Of a stretch of DNA of 64,000 nt, positions 1 to 64,000 are shown one piece after another. The notes under the pieces were generated by a model that was given only the letters and a program-made list of their open reading frames with translations, was not told the DNA's origin and did not search any database. Numbering within the stretch: the first letter of the stretch is position 1; every line of letters begins with the position of its first letter. A program made the position numbers and the translations under genes. The stretch is from Bacillus bingmayongensis (GTDB taxonomy: Bacteria > Bacillota > Bacilli > Bacillales > Bacillaceae_G): positions 24,637 to 88,636 of the forward strand of contig NZ_JH921521.1 of assembly GCF_000299035.1 (NCBI RefSeq). Direction: 5' to 3'.

Positions 1-1312
1 TCCCACCGTATGCTTGAATAAAATTTTGTTTTGATAACGCTGCATTCCCTTCATTTTTAATCCAAAACACTTTCGTTCCCTTTGATGAGATTGTCGCATT
101 TTCTGTAAAATTCCAATCTTCACTTTCAGTTTCTGAATACTTATAAATAAGCTTATAATCTTTCAATTGTATTGCTTCACTTGAATTATTGTATATCTCT
201 ATAAATTCATATCTATCTTTCCCGTTCACATTTATCGTATCTGGCATTAGTTCCGTAATCATAACTGCCCTATTCTTTGTATAATCTTCGGTTTGATGCT
301 CGATAGCACTTTTAAATTGTTCTTTTTCTGGAAATGTAATAACCTTTCCACTCTGTTCAATTTCAAACCAATATGTAAACGTATCAAACCAAATATCTAA
401 CTTTGGAACAACAGCAGAATACAAATTATTCTCACCTTTGTTCATTTCCAGTTTTTTCATTAACAGGCCGGAAGCACTACGGTACACAACGTTTACTTTT
501 GCCTCATCGTATACACTCGCTAACTGAATTTCAATCGGTAAATCTTCATGTGCATTAATTTTCATTTTAGGTACATGAGCTGTTTCTTGTAATGGTTTTT
601 CTTTTTGATTATTATCTTTTTGTGCCGGCTGCTTTTCTATCGTTTCTTTGGAGTCAGGTTGTATAGGTTCTGGTTGTGAAGCTTTTGGTGGTTCATGCTC
701 TAGTTGTTTGGAGTCTGAGTGGACTGCCTCTTTTTGTGTGGCTTCTGTAGGTGCTTTTTCTTTTTCCTGCAATTGGAATGTAGTGTAAGTCCCAGGCGAT
801 GGTATTTCATTTTTTATCTCTTTCTTTGTTTCATTCCAAAAAGAATGAATTGATACATCTTTATTCTCTTTTTGTGTTTCAATAACATCTACCGTTTTAT
901 TTTTCTCATTCATTACTTCAATCTTAATTTGTTCACCACTTAAATCCTCAGTAGCAAATAATACATGACTTTCTTTTATTCCCGTCTTATAGCGCTCATT
1001 AATCTCATTAACTGTTTTATCTCCAAATAAGATTAACTTCGTTTCTTTTGGTTGTACAGATTGCTTTTCATCTTCATTCTTAAGTTGTAGCACTTTTCCA
1101 TTGACCTTCAGTTGAACATTTCTCATATTCATAACTTTTGATGATGAGTTATACAATTCGATATAGCGTAGATCATCCGTATAATGAACTTCTGAAATGA
1201 GAACTTGCTGATCTTGTTCCTTCTCTTCTGCAAAAGTGACGTGGGCTGGCCCCGCTAATGTTTGAAGCAAGAAGGTCGCTACAACTGCTGAACGGATTGC
1301 TTTTTTAAACAT
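1..1312 (-). CDS. Secreted lamin-tail-domain (LTD) protein, 3' part outside window
   Basis: Open frame of 437 visible codons running off the left edge. The start is ATG at 1310-1312 behind a GGGGGA ribosome site. Residues 1-28 form a signal peptide (MFKKAIRSAVVATFLLQTLA, then a likely cut after VTFA). Two beta-rich lamin-tail-like segments follow, with ISEVHYTDDLRYIELYN near residue 38 and ITELMPD..YEFIEIYNNSS near residue 355. Between them lies a linker rich in E, K, Q and P (about 180-245). LTD domains often sit beside secreted nucleases or phosphoesterases, but no catalytic domain is visible here because the C-terminus is missing. It is probably extracellular or wall-associated. Function unknown. 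Confidence 0.75.
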   Translation of the reverse strand, partial: MFKKAIRSAVVATFLLQTLAGPAHVTFAEEKEQDQQVLISEVHYTDDLRYIELYNSSSKVMNMRNVQLKVNGKVLQLKNEDEKQSVQPKETKLILFGDKTVNEINERYKTGIKESHVLFATEDLSGEQIKIEVMNEKNKTVDVIETQKENKDVSIHSFWNETKKEIKNEIPSPGTYTTFQLQEKEKAPTEATQKEAVHSDSKQLEHEPPKASQPEPIQPDSKETIEKQPAQKDNNQKEKPLQETAHVPKMKINAHEDLPIEIQLASVYDEAKVNVVYRSASGLLMKKLEMNKGENNLYSAVVPKLDIWFDTFTYWFEIEQSGKVITFPEKEQFKSAIEHQTEDYTKNRAVMITELMPDTINVNGKDRYEFIEIYNNSSEAIQLKDYKLIYKYSETESEDWNFTENATISSKGTKVFWIKNEGNAALSKQNFIQAYGG

Positions 1313-1426
1313 TTCCTATCCCCCTGTAAATTTTTTATTACAACTTTCATTGTATTTTTCGTTTGTTAAGGAAATATGAAATATTTGTAAGGAATTATTA
1401 TATTTATGTCGAAAAAACTCCAACCA

Positions 1427-2521
1427 TTAAGGCTGCAGTTTTTTGACACATTCTTCATAAATTGTACGATGTGATTTAGAAAAAGGTAATCTCTCAAATT
1501 CTTCTCTAGATACAACTTTTAATGTATCCGTTTCTTTAATAGCCCTTGTTACTTTTCCATAAAATACAAATATATCCCATGTGCGGTGTGTGAACGTATG
1601 CTCAACATTCATTACATATTCATCAATTGAAACAGAAAGAGAAAAATTCTCTTTCATATAGTCAGAAAGCTGTTGTTTATGATTACGAATTCCTTCGCTA
1701 ATCTCAACATTTGGAAACTCCCACATATTCGCAAGTAAACCTGTACTTGGTCTTTTATTAATTACATAATTTCCATCCTCTGTTTGTAGCACACCCGCGA
1801 CAAGCGGCACCATTTTAGGAGCTTTCGCCTTACTTTTGACCGGCAACTCTTTCTGTACACCTTCTGCATAACCACGGCAGTGTTCTCGAACTGGACAAAG
1901 TAAACAAGCTGGATTTTTCGGAATACAAATGAGCGCACCTAGCTCCATTAAGCCTTGATTAAAATAGGACGGATTTTCCTTTGAAATGATTTCACGTACA
2001 ATCTCTTCAAATACTTTTCGCGTCTTAGGTTTCGCAATATCATCCCAAACCGATAATATACGGGATAAAACACGCATGACATTTCCATCTACAGCTGGCT
2101 CTGGTATTCCATATGCAATACTTAAAATCGCACCTTTTGTATACGGACCAACACCTTTTAATTTTTCAATTTTTTTCACATCATTTGGTACTTTCCCGCC
2201 ATATACTTCTTTTACTTCTTTCACTGCTGCATGTAAATTTCGTGCTCTAGAATAGTAACCGAGGCCTTCCCATGCTTTTAATACCTCTTCATCCTCTGCC
2301 GATGCCAATGCTTCTAACGTTGGGAACTTTCCCATAAAATTTGCGTAATATGGTTTTACAGCTTCTACTCGTGTTTGCTGCAACATAATCTCAGAAACCC
2401 AAACACGATACGGATCTTTATTTTTGCGCCACGGTAAGTCACGCTGTTCTTTTTCAAACCAACTAATTAAATCATGTTGAAACTTCTCTATGTTAAAATC
2501 GTCTAATATTTCAAGTGCCAA
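1427..2521 (-). CDS. mutY: A/G-specific adenine DNA glycosylase MutY
   Basis: Base-excision repair enzyme that removes adenine mispaired with 8-oxoguanine. The 364-aa protein has the usual order: a helical glycosylase domain with catalytic Glu44 in [13 protein letters not shown], a helix-hairpin-helix [11 protein letters not shown] (121-131) followed by catalytic Asp145 in [12 protein letters not shown], a 4Fe-4S loop with Cys199, 206, 209 and 215 (C-x6-C-x2-C-x5-C), and a C-terminal NUDIX-like domain that reads 8-oxoG. The start codon is TTG, 5 nt after GAGGAGGAT. It is divergent from yfhP, as in B. subtilis where mutY was yfhQ. Identification is firm. Confidence 0.97.
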
Positions 2522-2669
2522 ACTTGATCCTCCTCATTTTTTGCATATACGTACTATTATAAAGATTTTAGGAAAAAATTTAAGTAAGATGATATAGGAA
2601 ATAGAAGGCAAATGCCTTGAGATATCGAATAAAAAGAGTTACATTAATAAAAAACGGAGGTGTGTTTTC

Positions 2670-3650
2670 ATGGACACAGCCACTCACCTTGTTATGGGCG
2701 TCACATTAGGTGGTTTAGCAACATTAGATCCAGCCATTAGTCAGAGTGATTTCGGACCACAGGCAGTTATGCTTGCAACAATTGCCGGATCCAATATCCC
2801 TGATATTGATACCGTCTTAAAATTACGTAATAATGCGAAATATATACGAAACCATCGCGGAATTACTCATTCCATTCCTGCTGTTATTCTTTGGTCTTTC
2901 CTTATAAGTGGTATTTCTTTTGCCTTCTTTACAGAATCGTCCTATCTTCATCTACTACTTTGGTCATTTATTGCCGTCTTTCTTCACGTGTTTGTTGATA
3001 TTTTTAACGCTTATGGTACGCAAGCATTACGGCCATTTACAAAAAAGTGGGTTGCGCTAGGTGTAATTAATACATTCGATGCCATAATCTTCTTTATTCA
3101 CATACTTGCTATCGCTTGCATGCTCGTCGGCTCCCATAAAGGATACACTGCTTTAGCTGCATATATTTTAATGTTTGTCTACTATATTGGCCGGATTGTA
3201 ATGAGACAAAATGTCAAAAGTGTAGTTTACAAACGATTTGAAAATGTCGAGGAAGTCATCATTTCTCCTTCCTACCGCTTTTATCATTATCATTTGGCAA
3301 TTACTACAAAAGACAAATACTATGTTGCTCGTTGGCACCGCGGCCAGATTATGGTGCATGATACATTTGATCGTATTCCACTTCCAGATAATAAAATTAT
3401 GTGGGCTGCACAAAAAGATGAAAACATTTCTGCTTTTTTATCTTTTTCACCTGTATATCGATGGGATATTTTTGATTACGACAACTATTATGAAGTGCGC
3501 TTTATCGATTTACGCTACCGTAGTAAAGACTATTACCCATTCGTTGCAATCGTCCAACTGGATCAAAATTTAAATATTATTAGTTCCTATACTGGATGGA
3601 TTTTTAGTGAAGAAAAACTCCGTAAAAAATTAGAATTGATTCCACATTAA
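2670..3650 (+). CDS. yfhP: YfhP-type membrane metal-dependent hydrolase
   Basis: 326-aa protein of the YfhP/YdjM (DUF457) family of membrane-bound putative metal-dependent hydrolases. The N-terminus MDTATHLVMGVTLGG is typical. Conserved polar groups that could bind metal are visible in IPDIDTV, HRGITHSI and HVFVDIFNAYG, set between about four hydrophobic helices in the first 180 residues. The C-terminal half is soluble and beta-rich. A GGAGGTG ribosome site precedes the ATG. B. subtilis YfhP has been linked to control of other genes, but no substrate is established. Divergent from mutY, convergent with yfhJ. Confidence 0.88.
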   Translation: MDTATHLVMGVTLGGLATLDPAISQSDFGPQAVMLATIAGSNIPDIDTVLKLRNNAKYIRNHRGITHSIPAVILWSFLISGISFAFFTESSYLHLLLWSFIAVFLHVFVDIFNAYGTQALRPFTKKWVALGVINTFDAIIFFIHILAIACMLVGSHKGYTALAAYILMFVYYIGRIVMRQNVKSVVYKRFENVEEVIISPSYRFYHYHLAITTKDKYYVARWHRGQIMVHDTFDRIPLPDNKIMWAAQKDENISAFLSFSPVYRWDIFDYDNYYEVRFIDLRYRSKDYYPFVAIVQLDQNLNIISSYTGWIFSEEKLRKKLELIPH

Positions 3651-3653
3651 AAA

Positions 3654-3678
3654 GAGCGACCAACTTCGGTCGCTTTTC
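3654..3678. terminator. Shared terminator of yfhP and yfhJ
   Basis: GCGACC (3656-3661) pairs with GGTCGC (3668-3673) around a 6-nt loop. A-runs on the left and T-runs on the right make it work for both converging genes. Confidence 0.8.
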
Positions 3679-3945
3679 TTAATGCTTTAAATGATCGTCT
3701 TGATTAATTAAATGACTATATTTCGGATTATTCGTACGGATTTCATGAAGACGTTCACCATGGTTATTAATCCATGCTCTTACAATTTGTTCTGTCATTT
3801 CTTCACCTTGATAACGACCAGACTTTGCATACGTTACTTGGAAGTCCTCCCATAATAACTCAATCCATGCGCGTGCCTGAGCATAAGAAAGAAAGCTGTT
3901 TTTTTCAAGTAATACTTTTGTTAATGTTTCATAAATATCTTTCAT
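3679..3945 (-). CDS. yfhJ: YfhJ family (WVELL) small protein
   Basis: 88-aa soluble protein with the family's WIELLWEDF signature near residues 26-34. I chose the ATG at 3943-3945 (MKDIYETLTKV) because AAAGGAGAG lies 8 nt upstream; the earlier in-frame ATG at 3969 overlaps that ribosome site. Function is not known. The gene sits where yfhJ lies in B. subtilis, between yfhP and sspK. Confidence 0.85.
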   Translation of the reverse strand: MKDIYETLTKVLLEKNSFLSYAQARAWIELLWEDFQVTYAKSGRYQGEEMTEQIVRAWINNHGERLHEIRTNNPKYSHLINQDDHLKH

Positions 3946-4068
3946 GTTGTATTCTCTCCTTTTATTCATTTCTTCCCTTGATTTCTAAAGGATATTTTCT
4001 TTTATTTTGCACACTCTATAATTGATACTTCCTAACAAGTATCATTTTATAACGAGGGGGCGTTCTTC

Positions 4069-4227
4069 TTGGGTAAACAATCTGAAATTTGGTCTGAAGC
4101 TAGAAATAATAACAATATCGACGGTCAACCGAAAGCAAAAGATCGTTTTGCTTCAAAAAGACCTAACGGCACGATTAATACACACCCACAGGAACGTATG
4201 CGTGCCGCAAATCATCAGGAAGAGTAA
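4069..4227 (+). CDS. sspK: Small acid-soluble spore protein K
   Basis: 52-aa protein starting at TTG (4069-4071) 8 nt after GAGGGGG. The translation begins [16 protein letters not shown] and contains the conserved SspK core [20 protein letters not shown]. Minor SASPs of this type are made in the forespore and degraded at germination. The frame is hidden behind a longer shadow frame in the same place. A GATACTT/AAGTATC hairpin (4024-4043) lies just upstream of the ribosome site; its role is unclear. Confidence 0.92.
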
Positions 4228-4286
4228 AACAAATAGTCAGTTATAAAGGGTTATTTACAATTAACTTCCTACATGAGGTGATAAAG

Positions 4287-4439
4287 ATGAGCTACCGTAA
4301 TCATTTAGATCGTCGTTCTGAATTATTCAACCCTACCTGGGCACGTCCGAAACATGCAAAAGCGCAAGTAAATGGACAAACGCAACAAAATCAATCTCTC
4401 ATTATCTTGGCGAACGAGATGAGAAAACGTCAAATTTAA
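4287..4439 (+). CDS. YpzG-like small protein (50 aa)
   Basis: ATG at 4287 behind TGAGGTGATAA, ending at TAA 4437-4439. The peptide MSYRNHLDRRSELFNPTWAR continues with PKHAKAQVNGQTQ, which resembles the YpzG family of tiny Bacillus proteins (PKHA..QVNGETQ core). It is basic and hydrophilic with no membrane segment. It follows sspK by 59 bp and shares the next terminator, so the two are probably co-transcribed, which suggests a sporulation link. Family assignment is from memory of the motif only. Confidence 0.7.
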   Translation: MSYRNHLDRRSELFNPTWARPKHAKAQVNGQTQQNQSLIILANEMRKRQI

Positions 4440-4473
4440 CTGTCTACCCCCTTTAATAACTACGAAAAATGAA

Positions 4474-4506
4474 AACCAGAGCAGCCAAGGCTCTCTGGTT
4501 TTTTAT
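4474..4506. terminator. Shared terminator, small gene and yfhH
   Basis: AACCAGAG (4474-4481) pairs with CTCTGGTT (4493-4500), followed by a T-run on the plus strand and preceded by A-residues for the minus strand. Confidence 0.85.
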
Positions 4507-4823
4507 TTCTCTTGTAATAGCGAAATAGGAATACCAATTTCCTCTGTCTCATTTTGTTTACGTCCCCAAGCAAACACTCCATTGAAGTACGTAATCGTAA
4601 ATAATATGCCCGGTTCTTCTATCAGTTCATACGTTTCACCAATCTGAAATGCGTTTATATCTGTCATATAAGCACGAGCCATTGCCATTTTTCTCATTAA
4701 CACATCAAACTCATTTACTATACCAAGCTGTTCTGCCTTCACAGCCTGTTCTTTTAAAATGCCAATTTCCTCTCTTAGCTCATGTGGTGTCATCTCACTA
4801 TAACGTTTTGGCATATTCATCAT
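4503..4823 (-). CDS. yfhH: YfhH family protein (DUF1811)
   Basis: About 104-106 aa. The N-terminal helical part (YSEMTPHELREEIGILKEQA) and beta-rich C-terminal part (YELIEEPGILFTITYFNGVF) fit the DUF1811/YfhH family, which has an SH3-like fold and no known activity. Three ATG codons lie at 4823, 4820 and 4814; the ribosome site GAGGGATGAGAGA is made from the last codons of recX. It starts 6 nt after the recX stop, so the two are translationally linked. The yfhH-recX pairing is conserved in Bacillus. Confidence 0.85.
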   Translation of the reverse strand: MMNMPKRYSEMTPHELREEIGILKEQAVKAEQLGIVNEFDVLMRKMAMARAYMTDINAFQIGETYELIEEPGILFTITYFNGVFAWGRKQNETEEIGIPISLLQEK

Positions 4824-4829
4824 ATTCTC

Positions 4830-5642
4830 TCATCCCTCTTCACGTTTCATTTGTAAAAATGTCTCTATCTCATCAATGGAAAATCCTTTTCGATATAATG
4901 CTTGTTTCATCTTATTTTCATATGTCCATCCATCATGCTTTTTATGCTTCTCATGATACTTATTCCCATGATATAACAACGCCTCTTGTTGCTGCGTTTC
5001 ATCCTTTTCCTCTTTTAATTCTTCTAGGCAAATTTGAATCACATCACGATTATATCCTTTACGGACTAACATTTCTTCTAACTTTTGTTTCATTTGTAAA
5101 AAAGAATGCTTTTGATAAGACTTTTTCTTTTTTTCTACAAGCTCAAAGGCATTTTCAATTTGCTTCTCTTTCGGGTATTCTTGTAAACTATGAGTAATAA
5201 TTATATCTTGGACACCTTTACCAAGAAGTTCCCGTCTAATAATAGTTGGTCCTTTTTGATTCACGTTACTATGCGTTCGCACATACGAAATGGCATACTC
5301 TTTATCATTAATATAGCGATCCTGTAATAATTTCGAAATAACTTCAGAGATGATGGCTTGTCCAACTTCCTTTTTTCGTAAGTACTCTTCTACTTCCTGT
5401 TTCGTCCGCATTTGATAGGATAAATAAGAAATTGCTTGCAAATATGCTTTCTGCACTTCTTCATTGTACAAAATATTTGCTAACTCTACTTCATTAATCT
5501 CTAATCCCTTTTGCAAACCGTGTTTGATTAAGGTTACTTGATTCACACTAAATCCGTATTCTTCACCTTGTCCTTTATCAATATAAATATTAAACCGTTC
5601 TTTCGTTCGTTTTTGTACTTCTATTTTTGTAATGACAGCCAT
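4830..5642 (-). CDS. recX: Regulatory protein RecX
   Basis: 270-aa modulator of RecA filaments, all-helical, with the three repeats typical of the family (for example SYLSYQMRTKQEVEEYLRKK and DRYINDKEYAISYVRTH). I chose ATG 5640-5642 (MAVITKIEVQ) because GAGGTG lies 7 nt upstream; a GTG at 5651 overlaps that site. Length suits Bacillus RecX, which is longer than the enterobacterial form. Divergent from yfhF, upstream of yfhH. Confidence 0.95.
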   Translation of the reverse strand: MAVITKIEVQKRTKERFNIYIDKGQGEEYGFSVNQVTLIKHGLQKGLEINEVELANILYNEEVQKAYLQAISYLSYQMRTKQEVEEYLRKKEVGQAIISEVISKLLQDRYINDKEYAISYVRTHSNVNQKGPTIIRRELLGKGVQDIIITHSLQEYPKEKQIENAFELVEKKKKSYQKHSFLQMKQKLEEMLVRKGYNRDVIQICLEELKEEKDETQQQEALLYHGNKYHEKHKKHDGWTYENKMKQALYRKGFSIDEIETFLQMKREEG

Positions 5643-5724
5643 ATTCTTCACCTCGCTACTATTTTAACATAGTTACGGAACAATTTTGCTTTTCATGAAT
5701 ATATATAATGAGGAGGAAATTCAG

Positions 5725-6633
5725 TTGAAAATTGCAATTTCTGGGGGAACTGGTTTTATCGGTAATGCATTAGCAAATTTTTTAAGCCTAAAAGGGGGCA
5801 CAATTTACATTCTTACCCGGAAAGAAAGAGAGAATCCTCTCAATTCTAACATTCAATACGTCCAATGGGATACGCACTCTCCTAACTTCCCTCTCACTTC
5901 TATTGATGTTGTTATTAATCTAGCCGGAGAATCTATTAACAATGGTCGATGGACAAAAAAGCAAAAAGAAAGAATTATAGTGAGTCGTCTTCATACAACA
6001 AATAGTCTCATTAAACAATTACAAACATTACAAAAGAAACCCCATACTTTTATAAACGCTAGCGCAATTGGCTATTACGGTACATCTGAAACAAAAATCT
6101 TTACCGAACAGAACAAAGAAAATGGCAGTGACTTTTTGGCAACCACAGTAAAACTATGGGAAGAAGCGGCCGCTCATGCAACTTCTCTCGGAATTCGAAC
6201 TGTCTATACACGCTTTGGAATTGTTTTAGGAAAAGAGGGTGGTGCCCTTCCTAAAATGTTGCACCCCTATCAATTATTTATTGGTGGTACAATCGGCTCA
6301 GGCAATCAATGGCTATCTTGGATTCATCTAGATGATGTCATCCGCATGATTGATTTTGCAATAGACACAAAAGAAATAGAAGGACCTCTTAACATTACAG
6401 CGCCAAATCCTACAACAATGAAAGAGTTTGGAAAGACACTTTCAATTATCATGCGCCGCCCACATTGGCTTCCCGTTCCAGCCCTTGCACTACATGCTTT
6501 ACTGGGAGAAATGAGTATGCTTGTACTACAAGGACAACATGTATTGCCTAACAAAGCAATGCAGCATGGATACCAATATTCTTTTCCCACATTAAAGCAT
6601 GCATTACAAAATATTATATTGCATACACTGTAG
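5725..6633 (+). CDS. yfhF: TIGR01777-type NAD-dependent epimerase YfhF
   Basis: 302-aa short-chain dehydrogenase-like protein. The start is TTG at 5725 behind GAGGAGGAA, giving LKIAISGGTGFIGNALANFL with the Rossmann glycine motif GGTGFIG at residues 7-13. Downstream are NLAGESINNGRWT and SAIGYYG, both typical of the TIGR01777/SulA-like family, whose substrate is unknown. Probably cytoplasmic. Divergent from recX as in B. subtilis. Confidence 0.9.
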   Translation: MKIAISGGTGFIGNALANFLSLKGGTIYILTRKERENPLNSNIQYVQWDTHSPNFPLTSIDVVINLAGESINNGRWTKKQKERIIVSRLHTTNSLIKQLQTLQKKPHTFINASAIGYYGTSETKIFTEQNKENGSDFLATTVKLWEEAAAHATSLGIRTVYTRFGIVLGKEGGALPKMLHPYQLFIGGTIGSGNQWLSWIHLDDVIRMIDFAIDTKEIEGPLNITAPNPTTMKEFGKTLSIIMRRPHWLPVPALALHALLGEMSMLVLQGQHVLPNKAMQHGYQYSFPTLKHALQNIILHTL

Positions 6634-6709
6634 TACTTCTAAAATACACCCATTAATATTGCTCTATTTACTAATTCAAAGGTTATTAGCCAATGGAAAT
6701 GAGGTATTT

Positions 6710-7840
6710 ATGAAAACGCTATTTAAGCAAGCCATTGTATATCCCATTACTTCTTCCAAATTTCAAGGAGATGTATTGGTTAAGCACAATCAAATCGCTG
6801 CGATAAAACCACATATTGAGTCAACTCAAGATATGACTGTTATTGATGCAAAAGCCCTTCACCTTTTACCAGGATTTATCGATGTGCATACTCATCTTGG
6901 CCTATATGATGAAGGTACTGGTTGGGCTGGAAATGACGCTAATGAAACATCTGAAGTATTGACACCACATATCCGTTCTTTAGATGGTATCCATCCTTTT
7001 GATATTGCTTTTCAAGATGCGGTTCAAAGTGGGATTACAACTGCACATGTTATGCCCGGAAGTCAAAATATTATCGGCGGGACAACATGTGTGATTAAAA
7101 CCGCTGGAACCTGTATCGATCACATGATTATTCAGGAACCTGCAGGATTAAAAATTGCATTTGGAGAAAATCCAAAACGAGTTCATAGTAATGGTACAAA
7201 GGAATCAATTACTCGTATGGGAATTATGGGATTGCTTCGTGAATCTTTTTACGAAGCACAACATTATGGAAATGAAGCAGATTTTCGAATGCTCCCTATT
7301 CTAAAAGCACTGCGCCGGGAAATCCCAGTACGTATCCACGCTCATCGGGCAGATGATATTCTTTCCGCTCTTCGCTTTGCAAAAGAATTCAATCTTGATT
7401 TACGTATTGAACACTGCACAGAAGGACACTTTATTGTAAACGAGCTTGCCAATCAACACTTAAAAATATCTGTTGGCCCGACATTAACACGCCGATCAAA
7501 AATTGAACTAAAAAATAAATCATGGGATACGTACCATACTTTATCAAAGCATGGGATAGAAGTCTCTATCACAACAGACCACCCCTATACTCCAATTCAA
7601 TATTTAAATGTTTGTGCAGCCATCGCTGTCAGGGAAGGATTAGATGAAAAAATTGCATTAGAAGGAATTACAATCCTCCCTGCTCGAAACTTACGTTTAG
7701 AGAAAAGAATTGGAAGTATTGAAGTCGGAAAAGATGCCGATCTTGTATTATGGACACATCATCCATTTCATTATTTAGCCAAGCCCGTACTAACTATGAT
7801 TGACGGAAAAATAATTTACAAAAAAAATAAAAAAAACTAG
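6710..7840 (+). CDS. Amidohydrolase (imidazolonepropionase-like)
   Basis: 376-aa metal-dependent amidohydrolase. ATG at 6710 follows AATGAGGT; the upstream in-frame ATG at 6599 overlaps yfhF and has no ribosome site. Metal ligands of the TIM-barrel fold are visible: HTH in LLPGFIDVHTHLGL (about 59-61), HAH in VRIHAHRADD, H in RIEHCTEGH and D in SITTDHPYTP. The C-terminal IGSIEVGKDADLVLW closes the beta-sandwich. The substrate cannot be read from the sequence; cyclic amides such as imidazolonepropionate or dipeptide-like compounds are possible. It follows yfhF by 76 bp with no clear terminator between. Confidence 0.88.
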   Translation: MKTLFKQAIVYPITSSKFQGDVLVKHNQIAAIKPHIESTQDMTVIDAKALHLLPGFIDVHTHLGLYDEGTGWAGNDANETSEVLTPHIRSLDGIHPFDIAFQDAVQSGITTAHVMPGSQNIIGGTTCVIKTAGTCIDHMIIQEPAGLKIAFGENPKRVHSNGTKESITRMGIMGLLRESFYEAQHYGNEADFRMLPILKALRREIPVRIHAHRADDILSALRFAKEFNLDLRIEHCTEGHFIVNELANQHLKISVGPTLTRRSKIELKNKSWDTYHTLSKHGIEVSITTDHPYTPIQYLNVCAAIAVREGLDEKIALEGITILPARNLRLEKRIGSIEVGKDADLVLWTHHPFHYLAKPVLTMIDGKIIYKKNKKN

Positions 7841-7849
7841 TTTATTTTT

Positions 7850-7879
7850 TTGACTAGATAAAGTATTATACGATTATAA
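7850..7879 (+). promoter_or_regulatory. Candidate sigma-A promoter for the tRNA-like leader
   Basis: TTGACT at 7850-7855 and TTATAA at 7874-7879 with an 18-bp spacer. Transcription would start near 7886, about 45 nt before the tRNA-like fold. The -10 is imperfect. Confidence 0.45.
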
Positions 7880-7932
7880 ACTGAATGAAACCATAATCAA
7901 TTTGTGTCGTGATTATTCATTTCAAATTGATG

Positions 7933-8003
7933 AATGGGGAAGGCAAATGGTGCGCCACCAGCGTTATAGACTGGTTCTAGTGGGTTCGATTCCCACCCCG
8001 AAA
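7933..8003 (+). ncRNA. Degenerate tRNA-like element (pseudo-tRNA)
   Basis: The sequence folds as a tRNA cloverleaf. D stem GGC/GCC (7942-7944, 7954-7956) encloses a 9-nt loop with GG. Anticodon stem CCAG/CTGG (7958-7961, 7971-7974) carries loop GTTATAG, so the nominal anticodon is TAT. The variable loop is 5 nt. The T arm is perfect: GTGGG-TTCGATT-CCCAC (7980-7996). The acceptor is poor: only the inner three G-C pairs and one T-A pair form, 5' strand 7933-7939 with 3' strand 7997-8003, and no CCA follows. It therefore looks like a tRNA-derived RNA rather than a translating tRNA. A pseudo-tRNA called tRNA-Other is described in B. cereus (lysylated in stationary phase, affecting antibiotic resistance); this may be the same locus, but I cannot confirm it. 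Confidence 0.65.
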
Positions 8004-8048
8004 TTTTTTAAAGATTGATATAAAAATTTCGAGGGTGGGGTGTTTTTT
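7991..8048 (+). terminator. Strong terminator overlapping the tRNA-like T arm
   Basis: The 5' arm 7992-8008 pairs with the 3' arm 8022-8039 over 17 base pairs with one bulged A (8032), plus a wobble at 7991/8040. The loop is 13 nt and a six-T run follows at 8043-8048. The 5' arm includes the 3' half of the T stem and the whole 3' acceptor strand of the tRNA-like element, so both structures cannot exist together. It ends 33 bp before the acetyltransferase start, in the position of an attenuator. Confidence 0.85.
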
Positions 8049-8081
8049 CGTCATGCTACCCTCATGTGAGGAGGAGTTAGT

Positions 8082-8639
8082 ATGTTAAAAAAACGCGACT
8101 TACACGACAGCCACGTTCTATACGATTTAATGGTGGATCCTGCTGTCTTCCCTTTTGTGCGTCAAAAGGCTTATTCATATGAAGAGTTTTTGTTTTTAAC
8201 AAAACAAACAATAGAAGCTGAAGAGCGTGGTGAATTAATTTCACGCACAATTCTAGATGAATGGGGAAACCCTATCGGCACGATTACTTTATTTGATGTG
8301 CAAGAAAAAGCTGGGTTTCTTGGCACATGGCTTGGAAAACCTTATCATGGCCAGGGGTATAATAAATTAGCAAAAGATGCTTTTTTCAGCGAGCTTTTCT
8401 ATGAGTTAGATATTGAAACAATCTTTATGCGCATTCGCAAAGTAAATATTCGTTCGATGAAAGCAGCGGAAAAATTGTCATATGTAAACCTAGCAAATGA
8501 AACTAGAAAAGCTGTTTATGATCAAATTAACGCAAATGAGGAAGTATATAATTTATATGAGATTGTTAAAGATCAATATACACTTGCTACAATGCGTGAC
8601 ACTACATTCCAAGATACACATCATTTAAAAGAAGCGTAA
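8082..8639 (+). CDS. GNAT family N-acetyltransferase (RimJ/RimL-like)
   Basis: 185-aa acetyl-CoA-dependent acetyltransferase. ATG at 8082 follows GAGGAGG by 8 nt. The fold markers are an early beta strand PIGTITLFDV, a CoA-binding turn LGKPYHGQGYNKLA (Q/RxxGxG/A region, about 84-97) and the late helix NIRSMKAAEKL typical of RimJ/RimL relatives. RimJ/RimL enzymes acetylate ribosomal protein N-termini; relatives modify small amines, so the target is open. The gene lies directly behind the tRNA-like element and its terminator, which suggests conditional expression by readthrough. Confidence 0.85.
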   Translation: MLKKRDLHDSHVLYDLMVDPAVFPFVRQKAYSYEEFLFLTKQTIEAEERGELISRTILDEWGNPIGTITLFDVQEKAGFLGTWLGKPYHGQGYNKLAKDAFFSELFYELDIETIFMRIRKVNIRSMKAAEKLSYVNLANETRKAVYDQINANEEVYNLYEIVKDQYTLATMRDTTFQDTHHLKEA

Positions 8640-8738
8640 TATAACTAATTATAAAATGAACATACCTGTTTATCGTGTATATCTCTTTGTGTCATTGGAA
8701 ACGATAGATAATAACTTTATGACACGAGGTGATCTGTA

Positions 8739-8858
8739 ATGGATAGAAAGAAACGTGAAAAAGCAAGAAATACATTAAATAGTACACAAGAGGTTCTTTA
8801 TCAGCGAGAATTTCGAAGAGCAGATCGTGCAGCAGGATATCGTCCTAAAGGTGTGTAA
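8739..8858 (+). CDS. yfhE: YfhE family small protein (39 aa)
   Basis: ATG at 8739 behind GAGGTGAT, stop 8856-8858. The peptide MDRKKREKARNTLNSTQEVL continues YQREFRRADRAAGYRP, highly basic and without hydrophobic segments. The STQEVLYQ.EF..AD core fits the small YfhE family of Bacillus; function unknown. A GTGTCAT/ATGACAC inverted repeat (8689-8695, 8719-8725) sits just before the ribosome site and could be an operator. Confidence 0.72.
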   Translation: MDRKKREKARNTLNSTQEVLYQREFRRADRAAGYRPKGV

Positions 8859-8887
8859 TTATAAAGTGCAATTGTAATCGGCGGATC

Positions 8888-8934
8888 TTATCCCACATTA
8901 ACGGGCTTTTACCGCCCGTTAATGTGGGATAAGG
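8888..8934. repeat. Perfect 20-bp palindrome, bcr1-like foldback
   Basis: Arms 8888-8907 and 8915-8934 are perfectly complementary around the 7-nt loop TTTTACC. The right arm (GCCCGTTAATGTGGGATAAG) closely matches the 3' end of the bcr1 copy at 9378-9398, so this may be a deletion derivative of bcr1. It could also act as a terminator for yfhE, but no T-run follows. Confidence 0.75.
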
Positions 8935-9037
8935 TGATACTTGAGAGGATTTTTTATCCTCTCCTACTAATTCATCCAATTTACTTTTTGGGTGATAAAG
9001 TAAAGATTTACTCCTTATATTATAAGGGGGATTTTTT

Positions 9038-9228
9038 GTGGAAAACTTTATCCACAGAATTAAAAGAATTGTGTATAAATTCAGCGATTCTTTTGGATTA
9101 TTATAAAATTAATCACATGTACTGTGTTTAATTTGTGGGTATTTTTTCTGAAAATTGTGGATAATGTGGATATCATTGTTAATATTCCGACTTTACCGTC
9201 TATTGAAATCGCATTCTCTTGTGGATAA
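9038..9228. other. DnaA-box cluster
   Basis: Three exact TTATCCACA boxes occur within 181 bp: 9048-9056 (plus), 9156-9164 and 9220-9228 (minus). Three more are close: TGTGGAAAA 9038-9046, TGTGTATAA 9070-9078 (fits TTATNCACA) and TGTGGATAT 9165-9173. The stretch has no gene. B. subtilis carries similar non-origin DnaA-box clusters that titrate DnaA. No dnaA, dnaN or AT-rich unwinding element is present, so an origin is unlikely. Confidence 0.65.
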
Positions 9229-9242
9229 CATACAACGGAAAT

Positions 9243-9398
9243 ATAAAGTGAAACTTTAATCAGTGGGGGTTTTCTTCATCCCACCGATTATTAGCCTTCA
9301 CCAATCGGGCTTTTACGGGCAGTTGATCCCCCACCTAACTTCTTTACTTTTGCTGAATTTTGAGGTTGAGGTCTTACTGCCTGTTAATGCGGGATAAA
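9243..9398. repeat. bcr1-type repeat, copy A
   Basis: A 156-bp non-coding unit bounded by direct repeats ATAAA (9243-9247 and 9394-9398). It aligns along its length with 22927-23088 (shared blocks include CTTTAATCAGTGGG, GATTATTAGCC, CACCAATCGG and CTGAATTTTGAGGT). Length and short terminal repeats agree with bcr1, the roughly 155-bp mobile-like element of the B. cereus group. Confidence 0.75.
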
Positions 9399-9480
9399 AG
9401 CCTCCAACTTTATTAACTGTCAATGCATATATACCTTCTTACTAACTCTATTTCCTATACTGAATTTATACAAAACAAAA

Positions 9481-9510
9481 AACCCTCTTCCAAAATAAAA
9501 AGAGGGTTTC
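9481..9510 (-). terminator. ugtP terminator
   Basis: AACCCTCTT (9481-9489) pairs with AAGAGGGTT (9500-9508); the minus-strand transcript ends in a T-run (TTTTTTGTTTTG). Confidence 0.9.
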
Positions 9511-9513
9511 ATA

Positions 9514-10680
9514 TTACGTAAAAGATTGAGCAAGAGCTGGTGACTTAATTGGCATATGATTAGGCTGCACATGGTTTTCTTCTAAAATTGTATCTACAAT
9601 GTGACAAGCTGGTTCTGGACGATAAATACTTTTCATCGCTTCTTTCATTTGCAGAAGCTTCATATCATCTTCTAATAGTGCCTTAGTTTTCGCAAAAACA
9701 TCCTCATCTTCGCGAATTACAAGTGCAGCTCCTTTTTTTTCAAAATACATTGCATTTTCATTTTCTTGCCCTGGTACTGGTTTATATAAAATGACAGGTA
9801 CTTGTAAAGCTGCCGCTTCACTTAATGTAATGCCTCCTGGTTTTGTAATCATACAAGAGGTAATACGGAATAACTCATCGATATTCTCTACATAACCAAA
9901 TACTTTTAATGCTTCAGAATTTTGTTCCTCGAGTCCTAATAACTCTTGTTTTAAGGTTTCATTTTTCCCACAGACAACAGCTATTTGAAGATTAGGAACT
10001 GTCATAAATGATTGACATAATCCCTTTACATTTCCTAATACACCATGAGCACCTGCTACAATAAGTAAAATCTTTTTCTCACGAGATAAGTGATATTTAC
10101 TATACAGGATTTCTGGATTAATAGTTAACTCGAAGTTTTTACGTATTGGAATCCCGGTTTCTACAATTCGCTCGGGAGGTACACCAATTTCAACCATTAC
10201 TTTTTTCACATAATCTGTCGCTACAAAATAACGATCTACTTCACGATGAATCCATATTTTGTGTAAACAAAAATCCGTTAACACATTATAAACAGGAATT
10301 GTAAAACCTGTTTGTTTTTTTAATTCTGGTACTGCAATAATTGGAAATGTATTAATAACAATGTCTGGTTTTTCTGCATGTAATAGTGCTTTTAAACGTT
10401 TTCTCCCAAAATTTGCATACCACGACGCAATTTTCTTATCATAAATTTTTTCTACACCGTAATAAAATAAGCGATATAGCTCTTTACCTATTGTATAGCT
10501 TTTTAAGTATAAATATTTTGTGATATCTGTTATGACCGGATGTGATTCTCCAAATAAATCACAAACAATCACATCTTCAATCCCTTTTTGACGAAATGTT
10601 TGTTCTAATGTTTTTGCTACTTGCACATGACCATTACCGTAATGTGCAGTTAATATTAAAACCTTGGGGTTTTTTATCAA
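9514..10680 (-). CDS. ugtP: Processive diacylglycerol beta-glucosyltransferase UgtP
   Basis: 388-aa GT28-family enzyme that adds glucose from UDP-glucose to diacylglycerol at the inner membrane face, making the glycolipid anchor of lipoteichoic acid; in B. subtilis it also couples nutrient state to cell size. Visible marks are the N-terminal [16 protein letters not shown] (MGDG-synthase lipid-acceptor domain), the inter-domain [11 protein letters not shown], and the donor-site [13 protein letters not shown] with [10 protein letters not shown]. Start TTG (10678-10680) follows TAGGAG. Single gene with its own terminator. Confidence 0.94.
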
Positions 10681-11070
10681 ACAAATCCACTCCTAGCTTT
10701 TTCGCTTTCCCATATTGCATATACGACAATAGGAAAAACATTTTCCTAAAAAAAATTACATGTTTGGATTCCAACACTTTCATGTTAGCTATGTACCTGT
10801 CGTGGATATGCAAAGCATATAAGATTGACCCCTTAATCCTATCTGTGCTCATATCTTTATATTATACTTTCCTATAAGAGCTTTCGCAATAACTTACAAA
10901 TGATCATACTTCATGATACTCGCCCTGCTACTTCTTAATTCTTGTTACTATTTGGTTTTCCCTTTACAATTATGTGAATTTATCCTTTTATTTCTTTACA
11001 AAAATATGGATATTCTACTCTCAGTATACTCTTTTCTTCAGATATACTCTAGATTTTATTAAAAGAAAAC
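10681..11070. other. Gene-free stretch upstream of ugtP
   Basis: About 390 bp with no convincing reading frame on either strand. It should hold the ugtP promoter. A short AGGAAAA/TTTTTCCT inverted repeat is seen near 10730-10750. I recognise nothing else. Confidence 0.5.
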
Positions 11071-11074
11071 AAAA

Positions 11075-11101
11075 AGTCTAATCCCTGATTTGGATTAGAC
11101 T
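11075..11101 (-). terminator. pflBA operon terminator
   Basis: AGTCTAATCC (11075-11084) pairs with GGATTAGACT (11092-11101); minus-strand T-run follows (TTTTTGTTTTC). It overlaps the pflA stop codon. Confidence 0.9.
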
Positions 11102-11826
11102 GCTTGTAAAATATTTTTTGCATTTTGAACATTTTTTTCTGTTGGAGGTTCTACACCTTCAAGAGGATACTTATGTCCAAGTGCTTCCCATTTATATACA
11201 CCCAGCTTGTGATACGGTAAGACTTCTACTTTCTTTACGTTAGAAAGACTTTGTATAAAGCTAGATAGTCTCTGTAAATCTTCTTCACTATCTGTAACAC
11301 CTGGAACTAATACGTGTCTTACCCAAATTGGTTTCTCTTTATCAGATAAATAACGGGCAAATTGTAAAATGTGTTCATTCGGTTTACCGGTTAATTTACG
11401 ATGCTTTTTAGAATCGATATGTTTTAAATCCAATAATACCAAATCTGTATAGTCCATTAAAATATCTAATTTTCTTTGGAACTCTGGCTCTTCAGAATAG
11501 CACCCTCCGGAAGAATCGATTGTCGTATGAATTCCGATTTCTTTACATTTCTTAAATAACTCAATCAAAAAGTCTAACTGCAGTAATGGCTCTCCACCGC
11601 TCACTGTAATGCCACCACCGGAAGCTTCAATAAAGGGAAGGTAACATGTAACATCCTGCATCACTTCTTCAACTGTTATTTCTTTTCCTTTACCAATTTC
11701 CCACGTATCAGCATTATGACAATATTGGCAGCGTAATAAGCACCCTTGTGTAAATATGACATAACGAATTCCTGGGCCATCAACAGTACCACAAGACTCT
11801 ACAGAATGAATTCTTCCTTTTACCAT
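11095..11826 (-). CDS. pflA: Pyruvate formate-lyase activating enzyme
   Basis: 243-aa radical-SAM enzyme that installs the glycyl radical on PflB under anaerobic conditions. The 4Fe-4S ligands are in CLLRCQYC (C-x3-C-x2-C, about residues 29-36), followed by the SAM-binding [17 protein letters not shown] at 11826 follows GAGGAGG. It lies 66 bp downstream of pflB with a small hairpin between, so the two form an operon with separate mRNA-stability control. Confidence 0.96.
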
Positions 11827-11855
11827 GTTAACTTCCTCCTCTATTGAAACAGTCC

Positions 11856-11881
11856 CCCTCTGTTTTTATGAAAGCAGAGGG
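11856..11881 (-). promoter_or_regulatory. Intercistronic hairpin between pflB and pflA
   Basis: CCCTCTG (11856-11862) pairs with CAGAGGG (11875-11881). No long T-run follows, so it is more likely an RNA stability or partial attenuation element than a full terminator. Confidence 0.55.
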
Positions 11882-11892
11882 AAACTTTTTAC

Positions 11893-14142
11893 TTACATAC
11901 TTTCATGCATTGTACGGTTAATTACATCAATTTGTTGCTCACGAGTTAATTTAATAAAGTTAACAGCGTAACCAGATACACGAATTGTTAATTGTGGATA
12001 TTTTTCAGGATGTTCCATTGCATCCATTAATGTTTCACGGTTAAATACGTTAATGTTTAAGTGATGTCCTTCTTTGACTGCATATCCATCAAGCATAGAT
12101 ACTAAGTTTCTAACTTGTACATCATCTTCTTTACCAAGTGCTTTTGGAATGATTGAGAATGTATTGGAAATACCATCTTGTGCATCCTCATATGGTAATT
12201 TCGCAACAGATAATAGTGATGCTAGTGCACCTTTTGTATCGCGTCCATGCATTGGGTTTGCACCTGGTGCAAATGGCTCACCAGTCCGGCGACCATCTGG
12301 AGTGTTACCTGTTTTCTTACCGTATACAACGTTAGATGTAATTGTTAAGATTGACATTGTATGAATAGAGTCACGGTATGTTTTATGTTTACGAAGCTTG
12401 TTCATAAATGTTTTCACAAGGTTTACTGCAATTTCATCTACACGGTCATCGTTGTTACCGTATTTAGGGAAATCACCTTCAATTTCAAAATCAACTGCAA
12501 TGCCATTTTCATCACGAATTGGTTTTACTTTCGCATATTTAATCGCACTTAAAGAATCAGCTACTACAGATAGACCGGCAATACCTGTTGCCATTGTACG
12601 AAGAACCTCTGTATCATGAAGTGCCATTTCAATGCGTTCATAGCTATATTTGTCGTGCATATAGTGAATTACATTTAATGTATTTAAGTATAAATCTGCT
12701 AACCATTCCATTGTCATATCAAATTTATGCATTACTTCTTCATAATCTAATACTTCAGCAGTAATTGGTGCATATTCAGGTCCAACTTGCGCTTTTGTTT
12801 TCTCGTCTTTACCACCGTTAATTGCATATAATAGTGCTTTCGCTAAGTTTGCACGAGCTCCAAAGAATTGCATTTGTTTACCAATTCTCATTGCGGATAC
12901 ACAACATGCAATACCGTAGTCATCGCCATACTCTGGGCGCATAATATCATCGTTTTCATATTGAATTGCAGATGTATTGATAGACATTTTCGCACAGTAA
13001 TTTTTAAATTTCTGTGGTAATTGTTTAGACCAAAGAACTGTTAAGTTTGGCTCTGGTGCTGCTCCTAAGTTATCTAATGTATGCAAGAAGCGGAATGAGT
13101 TTTTCGTTACTAATGGACGACCATCAAGTGCAATACCACCGATAGATTCAGTTACCCAAGTTGGATCACCAGAGAATAATTCATTATAATCAGGTGTTCT
13201 TGCGAATTTCACAAGACGTAATTTCATAATAAAGTGGTCGACAATCTCTTGTGCTGCTTCTTCTGTTAATGTACCGTTCTCTAAATCTCTTTCAATGAAG
13301 ATGTCTAAGAATGTAGACGTACGGCCAAGACTCATTGCTGCGCCGTTTTGCTCTTTGATTGCTGCAAGATAAGCAAAGTATAACCATTGGAATGCTTCTT
13401 GTGCATTTGTTGCTGGTTTAGAAATATCAAAGCCATGAGAAGCTGCCATTTGTTTTAATTCTTGAAGTGCGCGAATTTGTTCAGAGATTTCTTCACGTAA
13501 ACGCATTACTTCTTCACTCATGATGCTTCCAGTTAAATTTAAATCTGTTTTTTTCGCTTCAATTAAGTGATCTACACCGTATAATGCTACACGACGATAG
13601 TCACCGATAATACGACCACGGCCATATGCATCTGGAAGACCAGTAATAACACCTGATTTACGTGCTGCTTTCATTTCTGGTGTATAAGCATCGAATACAC
13701 CTTGGTTATGAGTTTTACGCCAGTCTCTAAAAATATGACTTAACTCTTCATCCATTTTAAATCCATATGCTTCACAAGCTTGTTCCGCCATACGAATACC
13801 ACCAAATGGTTGTAAAGAACGTTTAAATGGTTTGTCAGTTTGGAAACCAACTACTTTTTCAATATCTTTATTTAAGTATCCTGGACCATGCGATGTAATA
13901 GAAGAAACAATTTTTGTATCCATATCAAGGACGCCGCCATTGTCACGTTCTTGTTTTGTTAAATCCATTACTTGATCCCAAAGTTGTTTCGTTGCTTCTG
14001 TTGCTCCCGCTAAGAAAGATTCGTCCCCTTCGTAAACGTTTACATTATTTAAAATGAAATCGCGAACATCAATTTCTGCTTTCCATTTTTCACCTTTAAA
14101 GTTTGCCCATGCGTTTTTTACATTTTCTAATACTTGAGTCAT
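11893..14142 (-). CDS. pflB: Formate C-acetyltransferase (pyruvate formate-lyase)
   Basis: 749-aa glycyl-radical enzyme that splits pyruvate and CoA into acetyl-CoA and formate during fermentation. The adjacent catalytic cysteines are in [10 protein letters not shown] and the radical glycine in [11 protein letters not shown] near the C-terminus. I chose ATG 14140-14142 ([11 protein letters not shown]) because GGAGGAG lies 8 nt upstream; the frame extends five codons further without a better site. Upstream lies a Rex-like site, in keeping with NADH-dependent control. Confidence 0.97.
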
Positions 14143-14252
14143 CCTAATCTCCTCCATTTTTGATTAGTACAGGACTAAGATTTTTTATATAACAGCTTAC
14201 ACATTTAGAATACTACTTTTTTGAAAAAGCGAACGAGATAGTTGTGACATGT

Positions 14253-14270
14253 TTGTGAAATATTGAGCAA
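14253..14270. promoter_or_regulatory. Candidate Rex operator upstream of pflB
   Basis: TTGTGAA-ATAT-TGAGCAA fits the Rex palindrome TTGTGAA-N4-TTCACAA in the full left half and 5 of 7 positions in the right half. It lies about 110 bp before pflB. Rex represses fermentative genes until NADH rises, which would suit this operon. Confidence 0.5.
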
Positions 14271-14416
14271 ACTACTATACACATAGTGTTAACTTCAATT
14301 AAAACTCTTTTAAATTAACTCTTTCCTTAATTGTATTTTTTTGGTACCCTTATAAACGAATCCTATTCTGTAGTATAAAGAGTCATACCCATTTTAAACT
14401 GTAATACCCTTATCCC

Positions 14417-14482
14417 CTATTCTGTTATAGTTTTTTTAAAACAGAATAGAAAGAAGTGTACCTGTTTGGTACACTTCTTTTC
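14417..14482. terminator. Two adjacent hairpins downstream of the serine hydrolase gene
   Basis: CTATTCTGTT/AACAGAATAG (14417-14426, 14440-14449) and AAGAAGTGTACC/GGTACACTTCTT (14451-14462, 14468-14479). The second is a 12-bp perfect stem with a short loop and A/T flanks, 68 bp after the hydrolase stop on the minus strand. Together they insulate that gene from the pflB promoter region. Confidence 0.75.
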
Positions 14483-14546
14483 ATAATAAACTAAATATAT
14501 CCCCTGATTAGATCAATACATAATTTGAAACAATAAAGATAGTCTC

Positions 14547-15782
14547 TTACACTTCAATATGCTGCAACATCGTATAAATATCATTATTAACCGTACCAAA
14601 TGATTTAATGTTATTTTGAATATTAGATAATAAAATAACATACACATTACCACTTCTACTAAATCCATTTAAACAATTCCATCCCGGCATTACACCGTGA
14701 TTAGAGTAACTTCCCGGATTTACATACCAACCAAATCCATAATCTTTTTTAAAGGCTGTAAACATTTGATCGTAGCTTTCTTTGGATATTAGCTTCCCAG
14801 AAAATAGCGCTTCATTAAATAAATATAAATCATTTGCACTCGTGTATATATCACCATTTCCATATAATTGTGACATGCTCGGAATAGCAGGTACTGTCAT
14901 ATTATTATTTACAATCTTATAACCAGTAGAAGGATACTTTGTTTTCTCTAATTCTGTACCAAAACCTGAATTTTTCATGCCTACAACATCAAAAATATGT
15001 TGTTTAATATATTCTTCTAACGGTTGTCCACTAACTTTCTCAACGATGTAACCAAGTATTGAGTAATTCGAATCCGAATACTTCCATTTTTCACCTGGAT
15101 TAAATAAATGTTTTTGTTGTCCAATTCGCTTCAACAATTCCTCATGAGAAATATCATTTGCACCTGCCTCATATTCAGGAATTCCAGATGTGTGTGTCAA
15201 TAGATGAACTAACTTAACTTCACTACCTCTTGGAAAATCAGGAATATATTTCGCTATTGTATCCTCTGTTTGAATTTTATTTTGATCTTTTAGCTGCATA
15301 ATTGCTGTTGCTACAAAGGCCTTTGAAATCGAGCCAATATAAAATGTTGTTTCAGAATTATTTGGTATATTTTTTTCTCGATTTGCCAGCCCATATCCTT
15401 TATTTAAAAGTACTTTTCCGTTTTTCACGACAACTGCTGTCCCACTAAAACTTTTGCTCTTTAAATACTCGTCTAACTCAGCATTTTCATTAACTTCTTG
15501 TGGTTGTCCTTCGGCAACTTGTTCTGTTACCTTAGCTTGCTGTGGCTCTGCTGGAGACTTCGCTGGAGGCTGTTCTGATTGTTTCTGTTCTACTTGTTTT
15601 TGTACCGTTTCTTTCTTTGCTTCTGTCGTTGCTTTTAACGTGTTTTCTTTCTTATTATGTGAAGTAATTTTTGTATACACAAAATATACAAGCGAAAATA
15701 ATACAATGAGAATGACCGCTCTTTTTATATATGTAATCGGTCGACGAGCTTTCATACTGACACTATCCTTTTCTTCATTCAT
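14547..15782 (-). CDS. Membrane-anchored serine hydrolase (beta-lactamase / PBP-like)
   Basis: 411-aa class C-type serine hydrolase. ATG 15780-15782 follows AAGGGG by about 11 nt; a GTG at 15821 has no good site. A cytoplasmic tail, then one transmembrane helix (AVILIVLFSLVYFVYT, about 22-37), then a Q/E/P-rich spacer precede the catalytic domain. That domain has SISK (SxxK nucleophile), YSDSNY in place of the usual YSN, and a late NHGVMPGW. It faces outside the cell and may be a D-alanyl-D-alanine peptidase or esterase; real beta-lactam hydrolysis cannot be assumed. Monocistronic. Confidence 0.85.
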   Translation of the reverse strand: MNEEKDSVSMKARRPITYIKRAVILIVLFSLVYFVYTKITSHNKKENTLKATTEAKKETVQKQVEQKQSEQPPAKSPAEPQQAKVTEQVAEGQPQEVNENAELDEYLKSKSFSGTAVVVKNGKVLLNKGYGLANREKNIPNNSETTFYIGSISKAFVATAIMQLKDQNKIQTEDTIAKYIPDFPRGSEVKLVHLLTHTSGIPEYEAGANDISHEELLKRIGQQKHLFNPGEKWKYSDSNYSILGYIVEKVSGQPLEEYIKQHIFDVVGMKNSGFGTELEKTKYPSTGYKIVNNNMTVPAIPSMSQLYGNGDIYTSANDLYLFNEALFSGKLISKESYDQMFTAFKKDYGFGWYVNPGSYSNHGVMPGWNCLNGFSRSGNVYVILLSNIQNNIKSFGTVNNDIYTMLQHIEV

Positions 15783-15983
15783 GATTCTTTTTTTCCCCTT
15801 ATTCACCAATAATTTAATCACTTCATAAAAAATATGCCCTCTATTTTTTCCTAACTAATGGAAATTTCATTTTATATCATCCTTACTTTATCATGTGGCA
15901 AACATATTACCAACCAATATGTACAAAAAAAGAAAAAGAAAATTTTCAAAAGTAAGATTCCCAATAAGATTTTTATAAAAAAA

Positions 15984-16030
15984 AGGATGTCCTCTAAAAG
16001 ATCAATTTTATCGATCTTTTTGAACATCCT
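15984..16030 (-). terminator. nagE terminator
   Basis: Outer stem AGGATGT/ACATCCT (15984-15990, 16024-16030) encloses AAAAGATC/GATCTTTT; an eight-T run follows on the minus strand. Confidence 0.9.
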
Positions 16031-16043
16031 CTTTCACAACTAT

Positions 16044-17546
16044 TTATACGTGTTTTTTCATATCATCAGCTACAGACTCAACGTTTGTACCTACGATAAC
16101 TTGTACACTTGTGTTACTTAATTTCATAACACCTTTTGCACCAGCACGTTTTAAAGCTGGCTCATTTACTAAGCCAGCATCTTTTACTTGTAGGCGTAGA
16201 CGAGTCGCACAGTTATCAATAACTGTTAAATTGTCTTTTCCACCTAATGCTGTCACATAAGTTTCACCAATAGAACCTGCAACTGGTGCATCCCCTTCTT
16301 CCACTAACTCGTCATCATCTTCACGACCTGGAGTTTTTAAATTAAATTTCTTAATTAAGAAATAGAATACAAAGAAGTACACTGCTGCGTAAACTAAACC
16401 AATACCCGCTAGTAATATCGGTTTTGTTGCAATACCAAAGTTTAAAAAGTAATCAATTGCACCGGCACTAAATGTGAAACCATCATGAATGCCAAGTGTT
16501 GTTGTAACAAATAAAGAAATACCTGTTAATACTGCATGAATACCATATAATACTGGTGATAAGAACATGAATGAGAATTCAATTGGTTCTGTAATACCAG
16601 TTAAGAATGAAGTTAATGCAAGCCCACCTAACATACCTGTAACCATTTTACGTTTTTCTGGTTTAGCAGCTGCAATCATTGCAAAACATGCTGCTGGTAA
16701 ACCAAACATCATAACTGGGAAGAAACCAGTCATAAACATACCCGCTGATTTATCACCTGCAAGGAAACGAGCGATATCTCCATTTACCACATTTCCTGCT
16801 GCATTTGTAAAGTCTCCAAATACGAACCAGAAATATGTGTTCATTACGTGATGTAATCCAATTGGAATTAATAAACGGTTTAAGAATCCAAATAGACCTG
16901 CACCAGTTGCTCCTAAGTTAACAATTCCATGAGCCAATGCATCGATACCATTTTGAATTGTTGGCCAAATTTGCGCAAATACAATTCCTAATATTAACAT
17001 CACAACAGATGTAATAATTGGAACGAAACGTTTTCCAGCAAAGAACCCTAACCATTCTGGAAGTTTAATTTTATGGAATTTATTATATAGTAATCCCGCA
17101 ATAATACCTACAATAATACCGCCTAATACTTTCATATCAACTTTTGTCGATAACTCGGCAGCCTTCGATACTTGTGTCATTGTATCTGCAAGTTTAGATG
17201 GATCCAAATTAGCACTTGTGCCAATTAAATCTTGAACTTTCCCTAATTTATCTTGTAATTCTACAGTAGAATAGCCCTTACTAAGTGCATCAATACTATT
17301 TTTCATAACAAGGTAACCAATCGCACCAGCAAGACCTGCTGCACCGCTACTATCAACCGATAAACCGATTGCAATACCGATTGCAAAAATAAGTGCTAAG
17401 TTATCAAAAATCGCTGCACCGGCCTGTGCCATAACAGGAATATCAAACACGTCTGGTTGTCCTAAACGAAGCAATAGTCCTGCTGCTGGTAGCACTGCGA
17501 TTGGAAGCATTAACGCTTTACCAATACGTTGTAAAAACTGCAACAT
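16044..17546 (-). CDS. nagE: PTS N-acetylglucosamine transporter, EIICB
   Basis: 500-aa glucose-superfamily PTS permease. The EIIC membrane domain fills about 1-400, with MLPIAVLPAAGLLLRLG at the start and the substrate-site GITEPIEFSFMF. The EIIB domain (about 425-500) has the phospho-accepting cysteine in VIDNCATRLRL. No EIIA is fused, so it borrows one from another PTS protein. The pattern fits NagE/NagP for GlcNAc better than PtsG. A catabolite-responsive element lies just upstream. Confidence 0.88.
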   Translation of the reverse strand: MLQFLQRIGKALMLPIAVLPAAGLLLRLGQPDVFDIPVMAQAGAAIFDNLALIFAIGIAIGLSVDSSGAAGLAGAIGYLVMKNSIDALSKGYSTVELQDKLGKVQDLIGTSANLDPSKLADTMTQVSKAAELSTKVDMKVLGGIIVGIIAGLLYNKFHKIKLPEWLGFFAGKRFVPIITSVVMLILGIVFAQIWPTIQNGIDALAHGIVNLGATGAGLFGFLNRLLIPIGLHHVMNTYFWFVFGDFTNAAGNVVNGDIARFLAGDKSAGMFMTGFFPVMMFGLPAACFAMIAAAKPEKRKMVTGMLGGLALTSFLTGITEPIEFSFMFLSPVLYGIHAVLTGISLFVTTTLGIHDGFTFSAGAIDYFLNFGIATKPILLAGIGLVYAAVYFFVFYFLIKKFNLKTPGREDDDELVEEGDAPVAGSIGETYVTALGGKDNLTVIDNCATRLRLQVKDAGLVNEPALKRAGAKGVMKLSNTSVQVIVGTNVESVADDMKKHV

Positions 17547-17599
17547 TGTAATTCCCCCCTATTTAATTTATGAAATCGTTACCATTATAAGTATGCTTT

Positions 17600-17615
17600 A
17601 GAAAACGCTTTCCAT
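17600..17615 (-). promoter_or_regulatory. cre site (CcpA) upstream of nagE
   Basis: Minus-strand ATGGAAAGCGTTTTCT matches the cre consensus WTGNAANCGNWNNCW. It is 54 bp before the nagE start, so CcpA would repress nagE when preferred sugars are present. Confidence 0.7.
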
Positions 17616-17762
17616 TACATAACAATAATAACATATAGTTGTATAGATGTGTAGTTTTTATTTTTGAACTTTTTATGGATATCTTTTCTATTTTCAAACT
17701 GTTATATAAAAGGAAGATTCTCCTTTTATTAGCAACTAAAATTAAAAATAAGGTAACGAGAC

Positions 17763-17925
17763 ATATATACATCCAGTTTCATCTTCCAACACATAAGTCG
17801 CGGCTATGAAGAACAAAAGGTGACCTTCACTCGTTTGCTCTCTTTGTTTTCACTTGGCATGAGGCAGGAAGATGCTCTGATCGCTTTTATGTATGGTCGG
17901 ATCCTCTCTCCTACCTCAAAAAAGG
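17763..17925 (+). repeat. MITE-like repeat, copy 1
   Basis: Shares long blocks with the reverse strand of 39941-40140: ACATAAGT, GCTATGAA, TTTTCACTTGGCATG, ATCGCTTTTATGTATGGTCGG (one base differs) and a purine-rich CTCAAAAAAGG end. The terminal part is eroded. Read in frame from the core it encodes FVFTWHEAG..DRFYVWSDPL, a decayed version of the mini-ORF in copy 2. Confidence 0.65.
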
Positions 17926-18041
17926 CTTTATTATTTAAATAAAAGTTTCATTTTATCATTCCACTTTTTCATGTTATTATTTATTTCCAAGTTTATAGGG
18001 AATCGTAAACTTAGTGAAAAAAGAACAGGAGCGTTGGTATC

Positions 18042-18971
18042 ATGCAGTGCATCGAAACAAACAACTTACAACAGTTGCTAGAAGAAGTAAAACCATATAC
18101 AAAAAAAGGTAAGCTTGCTACTTATATCCCCGAACTAGGAAATGCAAATCCAGACGATTTAGGGATTGCTATCTACCATAAAGAGACAGAATATGTCCAT
18201 GCTGGTAACTCACAAACACTCTTCACCCTTCAAAGCATTTCAAAAGTAATTACACTTGCTCTTGCACTTTTAGATCGTGGTGAAGAATATGTATTCTCTA
18301 AAGTTGGAATGGAGCCCACTGGCGACCCATTTAATTCTATTATTAAACTAGAAACAACTAGCCCTTCTAAACCTCTTAATCCAATGATTAACGCAGGTGC
18401 GTTAGCTATTACAAGCATGCTTACAGGAGATAGTAACGAAGAAAAGATGGAACGAATTCTCCACTTTGTACGTGATATTACAGACAATCCTACAATTAAT
18501 TACTCTTCAAAAGTAGCCATCTCTGAACTAGAAACTGCTTACTTAAATCGTTCACTTTGTTACTATATGAAGCAAAACGGCATCATTGATAGTGATATTG
18601 AAAAACTAATGGATTTATACACACGTCAATGTGCAATTGAAGTAAATTGCATTGATTTAGCACGCATTGGTTTAATTTTTGCAATGGATGGCTATGATCC
18701 ATATAAGAAAAAACAAATCATCCCAAAACATATCACAAAAATTTGTAAAACGTTTATGGTAACTTGCGGCATGTACAATGAATCTGGAGAATTTGCGATT
18801 CGTGTTGGCATCCCCGCAAAAAGCGGTGTCGCTGGTGGGATTTTCGGCTGCGTAAAAGGAGAAATGGGAATTGGAATTTTCGGACCAGCTCTAGATGCAA
18901 ACGGGAATAGTATTGCCGGTTTTAAAATTCTTGAACTTCTCTCTGCTCAAGAAGGCTGGAGTATTTTTTAA
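18042..18971 (+). CDS. glsA: Glutaminase A
   Basis: 309-aa glutaminase of the serine-dependent beta-lactamase-like fold, releasing ammonia and glutamate from glutamine in the cytoplasm. Catalytic Ser65 and Lys68 are in FTLQSISKV; further family marks are [15 protein letters not shown] and the late [15 protein letters not shown] at 18042 follows ACAGGAGCG. Length is standard. It is followed after 28 bp by a broken small membrane gene and then a terminator. Confidence 0.95.
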
Positions 18972-18999
18972 GCATATATAATGAGAGGAATTATATAAT

Positions 19000-19157
19000 T
19001 TGTATACATTCTTTTATCTAACCGTTATTGGAATGCTACTCATCTTATTTGGTTATCTCACATATAACAAGCTACATTTGCATTACTTATCTCTCTACTC
19101 TCTATATGGATTGCAGTTGCAATGCACAAAATACGAATTTCCAATTCAAACAAATAA
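19000..19157 (+). pseudogene. Frameshifted small two-helix membrane protein
   Basis: TTG at 19000 follows GAGAGGAATTATA. Frame 1 reads a hydrophobic helix (YTFFYLTVIGMLLILFGYLT then YNK) to about 19071. From 19071 another frame continues ATFALLISLLSIWIAVAMHK and ends at TAA 19155-19157. Joined, these make a typical 52-residue two-helix membrane protein, so one base seems lost in the AACAAGC stretch (19066-19072). It may be a true mutation or a sequencing error. It lies between glsA and its terminator, so it belongs to the glsA transcript. Confidence 0.6.
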
Positions 19158-19162
19158 AAAAG

Positions 19163-19196
19163 TTCTCCTGTTCAAATAAAACAGGGGAATTTTTTT
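19163..19196 (+). terminator. glsA operon terminator
   Basis: TTCTCCTGTT (19163-19172) pairs with AACAGGGGAA (19180-19189), one G-T pair, followed by seven T. Confidence 0.88.
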
Positions 19197-19269
19197 ATTA
19201 TGCATATTTGCTCCACCTCCTCGAATAATATAGTACAACCTAACGCTATATGGTGGAGGTGTAAAAGAA

Positions 19270-19611
19270 ATGAAACTTATTTTTCAAATGGAGGAACAGC
19301 CCGTCCTAGAAAAAACCATCCTTCTTTTTATACTCAGTATTGTAGAAAGCTTAAAACTAAAAGTTGTTTCACTTGATGAGGCTTATCGATACATATTTAA
19401 TTTAGAAGTATTGGAATTATTAATGGACCGAAATATTGATGATCAAGTACTAGAACTCATTCATTTTGGCATGGGGCTTGAAGATATTCATCACGTCCTC
19501 CCCGAGGAACTTGAACCCAGTATTGAGGAATTAAAATGGCGCTGTATTCAAGTTCTTGGTGAATATGGGATGTATGAAGAGACACAACAATTAATTGAGG
19601 ATATCCGGTGA
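19270..19611 (+). CDS. DUF3969-like protein
   Basis: 113-aa soluble, acidic, mostly helical protein. ATG follows GGAGGTG. The N-terminus MKLIFQMEEQPVLEKTILLF and the LELIHFGMGLEDI segment resemble the DUF3969 family of Firmicutes, known only as small uncharacterised proteins, some near toxin or immunity genes. No such neighbour is seen here. The family call is from motif memory and is moderate. Confidence 0.65.
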   Translation: MKLIFQMEEQPVLEKTILLFILSIVESLKLKVVSLDEAYRYIFNLEVLELLMDRNIDDQVLELIHFGMGLEDIHHVLPEELEPSIEELKWRCIQVLGEYGMYEETQQLIEDIR

Positions 19612-19685
19612 ATGATCCCTCCCTACCACCTGGGCTATGCCCTGCACGTGCTTGAGGAAGTGAACTTCTGTTGGAGTACTGTTAA

Positions 19686-19710
19686 AAAGCACCTGTAATA
19701 GGTGCTTTAA
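19686..19710. terminator. Hairpin terminator between converging small genes
   Basis: AAAGCACCT (19686-19694) pairs with AGGTGCTTT (19700-19708), with A/T runs on both sides. Confidence 0.8.
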
Positions 19711-19865
19711 TGTTTCTTCAAACTATTTTTATACGTTTCAATATTAACAGGTAATTCTTCCTCTTCTAACGTATGCTCATTCACATCTTTATGAATGAAG
19801 GCTCCTTTAGGCGGCTGATGATCATGCCCTTTTTTCTTATGGTCAAAAGCTTTACCACGTCCCAT
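19707..19865 (-). CDS. Hypothetical 52-aa hydrophilic protein
   Basis: MGRGKAFDHKKKGHDHQPPK is followed by an acidic tail (EEEELPVN). ATG 19863-19865 is preferred because AAAGGGG lies 7 nt upstream; longer in-frame starts overlap that site. It is His- and Lys-rich at the N-terminus, which could bind metal or phosphate, but nothing is known. I do not recognise the family beyond small conserved Bacillus proteins. It lies in front of, and convergent with, the DUF3969 gene. Confidence 0.65.
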   Translation of the reverse strand: MGRGKAFDHKKKGHDHQPPKGAFIHKDVNEHTLEEEELPVNIETYKNSLKKH

Positions 19866-19977
19866 ATCCATTCCCCTTTCTTTAAAAGAAATCAATATTA
19901 GTATGAAGAAAAACACGTCGATATATGCAGCACTTTGTTGTATTTCCAAGGAAATATTCGAATATTGTTTTCTAAAC

Positions 19978-20592
19978 TTACATCAATTGATCGATTCCTA
20001 TAAGAATCAGTAAAATGCCAGCAATAATTGTTGCCCATTTCCCTAAGTATTCCGCTAAAAATTTCTTCCCGACATATGAAAAACCACTAATACAAATGAA
20101 ACTAAAAACTCCAGAAACAATTGCAGTCCACCAAAGATTTAAATTTGTTACACCCGCATCAAATCCTCCGGCTATATTATTAATTGATAATGAAATTCCT
20201 AGTACTAGTGCTTCCGAAGAGCTAATTGTTTTAGACTTATCAAAATCAGCACTTTCTGGATTACGTAATATCCCCATAAACATATTTCCACTCTTCTTAT
20301 GTGTATCATCTTGCTTACTTAGTAATGGCTGGCATAAAATGAATACCCCAATTACACTAAGTACAATTGCTCCAATGAGATTTGCCATAAAATCTGAAAT
20401 AAATAGTGAAATCCAGCTTCCAAAGAATCCAGCTAATAAAGTAAAAAGGCAACCAAAAAAGGCAATGATAAAATTGTTAAACCAAGAGATACGAATCTTA
20501 CGAATTCCATACGCAATCCCTACACCCGCATTATCTAAATTAGAAGCAATTCCTATTAAAAAAATCGAAAATAATCCTGCCGCACTCATCAA
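19978..20592 (-). CDS. ytaF: Sporulation membrane protein YtaF
   Basis: About 204 aa with six hydrophobic helices, related to the MntP manganese exporter family. SNLDNAGVGIAYG and SLSINNIAGGFDAG are the paired conserved segments that in MntP-like proteins carry the substrate-site acidic residues. AGGAG precedes a TTG (20592) by 7 nt and an ATG (20589) by 10 nt; either could start. In B. subtilis ytaF is expressed in sporulation. Probable ion transporter; substrate not shown. Confidence 0.85.
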   Translation of the reverse strand: MMSAAGLFSIFLIGIASNLDNAGVGIAYGIRKIRISWFNNFIIAFFGCLFTLLAGFFGSWISLFISDFMANLIGAIVLSVIGVFILCQPLLSKQDDTHKKSGNMFMGILRNPESADFDKSKTISSSEALVLGISLSINNIAGGFDAGVTNLNLWWTAIVSGVFSFICISGFSYVGKKFLAEYLGKWATIIAGILLILIGIDQLM

Positions 20593-20727
20593 CAGTCACT
20601 CCTTCTGTTCACTTTTCATTGCATATTATGCAAATGTTGAGCAACTGTGCCTGTCAGCTTCATATACTTTAAATAAAACGCTCAACATTTTTTCAACACT
20701 TTAGAAACAAAAAGGAGTGCCCAAACT

Positions 20728-21381
20728 ATGTCCACTCAAAATCCAAACGATAAACTCGGTGCATTATTAAAAAAATTGTTAAAAGAACGTGCCTTATCTA
20801 TGCGCCAATTAGGAGTACTTACAAACATCGATCCTTCAACAATTTCAAGAATTATAACTGGCAAACAACAAGCAAAACAAAAACACCTGCAAAAGTTTGC
20901 AGAGTGTCTGCAAGTTCCACCGCAAGTGTTATATGATGCAATGTATCCAGATGCCTCTCAAACCAAAAAAGAAAAAACAGATATGTACACATCACTTGAC
21001 GCAATTCAACATACATTACAATCCTCTAACTTATTTGATTATGAGTACACAACAACTCGTGTGAAACAAGAACTTGAAAATTATGAACGATACGCACAAA
21101 CAGCTGAAGGCCAAAGACGCATTCATGAGAGTTTCTCAACAAAACTCGAGCAAATTGATAGTACAGGTCCTTTCATTGAGCAATTAACAGATATGTATCA
21201 TCAATTTTGCAAAGAGTCCACTCCGCTCAAAGAGCGTGCTATTATAGGAAGTGCTCTACTGTATTTTGTTTTATCGACAGACATTATTCCAGATTATATA
21301 TTTCCAATTGGCTATTTGGATGATGCAATTGCATTGGGATTAGCAAAGGAGAAGTTAGCTGAAATAAAGAAAGAAACTTAG
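20728..21381 (+). CDS. XRE-type HTH protein with C-terminal DUF1232
   Basis: 217 aa. Residues about 9-68 form a Cro/cI helix-turn-helix (MRQLGVLTNIDPSTISRIIT). The middle is a charged helical linker. Residues about 165-205 hold a DUF1232/YkvA segment (GSALLYFVLSTDIIPDYIFP, then GYLDDAIALG), usually a short membrane-associated motif. The combination suggests a transcription factor or sensor tethered near the membrane. Divergent from ytaF, closed by two tandem hairpins. Confidence 0.82.
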   Translation: MSTQNPNDKLGALLKKLLKERALSMRQLGVLTNIDPSTISRIITGKQQAKQKHLQKFAECLQVPPQVLYDAMYPDASQTKKEKTDMYTSLDAIQHTLQSSNLFDYEYTTTRVKQELENYERYAQTAEGQRRIHESFSTKLEQIDSTGPFIEQLTDMYHQFCKESTPLKERAIIGSALLYFVLSTDIIPDYIFPIGYLDDAIALGLAKEKLAEIKKET

Positions 21382-21403
21382 AGGGCTTCATTGAAGACAA
21401 AAA

Positions 21404-21485
21404 GAACTATTTCAAAATTCTAGTTTGACTAGCGTTTGAAATAGTTCTCGCAAAAAAATCGTACAAACATAAAAGTTTGTACGAT
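21404..21485 (+). terminator. Two tandem hairpins after the HTH gene
   Basis: A 13-bp perfect stem (21404-21416 with 21435-21447) whose 18-nt loop contains CTAG twice, then an 11-bp stem (21458-21468 with 21475-21485). Neither is followed by a long T-run on the plus strand; together they separate this gene from the converging deacylase gene. Confidence 0.65.
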
Positions 21486-21554
21486 TCCACGACAGGTACT
21501 TTTTATCTTACACGATGTACCTTACCTTTTTATTAGAAAAACCTTAAATTTTTC

Positions 21555-22829
21555 TTATTTTTGTGTATGACACCATTCGTATATAAAAGTAGCAATAACT
21601 TTCGTAAATTCAACTAGCTGGCTAATCTCAACTTTCTCGTTTACAGAGTGTGCCTCTTCTAATGTTCCAGGCCCATAAATAACAGCTGGAATGTTGAAAT
21701 CACTAAACCACCCACCATCTGTTACTGTTGCTGACATATCTAGAGTTGCACTGCGGTGTAATGTAGATTCATGTACAGCTGCAAGTTGTTGTACCGCAGG
21801 ATGGTTGCTGTCTACTTCTAGCGAAGGGAATATTTCACCACGATCAACAATCATCGATTCCCCGCCCCATTCAAACTGTGGTGGATTTTTACAAAGCCAT
21901 GGATCAGCCGCAGCCACCCTGCCAATATACTCTTCAATTTCCTTTGCGACCTGATCATGTGTTTCATTCGGATAGAAGTGTACTGTAATCCAGAGCCTAC
22001 ATTCATCTGCAACAAATGCTGCATGACGCCCACCTTCAATAACAGCTGGATTAATCGTTGTTGTTCCTGATGGATACCCTTCATATGTTTTCATTACTGC
22101 CCAGTGTCGCTCTAACTCTTGCAAACCTTGCACAATTTTCATCATTTTTTCAATTGCACTTGCCCCAAATAAACGGCCACCAGCATGAATCATCTGTCTG
22201 CGCGTTGCATCATGAAATGTTTGCGGACTTTTTACTGTAATCCATCCTGTAATGACGCCGCCTTGACCTTGCATATGTAAATCACTTGTATCCACAACAA
22301 CTGCAAAGTCAGCATCATATCCACGTTTACAACATTGAAGTGTTCCTGCTTCTCCCACTTCTTCTCCAATTACGGACTGAAAAATTAAATCTCCAGGCAA
22401 TTCAATTCCAGCTTCTTGTAAAAGCTGAATCGCAAACAAGGCCCCAGCTAATCCACCTTTCATATCAGCTGCACCACGTCCAACTAACCATCCACCTTTT
22501 ATAAATGGCTCAAATGCTCCAGTTTCCCAATCCTCATCTACTGATACTTCAGCCACATCCATATGTCCATTAATAATTAGGCTTTTATGAGAATTTCCTG
22601 CCGTCCCCTTCTTCACTCCAACAACATTCGGATCATTCGGATATACATCCCATTTATCAATTGTAAAATCACGTTTTTTCAAAAAATCTGCTACAAATTG
22701 CTGCGCTTCATTTGTATTTCTCGCTGGTGGTGCTGGTGTTTCAAAGCGTATTAATGTCTTTGTAAGTTCTAATAGTTCTTCTTTTCGTGAATCGATTTGT
22801 TCTAGTAGCTGTGAAATTGCCTGATTCAT
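21555..22829 (-). CDS. M20 family deacylase (ArgE/DapE/YlmB-like)
   Basis: 424-aa zinc amidohydrolase. ATG 22827-22829 (MNQAISQLLEQ) follows AAAGGAGGG. Metal ligands are in LIINGHMDVAEV (His, Asp), GRGAADMKGGLAG (Asp) and VIGEEVGEAG (catalytic and ligand Glu), with a dimerisation lid between. Length and pattern fit B. subtilis YlmB, which deformylates a thiamine pyrimidine salvage compound, but acetylornithine deacetylase or a related peptidase remains possible. No thiamine or arginine genes are adjacent. Confidence 0.85.
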   Translation of the reverse strand: MNQAISQLLEQIDSRKEELLELTKTLIRFETPAPPARNTNEAQQFVADFLKKRDFTIDKWDVYPNDPNVVGVKKGTAGNSHKSLIINGHMDVAEVSVDEDWETGAFEPFIKGGWLVGRGAADMKGGLAGALFAIQLLQEAGIELPGDLIFQSVIGEEVGEAGTLQCCKRGYDADFAVVVDTSDLHMQGQGGVITGWITVKSPQTFHDATRRQMIHAGGRLFGASAIEKMMKIVQGLQELERHWAVMKTYEGYPSGTTTINPAVIEGGRHAAFVADECRLWITVHFYPNETHDQVAKEIEEYIGRVAAADPWLCKNPPQFEWGGESMIVDRGEIFPSLEVDSNHPAVQQLAAVHESTLHRSATLDMSATVTDGGWFSDFNIPAVIYGPGTLEEAHSVNEKVEISQLVEFTKVIATFIYEWCHTQK

Positions 22830-22926
22830 TACAAATCCCTCCTTTGCATACATAGTATGTTTCCAGCTCTATTTTCACAAAAAAGAGACTGTTTACAATT
22901 TTGCAGTCTCTAATAATCCATCACCT

Positions 22927-23088
22927 AAGTTAAAGCTTTAATCAGTGGGAGAGGAGAGGTTCTTCCTCCCCCACTGATTATTAGCCCACACCAATCGGAC
23001 TTTTACTGACAGTTCATCTTCCTCTTAACTTCTTTGCTTTCACTGAATTTTGAGGTGGGAGTGTTACTGTCAGTTAATACGAGATAAA
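22927..23088. repeat. bcr1-type repeat, copy B
   Basis: Aligns with 9243-9398 in the same orientation, with several small indels. It has ATAAA at the right end (23084-23088) but a mutated left end. It fills the gap between the deacylase and the permease genes. Confidence 0.72.
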
Positions 23089-23107
23089 AATCACGCCTAA
23101 ATTTTCA

Positions 23108-24529
23108 TCATAAACTTTGCACTTCTGTTGTATTCGTCTTTTCAATACGTTCTATTTTACTTTTCTTATTTTTTGTAACACGGTAAAACAATAAACAAAC
23201 AATCATAAATGGAATACCACAATATAGTGCCATTCGTTGTTCTGGAATAAACGCCATACCAACAATTACCGTTAAATTTAATACCAAAGCAAGAATCGGG
23301 ACAAACGGATACAATGGGGTTTTAAATTTCAAATCCTTAATATCTCCTCCTTGCTTTAAGTATGTTCTTCTAGCCAAAAGGTTAGATAAAGCAATAGATG
23401 CCCAGACCAATATTGCACCGAATCCCGCAATAGAAAGAAGCCATAGATAAACTGTATCCTCTGCATAAATACCTGATAATAAAGAGAGACACCCTACAAT
23501 GGTACTTACAATCAATGCATAAATTGGAACACCCTTTTTCGATAACTTACCAAAAATTGGACTAATCATTCCCTGATTAGACATAGACCATAACATACGG
23601 GAAGTTGCATATAATCCAGAATTCGCCACTGATAGTACTGCCGTAATAATAACGAAATTTATAATATCTGCTGCATAAGGAATACCAATTTTGTCAAATA
23701 CAACTACGAATGGACTTTCTATCACTCCTGCTTGTTGCCAAGGGAATAAACCAGCAAGTATAAAAATGGATAGTACAAAGAAAACTAGTATGCGCCAAAC
23801 TGTATTATTAATAGCTTTTGGAATTGTTTTCTCTGGATTTTCGCTTTCTCCAGCCGCGATACCAACTAATTCTGTGCCTTGAAAGGAAAAGTTAACTGCA
23901 ATCATTGTAATTAAAATAGCTGTTAGCCCATTGGGAAACAATCCCCCGTAATCAGTAAAGCTAGAAAGCATTGGTGCTGATTCATTTCCTTTCATATCTA
24001 GGAAACCAAACATAGCTGCTCCACCTAAAATAATAAATGCGATAATCGTAATTACTTTAATACTTGCAAACCAAAACTCAACCTCTGCAAAACTTCTTGA
24101 GGATAATGCATTAATTGCAAAAAGTAAAACAGCAAAAACTACGCACCAAATCCATGATGATACATCCGGAAACCAACGTTTCATTAAAATACTAACTGCA
24201 ATCAGTTCAATTCCTATCGTAGCAGACCAGTTTAACCATGACATCCATCCCACTACGTAACCTACTGCAGGTGAAATATGCTTTGTAGCATATGTTTGAT
24301 AAGACCCTGCATCAGGCATAGCGACTGCCAATTCTCCAAGACAGAGCATCGTTAAATACATAACAAACCCTCCAACAAGATAAGCTACAATTGCTCCTCC
24401 AGGTCCAGCTTCATGGATTGTATAACCGGATCCCAAGAAAAGTCCGGTACCAATAACTCCTCCAAGTGCAATCATAAATAAATGTCGACTTTTCAACTCC
24501 CGTTTTAATTCCTGTTTTTGATTTGTCAT
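23108..24529 (-). CDS. Amino acid permease (APC superfamily, AAT family)
   Basis: 473-aa proton-coupled amino-acid importer with 12 predicted membrane helices. The N-terminal [20 protein letters not shown] is the AAT hallmark (substrate-binding GGVIGTG), followed by [18 protein letters not shown] 24527-24529 follows AAAGGGGG. The substrate is not readable; S-methylmethionine, lysine or proline types are similar. A cre-like site lies 35 bp upstream, suggesting carbon repression. It may be linked to the RocR-like regulator 800 bp upstream, but no sigma-54 promoter is seen before the permease itself. Confidence 0.88.
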
Positions 24530-24563
24530 ATAAATCCCCCTTTTTGTTTGCAAATTCTCATGA

Positions 24564-24579
24564 TTGTAAACGCTTTAAA
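24564..24579 (+). promoter_or_regulatory. Candidate cre site upstream of the permease
   Basis: TTGTAAACGCTTTAAA matches the cre consensus except near its right end. It sits 35-50 bp before the permease start. Confidence 0.5.
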
Positions 24580-24648
24580 AAAATCTTAAAAAAAGTTAAA
24601 CTATAAAAAAGATAATAGCTTGCATTTTTTACTAAAGACTCACAACAG

Positions 24649-24679
24649 GAGGGAGATTTTTTGAAAGGAAATCTCCCTC
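24649..24679. promoter_or_regulatory. 11-bp stem-loop between lipoyl-like gene and permease
   Basis: GAGGGAGATTT (24649-24659) pairs with AAATCTCCCTC (24669-24679). No T-run follows on the minus strand, so it may be a weak terminator or RNA end of the lipoyl-like gene. Confidence 0.5.
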
Positions 24680-24808
24680 TCCAAGAAAATAACCCCTAAC
24701 ACGATAATCAATTCTTAACCCTTCTTATGACTTAATTGACATTAGCATAAATGAAAACAATTATTTAAAAGCGCACTAGAAAACGGCTCATAATCCATAC
24801 AGTTTATA

Positions 24809-25063
24809 TTAATCACTACCTGTTATTAACAGGTCATCCCTTACTGTTATTAATCGTGTTTTATTGGTGATAGCTTGTCCCTCCTCCACTTCTAGCAATT
24901 CAATATAGCCACTAATTCCCACTTTAATTTCTACTTTCTGTTTATCTATCGTTTCAATTAATGCTAATGTCTCCCATTCATATACATAGGAGCTTTCAGT
25001 AATAAATAATTTTTCTACTTTCCCATAACAAGGACTGTACACGTTTTCTATAACTGCCTTCAT
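24809..25063 (-). CDS. Stand-alone lipoyl/biotinyl-like domain protein
   Basis: 84 aa, a single beta-barrel domain. ETLALIETIDKQKVEIKV then GISGYIELLEVEEGQAI matches the lipoyl/biotinyl fold, with Lys41 (in IDKQ) at the position of the modified lysine in lipoyl domains (EsDKa). The biotin signature AMKM is absent. There is no partner enzyme next to it. ATG at 25063 follows AGGAGG. A sigma-54 -24/-12 element lies about 110 bp upstream, next to a divergent sigma-54 activator gene. Possible carrier for an acyl or other group; function unknown. Confidence 0.75.
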   Translation of the reverse strand: MKAVIENVYSPCYGKVEKLFITESSYVYEWETLALIETIDKQKVEIKVGISGYIELLEVEEGQAITNKTRLITVRDDLLITGSD

Positions 25064-25169
25064 TTTGAAACCTCCTCTTTCTTATTAAGTGCTGCTGAAA
25101 GGTTATACCCCCTATAAAACTTTCAACTCACCCCTAGTCTTTAAATTTAGAAACTTCGCTTACTATTAA

Positions 25170-25186
25170 TGCAAAATGCATACCAA
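25170..25186 (-). promoter_or_regulatory. Sigma-54 (-24/-12) promoter
   Basis: Minus-strand TTGGTATGCATTTTGCA has the GG and GC pairs 10 nt apart required for SigL/RpoN promoters (consensus TTGGCAC-N5-TTGC). Transcription would start near 25159 and run into the lipoyl-like gene. Confidence 0.65.
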
Positions 25187-25215
25187 CCTGAATTCCCCTA
25201 TAAAATTAAGGATTC

Positions 25216-25296
25216 ATGCAAAATAACCTTAATAAACGCAAATTTTTTTCTATCACTTCAAAAGTTTTAATAGGAAAAGCGCAAAAAAACTTTGCT
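25216..25296. promoter_or_regulatory. Possible activator-binding (UAS) region
   Basis: GCAAA repeats occur at 25218, 25238 and 25282, the last inside the inverted repeat GCAAA-AAAAC-TTTGC (25282-25296). A sigma-54 activator needs an upstream site at about this distance from the promoter at 25170-25186. Confidence 0.4.
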
Positions 25297-25366
25297 CTTT
25301 TGTAGAAATTTTAATAAAATTATAAAAAATCAGTCTTCATAGGGCATAACAAGGAGAAGATGATAC

Positions 25367-26764
25367 ATGCTTACAGAAGAAATCAATTACAAAAAATTAA
25401 TTGAAATGAATATGCTATATGAAACTTTGCTGAACGAGCTTGATATTGGAATTCACATTATTAATGAGGAAAGCAAAACAATAATCTACAATCGGAAAAT
25501 GATGGAAATTGAAGCGATGGATCCTAAAGATGTATTACATAAAAATCCTTTAGAAGTATTTGCATTTGAAGAAAACCAAAGTAGTACACTCATAGAGGCA
25601 CTAAGACTCGGAAAAACAAGAAGAAACATAAAACAAACTTATTTTAATAATAAAGGAAAAGAGATTACAACAATTAATGATACCTTCCCCATAATAGAAA
25701 ATGGAAAAATCAAAGGTGCTATTGAGATTTCAAAAGACATTACCCAATTAAAGCAAACGATTAAGACAAGTCTTCCTCGAAAACAAAATACGAAGTTTAC
25801 CTTTAATCATATAATAGGTAATTCTAGAGCAACTCAATCTATCATTACAGAAGCAAAAAAAGTAACACGTACATCATCCTCCATACTTATCGTAGGAGAA
25901 ACGGGAACTGGGAAGGAATTATTTGCACAAAGCATTCATAATGAAAGTCACCGTTCAGCAAAGCCTTTTATCTCACAAAACTGTGCTGCTATACCAGAAA
26001 CCCTAATGGAAAGCCTATTATTTGGAACGAACAAAGGCGCTTTTACAGGTGCAATAGATAAACCAGGTTTATTTGAAGAAGCTAATGGAGGAACTTTATT
26101 ATTAGATGAAATTAACTCATTAAGTCCAGCTCTTCAAGCTAAACTATTGCGTGCGATACAAGATAAAACAATACGAAGAGTCGGAGGCGCACAAGAAAAA
26201 GAAGTAGATGTCCGAATCATAGCAACTATTAATGAAGATCCCATTGAAGCCATAACACACAATCGGTTAAGGAAAGACCTATATTATCGATTAAGTGTTG
26301 TTACTTTATTTCTTCCACCTTTAAGAGAGAGAAAAGAAGATATATCAATTCTTCTTCATCATTTTATTGAAAAGTATAATATCCAATTTGGCTTAAAAGT
26401 AAAAGGGGTAGATTCTAACGTAAGAGACTTTTTTTATGACTACGATTGGCCTGGTAATGTAAGAGAATTAGAGCACATGATTGAAGGCTCTATGAACTTA
26501 ATAGAAAATGAAGACATCATTACAACGTTCCATATACCAACACGCTTTTATGAACTAACAAAAAACAAATTGAATGTTCAACCCCCTCAAAATACCAATG
26601 ATACCCCTAAAACTTTAAAACATACAATAAAAGAAATGGAAAAGGAATACATTAATCAAATTCTTAAAGAAAATAAGGGGAATATCTCACAAACTGCAAA
26701 ATTTTTAGGGGTAAGTAGGCAAAATCTACAATATCGACTAAAAAAATACAATTTAAATAGCTAA
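25367..26764 (+). CDS. RocR-like sigma-54-dependent transcription activator
   Basis: 465 aa in three parts: a PAS-like sensor (about 15-125, ELDIGIHIINEESKTIIYNR), an AAA+ domain with Walker A GETGTGKE (177-184), the sigma-54 contact loop GAFTGA (224-229) and Walker B TLLLDE, and a C-terminal Fis-type helix-turn-helix (NISQTAKFLGVSRQNLQYRL). The sequence closely resembles B. subtilis RocR, activator of arginine catabolism. It is divergent from the lipoyl-like gene that carries a sigma-54 promoter, so that gene, and perhaps the permease, are likely targets. ATG follows AAGGAGAAG. Confidence 0.92.
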   Translation: MLTEEINYKKLIEMNMLYETLLNELDIGIHIINEESKTIIYNRKMMEIEAMDPKDVLHKNPLEVFAFEENQSSTLIEALRLGKTRRNIKQTYFNNKGKEITTINDTFPIIENGKIKGAIEISKDITQLKQTIKTSLPRKQNTKFTFNHIIGNSRATQSIITEAKKVTRTSSSILIVGETGTGKELFAQSIHNESHRSAKPFISQNCAAIPETLMESLLFGTNKGAFTGAIDKPGLFEEANGGTLLLDEINSLSPALQAKLLRAIQDKTIRRVGGAQEKEVDVRIIATINEDPIEAITHNRLRKDLYYRLSVVTLFLPPLRERKEDISILLHHFIEKYNIQFGLKVKGVDSNVRDFFYDYDWPGNVRELEHMIEGSMNLIENEDIITTFHIPTRFYELTKNKLNVQPPQNTNDTPKTLKHTIKEMEKEYINQILKENKGNISQTAKFLGVSRQNLQYRLKKYNLNS

Positions 26765-26810
26765 GAAAACCTATAACCTTGGTTTCTTTGCAATTTCAAT
26801 AAGGACAATC

Positions 26811-26843
26811 AAAAAAGGAAGGGTTAATACCCCTTCCTTTTTT
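26811..26843. terminator. Bidirectional terminator, activator and truA
   Basis: AAAAAAGGAAGGG pairs with CCCCTTCCTTTTTTT around a short loop, with runs on both sides. Confidence 0.88.
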
Positions 26844-26866
26844 TGATCTATATCTATACCAATTAT

Positions 26867-27604
26867 CTAAAAATCAACTTTCTCCAAATACAACCCACTC
26901 GCATCCGCAAGACAATTAATTTGATTTCGTTGTTTCGCCTCTAAAATTTGCGGGATCGCATCAGCATCTAACTGACCTAAGCCAACTTCTACTAACGCTC
27001 CAACGATTTTTCTCACCATATTGTGAAGAAATCCATTTCCGCTCACTCTAATTTGGATGAAACCTTCACTTTCTACGATATCGAGCATATATACTTCTCG
27101 AACCATAGATTTCTTCTTAGATTTTGCATTTGAGAAAGCAGTGAAATCATGTGAACCGATTAAATATTGAGCTGCCTTTTTCATGCTTTCAATATTTAAC
27201 TTTTTCGGAACGTGCATACTGTATTTACGCATAAATGGATTGGTATGTTCCTCATTCCAAATTTTATATAAATACGTTTTCGCTTTTGAGTTATAGCGGG
27301 CATGGAAGCGTTCTGGAACTAACTCTACATCAGTAATACTAATATCATTTGGTAAGTATTGATTTAAATACTTTTTCACTTTCTGTTCTGATAATTTTTC
27401 TTCAACCTTGAAATTAGCTACCTGATTAAGAGCATGTACACCAGCATCTGTTCTGCTGCATCCGATAATTTCTATTTCTTGTCCAACCATTTCTGATAAC
27501 ACACTTTCGATTTTTCCTTGAATGGTATTATCGTTATTCCCAAGACGTTGCCATCCCTTATAGCGTGCACCATCATATTGAATTGTCAATTTATAGTTGT
27601 TCAT
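26867..27604 (-). CDS. truA: tRNA pseudouridine synthase A
   Basis: 245-aa enzyme that isomerises uridines 38-40 in the tRNA anticodon stem. The catalytic Asp is in GCSRTDAGVHAL, and the N-terminal YDGARYKGWQR and late RVSGNGFLHNMVRKIVG are family marks. ATG 27602-27604 (MNNYKLTIQYDG) follows AAGGAGC. B. cereus-group genomes carry a second truA with the ribosomal genes; this would be the extra copy because no ribosomal genes are nearby. Confidence 0.94.
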   Translation of the reverse strand: MNNYKLTIQYDGARYKGWQRLGNNDNTIQGKIESVLSEMVGQEIEIIGCSRTDAGVHALNQVANFKVEEKLSEQKVKKYLNQYLPNDISITDVELVPERFHARYNSKAKTYLYKIWNEEHTNPFMRKYSMHVPKKLNIESMKKAAQYLIGSHDFTAFSNAKSKKKSMVREVYMLDIVESEGFIQIRVSGNGFLHNMVRKIVGALVEVGLGQLDADAIPQILEAKQRNQINCLADASGLYLEKVDF

Positions 27605-27643
27605 TGTATGCTCCTTACTTTCATTGACTGAATAAAACACAAT

Positions 27644-27672
27644 CCCTCACACAGATTACTGCTGTATGAGGG
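27644..27672 (-). terminator. Weak hairpin between rlmCD and truA
   Basis: CCCTCA (27644-27649) pairs with TGAGGG (27667-27672), extended by ACAG/CTGT. The minus-strand tail TTGTGTTTTATT is only partly T-rich. Confidence 0.5.
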
Positions 27673-27731
27673 AACATATCCTTATGCTAAAAAATATCAT
27701 ATTTTTTATTACTTACATTTCACATTGTAGT

Positions 27732-29111
27732 TTATTTTCTAACAAGCTTCACTACATTCTCAACATGCGCCGTATGCGGGAACATATCCACTGGTTGCAC
27801 ATATTCCACTTCGTAATTCTTCATTAATGCTTTTACATCACGTGCTAATGATGAAGGATTACAAGAGACATATGCAATTGTTTTTGGTTTTACTTTTAAA
27901 ATTGTTTCCAGCAACTTATCGTCACAACCTGTACGAGGAGGGTCAACTACGATTACATCTGGACGCCAGCCTTCTTTCACCCATTTTGGTAGCCATTGTT
28001 CTGCTTTTCCAGCTTCGTACTTTGTATTTGTAAACCCTTGACGCTTCGCATTTTTTCTCGCATCTTCAATCGCTTCTGGAATGACATCCATACCGCGCAC
28101 TTCTGCTGCATCATTTGCAAGCCACAATCCAATCGTACCAACACCACAGTAGGCATCCACAATTTTTTCTGTACCTGTTAAAGCAGCAGCTTTTTTCGCT
28201 TCGTTGTAAAGGACAACAGTTTGTTCTGGATTCAACTGGAAGAATGCACGTGCTGATAATTCAAATGATAAATCACCAAGCGTTTCTTGAATAACTTCTT
28301 TTCCAGCTAATCGGAACGTTTTGTCCCCAAAGATAACAGACGTTTTACGTCCATTTACGTTTTGCATAATCGATTTTACTGATGGCATTTGCTTTTGTAT
28401 CTCTGTAATAAATTGCTCTTTATTTGGGAATTCGTCTTTTGCTGTAATTAATGTAACTTGCACTTCTCCCGTTTGCACTGCTACGCGCGTTACAATTGTA
28501 CGTACAAGACCTTTTCCTTTACGCTCATTATAAATAGAAATATTTAATTTCTCTAAAATACGTTTTACAACTTTTGTCGCTTCATTTGTTGCCTTATGCT
28601 GAATCATACAATGAGCAATATCAATTAAGCGATGTGAGTTTTGTTCGTATAATCCTGTAATAACCTTTTCATCTTTTCGCCCTACTTGTAATTGGCTTTT
28701 ATTGCGATAATGCCATGGATCTTCCATACCAAGCGTTGGACGAATTTTCTCTTCCTGACTGTTGTTCATATATTTTTGGAATGCTTGTACAACGATATCA
28801 CGTTTTTGATTTAATTGTTCTTGATAATCCAAATGTTGAAGCTGACAGCCACCGCATTTATCGTATACTGGGCACGGTGCTTTCACACGGTGCGGTGAAG
28901 CTTTACGAACTTTTTTCACTTTTGCTTCAGCAAAGCCACGCTGAATTTTCGTTGTTTCCGCAACGACTTCTTCTCCTGGTAATGCCCCTGGAATAAAAAC
29001 AACTTGTCTTTTAAAATAACCAACGCCCTCTCCGTTAATCCCAAGACGCTTAATTGTCACAGGAAACGTTTGACCAACTTCCAACTTACTCTCGTGTTGC
29101 TTTTGTGTCAT
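27732..29111 (-). CDS. rlmCD: 23S rRNA (uracil-5-)-methyltransferase RlmCD-type
   Basis: 459-aa SAM-dependent enzyme of the TrmA/RlmC/RlmD family. An N-terminal TRAM RNA-binding domain (about 10-68) is followed by a 4Fe-4S cluster motif in [10 protein letters not shown], then the methyltransferase domain with [15 protein letters not shown] and VVDPPRTGC, and the catalytic cysteine in [12 protein letters not shown]. In B. subtilis the homologue YefA methylates U747 and U1939. The paired truA makes this a small RNA-modification cluster. Confidence 0.92.
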
Positions 29112-29121
29112 TGTTACACCT

Positions 29122-29997
29122 CTACTCTATACTTTTCCATAAATATAACGCTGCATAGCTGCAGTATGGATCACACTCTTGTTTTACCTCTTCTAAAAGT
29201 GCATCATCTGGTTTATTCTCTAATTGAAATACACCTTGAAGCGCACGCTGAATCCCGATATCTGCTTTCGGAAACATATTTTTCCGCCCGAGTCCAAATA
29301 ATAAAAAGTTTTGCACCGTCCATGCACCAATACCTCGCACTGGTAACAATTGTGCTGACACTTCTTCTTCTGTTTGTTTCTCTAGTGCTGCTAAATCTAG
29401 CTTACCTTCCACAATATGTTTCGCTAGTCCTATCATATATTCAGCTTTTCGTTGACTAAATTTCTGATTTCTGAGCTCTTCTATTGAAATATTTGCTACT
29501 CTTTCTGGGGTTGGGAAAAAGAAAACACCATTCTTTTCTGTTCCATACTGTTTTACAAATTGTTCTGTAAGTGTAGTCGCAAATTTCAAATGTATTTGTT
29601 GATGAATAATACAACGAAGAAGACAAGCAAAATAATCAAACTCTAAAATAAGCGGTGTATAGGCATATGTTTCAAAAAGTGGCCGTAATGATGTGTTTAA
29701 AAAATGGCTTTGTATATCTTGAAAAGATTCATTCCACTGAAAAATGGAATAGATGCGTTTCATGACTCTCTTTTGTTCACCTGTTTGACTTGAAATCCAA
29801 AATTGCGGATTTTGAAACGTACCAATTCCTTGTACGCGGACAACAATTTGTTCTTCATCTATGAGAAGTGGGACATAAATGATTTTCTCTTCTAATTGAA
29901 CAACATTTAGTGGGTCAAAAGACAAACGCCTGAGTACCTCTTCAAAATGGTACGGATCCTTTAACGTAACATGTTCGCTCCACATACGTTTCCCCAT
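29122..29997 (-). CDS. DNA-3-methyladenine glycosylase II (AlkA-like)
   Basis: 291-aa base-excision enzyme removing alkylated purines. The helix-hairpin-helix/GPD motif is [20 protein letters not shown] followed by the catalytic Asp in FPKADIGIQ. The N-terminal third is a beta-rich domain as in AlkA. Lies 10 bp upstream of rlmCD on the same strand, so it is probably co-transcribed. Whether it is inducible by alkylation cannot be seen. Confidence 0.9.
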
Positions 29998-30026
29998 CCT
30001 TTTTACACATCATTATAGCATGAGAA

Positions 30027-30052
30027 AACCGCAAGCATACATGCTTACGGTT
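30027..30052 (-). terminator. pdaA terminator
   Basis: AACCG-CAAGCAT pairs with ATGCTTACGGTT (30041-30052), one mismatch; minus-strand tail TTTTCTC. It overlaps the last codons of pdaA. Confidence 0.7.
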
Positions 30053-30827
30053 GATTGCTTTTTACTAAATCATCTAGGCTTTTAAAATGATACCCTTTCT
30101 CGCGTAAATCATCAATGATTTTCGCTAATGCTTCTGTGTTATCCTTTGACACTGCATGTAGTAAAATAATCGCTCCCGGATGAATCATATTCATAACATT
30201 ATTATGAGCATATTGCCAACCTCGTTGTTGATCTACTTTCCAATCAAGAAAAGCAAGTGACCAAAATACATTATAATAACCCATATCCTTCGCAAGCGCT
30301 AATGTGCGTTCACTAAAAATCCCGCGCGGTGGCCGTAAATATTTTACTTCCTTTTGCCCAGTAACATTCTTAATTTCATCTGTTACACTTTGCAATTCTT
30401 CACGAAGTTTTTCATCATTCACTGTTGTAAAATCAGGATGAGTCTGTGAGTGATTACCAACAATATGCCCTTCATTTACCATTCGTTTCAATAAATCCTT
30501 TTGCCCTTTTATATAATGACCTGTTACAAAAAATGTTGCCGGTACTTTCTTTTCTTTTAATACATCTAAGATTTTTGCAGTATATCCATTTTCATATCCG
30601 TTATCGAATGTTAAATATATATCCTTTTTCTTTGTATCTCCCAGATAAAAACCACCATTATTGTGGACTAAATCAGTAAATTTTTTTCCAGCATCTGGTG
30701 GCGTCTCATTTTTCGCTCGTGGAATCCCCCAGTGATTTGGTGTATTTGTATAAGCAAGTGTTGAAACTGGAACAAGTGCCATCATAATTGAAAAAATGAG
30801 ACCTATATATAACCATTTATGCTTCAT
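30045..30827 (-). CDS. pdaA: Spore-cortex polysaccharide deacetylase PdaA
   Basis: 260-aa secreted NodB-type de-N-acetylase. Signal peptide about 1-25 (MKHKWLYIGLIFSIMMALVP). Catalytic motifs: LTFDNGYENG (TFDDG variant with Asn in place of the second Asp, usual in PdaA), HIVGNHSQTHPD (HxxxH zinc ligands), RPPRGIFS and LLHAVS. It removes N-acetyl from muramic acid so the muramic delta-lactam of spore cortex can form, needed for germination. ATG 30825-30827 follows AAAGGAG. Confidence 0.92.
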   Translation of the reverse strand: MKHKWLYIGLIFSIMMALVPVSTLAYTNTPNHWGIPRAKNETPPDAGKKFTDLVHNNGGFYLGDTKKKDIYLTFDNGYENGYTAKILDVLKEKKVPATFFVTGHYIKGQKDLLKRMVNEGHIVGNHSQTHPDFTTVNDEKLREELQSVTDEIKNVTGQKEVKYLRPPRGIFSERTLALAKDMGYYNVFWSLAFLDWKVDQQRGWQYAHNNVMNMIHPGAIILLHAVSKDNTEALAKIIDDLREKGYHFKSLDDLVKSNQP

Positions 30828-30920
30828 AAATAGTCTCCTTTCCATATATCATCGTACCTGTAGTTTCTGTTTTCAATATTCCTTTCATGCTGAGCATGTT
30901 TTTCCATATATACCAACAAA

Positions 30921-30956
30921 AAATGCACCTCGAATCATTCGAGATGCATTTTTTTA
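30921..30956 (-). terminator. Fumarase gene terminator
   Basis: Near-perfect stem AAATGCACCTCGAAT/ATTCGAGATGCATTT with a T-run on the plus side and A-run on the left serving the minus strand. Confidence 0.88.
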
Positions 30957-30957
30957 C

Positions 30958-32481
30958 TTATTTAAATACCGGTTCTTTAAAAGTTGCTAATTTTTCAAGT
31001 GATGTTTTATCTACATCTGCATGTAGGCTATTACCATGAGAGTCCATTGTTACAACAGCTTTAAATCCATCAATACGTAAGTGCCACATTGCTTCTGGAA
31101 TACCAAATTGTAAGAAGTCGACATCTTTCACTTCTTTAATACATTCTGCATAATACTGCGCAGCACCACCGATTGCATTTAAATATACACCACCATGTTC
31201 TGCTAGTGCCGCCAATGTTTTTGCTCCCATGCCGCCTTTACCGATGACAGCACGAATGCCAAACTTCTTCATAATATCGCCTTGGTATGGCTCTTCACGA
31301 ATACTTGTTGTTGGACCTGCCGCTTTAATTTTCCAATTGTCATTTTCATCTTTCACAACAACTGGACCGCAGTGATAAATGATTTGTCCGTTTAAGTCTA
31401 CCGGGCAATCGTTATCCATTAAATGCTTATGAATTGCGTCACGACCTGTGTACATCATCCCGTTAATAGTAACGACATCACCAACGCGAAGTTCACGAAT
31501 TTGCTCCTCTGTAATTGGTGCCTGTAGTACAATTTCACGCTGTTCACTTTTTTCTTGGCTAGCTTCTTGCTGAAGTGTATTTTCACCTTCTTGATATAAC
31601 CAATCGATAATCTCACCTGTTTCAGGATGAATTGTTACACCAAGGCGACGATATGCCCAGCAATTATATGCAACAGACACATAGAAACTAGCTGGCAGAC
31701 GATTGTACACACCAATTTTACAACCTAGTAAAGTTGTTTCGCCGCCAAATCCCATCGTACCAATACCAAGCTTGTTCGCATTCTCTAATACGTATTCTTC
31801 AAGCTTTTGTAATTCAGGAATTGGGTTCATATCATCTAATGTACGGAATAGTTGATTTTTTGCTAACTCATAACCTGACGTGCGGTCTCCCCCGATACCA
31901 ACACCGATTACACCTGCGCTACACCCTTGCCCTTGCGCTTGATATACTGCATGAAGAAGGCATTTACGAATCCCTTCTAAATCACGGCCTGCTCGTCCAA
32001 GACCTTCTAATTCACAAGGTAAGCTGTACTGGATATTTTTATTTTCACAGCCGCCTCCTTTTAAAATTAAACGAGCATCAATATAATCTTTCTCCCACTG
32101 CTCAAACTTAATTACAGGCGTACCTGGTCCTAAGTTGTTACCACTATTGTCTCCGAAAAGAGAATCAACAGAGTTTGGACGAAGTTTTCCATCCTTTGTC
32201 GCCCGCTCAAGCGCACTATAGATGGCCTCTTTCATTTTCAATTGATTCACACCAACCGGTGTATAGATTTTAAACGTTGGCATCCCTGTATCTTGGCAAA
32301 TCGGCGAGATGTTGTCATCTGCCATTTTAATATTATTTGTAATCGTGCCAAGTGCCATTGCTGAACGAGTCCCTGCATTTTCTCGTTCTTTTGCTCGTTG
32401 AATTGCACGACGAACATCTTTCGGTAAATTCGTCGATGTTTCAACAATCAGTTGATACATACTTTCTTGAAGCTTTTCCAT
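30958..32481 (-). CDS. fumA: Class I (iron-sulfur) fumarate hydratase
   Basis: 507-aa oxygen-sensitive 4Fe-4S fumarase of the TCA cycle. Cluster cysteines are in ISPICQDTGMPTF, KGGGCENKN and GQGCSAGVIG. The beta-domain at the C-terminus contains GKGGMGAKTLAAL and the substrate region TTSIREEPY. ATG 32479-32481 follows GAGGGGGAAG; the frame extends upstream without a ribosome site. B. cereus relatives carry this enzyme in addition to or instead of the class II type. Monocistronic. Confidence 0.94.
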   Translation of the reverse strand: MEKLQESMYQLIVETSTNLPKDVRRAIQRAKERENAGTRSAMALGTITNNIKMADDNISPICQDTGMPTFKIYTPVGVNQLKMKEAIYSALERATKDGKLRPNSVDSLFGDNSGNNLGPGTPVIKFEQWEKDYIDARLILKGGGCENKNIQYSLPCELEGLGRAGRDLEGIRKCLLHAVYQAQGQGCSAGVIGVGIGGDRTSGYELAKNQLFRTLDDMNPIPELQKLEEYVLENANKLGIGTMGFGGETTLLGCKIGVYNRLPASFYVSVAYNCWAYRRLGVTIHPETGEIIDWLYQEGENTLQQEASQEKSEQREIVLQAPITEEQIRELRVGDVVTINGMMYTGRDAIHKHLMDNDCPVDLNGQIIYHCGPVVVKDENDNWKIKAAGPTTSIREEPYQGDIMKKFGIRAVIGKGGMGAKTLAALAEHGGVYLNAIGGAAQYYAECIKEVKDVDFLQFGIPEAMWHLRIDGFKAVVTMDSHGNSLHADVDKTSLEKLATFKEPVFK

Positions 32482-32666
32482 TGTTACTTCCCCCTCAATT
32501 GTGAACGCTACCAAAACGTTACGAAATGAAATTTCCACTCTTAATTCTCTAGAGTCTTTTCTTTTCTTTTTTTATTTCATGACTCTTAAGATCAAATGAA
32601 ATTTTTCACAATTTGATTATACTCTTTTTTTTCTATTCCTTCTATTTCAACAGCGTCTGAAAGGGA

Positions 32667-33923
32667 TTATATTTTTTTATATCTTTTTAAATACGCTTGT
32701 ACATCATCGTATGCACCGCTCTCATTTGCATATTTAATATAATTTTTAATCGTGCGGAACCACTCCAACGTAGACGGCTTCGTTTCTACTATAGCATCGG
32801 TTAAGTCCCTCATTGTAATCGCTCGCTCCACACCTGTTGTCATAATTTCTCCTAAAACATTTTCTACGGCCAGCTCTACTACATTTTCAATGTCAGCACC
32901 GGAATACAGTTCTGTTTCTTTAGCTAACATATCGTAATCTATTGTTGAAATCGGTTTTCCTGCCAGCTTAATTTGAAAAATACTGCTCCGCGCTTCTAAA
33001 TCAGGTGGGGAAACGAAAATCATTTTATCAAAGCGCCCTGGTCTTTTAAACGCAGGATCAATGTCCCACGGCATATTGGTCGCACCAATTAGTAATAGTT
33101 TGTCTGTATTCGTATCAATACCTTCAATCTCCGTTAACAATTGATCTATAACTGTTCTTAGTGTCGGATTTCCCGACGCTTTGCTTCGGTTAAATCCAAG
33201 CGCATCCATTTCATCTAAAAATAAAATACATGGCTTTTTGGAACGAGCATATCGAAAAATTTCCCGTACATTTTGTTCACTCACGCCAATATACGGATCA
33301 AGAATATCGGTAATGCTCATCGTCGCAAAATGTGCTCTGCACTCCCCTGCAGTTGCTTTTGCAATATATGTTTTGCCGCAACCAGGAGGGCCGTATAATA
33401 AAATGCCGCCGCCAACTTTTTTCTTAAAACGTTCAAATAATCCTGGTGAAGTAAACGGTTTAATAATTTTCATTTGAATCGCTTTTTTCACATCATGCAA
33501 ACCGCCGACATCCTCAAATGTAATCTGGTCTTGCTCACGTTTTTGCTTGCTTCTTCCACCTTGAAGCCCGTTCATCGGAATCACATTTTCTTCCACATTT
33601 TCGTTTACATAAGCTGTATGTAACTGTTTTTCCTTTTCCGGAGCTTGCTCTATTGCGTGATACTCGTTTTTTTCAAAATGGCTCCCCTCTTCTGTTACAG
33701 CTATTGTTTCTTTCGGACTTGTAAGCACCTGTGATAAAGCTCCCAATTCGGCGGCAACTTTATCCTTCCATTCTTGATCACCATACTGAAGGGCTTTCGA
33801 TAAAGCTTGCAGCGCATTTGCTATATCACCCTGTTCTTTATACTCGACTCCAATTAAATACCAAATCGATCCATTTTCTTCATCTTGTGCTAACACTTGC
33901 TTTAACACATCTATTTTATTCAC
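32667..33923 (-). CDS. AAA+ ATPase with N-terminal TPR-like region (Cdc48/SpoVK type)
   Basis: 418 aa from the GTG at 33921-33923, chosen because GGGGGAG lies 6 nt upstream; the ATGs at 33941 and 33938 overlap the previous gene and lack a site. A short TPR-like helical N-terminus (about 1-70) is followed by a charged linker and one AAA domain: DVGGLHDVKKAI, Walker A GPPGCGKT (178-185), Walker B ILFLDEMD, sensor-1 LIGATNMPWDID and arginine-finger region RPGRFDKM. A protein-remodelling ATPase. Third gene of an operon with a TPR membrane protein and a multi-helix membrane protein. Confidence 0.88.
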   Translation of the reverse strand: MNKIDVLKQVLAQDEENGSIWYLIGVEYKEQGDIANALQALSKALQYGDQEWKDKVAAELGALSQVLTSPKETIAVTEEGSHFEKNEYHAIEQAPEKEKQLHTAYVNENVEENVIPMNGLQGGRSKQKREQDQITFEDVGGLHDVKKAIQMKIIKPFTSPGLFERFKKKVGGGILLYGPPGCGKTYIAKATAGECRAHFATMSITDILDPYIGVSEQNVREIFRYARSKKPCILFLDEMDALGFNRSKASGNPTLRTVIDQLLTEIEGIDTNTDKLLLIGATNMPWDIDPAFKRPGRFDKMIFVSPPDLEARSSIFQIKLAGKPISTIDYDMLAKETELYSGADIENVVELAVENVLGEIMTTGVERAITMRDLTDAIVETKPSTLEWFRTIKNYIKYANESGAYDDVQAYLKRYKKI

Positions 33924-33937
33924 CGTTTTCTCCCCCA

Positions 33938-34819
33938 TCATGATTTTTTTATTTTTTTATACAATTTGTACATCGGTGTAGATAACCAGCTCCATATACA
34001 AATGATGATATAAAATAGAATTCCGATTCTTATCATAATTTCCCAATTTAATATAATGAATAAACCTAATGTTCCAAAACATATTGCCCAAAAGATAAGC
34101 GGACCACCCACTTTATTCACGAGAACATTCGGAAAGAAAATCGGATGAATCAGCTCTTCCGCTTCTTCTAAGATTTCAAGTAATTCTTTATCATTAGGCG
34201 TCAACAAAAACGCTTGTCGGTAATATTTGTACGCTTCCCTATACCTCTTCCTTGTTGCTGCATGGGTTCCTAACTTCAATAAAAAATGAACTTCGTTATT
34301 TGATGCATAATAATTATCTTTTAAGGATTCCTCTATTTCTTGTTTCGTTCCACTTGCAAGTAATAAAATAAATTGATAATGAAGAACGGTAGGATGATTC
34401 GGGTCAATTTCTACTGCTTTTTGTATAAATTGTTTAGCTTTTTCAATATGGCCTGTTTTTAAGAAAACAAATGCATATTTTGCCATTGCTTGCGCATGGG
34501 AAGGGTTTGAATACAGAACATTTAAAAAGCTTTGCTCCGCTTTTTCAAGTTCATTCGTGTATGTATATATATGTCCAAGTGTATAATACACTTCTTCTGG
34601 CTTATAACCATGCTGCAACGCTGATATGCAAAGCTCTTTTGCTTCATCATATTGTTCTGAATCTGCATAGCAGCATCCTAAATTGTACAATGCTTCCGCA
34701 TGCTGTGGATTATAAGAAAGCAGTGTTTCTAATTTCTGCTGTGCTGTTTCAATATGACCAATCCCGTAATAATGTAGTGCCTCTTGTAACAACATCGTTT
34801 CACTCTGTGAAGTTGACAT
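33938..34819 (-). CDS. TPR-repeat protein with C-terminal membrane anchor
   Basis: 293 aa. About six TPR units fill residues 5-225 (for example HAEALYNLGCCYADSEQYDE and EKAEQSFLNVLYSNPSHAQA). Two hydrophobic helices near 240-280 (LIFWAICFGTLGLFIILNW and IGILFYIIICIWSW) anchor it, leaving the TPR domain in the cytoplasm. It overlaps the upstream gene by 20 nt and abuts the AAA gene, so all three are translated together. Probable scaffold for the AAA ATPase; function unknown. Confidence 0.85.
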   Translation of the reverse strand: MSTSQSETMLLQEALHYYGIGHIETAQQKLETLLSYNPQHAEALYNLGCCYADSEQYDEAKELCISALQHGYKPEEVYYTLGHIYTYTNELEKAEQSFLNVLYSNPSHAQAMAKYAFVFLKTGHIEKAKQFIQKAVEIDPNHPTVLHYQFILLLASGTKQEIEESLKDNYYASNNEVHFLLKLGTHAATRKRYREAYKYYRQAFLLTPNDKELLEILEEAEELIHPIFFPNVLVNKVGGPLIFWAICFGTLGLFIILNWEIMIRIGILFYIIICIWSWLSTPMYKLYKKIKKS

Positions 34820-35252
34820 ACAGCATCTCCCCTCCTACTAACAACGCCGTTTGGACCATGATACCAACTATTCCAATAATAAGTCCGATCCATCGTAATG
34901 ACTTTACTCTCTCATTTACTAAACTATGAATTCGAAATCGCTCTCGCATTGCATATATATATGCACCTGCTACGACTGCAGCAGCTATCCGAGAAACAAT
35001 TTTCAGCACATCTGTATTACCAATTAAGGCAGCACAGATGAACATTGCTAATAAAGTCATTATTCCTAATATAAAGAGCCCGTATATTTTCTTCTTAGAT
35101 TCTTTTAACCAAATCGCATTGCAAGTTCCCAAAATCATAACTGGAATAATTCCAAAAATAAGTCCGATAATAAAAAAATTATAAATGTTGTACGTTTTTG
35201 TTTCTCTTGCTTGTTTTCCTTGTAATACAGGTTTCACCAAATGATATTCCAT
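34800..35252 (-). CDS. Small multi-helix membrane protein
   Basis: 150 aa from ATG 35250-35252 (MEYHLVKPVL), 7 nt after GAGGAGG. Four hydrophobic segments are visible (FFIIGLIFGIIPVMILG, LFILGIMTLLAMFICAALIG, IAAAVVAGAYIYAM, WIGLIIGIVGIMVQTALLVG). The first gene of the operon with the TPR and AAA proteins. I do not recognise a family. Confidence 0.78.
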   Translation of the reverse strand: MEYHLVKPVLQGKQARETKTYNIYNFFIIGLIFGIIPVMILGTCNAIWLKESKKKIYGLFILGIMTLLAMFICAALIGNTDVLKIVSRIAAAVVAGAYIYAMRERFRIHSLVNERVKSLRWIGLIIGIVGIMVQTALLVGGEMLYVNFTE

Positions 35253-35344
35253 ATAATTCCTCCTCTCTACCTTCATATTATAAACTATATTTTCTGCCTA
35301 TTTATACTGTAAAATAGAAAACTAAAACAGATTTTCTTGGAGGT

Positions 35345-35381
35345 TGTCCCAAAAGGTCGTTTTTAACGCCTTTTTGGGACA
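35345..35381. repeat. Long hairpin resembling paired IS ends
   Basis: TGTCCCAAAAGG (35345-35356) pairs with CCTTTTTGGGACA (35369-35381), and the interior CGTT/AACG extends the stem. TGTCCCAAAA ends are common on several Firmicute insertion sequences, so this may be a mini-element or footprint; it could also terminate transcription. Confidence 0.5.
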
Positions 35382-35395
35382 GCTTCGCCATATAA

Positions 35396-35431
35396 AAAGC
35401 GGCTACCAAGACATGATTGGCAGCCGCTTTA
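35396..35431 (-). terminator. Terminator of the SE1561-like gene
   Basis: AAAGCGGCTACCAA pairs with TTGGCAGCCGCTTT with one mismatch; A/T runs on both sides. Confidence 0.85.
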
Positions 35432-35439
35432 AAAATATA

Positions 35440-35622
35440 TTATTCATCTTTTTTAAATTGCTCACATTTCAGTTCTAATTCATCTAACATTGCAAGAAGA
35501 CGATCTACATCTTCTAATTCCACTTCTTCTGGTTCAATTGTATCGATTACTTCGATGAACATATTTAAACGTTCTTTCAAATATACTAATTGTGAATCTT
35601 TATCTTGAATTGCTTTTCCCAC
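35440..35622 (-). CDS. SE1561-like small acidic protein
   Basis: 60 aa from GTG 35620-35622, chosen because AAAGGAGAG lies 7 nt upstream. The protein is almost wholly helical and acidic: LKERLNMFIEVIDTIEPEEV then LEDVDRLLAMLDELE, which fits the small SE1561 family of staphylococci and bacilli. Likely forms a coiled coil. Function unknown. Divergent from yfkAB. Confidence 0.65.
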   Translation of the reverse strand: MGKAIQDKDSQLVYLKERLNMFIEVIDTIEPEEVELEDVDRLLAMLDELELKCEQFKKDE

Positions 35623-35873
35623 GAAGGCACTCTCCTTTTTATTCGAGTTGCTTTTATTATACCGCAAAAATGATCATCACGAACATGAATTTTCAGCAAT
35701 TTTTTAACATCCTTTATGCTGAATCAATCAATGCTTCCTACTACATTCTCTATGACATTCTATAGATAGGGAAATCCTTGTTACAAAAAGTTTCACTTTA
35801 TAAAAAGCCTATATTCTTCTATTATAGAGGATGGACAAATTGTTATTTCAATAGTCAAAGGAGTATATTTCAG

Positions 35874-37001
35874 ATGAGTATATCACAAACAATGAAGCCG
35901 ATTACTCCTTCTTACGATCCATGGGAAGCGTATATGGACCTTGAAGAGTACGGCAAATTACTATTAACAAACGTTGAGTTTACAACGACAACGTTATGCA
36001 ATATGCGCTGTGAGCATTGTGCTGTTGGTTATACATTACAGCCAAAAGATCCAAATCCGCTTCCAATGGAACTTTTATTAAAACGATTAGATGAGATTCC
36101 TCATTTACGTTCTTTAAGTATTACAGGCGGAGAGCCAATGCTCTCAAAAAAATCCGTCGACAACTATGTAACACCACTCTTAAAATATGCCCATGAACGA
36201 GGCGTTCGCACTCAAATCAATTCAAACTTAACTATAGATTTAGCCCGTTACGAACAAATTATTCCTTATTTAGATGTGTTGCATATTTCACATAACTGGG
36301 GAACAATTGATGATTTCGTTGAAGGTGGATTTGCAATGATGGAGCGCAAACCTACTTATGAACAACGTGCTAAACTATTTGAACGAATGATTACAAATAG
36401 TAAAGCTTTATCCGATGCAGGTGTTCTGGTGTCGGCAGAAACAATGTTAAATAAACGTACCCTGCCACATATTGAACACATTCACCGTCAAATCGTCGAA
36501 GAAATGGGCTGTAAGCGCCATGAAGTACACCCTATGTACCCAAGTGATTTTGCTAGTAACCTTGAGATTTTAACAAAAGATGAAATTCGAAGTGCAATCG
36601 AGCATTTATTAGATATTCGTAATGAAAATGTATGGATGTTATTTGGCACACTACCTTTCTACGCATGTAGTAATGATGAACGTGATTTAGCGACATTAAG
36701 AAAATTACATGAGAGCAAAAACGTAACAGTTCGTAACGATCCAGACGGACGTTCTCGCTTAAATGTAAATATTTTTGATGGCAACATTATCGTAACAGAC
36801 TTTGGTGATATTCCACTGCTTGGTAACGTTCAAACAAACACATTACAAGAAGCATATGACAAATGGTGCAACTCAAAAACAGCAAAATCATTAAGCTGCC
36901 ACTGCCCCGCTGTAAAATGTCTTGGACCAAATATTCTTGTGAAAAACAGCTATTATCCAACTGAAGACTTTTTAACAAAAGAAACAAATATTACACTTTA
37001 A
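35874..37001 (+). CDS. yfkAB: Radical SAM protein YfkAB
   Basis: 375-aa radical-SAM protein. ATG 35874 (MSISQTMKPITPSY) follows AAAGGAG; the upstream extension has no site. Cluster motif CNMRCEHC (C-x3-C-x2-C, about 44-51), SAM-binding SITGGEPML, and a C-terminal cysteine group in LSCHCPAVKCLGPN matching the family name CxCxxxxC. The product of the reaction is unknown. Position beside yfkD and chaA matches B. subtilis. Confidence 0.93.
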   Translation: MSISQTMKPITPSYDPWEAYMDLEEYGKLLLTNVEFTTTTLCNMRCEHCAVGYTLQPKDPNPLPMELLLKRLDEIPHLRSLSITGGEPMLSKKSVDNYVTPLLKYAHERGVRTQINSNLTIDLARYEQIIPYLDVLHISHNWGTIDDFVEGGFAMMERKPTYEQRAKLFERMITNSKALSDAGVLVSAETMLNKRTLPHIEHIHRQIVEEMGCKRHEVHPMYPSDFASNLEILTKDEIRSAIEHLLDIRNENVWMLFGTLPFYACSNDERDLATLRKLHESKNVTVRNDPDGRSRLNVNIFDGNIIVTDFGDIPLLGNVQTNTLQEAYDKWCNSKTAKSLSCHCPAVKCLGPNILVKNSYYPTEDFLTKETNITL

Positions 37002-37004
37002 TAC

Positions 37005-37036
37005 AAAAACGTCAGCAAATTACGCTGACGTTTTTG
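37005..37036. terminator. Bidirectional terminator, yfkAB and yfkD
   Basis: AAAAACGTCAGC (37005-37016) pairs with GCTGACGTTTTT (37024-37035). Confidence 0.92.
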
Positions 37037-37047
37037 TTCTTATCCCA

Positions 37048-37845
37048 TTATTGTGGATGAGTTGAAGAAATAAATTTAAAAGACAAATGATCTTGAATTG
37101 GAATAGCAGCCCCAATTCCTTGTGACGTAATATTTTTAATTACAATCCTCTTTTGATTTCCTTTTAACACAAGATACACTTCTCCAAATGTAACTTTTCC
37201 TTTTTCGTTTACCGCTGGTGCATACGCATATAAATACCCAAGTTGCTTTGGACTAACATTGTATACACGTTCATTCCCCGTACCATAGCCAATGGTTGTT
37301 TTAAAAGAAAGAGGTAGTTGTACTTTTTCCATTGCCTTTAAAAGTATCATCTTTTTCACATCTTCCGCATCTTTAATGTATCCTGTTAAACCACCTTCTA
37401 TAGTTTTTTGTGATTCTTGCTTGTATCGAAGTGGGTACAACTTCTCTACACCACGATTGTCATATACGTTACGATTCACTTGCTTATATTCCCAATTCAT
37501 TGTCGTATCTGTTGACTCGTAACTTAAAGGCCATTGTCCCAAATAAATTTTCGCCCTATACCCCACTGCAAGAGGGGCGTTTGAAATCGAGGTTTCATTA
37601 AACATTCGAATTAAATGTGGATTTTCAATACGAATATCGGATGTTTTCAGTAATTCTTTTGCAAGTTTACTTGGCTGCAAATGCGGCAAATCTTGTGCCG
37701 TATTTGGATACGTATTTCCTTTTGAAATATTCAAAACAGATGAAGGCACCTTTATATTTACTGTTGTCTTTGCAAAACCGCTGCAAGGAAATAATAAAAT
37801 AAACGAGACCATAGTTGAAAGACATATGCTATATACTCGTTTCAC
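37048..37845 (-). CDS. yfkD: YfkD-like secreted protein
   Basis: 265 aa with a signal peptide (MKRVYSICLSTMVSFILLFP, cut near GFA-K). The mature part is beta-rich and starts VNIKVPSSVLNISKG. It fits the YfkD family, secreted proteins of Bacillus with no assigned role (B. subtilis yfkD belongs to the sigma-B/stress literature only loosely). Convergent with yfkAB and in line with chaA. Confidence 0.85.
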   Translation of the reverse strand: MKRVYSICLSTMVSFILLFPCSGFAKTTVNIKVPSSVLNISKGNTYPNTAQDLPHLQPSKLAKELLKTSDIRIENPHLIRMFNETSISNAPLAVGYRAKIYLGQWPLSYESTDTTMNWEYKQVNRNVYDNRGVEKLYPLRYKQESQKTIEGGLTGYIKDAEDVKKMILLKAMEKVQLPLSFKTTIGYGTGNERVYNVSPKQLGYLYAYAPAVNEKGKVTFGEVYLVLKGNQKRIVIKNITSQGIGAAIPIQDHLSFKFISSTHPQ

Positions 37846-37942
37846 CTGTCTGACTCCTTCCTATATGAGGATGTATAAATGATTAAACAGCTATTGTACT
37901 CTCTCTATTATTTTCTCCCTGTGATATTGTTATCCCATTTTT

Positions 37943-38998
37943 TTATAATAAGTAAAAGCCAATCCCCATAATGAAATAGGCAGCTAATAATGTTCCTCCT
38001 TCAAACCAGTTTGTATCTCCATCGTTTGAAATCGCGATTGTTAAAAAGACGGAAGTAATCATAGCTACAAGTTCTGGCAGTGTAAATACAAGAGGCATTT
38101 TCAGTGTAAAGAACATCGAAAGTAATACGAGTACAGGGGCAACAAACATGGCAATTTGTAATGTAGAACCGACTGCAATTTCAACTGCAATGTTCACCTT
38201 ATTCTTATAGGCCATAATAATTGCAGAAGCATGCTCAGCAGCATTACCAACAATGGCAACAATGATAACCCCGATAAATAATTCCGACCATCCAAATGAT
38301 TTTGCCACTGTTTCAAATGTATGAACAAGCGCCTCCGATACATAAGCAACGGCCGCTGTTGCAATCGCTAAAATAAGTAGTGCTTTCACCTTTGACCATT
38401 CCGGCTTTTCCTCATGCTCTACTTCATCACTTTTATGCTGATATACACCGCGATGCGTGACCAGTTTAAAAAATAGTGCGGCTAAATACATGACAATCAT
38501 GATGATTGACACCCCAATACTTAATTGGTATGTCTTCTCTATACCCATCTTCATCGAAAAAACTTCTGGAATAACAAATGCTACAACAACTGCAAATATT
38601 AGTAAGGCAGAGTTATGCCTTGCATCATAAACATTGAAACTTTGTCTTTTATACTTGAGTCCCCCTACAAAAAAGGAAAGACCACCAACTAATAGTAAGT
38701 TCCCAAGAACGGAACCAGTTAGTGAAGCAAGTACAACCTCTATTAATCCTGCTCGCAATGCAAAAATTGAAATAATAAGTTCAACTGCATTCCCAAAGGT
38801 TGCATTTAATAATCCACCAATTCGTGGACCAGAAACAATAGCTAAACTTTCCGTCGCTCTTCCCATGAAAGCAGCAAGAGCAATAATTGTAACGCAATAT
38901 ACAGCAAACATAATTGTTTGTGGCCAATGTAATGTATTTCCAAGAACAGAAAGCGGTACACCAGCCAGTGCAAGTATTAAGAAAATTTTATTGAACAT
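37943..38998 (-). CDS. chaA: Calcium/proton antiporter ChaA (CaCA family)
   Basis: 351 aa from ATG 38996-38998 (MFNKIFLILALAG) behind GGATGGAG. Eleven hydrophobic helices. The two alpha-repeats that bind calcium are plain: GGLLNATFGNAVELIISIFA and IVAIVGNAAEHASAI, each with the conserved GNA-x-E. An acidic cytoplasmic loop lies between (SDEVEHEEKPEW). Matches YfkE/ChaA, which exports Ca2+ in exchange for H+. Confidence 0.92.
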   Translation of the reverse strand: MFNKIFLILALAGVPLSVLGNTLHWPQTIMFAVYCVTIIALAAFMGRATESLAIVSGPRIGGLLNATFGNAVELIISIFALRAGLIEVVLASLTGSVLGNLLLVGGLSFFVGGLKYKRQSFNVYDARHNSALLIFAVVVAFVIPEVFSMKMGIEKTYQLSIGVSIIMIVMYLAALFFKLVTHRGVYQHKSDEVEHEEKPEWSKVKALLILAIATAAVAYVSEALVHTFETVAKSFGWSELFIGVIIVAIVGNAAEHASAIIMAYKNKVNIAVEIAVGSTLQIAMFVAPVLVLLSMFFTLKMPLVFTLPELVAMITSVFLTIAISNDGDTNWFEGGTLLAAYFIMGIGFYLL

Positions 38999-39168
38999 AT
39001 TCTCCATCCTTCCATCGTATGTATTTCTCCTCACTACTATCTTTATTCTTCTCCTAACTTGTCCCATTTCATCACAAATACGTTTAAAAAATGGGATTGA
39101 AGAAAAAAGTATAAAAGGTCATAAATTTTTCTGCACAAAAATTTCAGGTAATAGAAAGGGGTAAAAAA

Positions 39169-39585
39169 ATGCACTTAAAAGAAAAAATCGCAGCCATTAT
39201 TCAAGGACAAAGAACAGGTGTATTAGCTACCGTTCGTGAGAATAAACCACATAGCTGTTTTATGATGTTTTTTCATGAAGATTTTGTACTATACGTCGCA
39301 ACAGATCGTAATTCAAAAAAATTAACAGATATTGAGCAAAATCAAAATGTTCATGTGCTGCTTGGACGAGAAGGAAAGAAATGGGATGAAGATTATATCG
39401 AAGTAGAAGGCACCGCTTCAATTGAAGAAGATCAAACATTAAAAAATAAATTTTGGAATAATAGCTTAAAACGTTGGCTACTAAGTGCTGAAGATCCAAA
39501 CTACGTACTGATAAAAATTAATCCAAATACAATTTACTACATCGATGGCGATGGTACGACTCAGCCAGAGTTTTTACGACTGTAG
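39169..39585 (+). CDS. Pyridoxamine 5'-phosphate oxidase-like protein (general stress 26 type)
   Basis: 138-aa split-barrel flavin-binding fold. TGVLATVRENKPHSCFMMFF and LYVATDRNSKKLTDIEQNQ are the standard FMN-site strands; EVEGTASIEEDQ closes the barrel. Resembles B. subtilis YdaG (general stress protein 26). ATG follows AAAGGGG. Substrate unknown. It is unlikely to be true PdxH since it is shorter and lacks its C-terminal signature. Confidence 0.85.
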   Translation: MHLKEKIAAIIQGQRTGVLATVRENKPHSCFMMFFHEDFVLYVATDRNSKKLTDIEQNQNVHVLLGREGKKWDEDYIEVEGTASIEEDQTLKNKFWNNSLKRWLLSAEDPNYVLIKINPNTIYYIDGDGTTQPEFLRL

Positions 39586-39591
39586 TACGAG

Positions 39592-39619
39592 AACAAGCCC
39601 TGTTAAAAGGGCTTGTTTT
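39592..39619 (+). terminator. Terminator
   Basis: AACAAGCCCT (39592-39601) pairs with AGGGCTTGTT (39608-39617), then T-run. Confidence 0.9.
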
Positions 39620-39735
39620 GTCGAAAAGTTCTTATTAAAAAAAAATAAAAAAGCTGGAACTTTCTAAAGATTCTGTTATATAATAGTAGTAACTTAAATA
39701 AACTGTATTAAAACAGATTGGGAGGAGAAATAAAA

Positions 39736-39885
39736 ATGATGAAAAGAGAAGAACGGAAAAACATGATTGAGTTTATCGAAAAGAAAAAAGGAATTGAGCG
39801 CGATGAACTTTTATTTATGACAGATGATGAAGTAGAACATATTTATAATGTAACGTACTTTTTATATGAAGAAATTGCAGAATAA
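39736..39885 (+). CDS. BH0509-like small protein (49 aa)
   Basis: ATG 39736 follows GGGAGGAG. The peptide MMKREERKNMIEFIEKKKGI continues ERDELLFMTDDEVEHIYNVT, fitting the tiny BH0509 family of Bacillaceae. Acidic, helical, cytoplasmic. A TATAAT element near 39679 could be its -10. Own terminator just downstream. Function unknown. Confidence 0.75.
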   Translation: MMKREERKNMIEFIEKKKGIERDELLFMTDDEVEHIYNVTYFLYEEIAE

Positions 39886-39891
39886 TAGATT

Positions 39892-39919
39892 AAAGGCCCA
39901 CCTGTCAGGTGGGCCTTTT
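39892..39919 (+). terminator. Terminator of the BH0509-like gene
   Basis: AAAGGCCCACCT (39892-39903) pairs perfectly with AGGTGGGCCTTT (39907-39918) around a 3-nt loop. Confidence 0.92.
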
Positions 39920-39940
39920 ACTATTTTCATAGTCATATTT

Positions 39941-40140
39941 CTATATAAATACAAATTGAAGAGTTGACATACAACCTTTCTTTTTAAATGGGCGAGAATA
40001 TCCGACCATGCATAGAAGCGATTATGTCCCTTTTCAGCCCCATGCCAAGTGAAAGCAAAAGGAGTCAACGAGTGAATATCTTCTTTTGTTTTCATAGCAG
40101 TAACTTATATGTTGAAAAATCAAAATGGATATATATAAAT
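39941..40140 (-). repeat. MITE-like repeat, copy 2 (most complete)
   Basis: About 200 bp bounded by near-inverted ends: minus-strand start TATATATATCCATTTTGA and, at the other edge, plus-strand TATATAAATACAAATTGA. Shares its ends with copy 3 (59491-59606) and its core with copy 1 (17763-17925). It contains an ATG frame (minus, from 40095) starting MKTKEDIHSLTPFAFTWHGA and continuing RFYAWSDILAHLKRK; no ribosome site precedes it. Confidence 0.7.
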
Positions 40141-40209
40141 GCTATTGCTACCCGTTATACTTGAGAATAGTTTTCATGTATAATGGTACAAGACTGGAGG
40201 AATTTTACT

Positions 40210-40638
40210 ATGAGTTCATGGCTATTATTCGCATTATTATCAGCAATTGCTGCAGCACTTGTATCCATTTTCGGGAAATTTGGATTAGAAGGAATCGATG
40301 CCAATGTGGCAACAACTATCCGTTCAATCATCATGGCACTATTCATGATAGGCGTAATTATGATACAAGGAAAATTTCAAAATATTGGTGACGTTCTAAT
40401 GAATAAAAAAGCACTGCTATTTATCACTTTAAGTGGTATAGCCGGTGCCTCATCATGGCTATTTTATTTTCTCGCTTTAAAAACAGGAAAGGTTTCACAA
40501 GTTGCTCCTGTAGATAAATTAAGTGTTGTATTTTCCATTATTCTTGCCATGATTATATTAGGTGAAAAATTAAACTTCATGACTGGAATGGGAGTTGTAT
40601 GTATTACAGCAGGTGTTCTCTTCATTGCTTTCAGTTAA
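40210..40638 (+). CDS. Half-size EamA-type membrane transporter
   Basis: 142 aa with five hydrophobic helices, one EamA repeat instead of the usual two. ATG 40210 follows GGAGG. Visible: MSSWLLFALLSAIAAALVSI, GASSWLFYFLALKTG and the end segment GEKLNFMTGMGVVCITAGVL. Single-repeat members are thought to act as dimers. Substrate unknown. Shares a terminator with the converging DedA gene. Confidence 0.85.
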   Translation: MSSWLLFALLSAIAAALVSIFGKFGLEGIDANVATTIRSIIMALFMIGVIMIQGKFQNIGDVLMNKKALLFITLSGIAGASSWLFYFLALKTGKVSQVAPVDKLSVVFSIILAMIILGEKLNFMTGMGVVCITAGVLFIAFS

Positions 40639-40639
40639 A

Positions 40640-40664
40640 AGACCGCTTAATTAGCGGTTTTTTT
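40640..40664. terminator. Bidirectional terminator
   Basis: ACCGCT pairs with AGCGGT around TAAT at 40643-40658, with A-residues left and a T-run right. Confidence 0.85.
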
Positions 40665-41243
40665 CCTTCTTATGTAGAGCCATACAATAAGCACGACTAC
40701 TACTGAGATAATTAAAATCCACATTCCATAATGATGCAAACTATATTCAACAAAACGCCACTTCCCTCCAAGCTTCCATCCAAGTCCAATAAAAATGCTA
40801 ATCCAAATGAAAGCACCACCGTATGCGTATAGACAAAATCTCCAAAACGTTAAATTCGACATACCAGCAAAATATGCAGTTAAATGACGAACTCCTGGTA
40901 TAAAGTATCCAATTATTAGTAAAAAGGGACCGTATTTTTCAAACAAAACATGTGTTTTTTCAATTTGCTGTTCTTTAATTCGTATCTTCGGACCATACTT
41001 TTTTAATACAGGTAGTCCAAGTTTTAAACCAAGCAGATAACTTAAAGTAATACCAAGTATCGCACCAGCCATTCCACTTAGAAAAGCGGCTGTCCCTGAC
41101 ATAATTCCTTTCGAAATATTATAACCAACAAACGTGAGTAAAAACTCATCTGGTATTGGTAGACCTACAATTCCACCCGCAAGAGCTATAATAATTCCGA
41201 AATATCCATAATGTGCGATTAACTCACCTATATGTTGTTCCAT
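40647..41243 (-). CDS. DedA family membrane protein
   Basis: 198 aa of the DedA/SNARE-associated family. LPIPDEFLLTFVGY near the N-terminus and the family signature FIPGVRHLTAYFAGMSNLTF (arginine needed for function) are present, with reentrant and membrane helices. Relatives move polyprenyl-phosphate or phosphatidylethanolamine lipids across the membrane or support drug and pH tolerance. Its individual role is unknown. Confidence 0.88.
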   Translation of the reverse strand: MEQHIGELIAHYGYFGIIIALAGGIVGLPIPDEFLLTFVGYNISKGIMSGTAAFLSGMAGAILGITLSYLLGLKLGLPVLKKYGPKIRIKEQQIEKTHVLFEKYGPFLLIIGYFIPGVRHLTAYFAGMSNLTFWRFCLYAYGGAFIWISIFIGLGWKLGGKWRFVEYSLHHYGMWILIISVVVVLIVWLYIRRKKTAN

Positions 41244-41677
41244 TCGGATGACACATCCTATGCACGATCGTTATTCCATATTGTACCCTCTCTATCTTTT
41301 AAGCAAACATGGTATACATATTCACTATACATCGTTTTTATAATGAACTCTACTCCTATTCATCTTATCCATAATGAAAGTTTTCACTGCTTTTAATCTT
41401 CATTTTTCAGAATCTTGAGGTGTTGATGCATATTGTCCACGAATAGCGTGATAAATCTATACTTCCCTTCATAATTATAAGAAAACCTGCCTTCACAAGC
41501 GTGATTTTTGTTACAATAAAGAAAAGTTACATTTAGCATCGGTTTGACTCTCAAGAAAAATGATATTAGGTAGTAAACATATATATAAACCAATAAAATG
41601 CATCTTCTATCCATGTAGAGTACTATGCACCCTATTACATAAAAATCATTTTTCCAAATTATACAGGGGGAAAAAAC
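41244..41677. other. Gene-free stretch before the GTPase gene
   Basis: About 430 bp, AT-rich, with no credible frame or strong hairpin. It should hold divergent promoters for the DedA gene and the large GTPase. I see nothing else in it. Confidence 0.5.
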
Positions 41678-44461
41678 ATGACCATAGAAAAACAATTAAT
41701 TCAAAAGGTATACTATGAAACATTCTTAACTGAACAGGATTCTGTCCCAGCTCCTCAAGCGCTTGGGGAAGCATATGTAAATGAAGCTAAAAATGATTTT
41801 TCCAATATCTCTAACATTCGTTTCGCACAAGGAGAAGTTTATTATCAACATAAAGATTTCGAAACAGCCATTTTCAAGTGGGAGAAAGTAAACAATGACC
41901 TCTCTCTCTGGGCCAAAAAAAATATAGCAGATGCTTATTTTGAATTAGGATTGCTTTCAATGGCAGAAGAAATCTATACATCAATTCAAACAGAAGACAT
42001 AACACTGACAATGGAAGTGTCATTGCAGCTTCTTTCTCTGTACATCGAACAAAATCGTTTAGGACTTGCTTTTAAGGTCATTAGTGAAGCTGTTGCTTTC
42101 CAACCGGACTATCCAAATATCACTGCCATTGCTCGCTCTTTTTATGAGAAACAGCAGGATTGGAACAATGCGATTGATCTTGCTGTGCAAGAAGGAATTC
42201 GAACGAAATCATTACATTGGTTTGAGATTTTAACAAATTATGTGAATCAAGGATTCACAAAACAGATGAAACCAAAATATTTTTATGAAGCATTAAAAGT
42301 TTTATATACAATCGATTCGATTCAATTTAAACAACTCGTCTCATCGCTTTGGAAGAGCTATCAAGATGAGTCAACCTACTTAGTATGGATTCAAACAATC
42401 AATCACCTTTTTTTACACGTCGAGGTAGATGCTTACGACGCATGGGATGAAATTGTGACTCTTTATCAAGACACATACTGCGAATTAATTACAGGACAAT
42501 ATTTGATGCATGAACTACAAGAACTTATTCCAGACTTGTTAACGAATTGGTTTAGCTTAACAAAAGCAGAACATTCTCTATTTGTTTCCGCTGCAACATT
42601 AGCATGGAATAAGGTTTCACCTAAAAGCCTTGATACATTACTTGTAAAAAGTGCTGAAACGCTCCTTTCTAGTTCAACAATATATAACGCAGTTGACCTA
42701 GACAAGGTTTCAAATCTTTTTGAAACGATTGTCGTATGGGCAGAAAAGAATGATGTAGACTTAAGTCATTCTTTCACATGGCTTGTTAGGGAACTTTCCG
42801 ATATACACGTACAACAAGTTCTCGTTACAGGTACGAATGATACTAGTAAATCATCCTTTATCAATTCTATATTAGGGGAAAGTATATTAAATGACTCTCC
42901 TGAGGCCGCTATCGTATTTAAGGATAATGTACAGACAGAAATTACAGAACTCACAGATTTAACAATACGAAAAACTTCTAATTTAGATGAATTTTACGAA
43001 ATGATGACGGTTCCTCCAAAATCAGAATCTGAACAGAAATGTATTGAATTTAAACTACCATGTAGATTTTTACGGAAAAATAAATTCTCATTTATCGTTA
43101 CACCAGGTTTTGATGGAAATGGTAATAGCAAAAATACAAATCTTGATTACTTACATGCAGCTGATAATCTATTATATGTTCTTAATGCCTCTTCATCTTT
43201 ACTTGATGAAGAAATCGACACACTACTGTACATGCAAGAACAACTACCAACTTTACAAGTTCATTTTGTTTTAAATAAAGTCGATACAATTCTTAATGAG
43301 GAAACAGCAAATAAAGAGCTAACTGAAACTGAGTCTAAAATACGTGTACATTTTCCAAATGCACGCGTATTCCCTTACTCATCTTTACATGAAAGTAGTG
43401 AGCAACTAAGTGATTTAACAGAATCCATTACTTCAAACTTTAATAATAGAAATATAAAAACAGAACGCACAGAAAAACTATTATGGTTTATTCAAAAGAC
43501 CATCACGTATCTCTTAAATGAACGTGTACAATTAGAAAATACGTTAGTAAAGTCAATCCGTTGGAACAAACACATTTTAGTGAAACTAAATGGCTTTAAT
43601 AATAACCTGACTGCTATTGAAAAAGATAAGACTCGCTCTATCACAGAATCATATCGTTTAACAAAAGATGAAATTATACATGATCTTCATGATCAAATTC
43701 CTGAATTATTACAGAGTTGCTCCGATTTAGTTCAGGAAGATAGTGATTTTAAACAAGTTCCTGAAGAACTAAATGCAGCAATGAATGAAAGAATTCAAAG
43801 ACATTTACAACAAGTGATATTACCTAAGTTTACTCATTCTATTCAGGAATGGATTGAAAAAGCACATAATGAATTTATTCAAAGTCAATCTTATCTAGAT
43901 GAAATGAGTGAAACATTTAATAAATTATATGACGAAGAACGCATGAAACTACCATGCGATTTTCAATTACTTGATGATTGGCGCCGAGATGTTGCAAGAA
44001 TGACAAACCGAATCAAAGTTGATGACGTAAATATTTTATTACGCTTTACACCAACACAATTTCTATTAAAAAGTGCTGGAAAACTATTCGGTAATATGCA
44101 GAAAAACCAATCTATGCTGTACAACAAATACAAAAATTATATTGAGACCGAAGACTATACAGATGTAACAACAATGATTTCTGAACAGTTCTTTCTTCAA
44201 TTTGAGTTATTCGAAAGCGCACTAGAACGTGATATTATGATGTTCTTTAAAGAACCTCTTAGCATATTGAAGCAGACTGTGGAAGCAGCACATCTCGAAA
44301 TAAATCAGGACGAAAATGCATTAACAAAACTAAGAACAAACCCTGAAACATATCATGATCCTTTAACACTGTTTAAATTACAGTTATTGCAATACAAATT
44401 CATGCTAAATAATAAAACGACTTCATTAAAAGTAGAAAGTAACGAAGCTCCAACAATTTAG
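41678..44461 (+). CDS. TPR/dynamin-like GTPase
   Basis: 927 aa. Residues about 1-200 are TPR-like helices (QGEVYYQHKDFETAIFKWEK). A GTPase domain starts near 380: G1 is GTNDTSKSS (385-393), lacking the second glycine of GxxxxGKS; G3 region TPGFDGNG; G4 NKVD at 533-536. A long helical region follows (about 590-900) with a hydrophobic patch FTPTQFLLKSAGKLFG near 790, resembling the stalk and membrane paddle of bacterial dynamin-like proteins. ATG follows ACAGGGGG. Likely membrane remodelling or stress role; not assigned. Confidence 0.78.
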   Translation: MTIEKQLIQKVYYETFLTEQDSVPAPQALGEAYVNEAKNDFSNISNIRFAQGEVYYQHKDFETAIFKWEKVNNDLSLWAKKNIADAYFELGLLSMAEEIYTSIQTEDITLTMEVSLQLLSLYIEQNRLGLAFKVISEAVAFQPDYPNITAIARSFYEKQQDWNNAIDLAVQEGIRTKSLHWFEILTNYVNQGFTKQMKPKYFYEALKVLYTIDSIQFKQLVSSLWKSYQDESTYLVWIQTINHLFLHVEVDAYDAWDEIVTLYQDTYCELITGQYLMHELQELIPDLLTNWFSLTKAEHSLFVSAATLAWNKVSPKSLDTLLVKSAETLLSSSTIYNAVDLDKVSNLFETIVVWAEKNDVDLSHSFTWLVRELSDIHVQQVLVTGTNDTSKSSFINSILGESILNDSPEAAIVFKDNVQTEITELTDLTIRKTSNLDEFYEMMTVPPKSESEQKCIEFKLPCRFLRKNKFSFIVTPGFDGNGNSKNTNLDYLHAADNLLYVLNASSSLLDEEIDTLLYMQEQLPTLQVHFVLNKVDTILNEETANKELTETESKIRVHFPNARVFPYSSLHESSEQLSDLTESITSNFNNRNIKTERTEKLLWFIQKTITYLLNERVQLENTLVKSIRWNKHILVKLNGFNNNLTAIEKDKTRSITESYRLTKDEIIHDLHDQIPELLQSCSDLVQEDSDFKQVPEELNAAMNERIQRHLQQVILPKFTHSIQEWIEKAHNEFIQSQSYLDEMSETFNKLYDEERMKLPCDFQLLDDWRRDVARMTNRIKVDDVNILLRFTPTQFLLKSAGKLFGNMQKNQSMLYNKYKNYIETEDYTDVTTMISEQFFLQFELFESALERDIMMFFKEPLSILKQTVEAAHLEINQDENALTKLRTNPETYHDPLTLFKLQLLQYKFMLNNKTTSLKVESNEAPTI

Positions 44462-44469
44462 ATCAGTAC

Positions 44470-44510
44470 AAAAAACCAAGCCAATCGTAACAATTGCTTG
44501 GTTTTTTACT
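44470..44510. terminator. Shared terminator, GTPase and 137-aa gene
   Basis: AAACCAAGC pairs with GCTTGGTTT with further A/T runs on both sides; the middle also folds. Confidence 0.85.
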
Positions 44511-44530
44511 TACATTCGATTTCACATATT

Positions 44531-44944
44531 TCAAATAATCTCTTCAACCTTTGCATCAATTTTCACGCGCTGAATAAATTTCTTTCTCTCGCCTTCTTTA
44601 TGAATTAACTTATGTATATATCGACGCTTACTTAATAAATCTCCATATGCTTCATTATAATTTAGAACTTCCCGGCAGCGCTTATCCTCATATAAAACTT
44701 TGAACCATGCATACCTCTTTAGCTTTTCCACATGCCGCTGTATTCTTTTCTTTTTCCGTTTTTCTCGTTCAACTAATCTCTCCAACACTTGCTCTACTAC
44801 TTCATCTAACATAAAGTCCCCAGCTACTTTTACAACACCAACAATCCCTCTAACAATGCCTTTCCCCGCATCAGCACATGCTTCACCTAATGCAATTGCT
44901 GCCCGACCAATCCCTACTAGAATGTGTCCAATAATATCCTCCAT
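44531..44944 (-). CDS. Hypothetical 137-aa protein with amphipathic N-terminus
   Basis: ATG at 44944 follows GAAGGAAG. The first 45 residues are glycine/alanine-rich and could lie on or in the membrane (GHILVGIGRAAIALGEACAD, GIVRGIVGVVKVAG). The rest is very basic and helical (EREKRKKKRIQRHVEKLKRY). It begins 14 nt after the signal peptidase stop, so they are co-transcribed. I do not recognise a family. It could be a membrane-bound nucleic-acid or partner-binding protein. Confidence 0.7.
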   Translation of the reverse strand: MEDIIGHILVGIGRAAIALGEACADAGKGIVRGIVGVVKVAGDFMLDEVVEQVLERLVEREKRKKKRIQRHVEKLKRYAWFKVLYEDKRCREVLNYNEAYGDLLSKRRYIHKLIHKEGERKKFIQRVKIDAKVEEII

Positions 44945-44958
44945 ATTATCACTTCCTT

Positions 44959-45492
44959 CTAGTTCACAATTTTCATATGATCAAACGGATAATAGATTGC
45001 TGTTAATGTTCCAAGCACTTCCGTTTTATGAATCAGCCCTAAGCCGTTACGACTATCTCTACTCACTAAACGATTATCACCCATAACAAAAATCTTATCT
45101 TTAGGGATTGTAATAGGACCAAAGTCTTCAGTTAAATTAATAAGAAGGTGTTTTGCTTGTTTTTTATTCTTATCCAAGTAAGGTTCACTTTTCACTTGAT
45201 GATTTACGTATAATTGATCATTTTTCATCTCAATTACATCTCCAGGTAGCCCAATAATTCTCTTCACATAAAAATTATCAGTCTTTACTACAATAATATC
45301 TTCACGCTCATAGGTCTCAAATCTCTTTGCTAACTTATTAATAATTACTTTATCTCCATCTTGCAATGTTGGTCTCATAGATGCTCCCTGCACAGTTGTT
45401 GGAAAAACCACAAAAATTTTCACTAAAAAAGCCAACAAAAACGCAATAGCTAGTATTTCAAAAAGATCACGAAAGCGACTTTTCTTTTTCAT
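44959..45492 (-). CDS. lepB: Signal peptidase I
   Basis: 177-aa type I signal peptidase with one N-terminal membrane anchor (ILAIAFLLAFLVKIFVVFPT). The Ser38/Lys77 dyad is in QGASMRPTL and YVKRIIGLPGD; box E is FVMGDNRLVSRDSRNGLG. It cleaves Sec/Tat signal peptides outside the membrane. Bacillus carries several; this single-helix form is the SipS/SipT type. The downstream 137-aa gene is probably in the same mRNA. Confidence 0.94.
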   Translation of the reverse strand: MKKKSRFRDLFEILAIAFLLAFLVKIFVVFPTTVQGASMRPTLQDGDKVIINKLAKRFETYEREDIIVVKTDNFYVKRIIGLPGDVIEMKNDQLYVNHQVKSEPYLDKNKKQAKHLLINLTEDFGPITIPKDKIFVMGDNRLVSRDSRNGLGLIHKTEVLGTLTAIYYPFDHMKIVN

Positions 45493-45625
45493 TTTCCATC
45501 TCCCATCTCTCTCCCTTGGTTATATTTATTATAGATAGTTTCCATCATTAATTTCTACAAAATTCTGACTTAAAAAGATGTTATTCTTAAATATTACAAA
45601 TATTTTCTGGATAATATGTCATCAA

Positions 45626-45680
45626 AAAGGGATATCCCTAAACTAGCTGAATAGCTATTTTTAGGAATATCCTCTTTTTT
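45626..45680 (-). terminator. Terminator of the lysoplasmalogenase gene
   Basis: A long imperfect stem: AAAAAGGGATATCCCTAAA and TAGCT on the left pair with AGCTA, TTTAGGAATATCC and TTTTT on the right. Confidence 0.82.
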
Positions 45681-46359
45681 ATATTCCAGCATAAATAATA
45701 CACATCTGTGCAGCAACATATGTCACCCAGATCCAGAGCGGATCATACTTTACTTTGCGACCACCAATATCCGTCACACCGATAATAAAATCAGAAATCA
45801 CAAATAGTAATCCACCGAGTGCTGGGGTCCACCATATCCCATTATTTGCATAGTATAATGCGAATGCAAAGCATGCCATTCCGCCAACCCATAAACCATA
45901 TACGAGCGCACCAATTGTGAACAACTTATCTTGTACTTGATTCCGAATAAAAAAGAACCAGCCAATTATTAAAAATAGACCGTACGCAAGTACACCAAGC
46001 CAGAATCCTTTCCACGAGATACCCGTTTGTAAAAATGCTGTTACATAAAAACAATGTGCAATCGCAAATGTAACCATACCACCGATTAGCCGATGTCCAA
46101 ACGGAATGAGCCCCGCCATAAATAAATCACCAAGCGTAGATAAAGTCATACCAATTGCAGCCCACTGACGATACTCTACAGATGGATCTTGTAACCAAAT
46201 CCAAATCGCACCACCTGTTAAAGAAAAACTAAGAATGAGGCGAACTAATAATGGTAACGGCTCATTTTTTCTAGTTTTTTTTGTCTGTACCATCGCAAAA
46301 AACGCACCGAAAACAAATAAAATGGCTTGTCCAATTAATAATATATAAATTTCATTCAT
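45679..46359 (-). CDS. Lysoplasmalogenase family (YhhN) membrane protein
   Basis: 226 aa with about eight hydrophobic helices. Conserved acidic positions of the YhhN/TMEM86 fold are in TLSTLGDLFMAGLIPF and GGLLFVISDFIIGV. Animal relatives hydrolyse lysoplasmalogen vinyl ethers; bacterial roles are little studied and B. cereus plasmalogens are uncertain. ATG follows GAGGAGC. Possibly co-transcribed with the upstream EamA gene, though a hairpin lies between. Confidence 0.82.
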   Translation of the reverse strand: MNEIYILLIGQAILFVFGAFFAMVQTKKTRKNEPLPLLVRLILSFSLTGGAIWIWLQDPSVEYRQWAAIGMTLSTLGDLFMAGLIPFGHRLIGGMVTFAIAHCFYVTAFLQTGISWKGFWLGVLAYGLFLIIGWFFFIRNQVQDKLFTIGALVYGLWVGGMACFAFALYYANNGIWWTPALGGLLFVISDFIIGVTDIGGRKVKYDPLWIWVTYVAAQMCIIYAGI

Positions 46360-46432
46360 AATATGTGCTCCTCAATAAACGGATAATAATGTATTTTCGT
46401 GCTATAACTTCTTTTTTCCTCTAAAATTTGAA

Positions 46433-46463
46433 AAAAAGAAGAACACTTCGGCTCTTCTTTTGC
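46433..46463 (-). terminator. EamA gene terminator
   Basis: AAAGAAGA/TCTTCTTT stem with imperfect centre and an A/T flank; minus-strand T-run. Confidence 0.75.
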
Positions 46464-46489
46464 ATGAAAATATAATAACCTCACTCGCT

Positions 46490-47440
46490 TTAAGCTGCTT
46501 GTTTCTCTTGTTCCGTTTTTTGCACATTTGGTGTTCGATTTACTACAATAATTCCCGCTGCTACACATGCTAAGCCAAATAAAACAAATGAATGAATCGC
46601 TTCTCCTAAAATCATACTGGATAACAAGACACCAAATACCGGTATAAAGAACATATACATCGATACTTTTCCGACCTTGTTATATTTCATAACTGTATTC
46701 CAAATACCGAACCCTGCCGCTGATAAGAAGGATAAATATAGTAACATAAGTAGTGATTTTGCATTAAATACAAAAGGCATAAATCCAACTTGAAAAATAC
46801 CAATACATAGTAATCCAATAGATCCAAAAATCATTTGGTATGCTGTCATGTATCCAACATCTAATGTTTTGCTTCCTTCTTTCGCCAATATATTTCCATA
46901 TGAATACATCATCGCTGCCCCAAGAAGTAATAATTCACCAATTCCAAAATGAAATGCCGCATTTCCATCACTTGGAAAATTAACTAAAATCACACCACAA
47001 AATCCAATGGAAACTCCAATTACTTTTCGTATATTTAATGCATCATCTTTATACAGAAAGTGTGCAAGTAAAATTTGGAAAAAAGATGAGGTTCCTGAAA
47101 TAATTGCCCCTTCAATTCCTGAGCTATAACTCATACCAATATAAAAGCATACATATTGTAGAAACGTTTGGAATAAACCAATTTGCACTAATTGCTTCGC
47201 CGTCTGTTTTTTGAAATACATATCTTTTCCTAGTACTTTAAAAAAGAATAATAACATCACTCCCGATAAGAAAAATCGATAACCAGCAAATAATATTTGC
47301 TCACCAACTTCATGTGGCCGAATTCCGAGTTCCGCATAACTTAATTTAATAAAAGGAAACGCGCTGCCCCATAGAAATGTCGCTGTGAGTGCTGCTATAA
47401 ATACGCCAATCGGATGAGTAAAAAATTTCTCTGTCTTCAC
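46490..47440 (-). CDS. DMT/EamA family transporter
   Basis: 316 aa with ten hydrophobic helices in two EamA repeats: TATFLWGSAFPFIKLSYAEL in the first and LLLLGAAMMYSYGNILAKEG in the second. Probably exports amino acids or other metabolites; substrate not readable. ATG follows GGAAGACAT. Confidence 0.9.
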   Translation of the reverse strand: MKTEKFFTHPIGVFIAALTATFLWGSAFPFIKLSYAELGIRPHEVGEQILFAGYRFFLSGVMLLFFFKVLGKDMYFKKQTAKQLVQIGLFQTFLQYVCFYIGMSYSSGIEGAIISGTSSFFQILLAHFLYKDDALNIRKVIGVSIGFCGVILVNFPSDGNAAFHFGIGELLLLGAAMMYSYGNILAKEGSKTLDVGYMTAYQMIFGSIGLLCIGIFQVGFMPFVFNAKSLLMLLYLSFLSAAGFGIWNTVMKYNKVGKVSMYMFFIPVFGVLLSSMILGEAIHSFVLFGLACVAAGIIVVNRTPNVQKTEQEKQAA

Positions 47441-47715
47441 TTGATGTCTTCCTTTCCGACCTTTTTACGAACAATATTCATATATACCAAAGGAAAGGCA
47501 AAAAAAAAAACAAGTTTTTCAATTTTTCATATAAGCAAAAACATATCATCAAGGAAAAACATATGATATAATATAGAATAATTACAAGATAATAACTGAT
47601 AAAATTAGTTTCAACTGAAATGCTGCTATCCATATGGATGGCAGCTTTCGTCGTTTTATAGGGGTTTCGATTTTGATTCTTTTTCTCAATAAGAAATTGA
47701 AAGGAGCGAGTAATA

Positions 47716-49641
47716 ATGAACTCAGAAGCAAAAACATTACCATCAAAAAAGAATGTATCTATTCCATCTTGGATTCAAACATTGAAAAAGCACTATGAGC
47801 TTATCTTTGCTATTGCATCTGGTATTTTTATTTTTGCTGGTTGGTTGCTAACAAAAAATGAAGCAGTCACTACTGGAATTACGTTTTATCTCCTCGCATA
47901 TATCATTGGAGGATATGCAAAAGCAAAAGAGGGCATCGAAGATACAATCGCGGAAAAGGAATTAAACGTTGAAATGCTGATGCTCTTTGCTGCGATTGGT
48001 GCCGCTATTATTGGTTACTGGGCAGAAGGGGCTATCTTAATCTTTATCTTTGCACTAAGTGGTGCAATGGAATCTTACACACTGAGCAAAAGCCAAAAAG
48101 AAATTTCAGCACTACTTGATTTACAGCCTGAGGAAGCCTTGCGCATTTCTCATGGAGCAGAAGAACGTATTCCAGTAGGTCAGTTAGAAATTGATGACAT
48201 CATTTTAATTAAGCCAGGTGAACGCGTACCTGCCGATGGTACAATTCATAACGGTGAAACGAATATTGATGAAGCTGCAATCACTGGGGAGCCTATCCCG
48301 AATGAGAAAAAATTGGGTGATGAAGTATTCGCTGGAACTGTAAACTTACGCGGAGCTATTGAAGTTAAAATTACAAAAAGAAGCGATCAAACATTGTTCC
48401 AAAAAATTATTCGTCTCGTTCAAAACGCACAAAGTGAAAAATCACCATCGCAACTTTTTATCGAAAAATTTGAAGGAACATATGTAAAAGGTGTGCTTAT
48501 CGTCGTTGCTCTAATGATGTTTGTTCCTCATTTCATACTAGATTGGAGCTGGAACGAAACATTTTATCGCGCTATGATTTTACTCGTTGTCGCTTCTCCG
48601 TGTGCGCTCGTTGCATCGATTACACCAGCGACATTATCTGCTATTTCTAACGGCGCGCGAAGCGGGATTTTATTTAAAGGTGGTATTCATTTAGAACGCC
48701 TTGCCTCAGTGAAGGCAATTGCCTTTGATAAAACAGGAACATTAACGCAAGGAAAACCGACTGTAACAGATGTTTACGTACGTGATGGAATAACAGAAAA
48801 AGATGTACTATATATTACAGCTTCTATTGAAAGTCATTCCACACATCCACTCGCAGAAGCTATCGTCAAGTACGCAAAACATGCATATGACATTACATTA
48901 ACAAAGCCAGAAAGTGTAGAAGATGTCAGTGGATTTGGCTTAAGAGGGATTTTAGAAAATACAGCTTATAAGATTGGAAAGGCCGATTTTATTGGCGAAG
49001 AAACAAAAACTTTTCATAATGGTATCGCTACTACGCTTGAACAAGAAGGAAAAACTGTTGTCTATATAAGTAATGAAGAAGGAATTCTTGGTCTTATTGC
49101 TTTAAAAGATACGTTGCGCCAAGAAACAATTGCTGCTATTCGTGATTTACAAAGCATTGGTGTTGAAGCCATCATGATTACTGGTGATAACGAACAGACA
49201 GCTAAAGCAATTGCGACTGAAAGCAACATCAAAGAGTACTACGCATCATGTTTACCAGAAATAAAAGTAGAAACGGTGAAACAACTAAAAGAAAAATACG
49301 GTACAGTGGCAATGGTTGGCGACGGTATTAACGATGCTCCTGCGCTCGCTACAGCAAGTATTGGTGTTGCTATGGGAGAAGGAACAGACGTTGCCTTAGA
49401 AACAGCAGATGTGGTTCTAATGAAAAATGAACTCTCTCGATTAGCTCAAGCTATTCGTTTATCAAAACGAATGAACCGCATTGTAAAACAAAATGTGATT
49501 TTTTCATTAGCAGTAATCACAATGCTCATTTGCTCCAACTTCCTACAATTTTTAGCTCTTCCATTTGGTGTTATCGGTCACGAAGGAAGTACAATCCTTG
49601 TTATTTTAAATGGATTACGGTTACTAAAAGGAAATAAGTAA
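47716..49641 (+). CDS. zosA: Heavy-metal P1B-type ATPase (ZosA-like)
   Basis: 641 aa, no N-terminal metal-binding HMA domain. Core motifs: actuator AAITGEPIP, transmembrane metal site ASPCALVAS (SPC of zinc/cadmium/cobalt P1B pumps), phosphorylation FDKTGTLTQG, nucleotide-binding ESHSTHPLAEA (HP motif) and hinge VGDGINDAPALA. It resembles B. subtilis ZosA (YkvW), a PerR-controlled zinc importer induced by peroxide; direction here is unproven. GGAGCGAG precedes the ATG. A stem-loop GCTGC..GCAGC at 47624-47648 in the leader may affect readthrough. Confidence 0.9.
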   Translation: MNSEAKTLPSKKNVSIPSWIQTLKKHYELIFAIASGIFIFAGWLLTKNEAVTTGITFYLLAYIIGGYAKAKEGIEDTIAEKELNVEMLMLFAAIGAAIIGYWAEGAILIFIFALSGAMESYTLSKSQKEISALLDLQPEEALRISHGAEERIPVGQLEIDDIILIKPGERVPADGTIHNGETNIDEAAITGEPIPNEKKLGDEVFAGTVNLRGAIEVKITKRSDQTLFQKIIRLVQNAQSEKSPSQLFIEKFEGTYVKGVLIVVALMMFVPHFILDWSWNETFYRAMILLVVASPCALVASITPATLSAISNGARSGILFKGGIHLERLASVKAIAFDKTGTLTQGKPTVTDVYVRDGITEKDVLYITASIESHSTHPLAEAIVKYAKHAYDITLTKPESVEDVSGFGLRGILENTAYKIGKADFIGEETKTFHNGIATTLEQEGKTVVYISNEEGILGLIALKDTLRQETIAAIRDLQSIGVEAIMITGDNEQTAKAIATESNIKEYYASCLPEIKVETVKQLKEKYGTVAMVGDGINDAPALATASIGVAMGEGTDVALETADVVLMKNELSRLAQAIRLSKRMNRIVKQNVIFSLAVITMLICSNFLQFLALPFGVIGHEGSTILVILNGLRLLKGNK

Positions 49642-49672
49642 ACGGGTTCCTAAGTAGGGAACCCGTTTTTTT
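49642..49672 (+). terminator. zosA terminator
   Basis: AACGGGTTCC pairs with GGAACCCGTT around TAAGTAG, followed by seven T. Confidence 0.92.
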
Positions 49673-49683
49673 ATATCCAACTC

Positions 49684-49782
49684 GAGCGGCTAGAATATTC
49701 GGTGGCTTCGCGTCTTCCGACGAGGTAAAAAACGCCTCTACGTCAGAAGCTCCATCCCCCCTCACATTCTAAACGAGCCGCT
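49684..49782 (-). repeat. Structured palindromic element (about 100 bp)
   Basis: Nested complementary segments: AGCGGCT/AGCCGCT (49685-49691, 49776-49782), AGAAT/ATTCT (49692-49696, 49766-49770), GCTTC/GAAGC (49705-49709, 49746-49750), GAC/GTC and GAGG/CCTC in the centre. GC-rich relative to its surroundings. Lies directly behind the microprotein gene on its strand. Possibly a dispersed bcr-type repeat or an RNA 3' structure. Confidence 0.6.
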
Positions 49783-49789
49783 TGCGCTT

Positions 49790-49903
49790 TTAATGGTAGC
49801 CATTATGTCCATTTGCACTGCTACTCGTTTTATGTTTCGGATGCGAGCTACTATTTTTTTTACCTTGGTTTTTATTATTGTGATTTTTTTTATTGTTGCT
49901 CAT
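49790..49903 (-). CDS. Asn/Lys/Ser-rich microprotein (37 aa)
   Basis: ATG 49901-49903 follows a strong GGAGGGG; stop 49790-49792. MSNNKKNHNNKNQGKKNSSS continues HPKHKTSSSANGHNGYH. Low-complexity, very basic and hydrophilic, like many small Bacillus sporulation-associated proteins (SASP or coat-type), but no family is recognised. Codon use is AT-rich as in the neighbours. Another possibility is that it is not translated, but the ribosome site argues for it. Confidence 0.6.
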   Translation of the reverse strand: MSNNKKNHNNKNQGKKNSSSHPKHKTSSSANGHNGYH

Positions 49904-49947
49904 TTTTAATCCCCTCCTGTTCCTTTATAGTATGGAACAAAAACTCA

Positions 49948-50814
49948 TTATTCATTACGGGAATTATTGTCACCTGTCCGGTAAAAATTTAGTAATGCAT
50001 TAATTTCTCCACCAAGCAAGATGACCCAAGCCGTTAAATAGAACCATAACATTAAAATGATAATACCACCAAGACCGCCGTATGTATTCGCATAATTTGC
50101 AAATTTGTCTACGTAATATGCAAATGAGTACGATACCACAATCCACCCAATCGTTGCAAATAGTGCTCCTGATATAACTTCTCTTCTCTTTAACTTTCGA
50201 TCCGGTGCAAACGTATATAAAAAGCTAAATAAAGCAAATAACACTAAAAAACTGGCTACTAATCGTATAATACTCCATACAAAAGAAAAGCTCTCCGATA
50301 AACCGAGTGCTTTAAAAACTGCTGCTCCAATTACTTGTCCAAACACAGGAACAATTAATGCAAACACAATCATAAAAATTATTGCTAAAGTAAACACAAT
50401 AGACAAAGCCCTCGTTGCAATAAAAGAGCGTGTCTCCTTTACATCATACGCACGATTAAAGGCATTCATAACTGCATTTACTCCGTTCGAAGCGAACCAT
50501 AACATCGATAATAAACCAAATGATAATAAACCACTGTTTTGTTCATTTACAACTTTATCTACATTCACTTCAATTAAATTCATTGCATCGTCAGGTACAT
50601 AAACTTCTAATAAACCTAGTACATCCTCTGTTTGAATAGGGATGAATCCAAGAAGCGTAATTAAAAAAACAAGTCCAGGAAAAATGGCAAGCAAGAAGAA
50701 ATAAGCGAGCTGTGCTGCTAAACCCGCTACGTCATCTCGCATCGTTCGGTCATATAAATCTTTCCCAAACGAATAGACACGATTTCCCCTTGCTTTCTCT
50801 AGAATCTTTTTCAT
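49948..50814 (-). CDS. yfkH: YihY/BrkB family membrane protein YfkH
   Basis: 288 aa with six membrane helices. DDVAGLAAQLAYFFLLAIFP and the late YGGLGGIIILMLWFYLTAWV with ILLGGEINALLN are characteristic of the family once called ribonuclease BN. Function unknown. It starts 6 nt after the YtxH gene stop, forming an operon with it and probably yfkJ. B. subtilis yfkH is in the same neighbourhood as yfkJ. Confidence 0.9.
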   Translation of the reverse strand: MKKILEKARGNRVYSFGKDLYDRTMRDDVAGLAAQLAYFFLLAIFPGLVFLITLLGFIPIQTEDVLGLLEVYVPDDAMNLIEVNVDKVVNEQNSGLLSFGLLSMLWFASNGVNAVMNAFNRAYDVKETRSFIATRALSIVFTLAIIFMIVFALIVPVFGQVIGAAVFKALGLSESFSFVWSIIRLVASFLVLFALFSFLYTFAPDRKLKRREVISGALFATIGWIVVSYSFAYYVDKFANYANTYGGLGGIIILMLWFYLTAWVILLGGEINALLNFYRTGDNNSRNE

Positions 50815-50820
50815 ATTTCT

Positions 50821-51336
50821 CTAAACGCTTTTCTTCTCTTCTTTATCTTGCTTTAATTCAATATACGCTTCCGTTTTTTTTTCTTCTGCATTAGGTTCCT
50901 TCATAAATAACTCACGTGCTTCTTTCATGCCACCATCTTCAGCTACTACCGACTCTTCCTCGGCTTTTAATTCCTGAGCTTTTGGAGCTACAGCCTGAAT
51001 CTCAATTGTTTCCATTTTTTCTTCTGGTTCAACTTTTTTCTTACTAAAAATCTCTTTCGTTTCCTTTAGCGTTTCGACAACAGATGGTGTTAATTTTTTG
51101 ATTTCTGCTACCTTTGCCTTCATAACATTAAAATCTGCAAGTTCGCGTCCTTTATCTGTAACAGTTTGCACTTTTTCTTTTATCTTTGCATTCTCGCCAA
51201 TTTCAATCATTTTTGATTTTGCTTTTTCTGCTGTATTTTTCACTTTCTCACGATTTTCTTTCTTAAGCATGGAAACAGCTACACCTGCTGCTACCCCAAT
51301 CGCAATGTTTCGAGCTATATTATTCTTCTTTGCCAT
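50821..51336 (-). CDS. YtxH-type protein
   Basis: 171 aa. N-terminal membrane-inserting segment with glycine (NIAIGVAAGVAVSML, about 9-23), followed by a lysine/glutamate-rich amphipathic helix (KENREKVKNTAEKAKSKMIE) and an acidic C-terminal half. This matches YtxH-like proteins, which are often stress-induced. Located between yfkJ and yfkH on the same strand. Role unknown. Confidence 0.78.
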   Translation of the reverse strand: MAKKNNIARNIAIGVAAGVAVSMLKKENREKVKNTAEKAKSKMIEIGENAKIKEKVQTVTDKGRELADFNVMKAKVAEIKKLTPSVVETLKETKEIFSKKKVEPEEKMETIEIQAVAPKAQELKAEEESVVAEDGGMKEARELFMKEPNAEEKKTEAYIELKQDKEEKKSV

Positions 51337-51389
51337 ATTCCTTCACCCTTTCATTTCTTATGTTAGAAAGTATCTCTTTCTAATCTTTC

Positions 51390-51854
51390 TCAGATTCCTT
51401 GCTCATTTCGAATGAATGCTAATAATTTTGCACACCCTTCTGTTACAAGGTCATATACTTCTTGAAAGTTCCCTGTAAAATAAGGGTCAGGAACATCCGT
51501 CCAGCCACCGTCTGGAACAAAATCGGACAGTCTACCAATATAGCCTCCAGTTTTACCTAAACTTTCTAAATCTGCTATATTCTTGTTGTCCATGGCAATA
51601 ATATAATCAAACTTTGTTAAGTCTTCTTTTTCTACTTGACGTGCTTTAATTCCTTCAAAAGAGACTTCATTTTCTTTTAAAATTTTTTGTGTTCCTTCAT
51701 GAGGCTGATGGCCAATATGCCAATCTCCTGTCCCTGCAGAGTCAATATGAATTTTATCCTCTATTCCCTCTCGCACAACAAGATTACGAAAAATTGCTTC
51801 TGCCATCGGAGAACGACAAATATTTCCAAGACAAACAAATAATACTTGAACCAT
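51390..51854 (-). CDS. yfkJ: Low-molecular-weight protein-tyrosine phosphatase YfkJ
   Basis: 154 aa from ATG 51852-51854 (MVQVLFVCLGNICRS) behind AAGGGAAG. The active-site P-loop C8-x5-R14-S (VCLGNICRSPMAEA) and catalytic Asp in VPDPYFTG are intact. B. subtilis YfkJ is a phosphotyrosine phosphatase with a role in stress resistance. First gene of a probable operon with the YtxH and BrkB genes; divergent from yfkK. Confidence 0.93.
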   Translation of the reverse strand: MVQVLFVCLGNICRSPMAEAIFRNLVVREGIEDKIHIDSAGTGDWHIGHQPHEGTQKILKENEVSFEGIKARQVEKEDLTKFDYIIAMDNKNIADLESLGKTGGYIGRLSDFVPDGGWTDVPDPYFTGNFQEVYDLVTEGCAKLLAFIRNEQGI

Positions 51855-52025
51855 ATGTGTTTCTTCCCTTCTGGGTGCATTTCTTATATATACATATAGT
51901 ATAAACAACCAATTATTAATTATAAAGGAAATTCCTACTAACTTAATATGATTGAAAAGTTTCATTAACGAAAATGATAAAAAATGTTAAGATATCCTTA
52001 TGTTATTTCAAAGGGGGACACTTCG

Positions 52026-52250
52026 GTGGATTTATCCGTAAAATCGCAAGAAAATGTTGAATATATGGTAGAAGCTATTAAAGAAAAGTTACGCATGGTA
52101 AACGCTGGTGCAATGCGTGCTGAAAGCTTTAACGAAGAAATGTATGAGGATTTACGTGACATTTACGATCATGTAATGAAACGTGAAACATTTAGTATTA
52201 GTGAAATGCAAGCTATTACAGAGGAATTAGGTACATTAATTAAAAAATGA
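52026..52250 (+). CDS. yfkK: YfkK family protein (UPF0435)
   Basis: 74 aa from GTG 52026 (read as [17 protein letters not shown]), preceded by AAGGGGGA. The longer frame from 51984 overlaps that ribosome site. Helical, acidic: [20 protein letters not shown] is family-typical. Function unknown. Conserved next to yfkJ. Confidence 0.88.
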
Positions 52251-52251
52251 T

Positions 52252-52284
52252 AAAAAAGTTCCTTGTACAAAGGGACTTTTTTAA
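52252..52284 (+). terminator. yfkK terminator
   Basis: AAAAAAGTTCC pairs with GGGACTTTTTT (one wobble or mismatch) followed by T. Confidence 0.82.
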
Positions 52285-52428
52285 TTCTAACAAATTCATG
52301 ACATCCTTTCACTTTTCTACATCTATTTTCCAAATGCTGTACAATAAAAAGAGAACTTCACCATAGACCTCACACCCAATACTCTCCACATTACCATTGC
52401 TAACTGTGTTTATCGGAGGTGCTTATCG

Positions 52429-55095
52429 ATGAGCAATTGGTACATTAAAACGAAAGATCAAACAATACTTGCACTTGAAACAAATGAACAACATGGTTTA
52501 ACAGAAGAAATGGCGCAAAGTCGGCTAAAAAAATATGGTCGAAATGAGCTCACTACAAAACGAAAACGGACTTTGTGGCAACGTATTTTTGCCCAAATTA
52601 ATGATGTCCTCGTCTATGTTCTTTTAATTGCTGCTCTTATTTCTGCCTTTGTAGGTGAATGGGCCGATGCTAGCATTATTGCTCTCGTTGTTGTTTTAAA
52701 CGCTGTAATCGGTGTCATTCAAGAATCGAAAGCAGAACAAGCTTTAGAAGCATTAAAAAAGATGGCAACACCAAAAGCAATTGTAAAACGGGATGGTGAA
52801 CTAAAAGAAATTCCATCAGAAGATGTTGTTCCAGGGGATATCGTTATGCTCGATGCAGGACGGTATATTCCTTGCGACTTACGCCTTATTGAGACTGCAA
52901 ATTTAAAAATTGAGGAATCTGCTTTAACAGGTGAATCTGTTCCTGTTGATAAAGACTCACTTTATCATCCTTCACTTCAAAATGAAGAACAAATCCCACT
53001 AGGTGATCAAAAAAATATGGCCTTTATGTCCACTCTTGTTACGTACGGACGAGGCGTTGGCGTTGCTGTTGAAACGGGAATGAAATCACAAATTGGAAAA
53101 ATTGCTACTCTCTTGCATGAAGCTGACGATGATGCAACACCACTTCAAAAAAGTTTAGCGCAAGTCGGAAAATATTTAGGCTTTGTAGCTGTAGCAATCT
53201 GTATCATTATGTTCTTCATCGGATATTTCCAAGGCCGAGACACTTTAGAAATGTTTATGACTGCCATTAGCTTAGCGGTTGCTGCGATTCCAGAAGGATT
53301 ACCAGCAATTGTTTCCATTGTTCTCGCAATTGGTGTACAACGTATGATTAAACAAAACGTCATCATTCGTAAACTTCCAGCCGTCGAAGCACTTGGTTCT
53401 GTTACGATTATTTGTTCAGATAAAACTGGTACATTAACACAAAATAAAATGACAGTTACTCACTTCTATAGTGATCGTACATACGACAAATTAGAGAATT
53501 TAAACGTAAATAATAACGCTCAGCGCTTATTATTAGAAAATATGATTCTATGTAACGACGCATCTTATACAACTGAATCACAGACTGGCGATCCAACAGA
53601 AATTGCCCTTCTTGTTGCCGGCAGCACCTTTGGCTTTCAAAAAGATGCTTTAGAAGTTCAACATAGACGTGTGAACGAATTACCATTTGACTCTGAACGC
53701 AAAATGATGTCAACACTGCATGAATACAATGAAAACTATTACAATATGACAAAAGGAGCAATTGATAAACTCTTACCTCACTGTACCCATATCTTTATAA
53801 ATGGTAGGGCGGAGATATTAACCGAAGCAGATAAAGAACAAATATTTGAAGCTGCTCAAATGATGTCCCAAAAAGCTTTGCGTGTACTATCATTTGCTTT
53901 TAAACAGCATGATACACAAAGCATTGCCAACGATCACATGGAAGAGAGTCTTATATTCATAGGGCTTGTCGGTATGATTGATCCACCACGAACAGAAGTA
54001 AAAGCATCTATTGCTGAATGTAAAAACGCAGGAATTCGTACCGTTATGATTACAGGAGATCATAAAGATACCGCTTTTGCCATTGCAAAAGAACTTGGTA
54101 TTGCTGAAAAAGAATCCGAAGTCATGATTGGAACTGAATTAGATCTTATTTCAGATGAAAATCTAGCAAATGAAATCAATCATTTAAATGTCTTTGCTCG
54201 CGTCTCTCCAGAGCATAAAGTAAAAATTGTTAAAGCATTGCGTGCAAAAGGAAATATCGTTTCCATGACTGGGGATGGTGTAAATGATGCACCATCTTTA
54301 AAACAAGCAGATATTGGCGTCGCAATGGGCATCACGGGAACGGATGTCGCTAAAGGGGCAGCTGATATGGTTTTAACAGATGATAACTTCTCATCCATTG
54401 TCAAAGCTGTTGAAGAAGGAAGAAATATTTATCGCAACATTAAAAAATCAATTCTTTTCCTACTCTCTTGTAACTTTGGAGAGATTATTGCACTCTTCTT
54501 AGCTATTCTACTCGGCTGGGCTACCCCGCTTCGTCCGATTCACATTTTGTGGGTGAATTTAATTACAGATACACTCCCAGCTCTATCACTAGGTGTCGAT
54601 CCAGAAGAACCAGATGTGATGAAAGAAAAACCGCGTCATGCAAAAGAGAGTTTATTCAGTGGTAGTGTTCCTTTCCTTATCCTAAACGGAGTTGTAATTG
54701 GACTCATTACTTTAATCGCCTTTATTGTTGGCGCAAAACTCTATACCGGAGATACAAATATCTTCCCGCTCTTCCCATCTCAAATTGATGATGATGCTTT
54801 ATTACATGCCCAAACCATGGCGTTTGTCGTACTCAGCTTTTCACAGCTCGTTCATTCTTTAAACTTACGGTCTCATACGAAATCAATTTTCTCAATTGGG
54901 ATATTTACAAATAAATACTTAGTTTTCTCTCTACTTATCGGTGTACTTATGCAAATATGTATTATCTCAATTCCACCGATTGCTAATATATTTGGGGTAC
55001 ATGCCTTAACATTAAAAGATTGGGGATTTGTTGTATTACTAAGTATTATTCCTCTTGTTGTAAATGAGATTATAAAAGTGTTTAAGAAAAATTAA
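52429..55095 (+). CDS. Calcium-transporting P2-type ATPase
   Basis: 888-aa P-type ATPase of the SERCA/PMR1 class. Motifs: actuator ALTGESVPV, calcium-site helix AAIPEGLPAIV, phosphorylation ICSDKTGTLTQNKM, hinge TGDGVNDAPSLKQADIG, plus ten membrane helices including VNLITDTLPALSLG (acidic residue of M6). It pumps Ca2+ out of the cytoplasm and resembles B. subtilis YloB, which serves sporulation. Preceded by GGAGGTG. Monocistronic. Confidence 0.93.
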   Translation: MSNWYIKTKDQTILALETNEQHGLTEEMAQSRLKKYGRNELTTKRKRTLWQRIFAQINDVLVYVLLIAALISAFVGEWADASIIALVVVLNAVIGVIQESKAEQALEALKKMATPKAIVKRDGELKEIPSEDVVPGDIVMLDAGRYIPCDLRLIETANLKIEESALTGESVPVDKDSLYHPSLQNEEQIPLGDQKNMAFMSTLVTYGRGVGVAVETGMKSQIGKIATLLHEADDDATPLQKSLAQVGKYLGFVAVAICIIMFFIGYFQGRDTLEMFMTAISLAVAAIPEGLPAIVSIVLAIGVQRMIKQNVIIRKLPAVEALGSVTIICSDKTGTLTQNKMTVTHFYSDRTYDKLENLNVNNNAQRLLLENMILCNDASYTTESQTGDPTEIALLVAGSTFGFQKDALEVQHRRVNELPFDSERKMMSTLHEYNENYYNMTKGAIDKLLPHCTHIFINGRAEILTEADKEQIFEAAQMMSQKALRVLSFAFKQHDTQSIANDHMEESLIFIGLVGMIDPPRTEVKASIAECKNAGIRTVMITGDHKDTAFAIAKELGIAEKESEVMIGTELDLISDENLANEINHLNVFARVSPEHKVKIVKALRAKGNIVSMTGDGVNDAPSLKQADIGVAMGITGTDVAKGAADMVLTDDNFSSIVKAVEEGRNIYRNIKKSILFLLSCNFGEIIALFLAILLGWATPLRPIHILWVNLITDTLPALSLGVDPEEPDVMKEKPRHAKESLFSGSVPFLILNGVVIGLITLIAFIVGAKLYTGDTNIFPLFPSQIDDDALLHAQTMAFVVLSFSQLVHSLNLRSHTKSIFSIGIFTNKYLVFSLLIGVLMQICIISIPPIANIFGVHALTLKDWGFVVLLSIIPLVVNEIIKVFKKN

Positions 55096-55129
55096 AAGGC
55101 AATGAGTACTCTCCTCATTGCCTTTTTTT
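55096..55129. terminator. Bidirectional terminator, Ca-ATPase and telA
   Basis: AAAGGCAATGAG pairs with CTCATTGCCTTT around TACTCTC, with A/T runs. Confidence 0.92.
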
Positions 55130-55132
55130 ACA

Positions 55133-56218
55133 TTATCCTTGCAATTCTTTTTTTATATTCTCTGTAAGTTCTGCCATACGTTTGCGGCTTTCTTCACGTT
55201 CGCGTTTGTTTTGCTCTTCAATTTGCTGTGTTTCTTGCATACCTCTTGAAATAATATTCCATGTTTCTTCAAGTGTTTCCATTTTAATACTGGAAGAACC
55301 AGAAAGTCTTGCTACCTCTACACTTTGCGTTGCAATGTTTTGTGCATTTTTCTTAAGTAGCTCATTTGTACGACGGTCAAGCTCAGCCATAGAATCAGCA
55401 ACAAGCTTTTGACGTTTTGCGTTCACAGCTTGAATAATTCCATTTTTAAAAATAGGAATTGTTGTAATAAACGCTGTATTAATTTTACCAATTAATTTGT
55501 TATTACCACGCTGAATCATGCGAATTTGTGGTGCCGTTAATAACGCAACCATACGAGCCTTCTCTAAATCATCAATGCGTTGCTCTAAAATTTCAACAGA
55601 GTTTCTCAAAGATTCTAATTCAATACCTGCTAATTGATCATTGTTGCGAACGCGTTCTTCATACATTGGAACTAACTCTGTATTTAAACGCTCCAGTAAC
55701 ATTTCTCCTGCTACTACATATTTTTCTAAGTCTAAATAATATTTTAAGTTTTGTTCATATAAGCCATCTAACGTACCAATTGATTTTTTCATTTCATCTT
55801 GGTATTTCGTAATTTCCACGTACACTTTATCCATTTCACGGCCCATCGTTTGATACTTACTAAAGATTTGTTCAATCATTTTATCTGCTTTTTTAAACAT
55901 ACGAGAGAAAAATCCACTTTTCTCTTCTGCGAAATCTTTACTATCAAATTTGTCCATAATCTTACCAAGTTGCTTTAGTAATTCACCGGAATCCTCTATC
56001 TTGGATAAAGACATAGTATGTAAAATTTGATCTGCAAAACGAGAAATTTCCATAGAAGGTTCTTTTCCAAGTTCAATTAATTCCAATTGATTTTTAATAT
56101 CAACAGCATTATAAATACGTTGAACTTCAGCATCTTGTCTCAGTTGCAAGCGAACATCTTGTGCTGTTTGCTCATTTAATTCGGTTTTCGGATCTAATAC
56201 AATAGGATTGTTATTCAT
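55133..56218 (-). CDS. yceH: TelA-type toxic anion resistance protein (YceH)
   Basis: 361-aa soluble coiled-coil protein. ELEQRIDDLEKARM-like heptads and TAPQIRMIQRGNNKLIGKIN with the FITTIPIFKNGI segment identify the TelA family, linked to tellurite and antimicrobial resistance and often paired with a TerC/TerD set. Last gene of the yceCDEFGH group. It starts 18 nt after the yceG stop. Confidence 0.93.
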   Translation of the reverse strand: MNNNPIVLDPKTELNEQTAQDVRLQLRQDAEVQRIYNAVDIKNQLELIELGKEPSMEISRFADQILHTMSLSKIEDSGELLKQLGKIMDKFDSKDFAEEKSGFFSRMFKKADKMIEQIFSKYQTMGREMDKVYVEITKYQDEMKKSIGTLDGLYEQNLKYYLDLEKYVVAGEMLLERLNTELVPMYEERVRNNDQLAGIELESLRNSVEILEQRIDDLEKARMVALLTAPQIRMIQRGNNKLIGKINTAFITTIPIFKNGIIQAVNAKRQKLVADSMAELDRRTNELLKKNAQNIATQSVEVARLSGSSSIKMETLEETWNIISRGMQETQQIEEQNKREREESRKRMAELTENIKKELQG

Positions 56219-56236
56219 ATATTATTCTCTCCTTCT

Positions 56237-57868
56237 TTATAAAAATGGACGGAATAGCCCTTTTATTGTTTGAGATAAGTTCTTATAGGCCGATGGACCA
56301 TGAAATTCAAGATCAAAATTCACTTCTTCAAGCCAATGCGAATCGAATGCTCCTGCTTCAATATACGGTTCAATATCATTTCTTCCTGTCGGATTGAAGT
56401 GCAGTACATCAATTCCGATTTGATTTAAGAACAACAGCAAGACGGCATCAGAACGAGTTAATTCTCCGCTTTTCTCATTATTAAATATAACAATTTTTGG
56501 TACTTCTTGCGAATAATCAAATTTCTCAAGTAGCTCTAAAATATGAGGTGGAATTTGCGAAAGCTGCGCAAAAACATACAGGGCTACATCCTGCTTTGTT
56601 TCTTTTCCCACTGGTTTACAAAGTTCACTTTCACACGTATGAATAATCGCTTCTGCAATCCCATGCTGCAGTCCTTCCGGTAAACGCTTATGTGGCCACC
56701 AATGACTATTCATAATTTGATCGGGATGCAGATTTCCAGCACGGTCTAATGCATCTCGATAATGGAATTGGAAGTTTGCTTTTTGTTCTTTTGTAAATGG
56801 AAATGTATTAATTAACAGGCTGTTATCAAATGACGTTACTGTCTTCAACCTTTGAAAGTACTCTTTGTCATTTTTTGAAACACCTGATACTTTCGCAAAT
56901 AAAGCTGGAATATAAATATGTTTATTTTCCACAAAGAATGTTGGTCGAACAAATGCCTTTTCTTTCGTAATTAAAAATAGTTCATCATATGTTGTTTTCA
57001 GTGTACGCGCTACAGGTGTATATGCGCGGAATTGCCACGGTTTGTATAATAAAGAATTGTCATGGTGGAGTACTTGTTCAATTTCTTTGGATGCTTGGTA
57101 AGCTACCGTTGCGACGCGTTCCCGGCGTCGATCTGGAAATGGCTCTAGTGAAATACGACCTGGATATGAAATAACAAAAGTCTTTTCTTCATCATCAACA
57201 CTTTCAAAGCCATCTTTTCCTTCTGGATGATAATATAAAACATCACACCCGAGCATAATAAGGAAATATAAGAAATATATGCGACTCTCCTTCGCATCCC
57301 CGTACCAAACGATGCGAGGCATTTGTTTCTTATAATTAATTGTCGAAAACCATTTCGCTACGTAATTTTCGCTTAATTTAATGATGTCAATTAAGAAACG
57401 TCGAAAGCCTTCTGTTTTTAATGATTGATTATGTTGTTTCTCGTACAATTTCAATACAGAGATAAATGTTGTATGTATATAGTGTTGTAAATCTGGATTA
57501 TCAACTTTAGGCAACAACTGTTTTCCTGATAAATGTGCAACAAGACGATTTACAGTAAGGCCATTTGGTGCTTCCTGATGCAGTGTGAATACTTCTTGAA
57601 TATGACGGAGCTTCTCAGAATCGATCACCTTATTCAAATTTTGTTCGTGTAGTACATGAATCCCTTTCGCTTCACTATAATCAAATAGTTCATTAAAATA
57701 TTCATCTACATCGTTTGGAACACCAAGAATACGACAAGCTATATAGCTAAATTTCATCTCATTCTCTGTTAATTCATACTGCGAGCGCTTTTCTAAAATC
57801 ATTTCAAATTGTTTTAAATCAGCTTCTTCTTTTAATGCATGTGGATGAAGTGTAAAACGCGAAAACAC
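56237..57868 (-). CDS. yceG: YceG family protein
   Basis: 543-aa cytoplasmic protein. Two similar halves are visible, each with an IVWYGDAKESRIYFLYFL or KIVIFNNEKSGELTRSDAVL type strand-helix unit and a following LLFLNQIGIDVLHFNPTGRN (or LGCDVLYYHPEGKDG), so the protein looks like an internal duplication. No catalytic motif is recognised. Always found with telA in Bacillus. ATG follows GGAGGTGA. An upstream terminator separates it partly from yceF. Confidence 0.9.
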   Translation of the reverse strand: MFSRFTLHPHALKEEADLKQFEMILEKRSQYELTENEMKFSYIACRILGVPNDVDEYFNELFDYSEAKGIHVLHEQNLNKVIDSEKLRHIQEVFTLHQEAPNGLTVNRLVAHLSGKQLLPKVDNPDLQHYIHTTFISVLKLYEKQHNQSLKTEGFRRFLIDIIKLSENYVAKWFSTINYKKQMPRIVWYGDAKESRIYFLYFLIMLGCDVLYYHPEGKDGFESVDDEEKTFVISYPGRISLEPFPDRRRERVATVAYQASKEIEQVLHHDNSLLYKPWQFRAYTPVARTLKTTYDELFLITKEKAFVRPTFFVENKHIYIPALFAKVSGVSKNDKEYFQRLKTVTSFDNSLLINTFPFTKEQKANFQFHYRDALDRAGNLHPDQIMNSHWWPHKRLPEGLQHGIAEAIIHTCESELCKPVGKETKQDVALYVFAQLSQIPPHILELLEKFDYSQEVPKIVIFNNEKSGELTRSDAVLLLFLNQIGIDVLHFNPTGRNDIEPYIEAGAFDSHWLEEVNFDLEFHGPSAYKNLSQTIKGLFRPFL

Positions 57869-57948
57869 GACAGTTCACCTCCAAAAAACATTTACTTTTA
57901 AAAAAATAATATCTTATCTCTTTATTATAAACTATTTTAAGTTATAAA

Positions 57949-57981
57949 AAATGGGCGCTCGTATAACGAGCTAACCCATTT
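57949..57981 (-). terminator. Internal terminator after yceF
   Basis: AAATGGG(CG)CTCGT pairs with ACGAG(CTAA)CCCATTT (57949-57981); minus-strand T-run. It lies between yceF and yceG, so yceGH may be expressed at a lower or separate level. Confidence 0.85.
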
Positions 57982-57984
57982 CAA

Positions 57985-58776
57985 TTATTTATCTTCTTTC
58001 TTAGTAGCCGCAATTTCTTCTCTGGCTTGTCCAGATTTTTTCATATAATGCACAACAAATGTCGCTCCGAATGCAACAACTAAAATAATAAAGAATACTG
58101 TATGGCTAATGTGAATATCAATTACCGATAACATCATTTTTGTTGCAATGATTAAAATTAAAATATATGCTGTCGTTTCAAGCTCTGGAATACGTTCTAG
58201 TAATCTTAAAAATACACCAGCAATACCGCGCATCATTAAAATACCAAGCATTCCACCTAATAGTAGAATCCAAACTTCATTGGAAACACCAAATGCTGCA
58301 AGAACGCTGTCTACTGAAAAGGCAATATCCATTAATTCAACCATGACAACTGTTCCCCAGAAAACACCAAATATTCTAAAGAGGACGCTGTTTTGATTCA
58401 TACCATGAGCTTCTTCTTCTTCATTTGCACCTTTTTTCTTATCAATGAAGTACTTCACTGATAACCAAGCAAGGTAAAGTGCACCAAGTACTTTAACCCA
58501 CCATAGTTTAATTAAGAACATCCCGATTCCAATCGCAATAAAGCGGAATACATATGCACCAATTAATCCATAAAATAATGCTTTTTTGCGTTTTTCCTCT
58601 GGTAAATGTTTTACCATTACCGCTAATACAAGTGCGTTATCAGCAGATAATAAACCTTCGAGTACAACAAGTGTACCGATTAACCCCCATGATACTGGAT
58701 CTTGCAACACCTTAATCCACATGTCCAAATCGAAAAATTGGGCATACGTATCAAGAATGCCTTGTAAAATGCTCAT
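57985..58776 (-). CDS. yceF: TerC family membrane protein (YceF)
   Basis: 263 aa with seven to nine helices. The TerC metal-site segments are LEGLLSADNALVLAVMV and VELMDIAFSVDSVLAAFG, each with conserved acidic and Asn residues. B. subtilis YceF (MeeF) exports Mn2+ to metallate secreted enzymes. Length and neighbours agree. Preceded by a weak site before ATG 58776. Confidence 0.92.
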   Translation of the reverse strand: MSILQGILDTYAQFFDLDMWIKVLQDPVSWGLIGTLVVLEGLLSADNALVLAVMVKHLPEEKRKKALFYGLIGAYVFRFIAIGIGMFLIKLWWVKVLGALYLAWLSVKYFIDKKKGANEEEEAHGMNQNSVLFRIFGVFWGTVVMVELMDIAFSVDSVLAAFGVSNEVWILLLGGMLGILMMRGIAGVFLRLLERIPELETTAYILILIIATKMMLSVIDIHISHTVFFIILVVAFGATFVVHYMKKSGQAREEIAATKKEDK

Positions 58777-58824
58777 CTTACTGTTGTCCCCTATTCTTTG
58801 CTAGATTTATAGAAAGGCGAAAAA

Positions 58825-58848
58825 AGGAAACGAAATTCGTTTCCCTCT
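58825..58848 (-). terminator. Internal terminator after yceE
   Basis: GGAAACGAA (58826-58834) pairs with TTCGTTTCC (58836-58844) with a minimal loop; a six-T run follows on the minus strand. Confidence 0.75.
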
Positions 58849-59426
58849 TATGCATCCAAGCCATACGCTCTTACAAGCGCACCTAAACCGCCTTGGAATC
58901 CGCTTCCTACTGCATTAAACTTCCACTGTCCATTATGACGGTATAATTCACAAAAGACAACTGCTGTTTCAATGGAGAAATCTTCCCCTAAATCAAAACG
59001 AAGAACTTCTTCATTTGTCTCTTCATTTGCTAGACGAGCAAATGCATTTGCAACTTGTCCGAAGTTTTGATTACGTCCTTCTGCATCATAAATTGTAACT
59101 GTAATTGCAATTTTGTGCACATCTGCTGGAACTTTAGTTAAATCCACAACAAGTTGCTCATCATCGCCTTCACCTTCACCTGTACGGTTATCACCTGTAT
59201 GTAAAACCGATCCACAAGGAGACTGTAAGTTGTTGTAGAAAATGAAATCTGCTTCTTTTGTACATTTTCCATTCGCATCTAATAAGAAGGCAGATGCATC
59301 TAAATCATAGTCAGATCCACCGTCATATGACTTAATGTCCCATCCAAGACCGATAACTGCCTTTGTAAGACCTGGGCTTGTCTTACCTAGATCAATTTTC
59401 TGTCCTTTTTGTAATTGAATAACCAT
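58848..59426 (-). CDS. yceE: TerD domain protein YceE
   Basis: 192-aa calcium-binding TerD beta-sandwich. The double-aspartate calcium site appears in DYDLDASAFLLD and [19 protein letters not shown]; the end [19 protein letters not shown] is the family tail. About two thirds identical to YceD next to it by eye. Cytoplasmic; part of the Ter stress complex near the membrane with TerC. Confidence 0.94.
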   Translation of the reverse strand: MVIQLQKGQKIDLGKTSPGLTKAVIGLGWDIKSYDGGSDYDLDASAFLLDANGKCTKEADFIFYNNLQSPCGSVLHTGDNRTGEGEGDDEQLVVDLTKVPADVHKIAITVTIYDAEGRNQNFGQVANAFARLANEETNEEVLRFDLGEDFSIETAVVFCELYRHNGQWKFNAVGSGFQGGLGALVRAYGLDA

Positions 59427-59490
59427 CTATATTCACCTCTTATACTATAATTCTAAAAATATATACATGAGTAAAGCACATGTTCAATCA

Positions 59491-59606
59491 TATATAAATC
59501 CATTTTGATTTTTCGACATATAAGTCGCTGCTACGAAAAACAAAAGATACTCTCGTCCGCCTAAAAAGAAAGCTTTTATGTCGTTTTTTCAATTTGTATT
59601 TATATA
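59491..59606 (+). repeat. MITE-like repeat, copy 3 (internally deleted), inside the yce operon
   Basis: Begins TATATAAATCCATTTTGATT and ends TCAATTTGTATTTATATA, matching both ends of copy 2 in opposite orientation. The core (mini-ORF) is missing: sequence jumps from AAAAGATAC to TCTCGTCCGCCTAAAAAG, which in copy 2 flank a GATATTC direct repeat, so the loss could be by recombination there. It fills most of the 189-bp gap between yceD and yceE. Confidence 0.72.
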
Positions 59607-59615
59607 TTTTTCTTA

Positions 59616-60200
59616 TTACTCTACCTCTAAACCAAAGTTGTTACATAAAGCACCTAATCCACCTTGGAATCCACTTCCGATTGCATTAAACTTCCATTCA
59701 CCAGCATGACGATATAATTCACCGACTACTACTGCTGTTTCAATAGAGAAGTCTTCTCCTAAATCGTAACGAATTAACTCTGCATTCTTCTCTTCATCTA
59801 AAATACGTACGAAAGAGTTGGATACTTGTCCAAAGTTTTGGCTACGGTTTTCACCATCATAAATTGTAATTGTAAAACAAATACGCTCAATATGTGCTGG
59901 AACATTCTTCAAGTCCACTTTAATTGTTTCATCATCGCCTTCACCTTCACCAGTACGATTATCTCCTAAATGCTCTACAGAACCGTTTGCACCCTTTGGA
60001 TTATTATAGAAAACAAAATCTTCTTGACCTGATACTTTACCGTTTGCACCTACTAAGAAAATACTTACGTCTAAATCGAAATCATTTTGTCCATCATAGC
60101 GATTTGTATCCCAGCCAAGACCTACAAGAACGTTAGAAAGACCTGGATTTGTTTTTGTTAAATCTACTTTTTGTCCTTTTTTTAACGAGATAGCTGCCAT
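59616..60200 (-). CDS. yceD: TerD domain protein YceD
   Basis: 194-aa TerD protein. Calcium sites [12 protein letters not shown] and [19 protein letters not shown] are intact; ends [20 protein letters not shown]. Closely related to YceE. ATG follows GGAGGAA, 24 nt after the yceC stop. Second gene of the operon. Confidence 0.95.
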
Positions 60201-60224
60201 ATATTATTCCTCCTATAAATTGTA

Positions 60225-60821
60225 TTACTGATAACGTGATACAATTCCACTTAAATTCTTATCTTGTGTACCTTCTCCAACTGCAGAAAACTTCCAATCG
60301 TTACCGTGACGATACATTTCTCCTGCAATTAATGTTGTTTTCCCGCCGTAATTTTCCGATAAATTATAACGTGCTAATTCTTCACGCGTCTGCGGATTTT
60401 GAATACGAATATAGGCATTCTGAATCATGCCAAAATCTTGACGACGGTTGACACAATCATAAATATTTACGACAAATACTAAACGATTAATACGGCTCGG
60501 AACCTTATGCAATTCTACGAAGATCGTTTCGTCATCGCCAGCACCTTCACCTGTTAAATTATCACCTGAATGAATAATGCTTCCACAAGCAGATAGCTTA
60601 TTTCCAAAATAAACGAGATCATTTTTATTTAAAAAACGATCCTTTTCTAGCATAACCACAGATGCATCACAATCAACGCTTGGTTTGCTTCCAAATAACG
60701 AAGATAAAAATCCACCTGATTGTCCAATTGGATCCCATCCTAAGCCAACCTGTAATTTTGTTACTCCTGGTTGTCCCTTCGTTAAATCAATCTTCTGTCC
60801 TTTTTCTAAAATAATAGGCAT
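60225..60821 (-). CDS. yceC: TerD/TerA-like protein YceC
   Basis: 198 aa, first gene of the operon. More divergent TerD fold: an insertion GGFLSSLFGSKP near residues 36-47, calcium-site equivalents SVDCDASVVMLE and GDNLTGEGAGDDETIFVEL, and an altered C-terminus. ATG follows GGAAGAAAC. Equivalent B. subtilis genes are under cell-envelope stress sigma factors; a possible ECF-type TTGAAAA/CGAC pair lies at 60926-60898 but its spacing of 18 is long. Confidence 0.92.
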   Translation of the reverse strand: MPIILEKGQKIDLTKGQPGVTKLQVGLGWDPIGQSGGFLSSLFGSKPSVDCDASVVMLEKDRFLNKNDLVYFGNKLSACGSIIHSGDNLTGEGAGDDETIFVELHKVPSRINRLVFVVNIYDCVNRRQDFGMIQNAYIRIQNPQTREELARYNLSENYGGKTTLIAGEMYRHGNDWKFSAVGEGTQDKNLSGIVSRYQ

Positions 60822-60843
60822 GAAGTTTCTTCCTTTCTACAAG

Positions 60844-60866
60844 ATATTTTCCAAATGGGAAAATAT
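60844..60866. promoter_or_regulatory. Palindrome in the yceC leader
   Basis: ATATTTTCC (60844-60852) and GGAAAATAT (60858-60866) form a perfect 9-bp inverted repeat between the promoter region and the yceC ribosome site. It may bind a repressor or fold in the mRNA. Confidence 0.5.
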
Positions 60867-60949
60867 TGTATTCTTCCTCTATATTGTAGCATTATTTGTC
60901 GATTGAGAAAAAGAATAAATTTTCAATTATATGAAAACATCTGTGTCAT

Positions 60950-61828
60950 TTATTCATAGCGATGTAATAAGTGGTAAATTGAACCAATCATCCCTGCATG
61001 ATTGCCATTTTGCGCAAGACTAATCTCACATGTATTATAAATTTCCTGATGCAAATATTTCTGTACTTCTTCTTTCACTTCATCTAAAAATTTAGTACCT
61101 CTCGCCGTAATACCACCACCAATAATAATCGTTTGTGGATTAAAAATATACGCAAGATTACTAATTCCAATCGCTAAGTGTTTAAAGAATACTTGAACTG
61201 CTTCTATAACTTCTTTATCCTTCTTATCATATAATTCAAAAATCGTTTTTCCATTCCAATTTCCATCACCTTTATATTGCTTTACAAGACGAATTAATCC
61301 TGAAATAGATGCAATCTCTTCAAATGGCTTTCCTTCTATTAATATATTTCCCCATTCGCCTGCACTAAATGAATGCCCTCTGTATAATTCCTCGTTAATA
61401 ACAATAGCTCCACCAATTCCTGTTCCAATTGTAAGGATAATAAAGTTGTTCTTTTGGCTTCCAACACCTTTCCATCTCTCTCCTAATGCCGCACAATTCA
61501 CATCATTTTCAATCGCAATAGGAACTTTCAGCGCAGTTTGTAATCTATCAACAATAGGAATGCCAGCATAGCGTGGAATATGGTCCACGCCGCCAATTAT
61601 TATTCCTTTGTTTATATCAACAATGCCTGCTGTACTTATACCAACACCAGAAATGGCACGTTGATTCATTAAATCTTGAGACAAACAAATCAGCTTTTGA
61701 ACAATTTGTTCGCCTCCTAAATATGCCTCTGTTTGAACAACTTGATGTTCTAACAATACCCCTGATTCTGAAACAATCCCGCATTTAATCTGTGTACCAC
61801 CAATATCAAATGCAATATATTTTTTCAT
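60950..61828 (-). CDS. ROK family sugar kinase
   Basis: 292 aa. N-terminal phosphate loop AFDIGGTQIKCGIV, catalytic Asp in IENDVNCAALGE, ATP-site LTIGTGIGGAIV, and late TIIIGGGITARG. The usual ROK zinc-cysteine motif is missing (HSFSAGEWGNILIEGK instead), as in BglK-type beta-glucoside kinases and some ManNAc kinases. ATG follows GAAGGAAG. It may phosphorylate a sugar from wall turnover by the neighbouring glucosaminidase, but this is only inference. Confidence 0.88.
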   Translation of the reverse strand: MKKYIAFDIGGTQIKCGIVSESGVLLEHQVVQTEAYLGGEQIVQKLICLSQDLMNQRAISGVGISTAGIVDINKGIIIGGVDHIPRYAGIPIVDRLQTALKVPIAIENDVNCAALGERWKGVGSQKNNFIILTIGTGIGGAIVINEELYRGHSFSAGEWGNILIEGKPFEEIASISGLIRLVKQYKGDGNWNGKTIFELYDKKDKEVIEAVQVFFKHLAIGISNLAYIFNPQTIIIGGGITARGTKFLDEVKEEVQKYLHQEIYNTCEISLAQNGNHAGMIGSIYHLLHRYE

Positions 61829-61897
61829 CCTGTCACTTCCTTCTAACAGTATGATCCTGTTTTGCTAAATTGATAAAATGCAAGATTCCCCTCTACT

Positions 61898-64000
61898 TTA
61901 ATAAGAGTTTACTAGCTTCACTGATTCTGTCTTCACATAAACACTATTATACGCTTTATTATCTGAAACGATTTCATAATATGCCCCTTGCGGCGTGTGC
62001 ATCGTATTTTTAATCGCCACCATTATATTTCGAGATGTGGAACCATTTTGATTTCCAGCTAAATTTTTATACACTGCTGAACCTGTTTTCAATGTTCCAA
62101 GTTGGTATTTATTTAAATCTTTACTTCCGTTCATTGCATCAATTCTATACATAAGTGACGCAATTTGTTGTCCCCAGTTTTCATCACTTGCATACATAAC
62201 GTTCATACCTTGCGCTTTATCGCCTAAGTTTCCACCATTATATGTGTTTCCACTTGGTGTTAAGTAATATTTGTCGATGTACGCTGCACAAAAGTCAATG
62301 CCTTCTTCCCATGTTTTAAATCCAGTTGCTCCGTTATACGGATCTGAGTCTACTGCTCTAAATCCAAATAAATTTTTCTTATCTTGTGCAATGCGACTTG
62401 TTCCCCAACCAGACTCTAAAATTGCATGTGATAATAAATACCCAGCATTCATCTTATACTTCTCTGCCGCACTTACAAAATATTTCCCTAATCCAATAAG
62501 AGGACTATTAGCATTAGATTTACGTAAGAAATTATCAATCTCTTCTCCTGTATACGTAGAAGTTACGCGCAGTGGCACATACTCAAAGTATTGATAACTA
62601 TCTTTCCCACCAATTTGTGTTTTATCGAATGCCTCATAGCGTTCGCCTTCTTTTAAATGCTTTGGCGCATTTCCAATTTGATACGTTGCATATTTACCAA
62701 TAGAAGAATTATACACATAATGATACAACTTTCCATTTTTCACTGAATAATACGAAGTTGTCGCCCCTGTCATTGTCGGATGTAATGTTACATCATTTAT
62801 ATTCACGTATCCTGTCATTCCATCAATTTTCACATGTATACGATTACCTACAGCTTTTATAAATTTTAAGTCTGCTCCACCTTTTACATATGTAAGCTTC
62901 TTCCCTGTTGCAATATCATAAATGTTAATAACACCATTCGCCCGAACAAATCCTTGCTTCATATTCACAACTTTACCACCGCTTGTAATATAAGCATCTT
63001 CTTTCATATGTTGCATAATTTGCTCAGCTTCCACTTCATTTGGCTTTTGAATTTTTTGAGATGAAGTAACAATTTCATATGAAGAAGAACCTTGTTTCAT
63101 TTTTAAGAATTGTAATGAGACATAGCCTTCACCGCCACTAAACCGCACTTTTGCCCAGCCATTCTCTTTCGCAACTATCGTAACCGTATCTCCATTTTTC
63201 AAATGACCAATGATTGCAGTTCCTGTAGATGAACCTTTACGAACATTTAATAAAGAAGCATTTACAACTGCTCGTTCTTCTATAACTTCTCCAGGAACAG
63301 TTGGATTTGTAGAATCCATTCCAATTTGAACAAACTCTAGTGAGATATAACCTTCGTTTCCTTTATAATTAATCTTCGCCCAGCCATTTGCTTTTCCTAG
63401 AATCGTTACCTTTTCTCCTTTTTTTAAGTTTCCAAGTATCGCACTGCTTGTATTCGCTTGGCTTCTCACTCGCAAACTTGTTGCGTTTATTGTTCCACTT
63501 TCTTGTACGCCATTTGTAATGTTACCCGGCTTTCCTTCTTGCTTTCCGCCTTCTAATTTCACAAACTCTAGTGAGATATAACCTTCATTTCCTTTATAAC
63601 TAATCTTCGCCCAGCCATTTGCTTTTCCTAAGATTGTTACTTTCTCGCCATTTTTCAAACTTCCTAGAATTGCACTACTTGCGTTTGCTTGGCTTCTTAC
63701 TCGTAGACTTGTTGCGTTTATTGTTCCACTTTCTTGTACGCCATTTGTAATGTTACCCGGCTTTTCTTCTTGCTTTCCGCCTTCTAATTTCACAAACTCT
63801 AGTGATATGTATCCTTCATTTCCTTTATAACTAATCTTCGCCCAGCCATTTGCTTTTCCTAAGATTGTTACTTTCTCGCCATTTTTCAAACTTCCTAGAA
63901 TTGCACTACTTGCGTTTGCTTGGCTTCTTACTCGTAGACTTGTTGCGTTTATTGTTCCCGTTTCTTGTACGCCATTTGTAATGTTACCCGGCTTTTCTTC
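61898..64000 (-). CDS. SH3b-repeat N-acetylglucosaminidase, N-terminus outside window
   Basis: 700 visible residues, open at the right edge. Four SH3b cell-wall-binding domains are visible, three nearly identical (TSLRVRSQANASSAILGSL, WAKISYKGNEGYISLEFV) joined by a 17-residue GGKQE.KPGNITNGVQES linker, and one diverged. After a further beta region the C-terminal glucosaminidase domain (about 450-620 of the visible part) has catalytic Glu in LSHAILESGWGTSRIA and the family AQGMNVMYASDENWGQQ. It is a secreted peptidoglycan hydrolase for growth or cell separation; a signal peptide must lie beyond 64000. Confidence 0.92.
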   Translation of the reverse strand, partial: EEKPGNITNGVQETGTINATSLRVRSQANASSAILGSLKNGEKVTILGKANGWAKISYKGNEGYISLEFVKLEGGKQEEKPGNITNGVQESGTINATSLRVRSQANASSAILGSLKNGEKVTILGKANGWAKISYKGNEGYISLEFVKLEGGKQEGKPGNITNGVQESGTINATSLRVRSQANTSSAILGNLKKGEKVTILGKANGWAKINYKGNEGYISLEFVQIGMDSTNPTVPGEVIEERAVVNASLLNVRKGSSTGTAIIGHLKNGDTVTIVAKENGWAKVRFSGGEGYVSLQFLKMKQGSSSYEIVTSSQKIQKPNEVEAEQIMQHMKEDAYITSGGKVVNMKQGFVRANGVINIYDIATGKKLTYVKGGADLKFIKAVGNRIHVKIDGMTGYVNINDVTLHPTMTGATTSYYSVKNGKLYHYVYNSSIGKYATYQIGNAPKHLKEGERYEAFDKTQIGGKDSYQYFEYVPLRVTSTYTGEEIDNFLRKSNANSPLIGLGKYFVSAAEKYKMNAGYLLSHAILESGWGTSRIAQDKKNLFGFRAVDSDPYNGATGFKTWEEGIDFCAAYIDKYYLTPSGNTYNGGNLGDKAQGMNVMYASDENWGQQIASLMYRIDAMNGSKDLNKYQLGTLKTGSAVYKNLAGNQNGSTSRNIMVAIKNTMHTPQGAYYEIVSDNKAYNSVYVKTESVKLVNSY
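63278..64000 (-). repeat. 231-bp tandem repeats encoding SH3b domains
   Basis: The landmark GCCATTTGTAATGTTACCCG recurs at 63509, 63740 and 63971, exactly 231 bp (77 codons) apart. Units 63509-63739 and 63740-63970 differ at only about half a dozen positions; the unit toward the C-terminus is more diverged. The array continues past the window edge. Confidence 0.85.

Follow-up and report, generated by a model that had tools for sequence, protein, structure and literature searches.

The window analysed here, the whole stretch of 64,000 nucleotides (64 kb), carries a recX-like gene (a label that we assume), a TIGR01777 oxidoreductase gene, an amidohydrolase gene (6599-7840), a leader, a GNAT acetyltransferase gene (8082-8639) and a YfhE-like gene. 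The leader holds a conserved RNA element, probably a switch, at 7937-8076 on the forward strand, 5' of the GNAT gene. Its parts and their surroundings are the following.

7850-7877, forward strand: probable promoter region, with the word GTATTATAC at 7863-7871; the transcript presumably starts 3' of this region
7937-7939, forward strand: 5' strand (GGG) of the acceptor-like helix P1, pairing with CCC at 7997-7999
7942-7956, forward strand: D-like arm, GGC-(AAATGGTGC)-GCC, with stem strands 7942-7944 and 7954-7956 and GG at 7949-7950
7957-7975, forward strand: anticodon-like arm, (A)CCAG...CTGG(T)
7980-7996, forward strand: T arm, GTGGG-TTCGATT-CCCAC
7992-8039, forward strand: alternative hairpin X:Y of 17 bp, 7992-8008 with 8022-8031 and 8033-8039, A8032 bulged, loop of 13 nt
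8031-8038, forward strand: segment Y (GAGGGTGG), common to the X:Y hairpin and the Y:Z helix
8043-8048, forward strand: T-run (T6), separated from the X:Y hairpin by GTG, a possible intrinsic terminator here
8056-8063, forward strand: segment Z (CTACCCTC), putative anti-Shine-Dalgarno, which would pair with Y (ON) or with the ribosome-binding site (OFF)
8068-8076, forward strand: Shine-Dalgarno GAGGAGGAG, recognized by sequence; the minimum-energy fold predicted for the window pairs it with the Z region
8082-8639, forward strand: GNAT acetyltransferase gene encoding 185 aa, which the switch presumably targets (Pfam, AlphaFold, synteny)

Of 147 distinct leaders, 60 have the motif GTAT[TGA]ATAC 5' of the core, where mononucleotide shuffles give 0.8, and in 56 of these 60 its spacing from the core is 40-89 nt. 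The consensus match TTGACT/GATTAT at 7850-7877 is by itself no evidence for a promoter, because the scan of 7700-8200 that includes it returned 3 sites against 1.9 in shuffles.

Comparison of the leaders supports a core built as a short four-way junction, whose D- and T-like arms may meet in a three-dimensional tRNA-like elbow. Across 86 members aligned with the covariance model R2, 99.9% of 1376 cells are paired, in an alignment that was fitted to the structure and so leans towards it, and both-side changes occur in six of the 16 core pairs (one in the D-like stem, three of five in the anticodon-like arm and two of five in the T arm), compared with a mean of 2.0 pairs in shuffles and 1-2 in slid structures. 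P1 lacks covariation because its GGG/CCC is invariant in 86/86; six of the 13 other pairs likewise never vary, and the 38 closer sequences alone show a both-side change in only one pair. The initial annotation had named compensatory changes in the D and anticodon stems among relatives as a point on which its proposal turned; the comparison did not refute it, both stems having both-side changes, the D-like stem thinly: it is paired in 100% of the 86 sequences, and one of its three pairs goes from G-C to A-U in two of them. The same annotation had described a perfect T arm and good D and anticodon arms on a poor acceptor, which agrees with the stems GTGGG/CCCAC, GGC/GCC and CCAG/CTGG and an acceptor-like GGG/CCC only. 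This stem of 3 bp is complete in itself in 105 of the 147 distinct leaders, with one further contiguous pair in 36, two in five and three in one, and no CCA end is found on its three conserved pairs. The core resembles a tRNA in having a D-loop GG and a T loop of the form TTCRANN, and both the GG and the entire loop TTCGATT are invariant in all 86 members. The anticodon-like loop differs between members in both sequence and length, with no conserved anticodon in the window or in 80 homologous loci, and A-A stands at the place of U8, a nucleotide that has a role in tRNA. The leader as a whole (7936-8099) folds better than its dinucleotide shuffles (z -3.83; none of 200 does as well), and the word GGGTTCGATTCCCACCCCG, with up to two mismatches allowed, is found once in the 64-kb window (0 expected). 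A near-palindrome, TGGTGCGCCACCA at 7948-7960, could give rise to a third hairpin, incompatible with the D- and anticodon-like arms; its pairing is kept at 99.8%, and both-side changes are absent.

Segment X is the 3' strand of the T stem, and the X:Y hairpin excludes both the T arm and P1. A tRNA-like fold locked against such a hairpin in front of the GNAT gene was the central proposal of the initial annotation, and it is borne out by sequence, conservation and both-side changes; the coordinates given there were correct to within a base, the hairpin ending at 8039 rather than 8040. Each of the outer eight pairs of X:Y is kept in 123-125 of 126 leaders, with A-T, T-A and G-T replacements; the hairpin is present in the minimum-energy fold by itself, and a segment complementary to Y and adjoining the Shine-Dalgarno is widespread among the leaders. 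By nearest-neighbour energies the T-stem 5' strand is unpaired in the favoured fold of 136 of 161 leaders, and the tRNA-like fold, being the less favoured one in these, would therefore have to be favoured by the order of synthesis, by tertiary contacts or by a ligand. A conserved core, mutually exclusive downstream helices and a varying expression platform, the general marks of a riboswitch, are all found here. Six leaders (L134, L140, L142, L175, L176 and L177) keep the tRNA-like core with another expression platform that is without the Y word, and in two of them, L134 and L140, a strand resembling CCCAC or ACCCGC lies 5' of the Shine-Dalgarno and could, judged by eye, pair with the T-stem 5' strand.

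The element was first sought beside the best 80 of 280 GNAT relatives (L001-L080), which were chosen by protein. Their identity over the best segment is 71-84%, and they include no B. cereus group species among their names; two that are named are Ectobacillus panaciterrae (L002) and Cytobacillus oceanisediminis (L023). The core, from AGGC to GTGGGTTCGA, lies just 5' of the gene in all 80 loci, and this conservation is the strongest evidence against chance. Model R1, used independently of the protein on a sample of 397 genomes from the order of G001, matched 304 of them; these matches rest on sequence and the D stem, the anticodon and T stems of R1 being set two columns off; when the 86 chosen members were rescored with R2, the corrected model, all were found again. 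R1 gave candidate matches in 35 of 398 genomes in the class sample (34 after removal of the false G515) and R2 in eight of 398 in the phylum sample (six after removal of two tRNAs). The G515 matches were rejected as three places in coding repeats, those of G795 and G812 as tRNA-Asn and tRNA-His, and four further model matches as tRNA-Gly, and second matches in G042 and G216 were set aside by their position on the opposite strand beside the element. Nearly every positive genome has one match; G076 has three.

Of 84 fetched loci (L086-L169, a set of best or selected matches that shares genomes with L001-L080 and contains the double entries L144 and L145), 83 have a GNAT gene just 3' of the element; the sole exception is L117, an extra copy in G076 without GNAT. 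The order sample holds 93 element-free genomes; 20 of them were tested for GNAT, which was absent at E<=1e-10 from 18, and in the other two a GNAT 51-52% identical is present with no element seen 5' of it by eye. The element and GNAT therefore largely travel together. The other neighbours vary: among L001-L080, some of which end short of the neighbours, the amidohydrolase is found in 69, YfhE in 39, recX in 38 and the oxidoreductase in 36 of 80. The three copies of G076 lie in L117, L143 and L170; that of L117 precedes a membrane-protein gene, presumably YebE/UPF0316-like, a relative of which also follows GNAT in L170.

We consider it likely that the leader is of the riboswitch type, with a tRNA-like sensor and an X/Y/Z relay that controls translation of GNAT. 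Conserved, mutually exclusive helices are supported by the comparison of sequences; that translation has a part, that a ligand acts and in which direction are inferred. Control is probably translational, the tRNA-like fold being ON and the long hairpin OFF. Stabilization of the tRNA-like fold would hold X in the T stem, leaving Y free to capture Z, so that the Shine-Dalgarno would be exposed and GNAT translated. If the core is not stabilized, X:Y, to which nearest-neighbour calculations give the lower energy in most leaders, would form, and Z could then cover the Shine-Dalgarno and turn translation off; in the window, where T6 follows, X:Y may terminate transcription as well. The leader would thus be an ON switch for whatever stabilizes its core. 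Our leading candidate for the stabilizer, put forward tentatively, is a small molecule that binds close to the A-rich junction, or else a signal of translation stress; the ribosome or a protein that binds the tRNA elbow comes next and is somewhat less probable. We judge the element to be a real class of cis-regulatory RNA, with helices that are well constrained by sequence.

Proteins could also control the element as an operator, with GNAT itself, RNase P, EF-Tu, a synthetase or the ribosome recognizing the tRNA mimic. E. coli ThrRS recognizes its own mRNA leader in this manner, the D-loop GG and T-loop TTCGATT that are invariant here form the elbow in tRNA, and the element keeps company with GNAT. 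The folded yjdF aptamer binds ribosomes (PMC9142559). However, the element is without CCA or anticodon and its acceptor is mostly of 3 bp, and binding would, in the proposed direction, turn the switch ON, so that self-binding by GNAT would amount to positive feedback; we regard such an operator as possible but rather unlikely. A transcription attenuator, in which a protein or ligand on the tRNA fold blocks a terminator, was the mechanism put forward in the initial annotation. It fits the window, where only 3 nt separate the 17-bp hairpin from T6, and few others: nine of 122 leaders (the window, L102, L109, L125, L127 and L129-L132) have TTTTT in the 20 nt that follow Y. As a general mechanism it is unlikely, because the other 113 are without such a run while the Y:Z partner is widespread; moreover, the terminator scan of the window, with a loop limit of 8, did not list X:Y, whose loop is 13 nt. 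Attenuation as the explanation of the element thus seems improbable, and a mixed mechanism of termination and translation is possible in the lineage of the window. More improbable still is a simple hairpin or stability element that senses nothing, which would account for the presence of X:Y in the minimum-energy fold by itself but not for invariant loops and junction or for mutually exclusive helices that share strands. A functionless decayed tRNA gene (a pseudo-tRNA, such as an attachment-site relic) can practically be dismissed, for although the T arm is one base of 17 off tRNA-Gly, tRNA-His and tRNA-Trp of G001, ARAGORN makes no call, and an element found in 304 of 397 genomes shows both-side changes in its tRNA-like helices and replacements in the alternative helix.

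Rfam 15 gave no match in the window at gathering scores, T-box included, and around the leader only weak matches, such as tRNA-Sec on the core (19 bits, E 2.3), with none to the T-box or yjdF models at E<=5. On five divergent relatives it gave a true FMN riboswitch elsewhere in L126, weak matches, and tmRNA T-arm fragments (12-15.5 bits) at the element in three of the five. The tRNA search that the initial annotation suggested as a check came out negative: ARAGORN lists no tRNA in the 64-kb window, and the 57 places found with RF00005 in G001 at E<=0.001 do not include the element. Without a 7-bp acceptor, a CCA end or a 7-nt anticodon loop with U33, and unmatched by tRNA models, it was rejected as a tRNA. 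T-boxes are fold-switching leaders that bind tRNA in trans, whereas here the leader itself is tRNA-like. The E. coli thrS operator, an mRNA leader that mimics anticodon arms for ThrRS, shares with the element the mimicry of tRNA parts but differs in that the anticodon-like loop is unconserved here and the gene is GNAT. Nor is the element tRNA-Other of Bacillus cereus, an identity also suggested at first: both are tRNA-like RNAs within a longer transcript, but tRNA-Other has a Trp (CCA) anticodon, lies behind a thioesterase gene and affects many genes (PMC3399842), whereas the element has no conserved anticodon and lies behind an amidohydrolase gene.

The closest working analogue is the yjdF (azaaromatic) riboswitch. 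It is translational, with a tRNA-like four-way junction, a D/T-loop elbow, a folded aptamer that is ON, part of the T arm used in the OFF fold, and an anticodon-like arm that is not essential for folding, and it is reported to control some acetyltransferases (PMC9142559). The two differ in sequence: RF01764 did not match at the element in any of 13 element-bearing genomes (E<=1), nor did R2 match a true yjdF (L214). The yjdF T-loop arm pairs directly with the Shine-Dalgarno and J1/2 is extended and purine-rich (PMC9142559), whereas here an X/Y/Z relay would intervene and the corresponding junction is AA. One genome (G063) carries the switch together with that true yjdF riboswitch, at a separate place (L214).

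The GNAT of the window matches Pfam Acetyltransf_3 (E 2e-12) and has a mean AlphaFold pLDDT of 91.3; at E<=0.01 it has no match among the NCBIfam families. When solved structures were searched with a profile built on 39 members, MccE came first (E 2.5e-7), and 20 of the 39 weakly match the GNAT part of an isoleucyl-tRNA synthetase family, the best at 6.5e-9 and all far below the whole-protein cut-off; Foldseek places SpeG and FdhC structures first, its top ten at 13-15% identity. From its sequence the protein is distantly related to MccE, which acetylates aminoacyl-nucleotides and, like RimL, inactivates aminoacyl-nucleotide inhibitors (PMC3817062). A link between this GNAT and aminoacyl-nucleotides or translation stress under a tRNA-shaped switch is only a lead, although, if true, it would make sense. 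That the leader mimics a tRNA elbow so that the translation machinery (a tRNA-handling protein, the ribosome or GNAT) decides on synthesis of an acetyltransferase acting on aminoacyl-nucleotides or aminoacyl-tRNA, as a second, independent class of tRNA-fold leaders, is a doubtful extension. The GNAT proteins frequently end in EA or QAM (window and alignment A4).

A description of the element was not found in the main texts of the open-licence literature, and within the literature searched it looks undescribed. tRNA-like folds acting as cis switches are rare, yjdF being the one well-studied bacterial case in that literature. If our reading is true, the element would be a second class, which the models used do not relate to yjdF and which, present in single copy, accompanies one gene in most of the genomes sampled from an order, and would make the tRNA elbow a recurrent sensor fold; the identity of its ligand would reveal what a widespread, uncharacterized acetyltransferase does.

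Further along the window, 3' of the YfhE-like gene, lies a perfect inverted repeat at 8891-8929 (TCCCACATTAACGGGC and its complement), a third copy of which occurs at 9379-9394 with two mismatches; it is perhaps a dispersed repeat or a two-way terminator.
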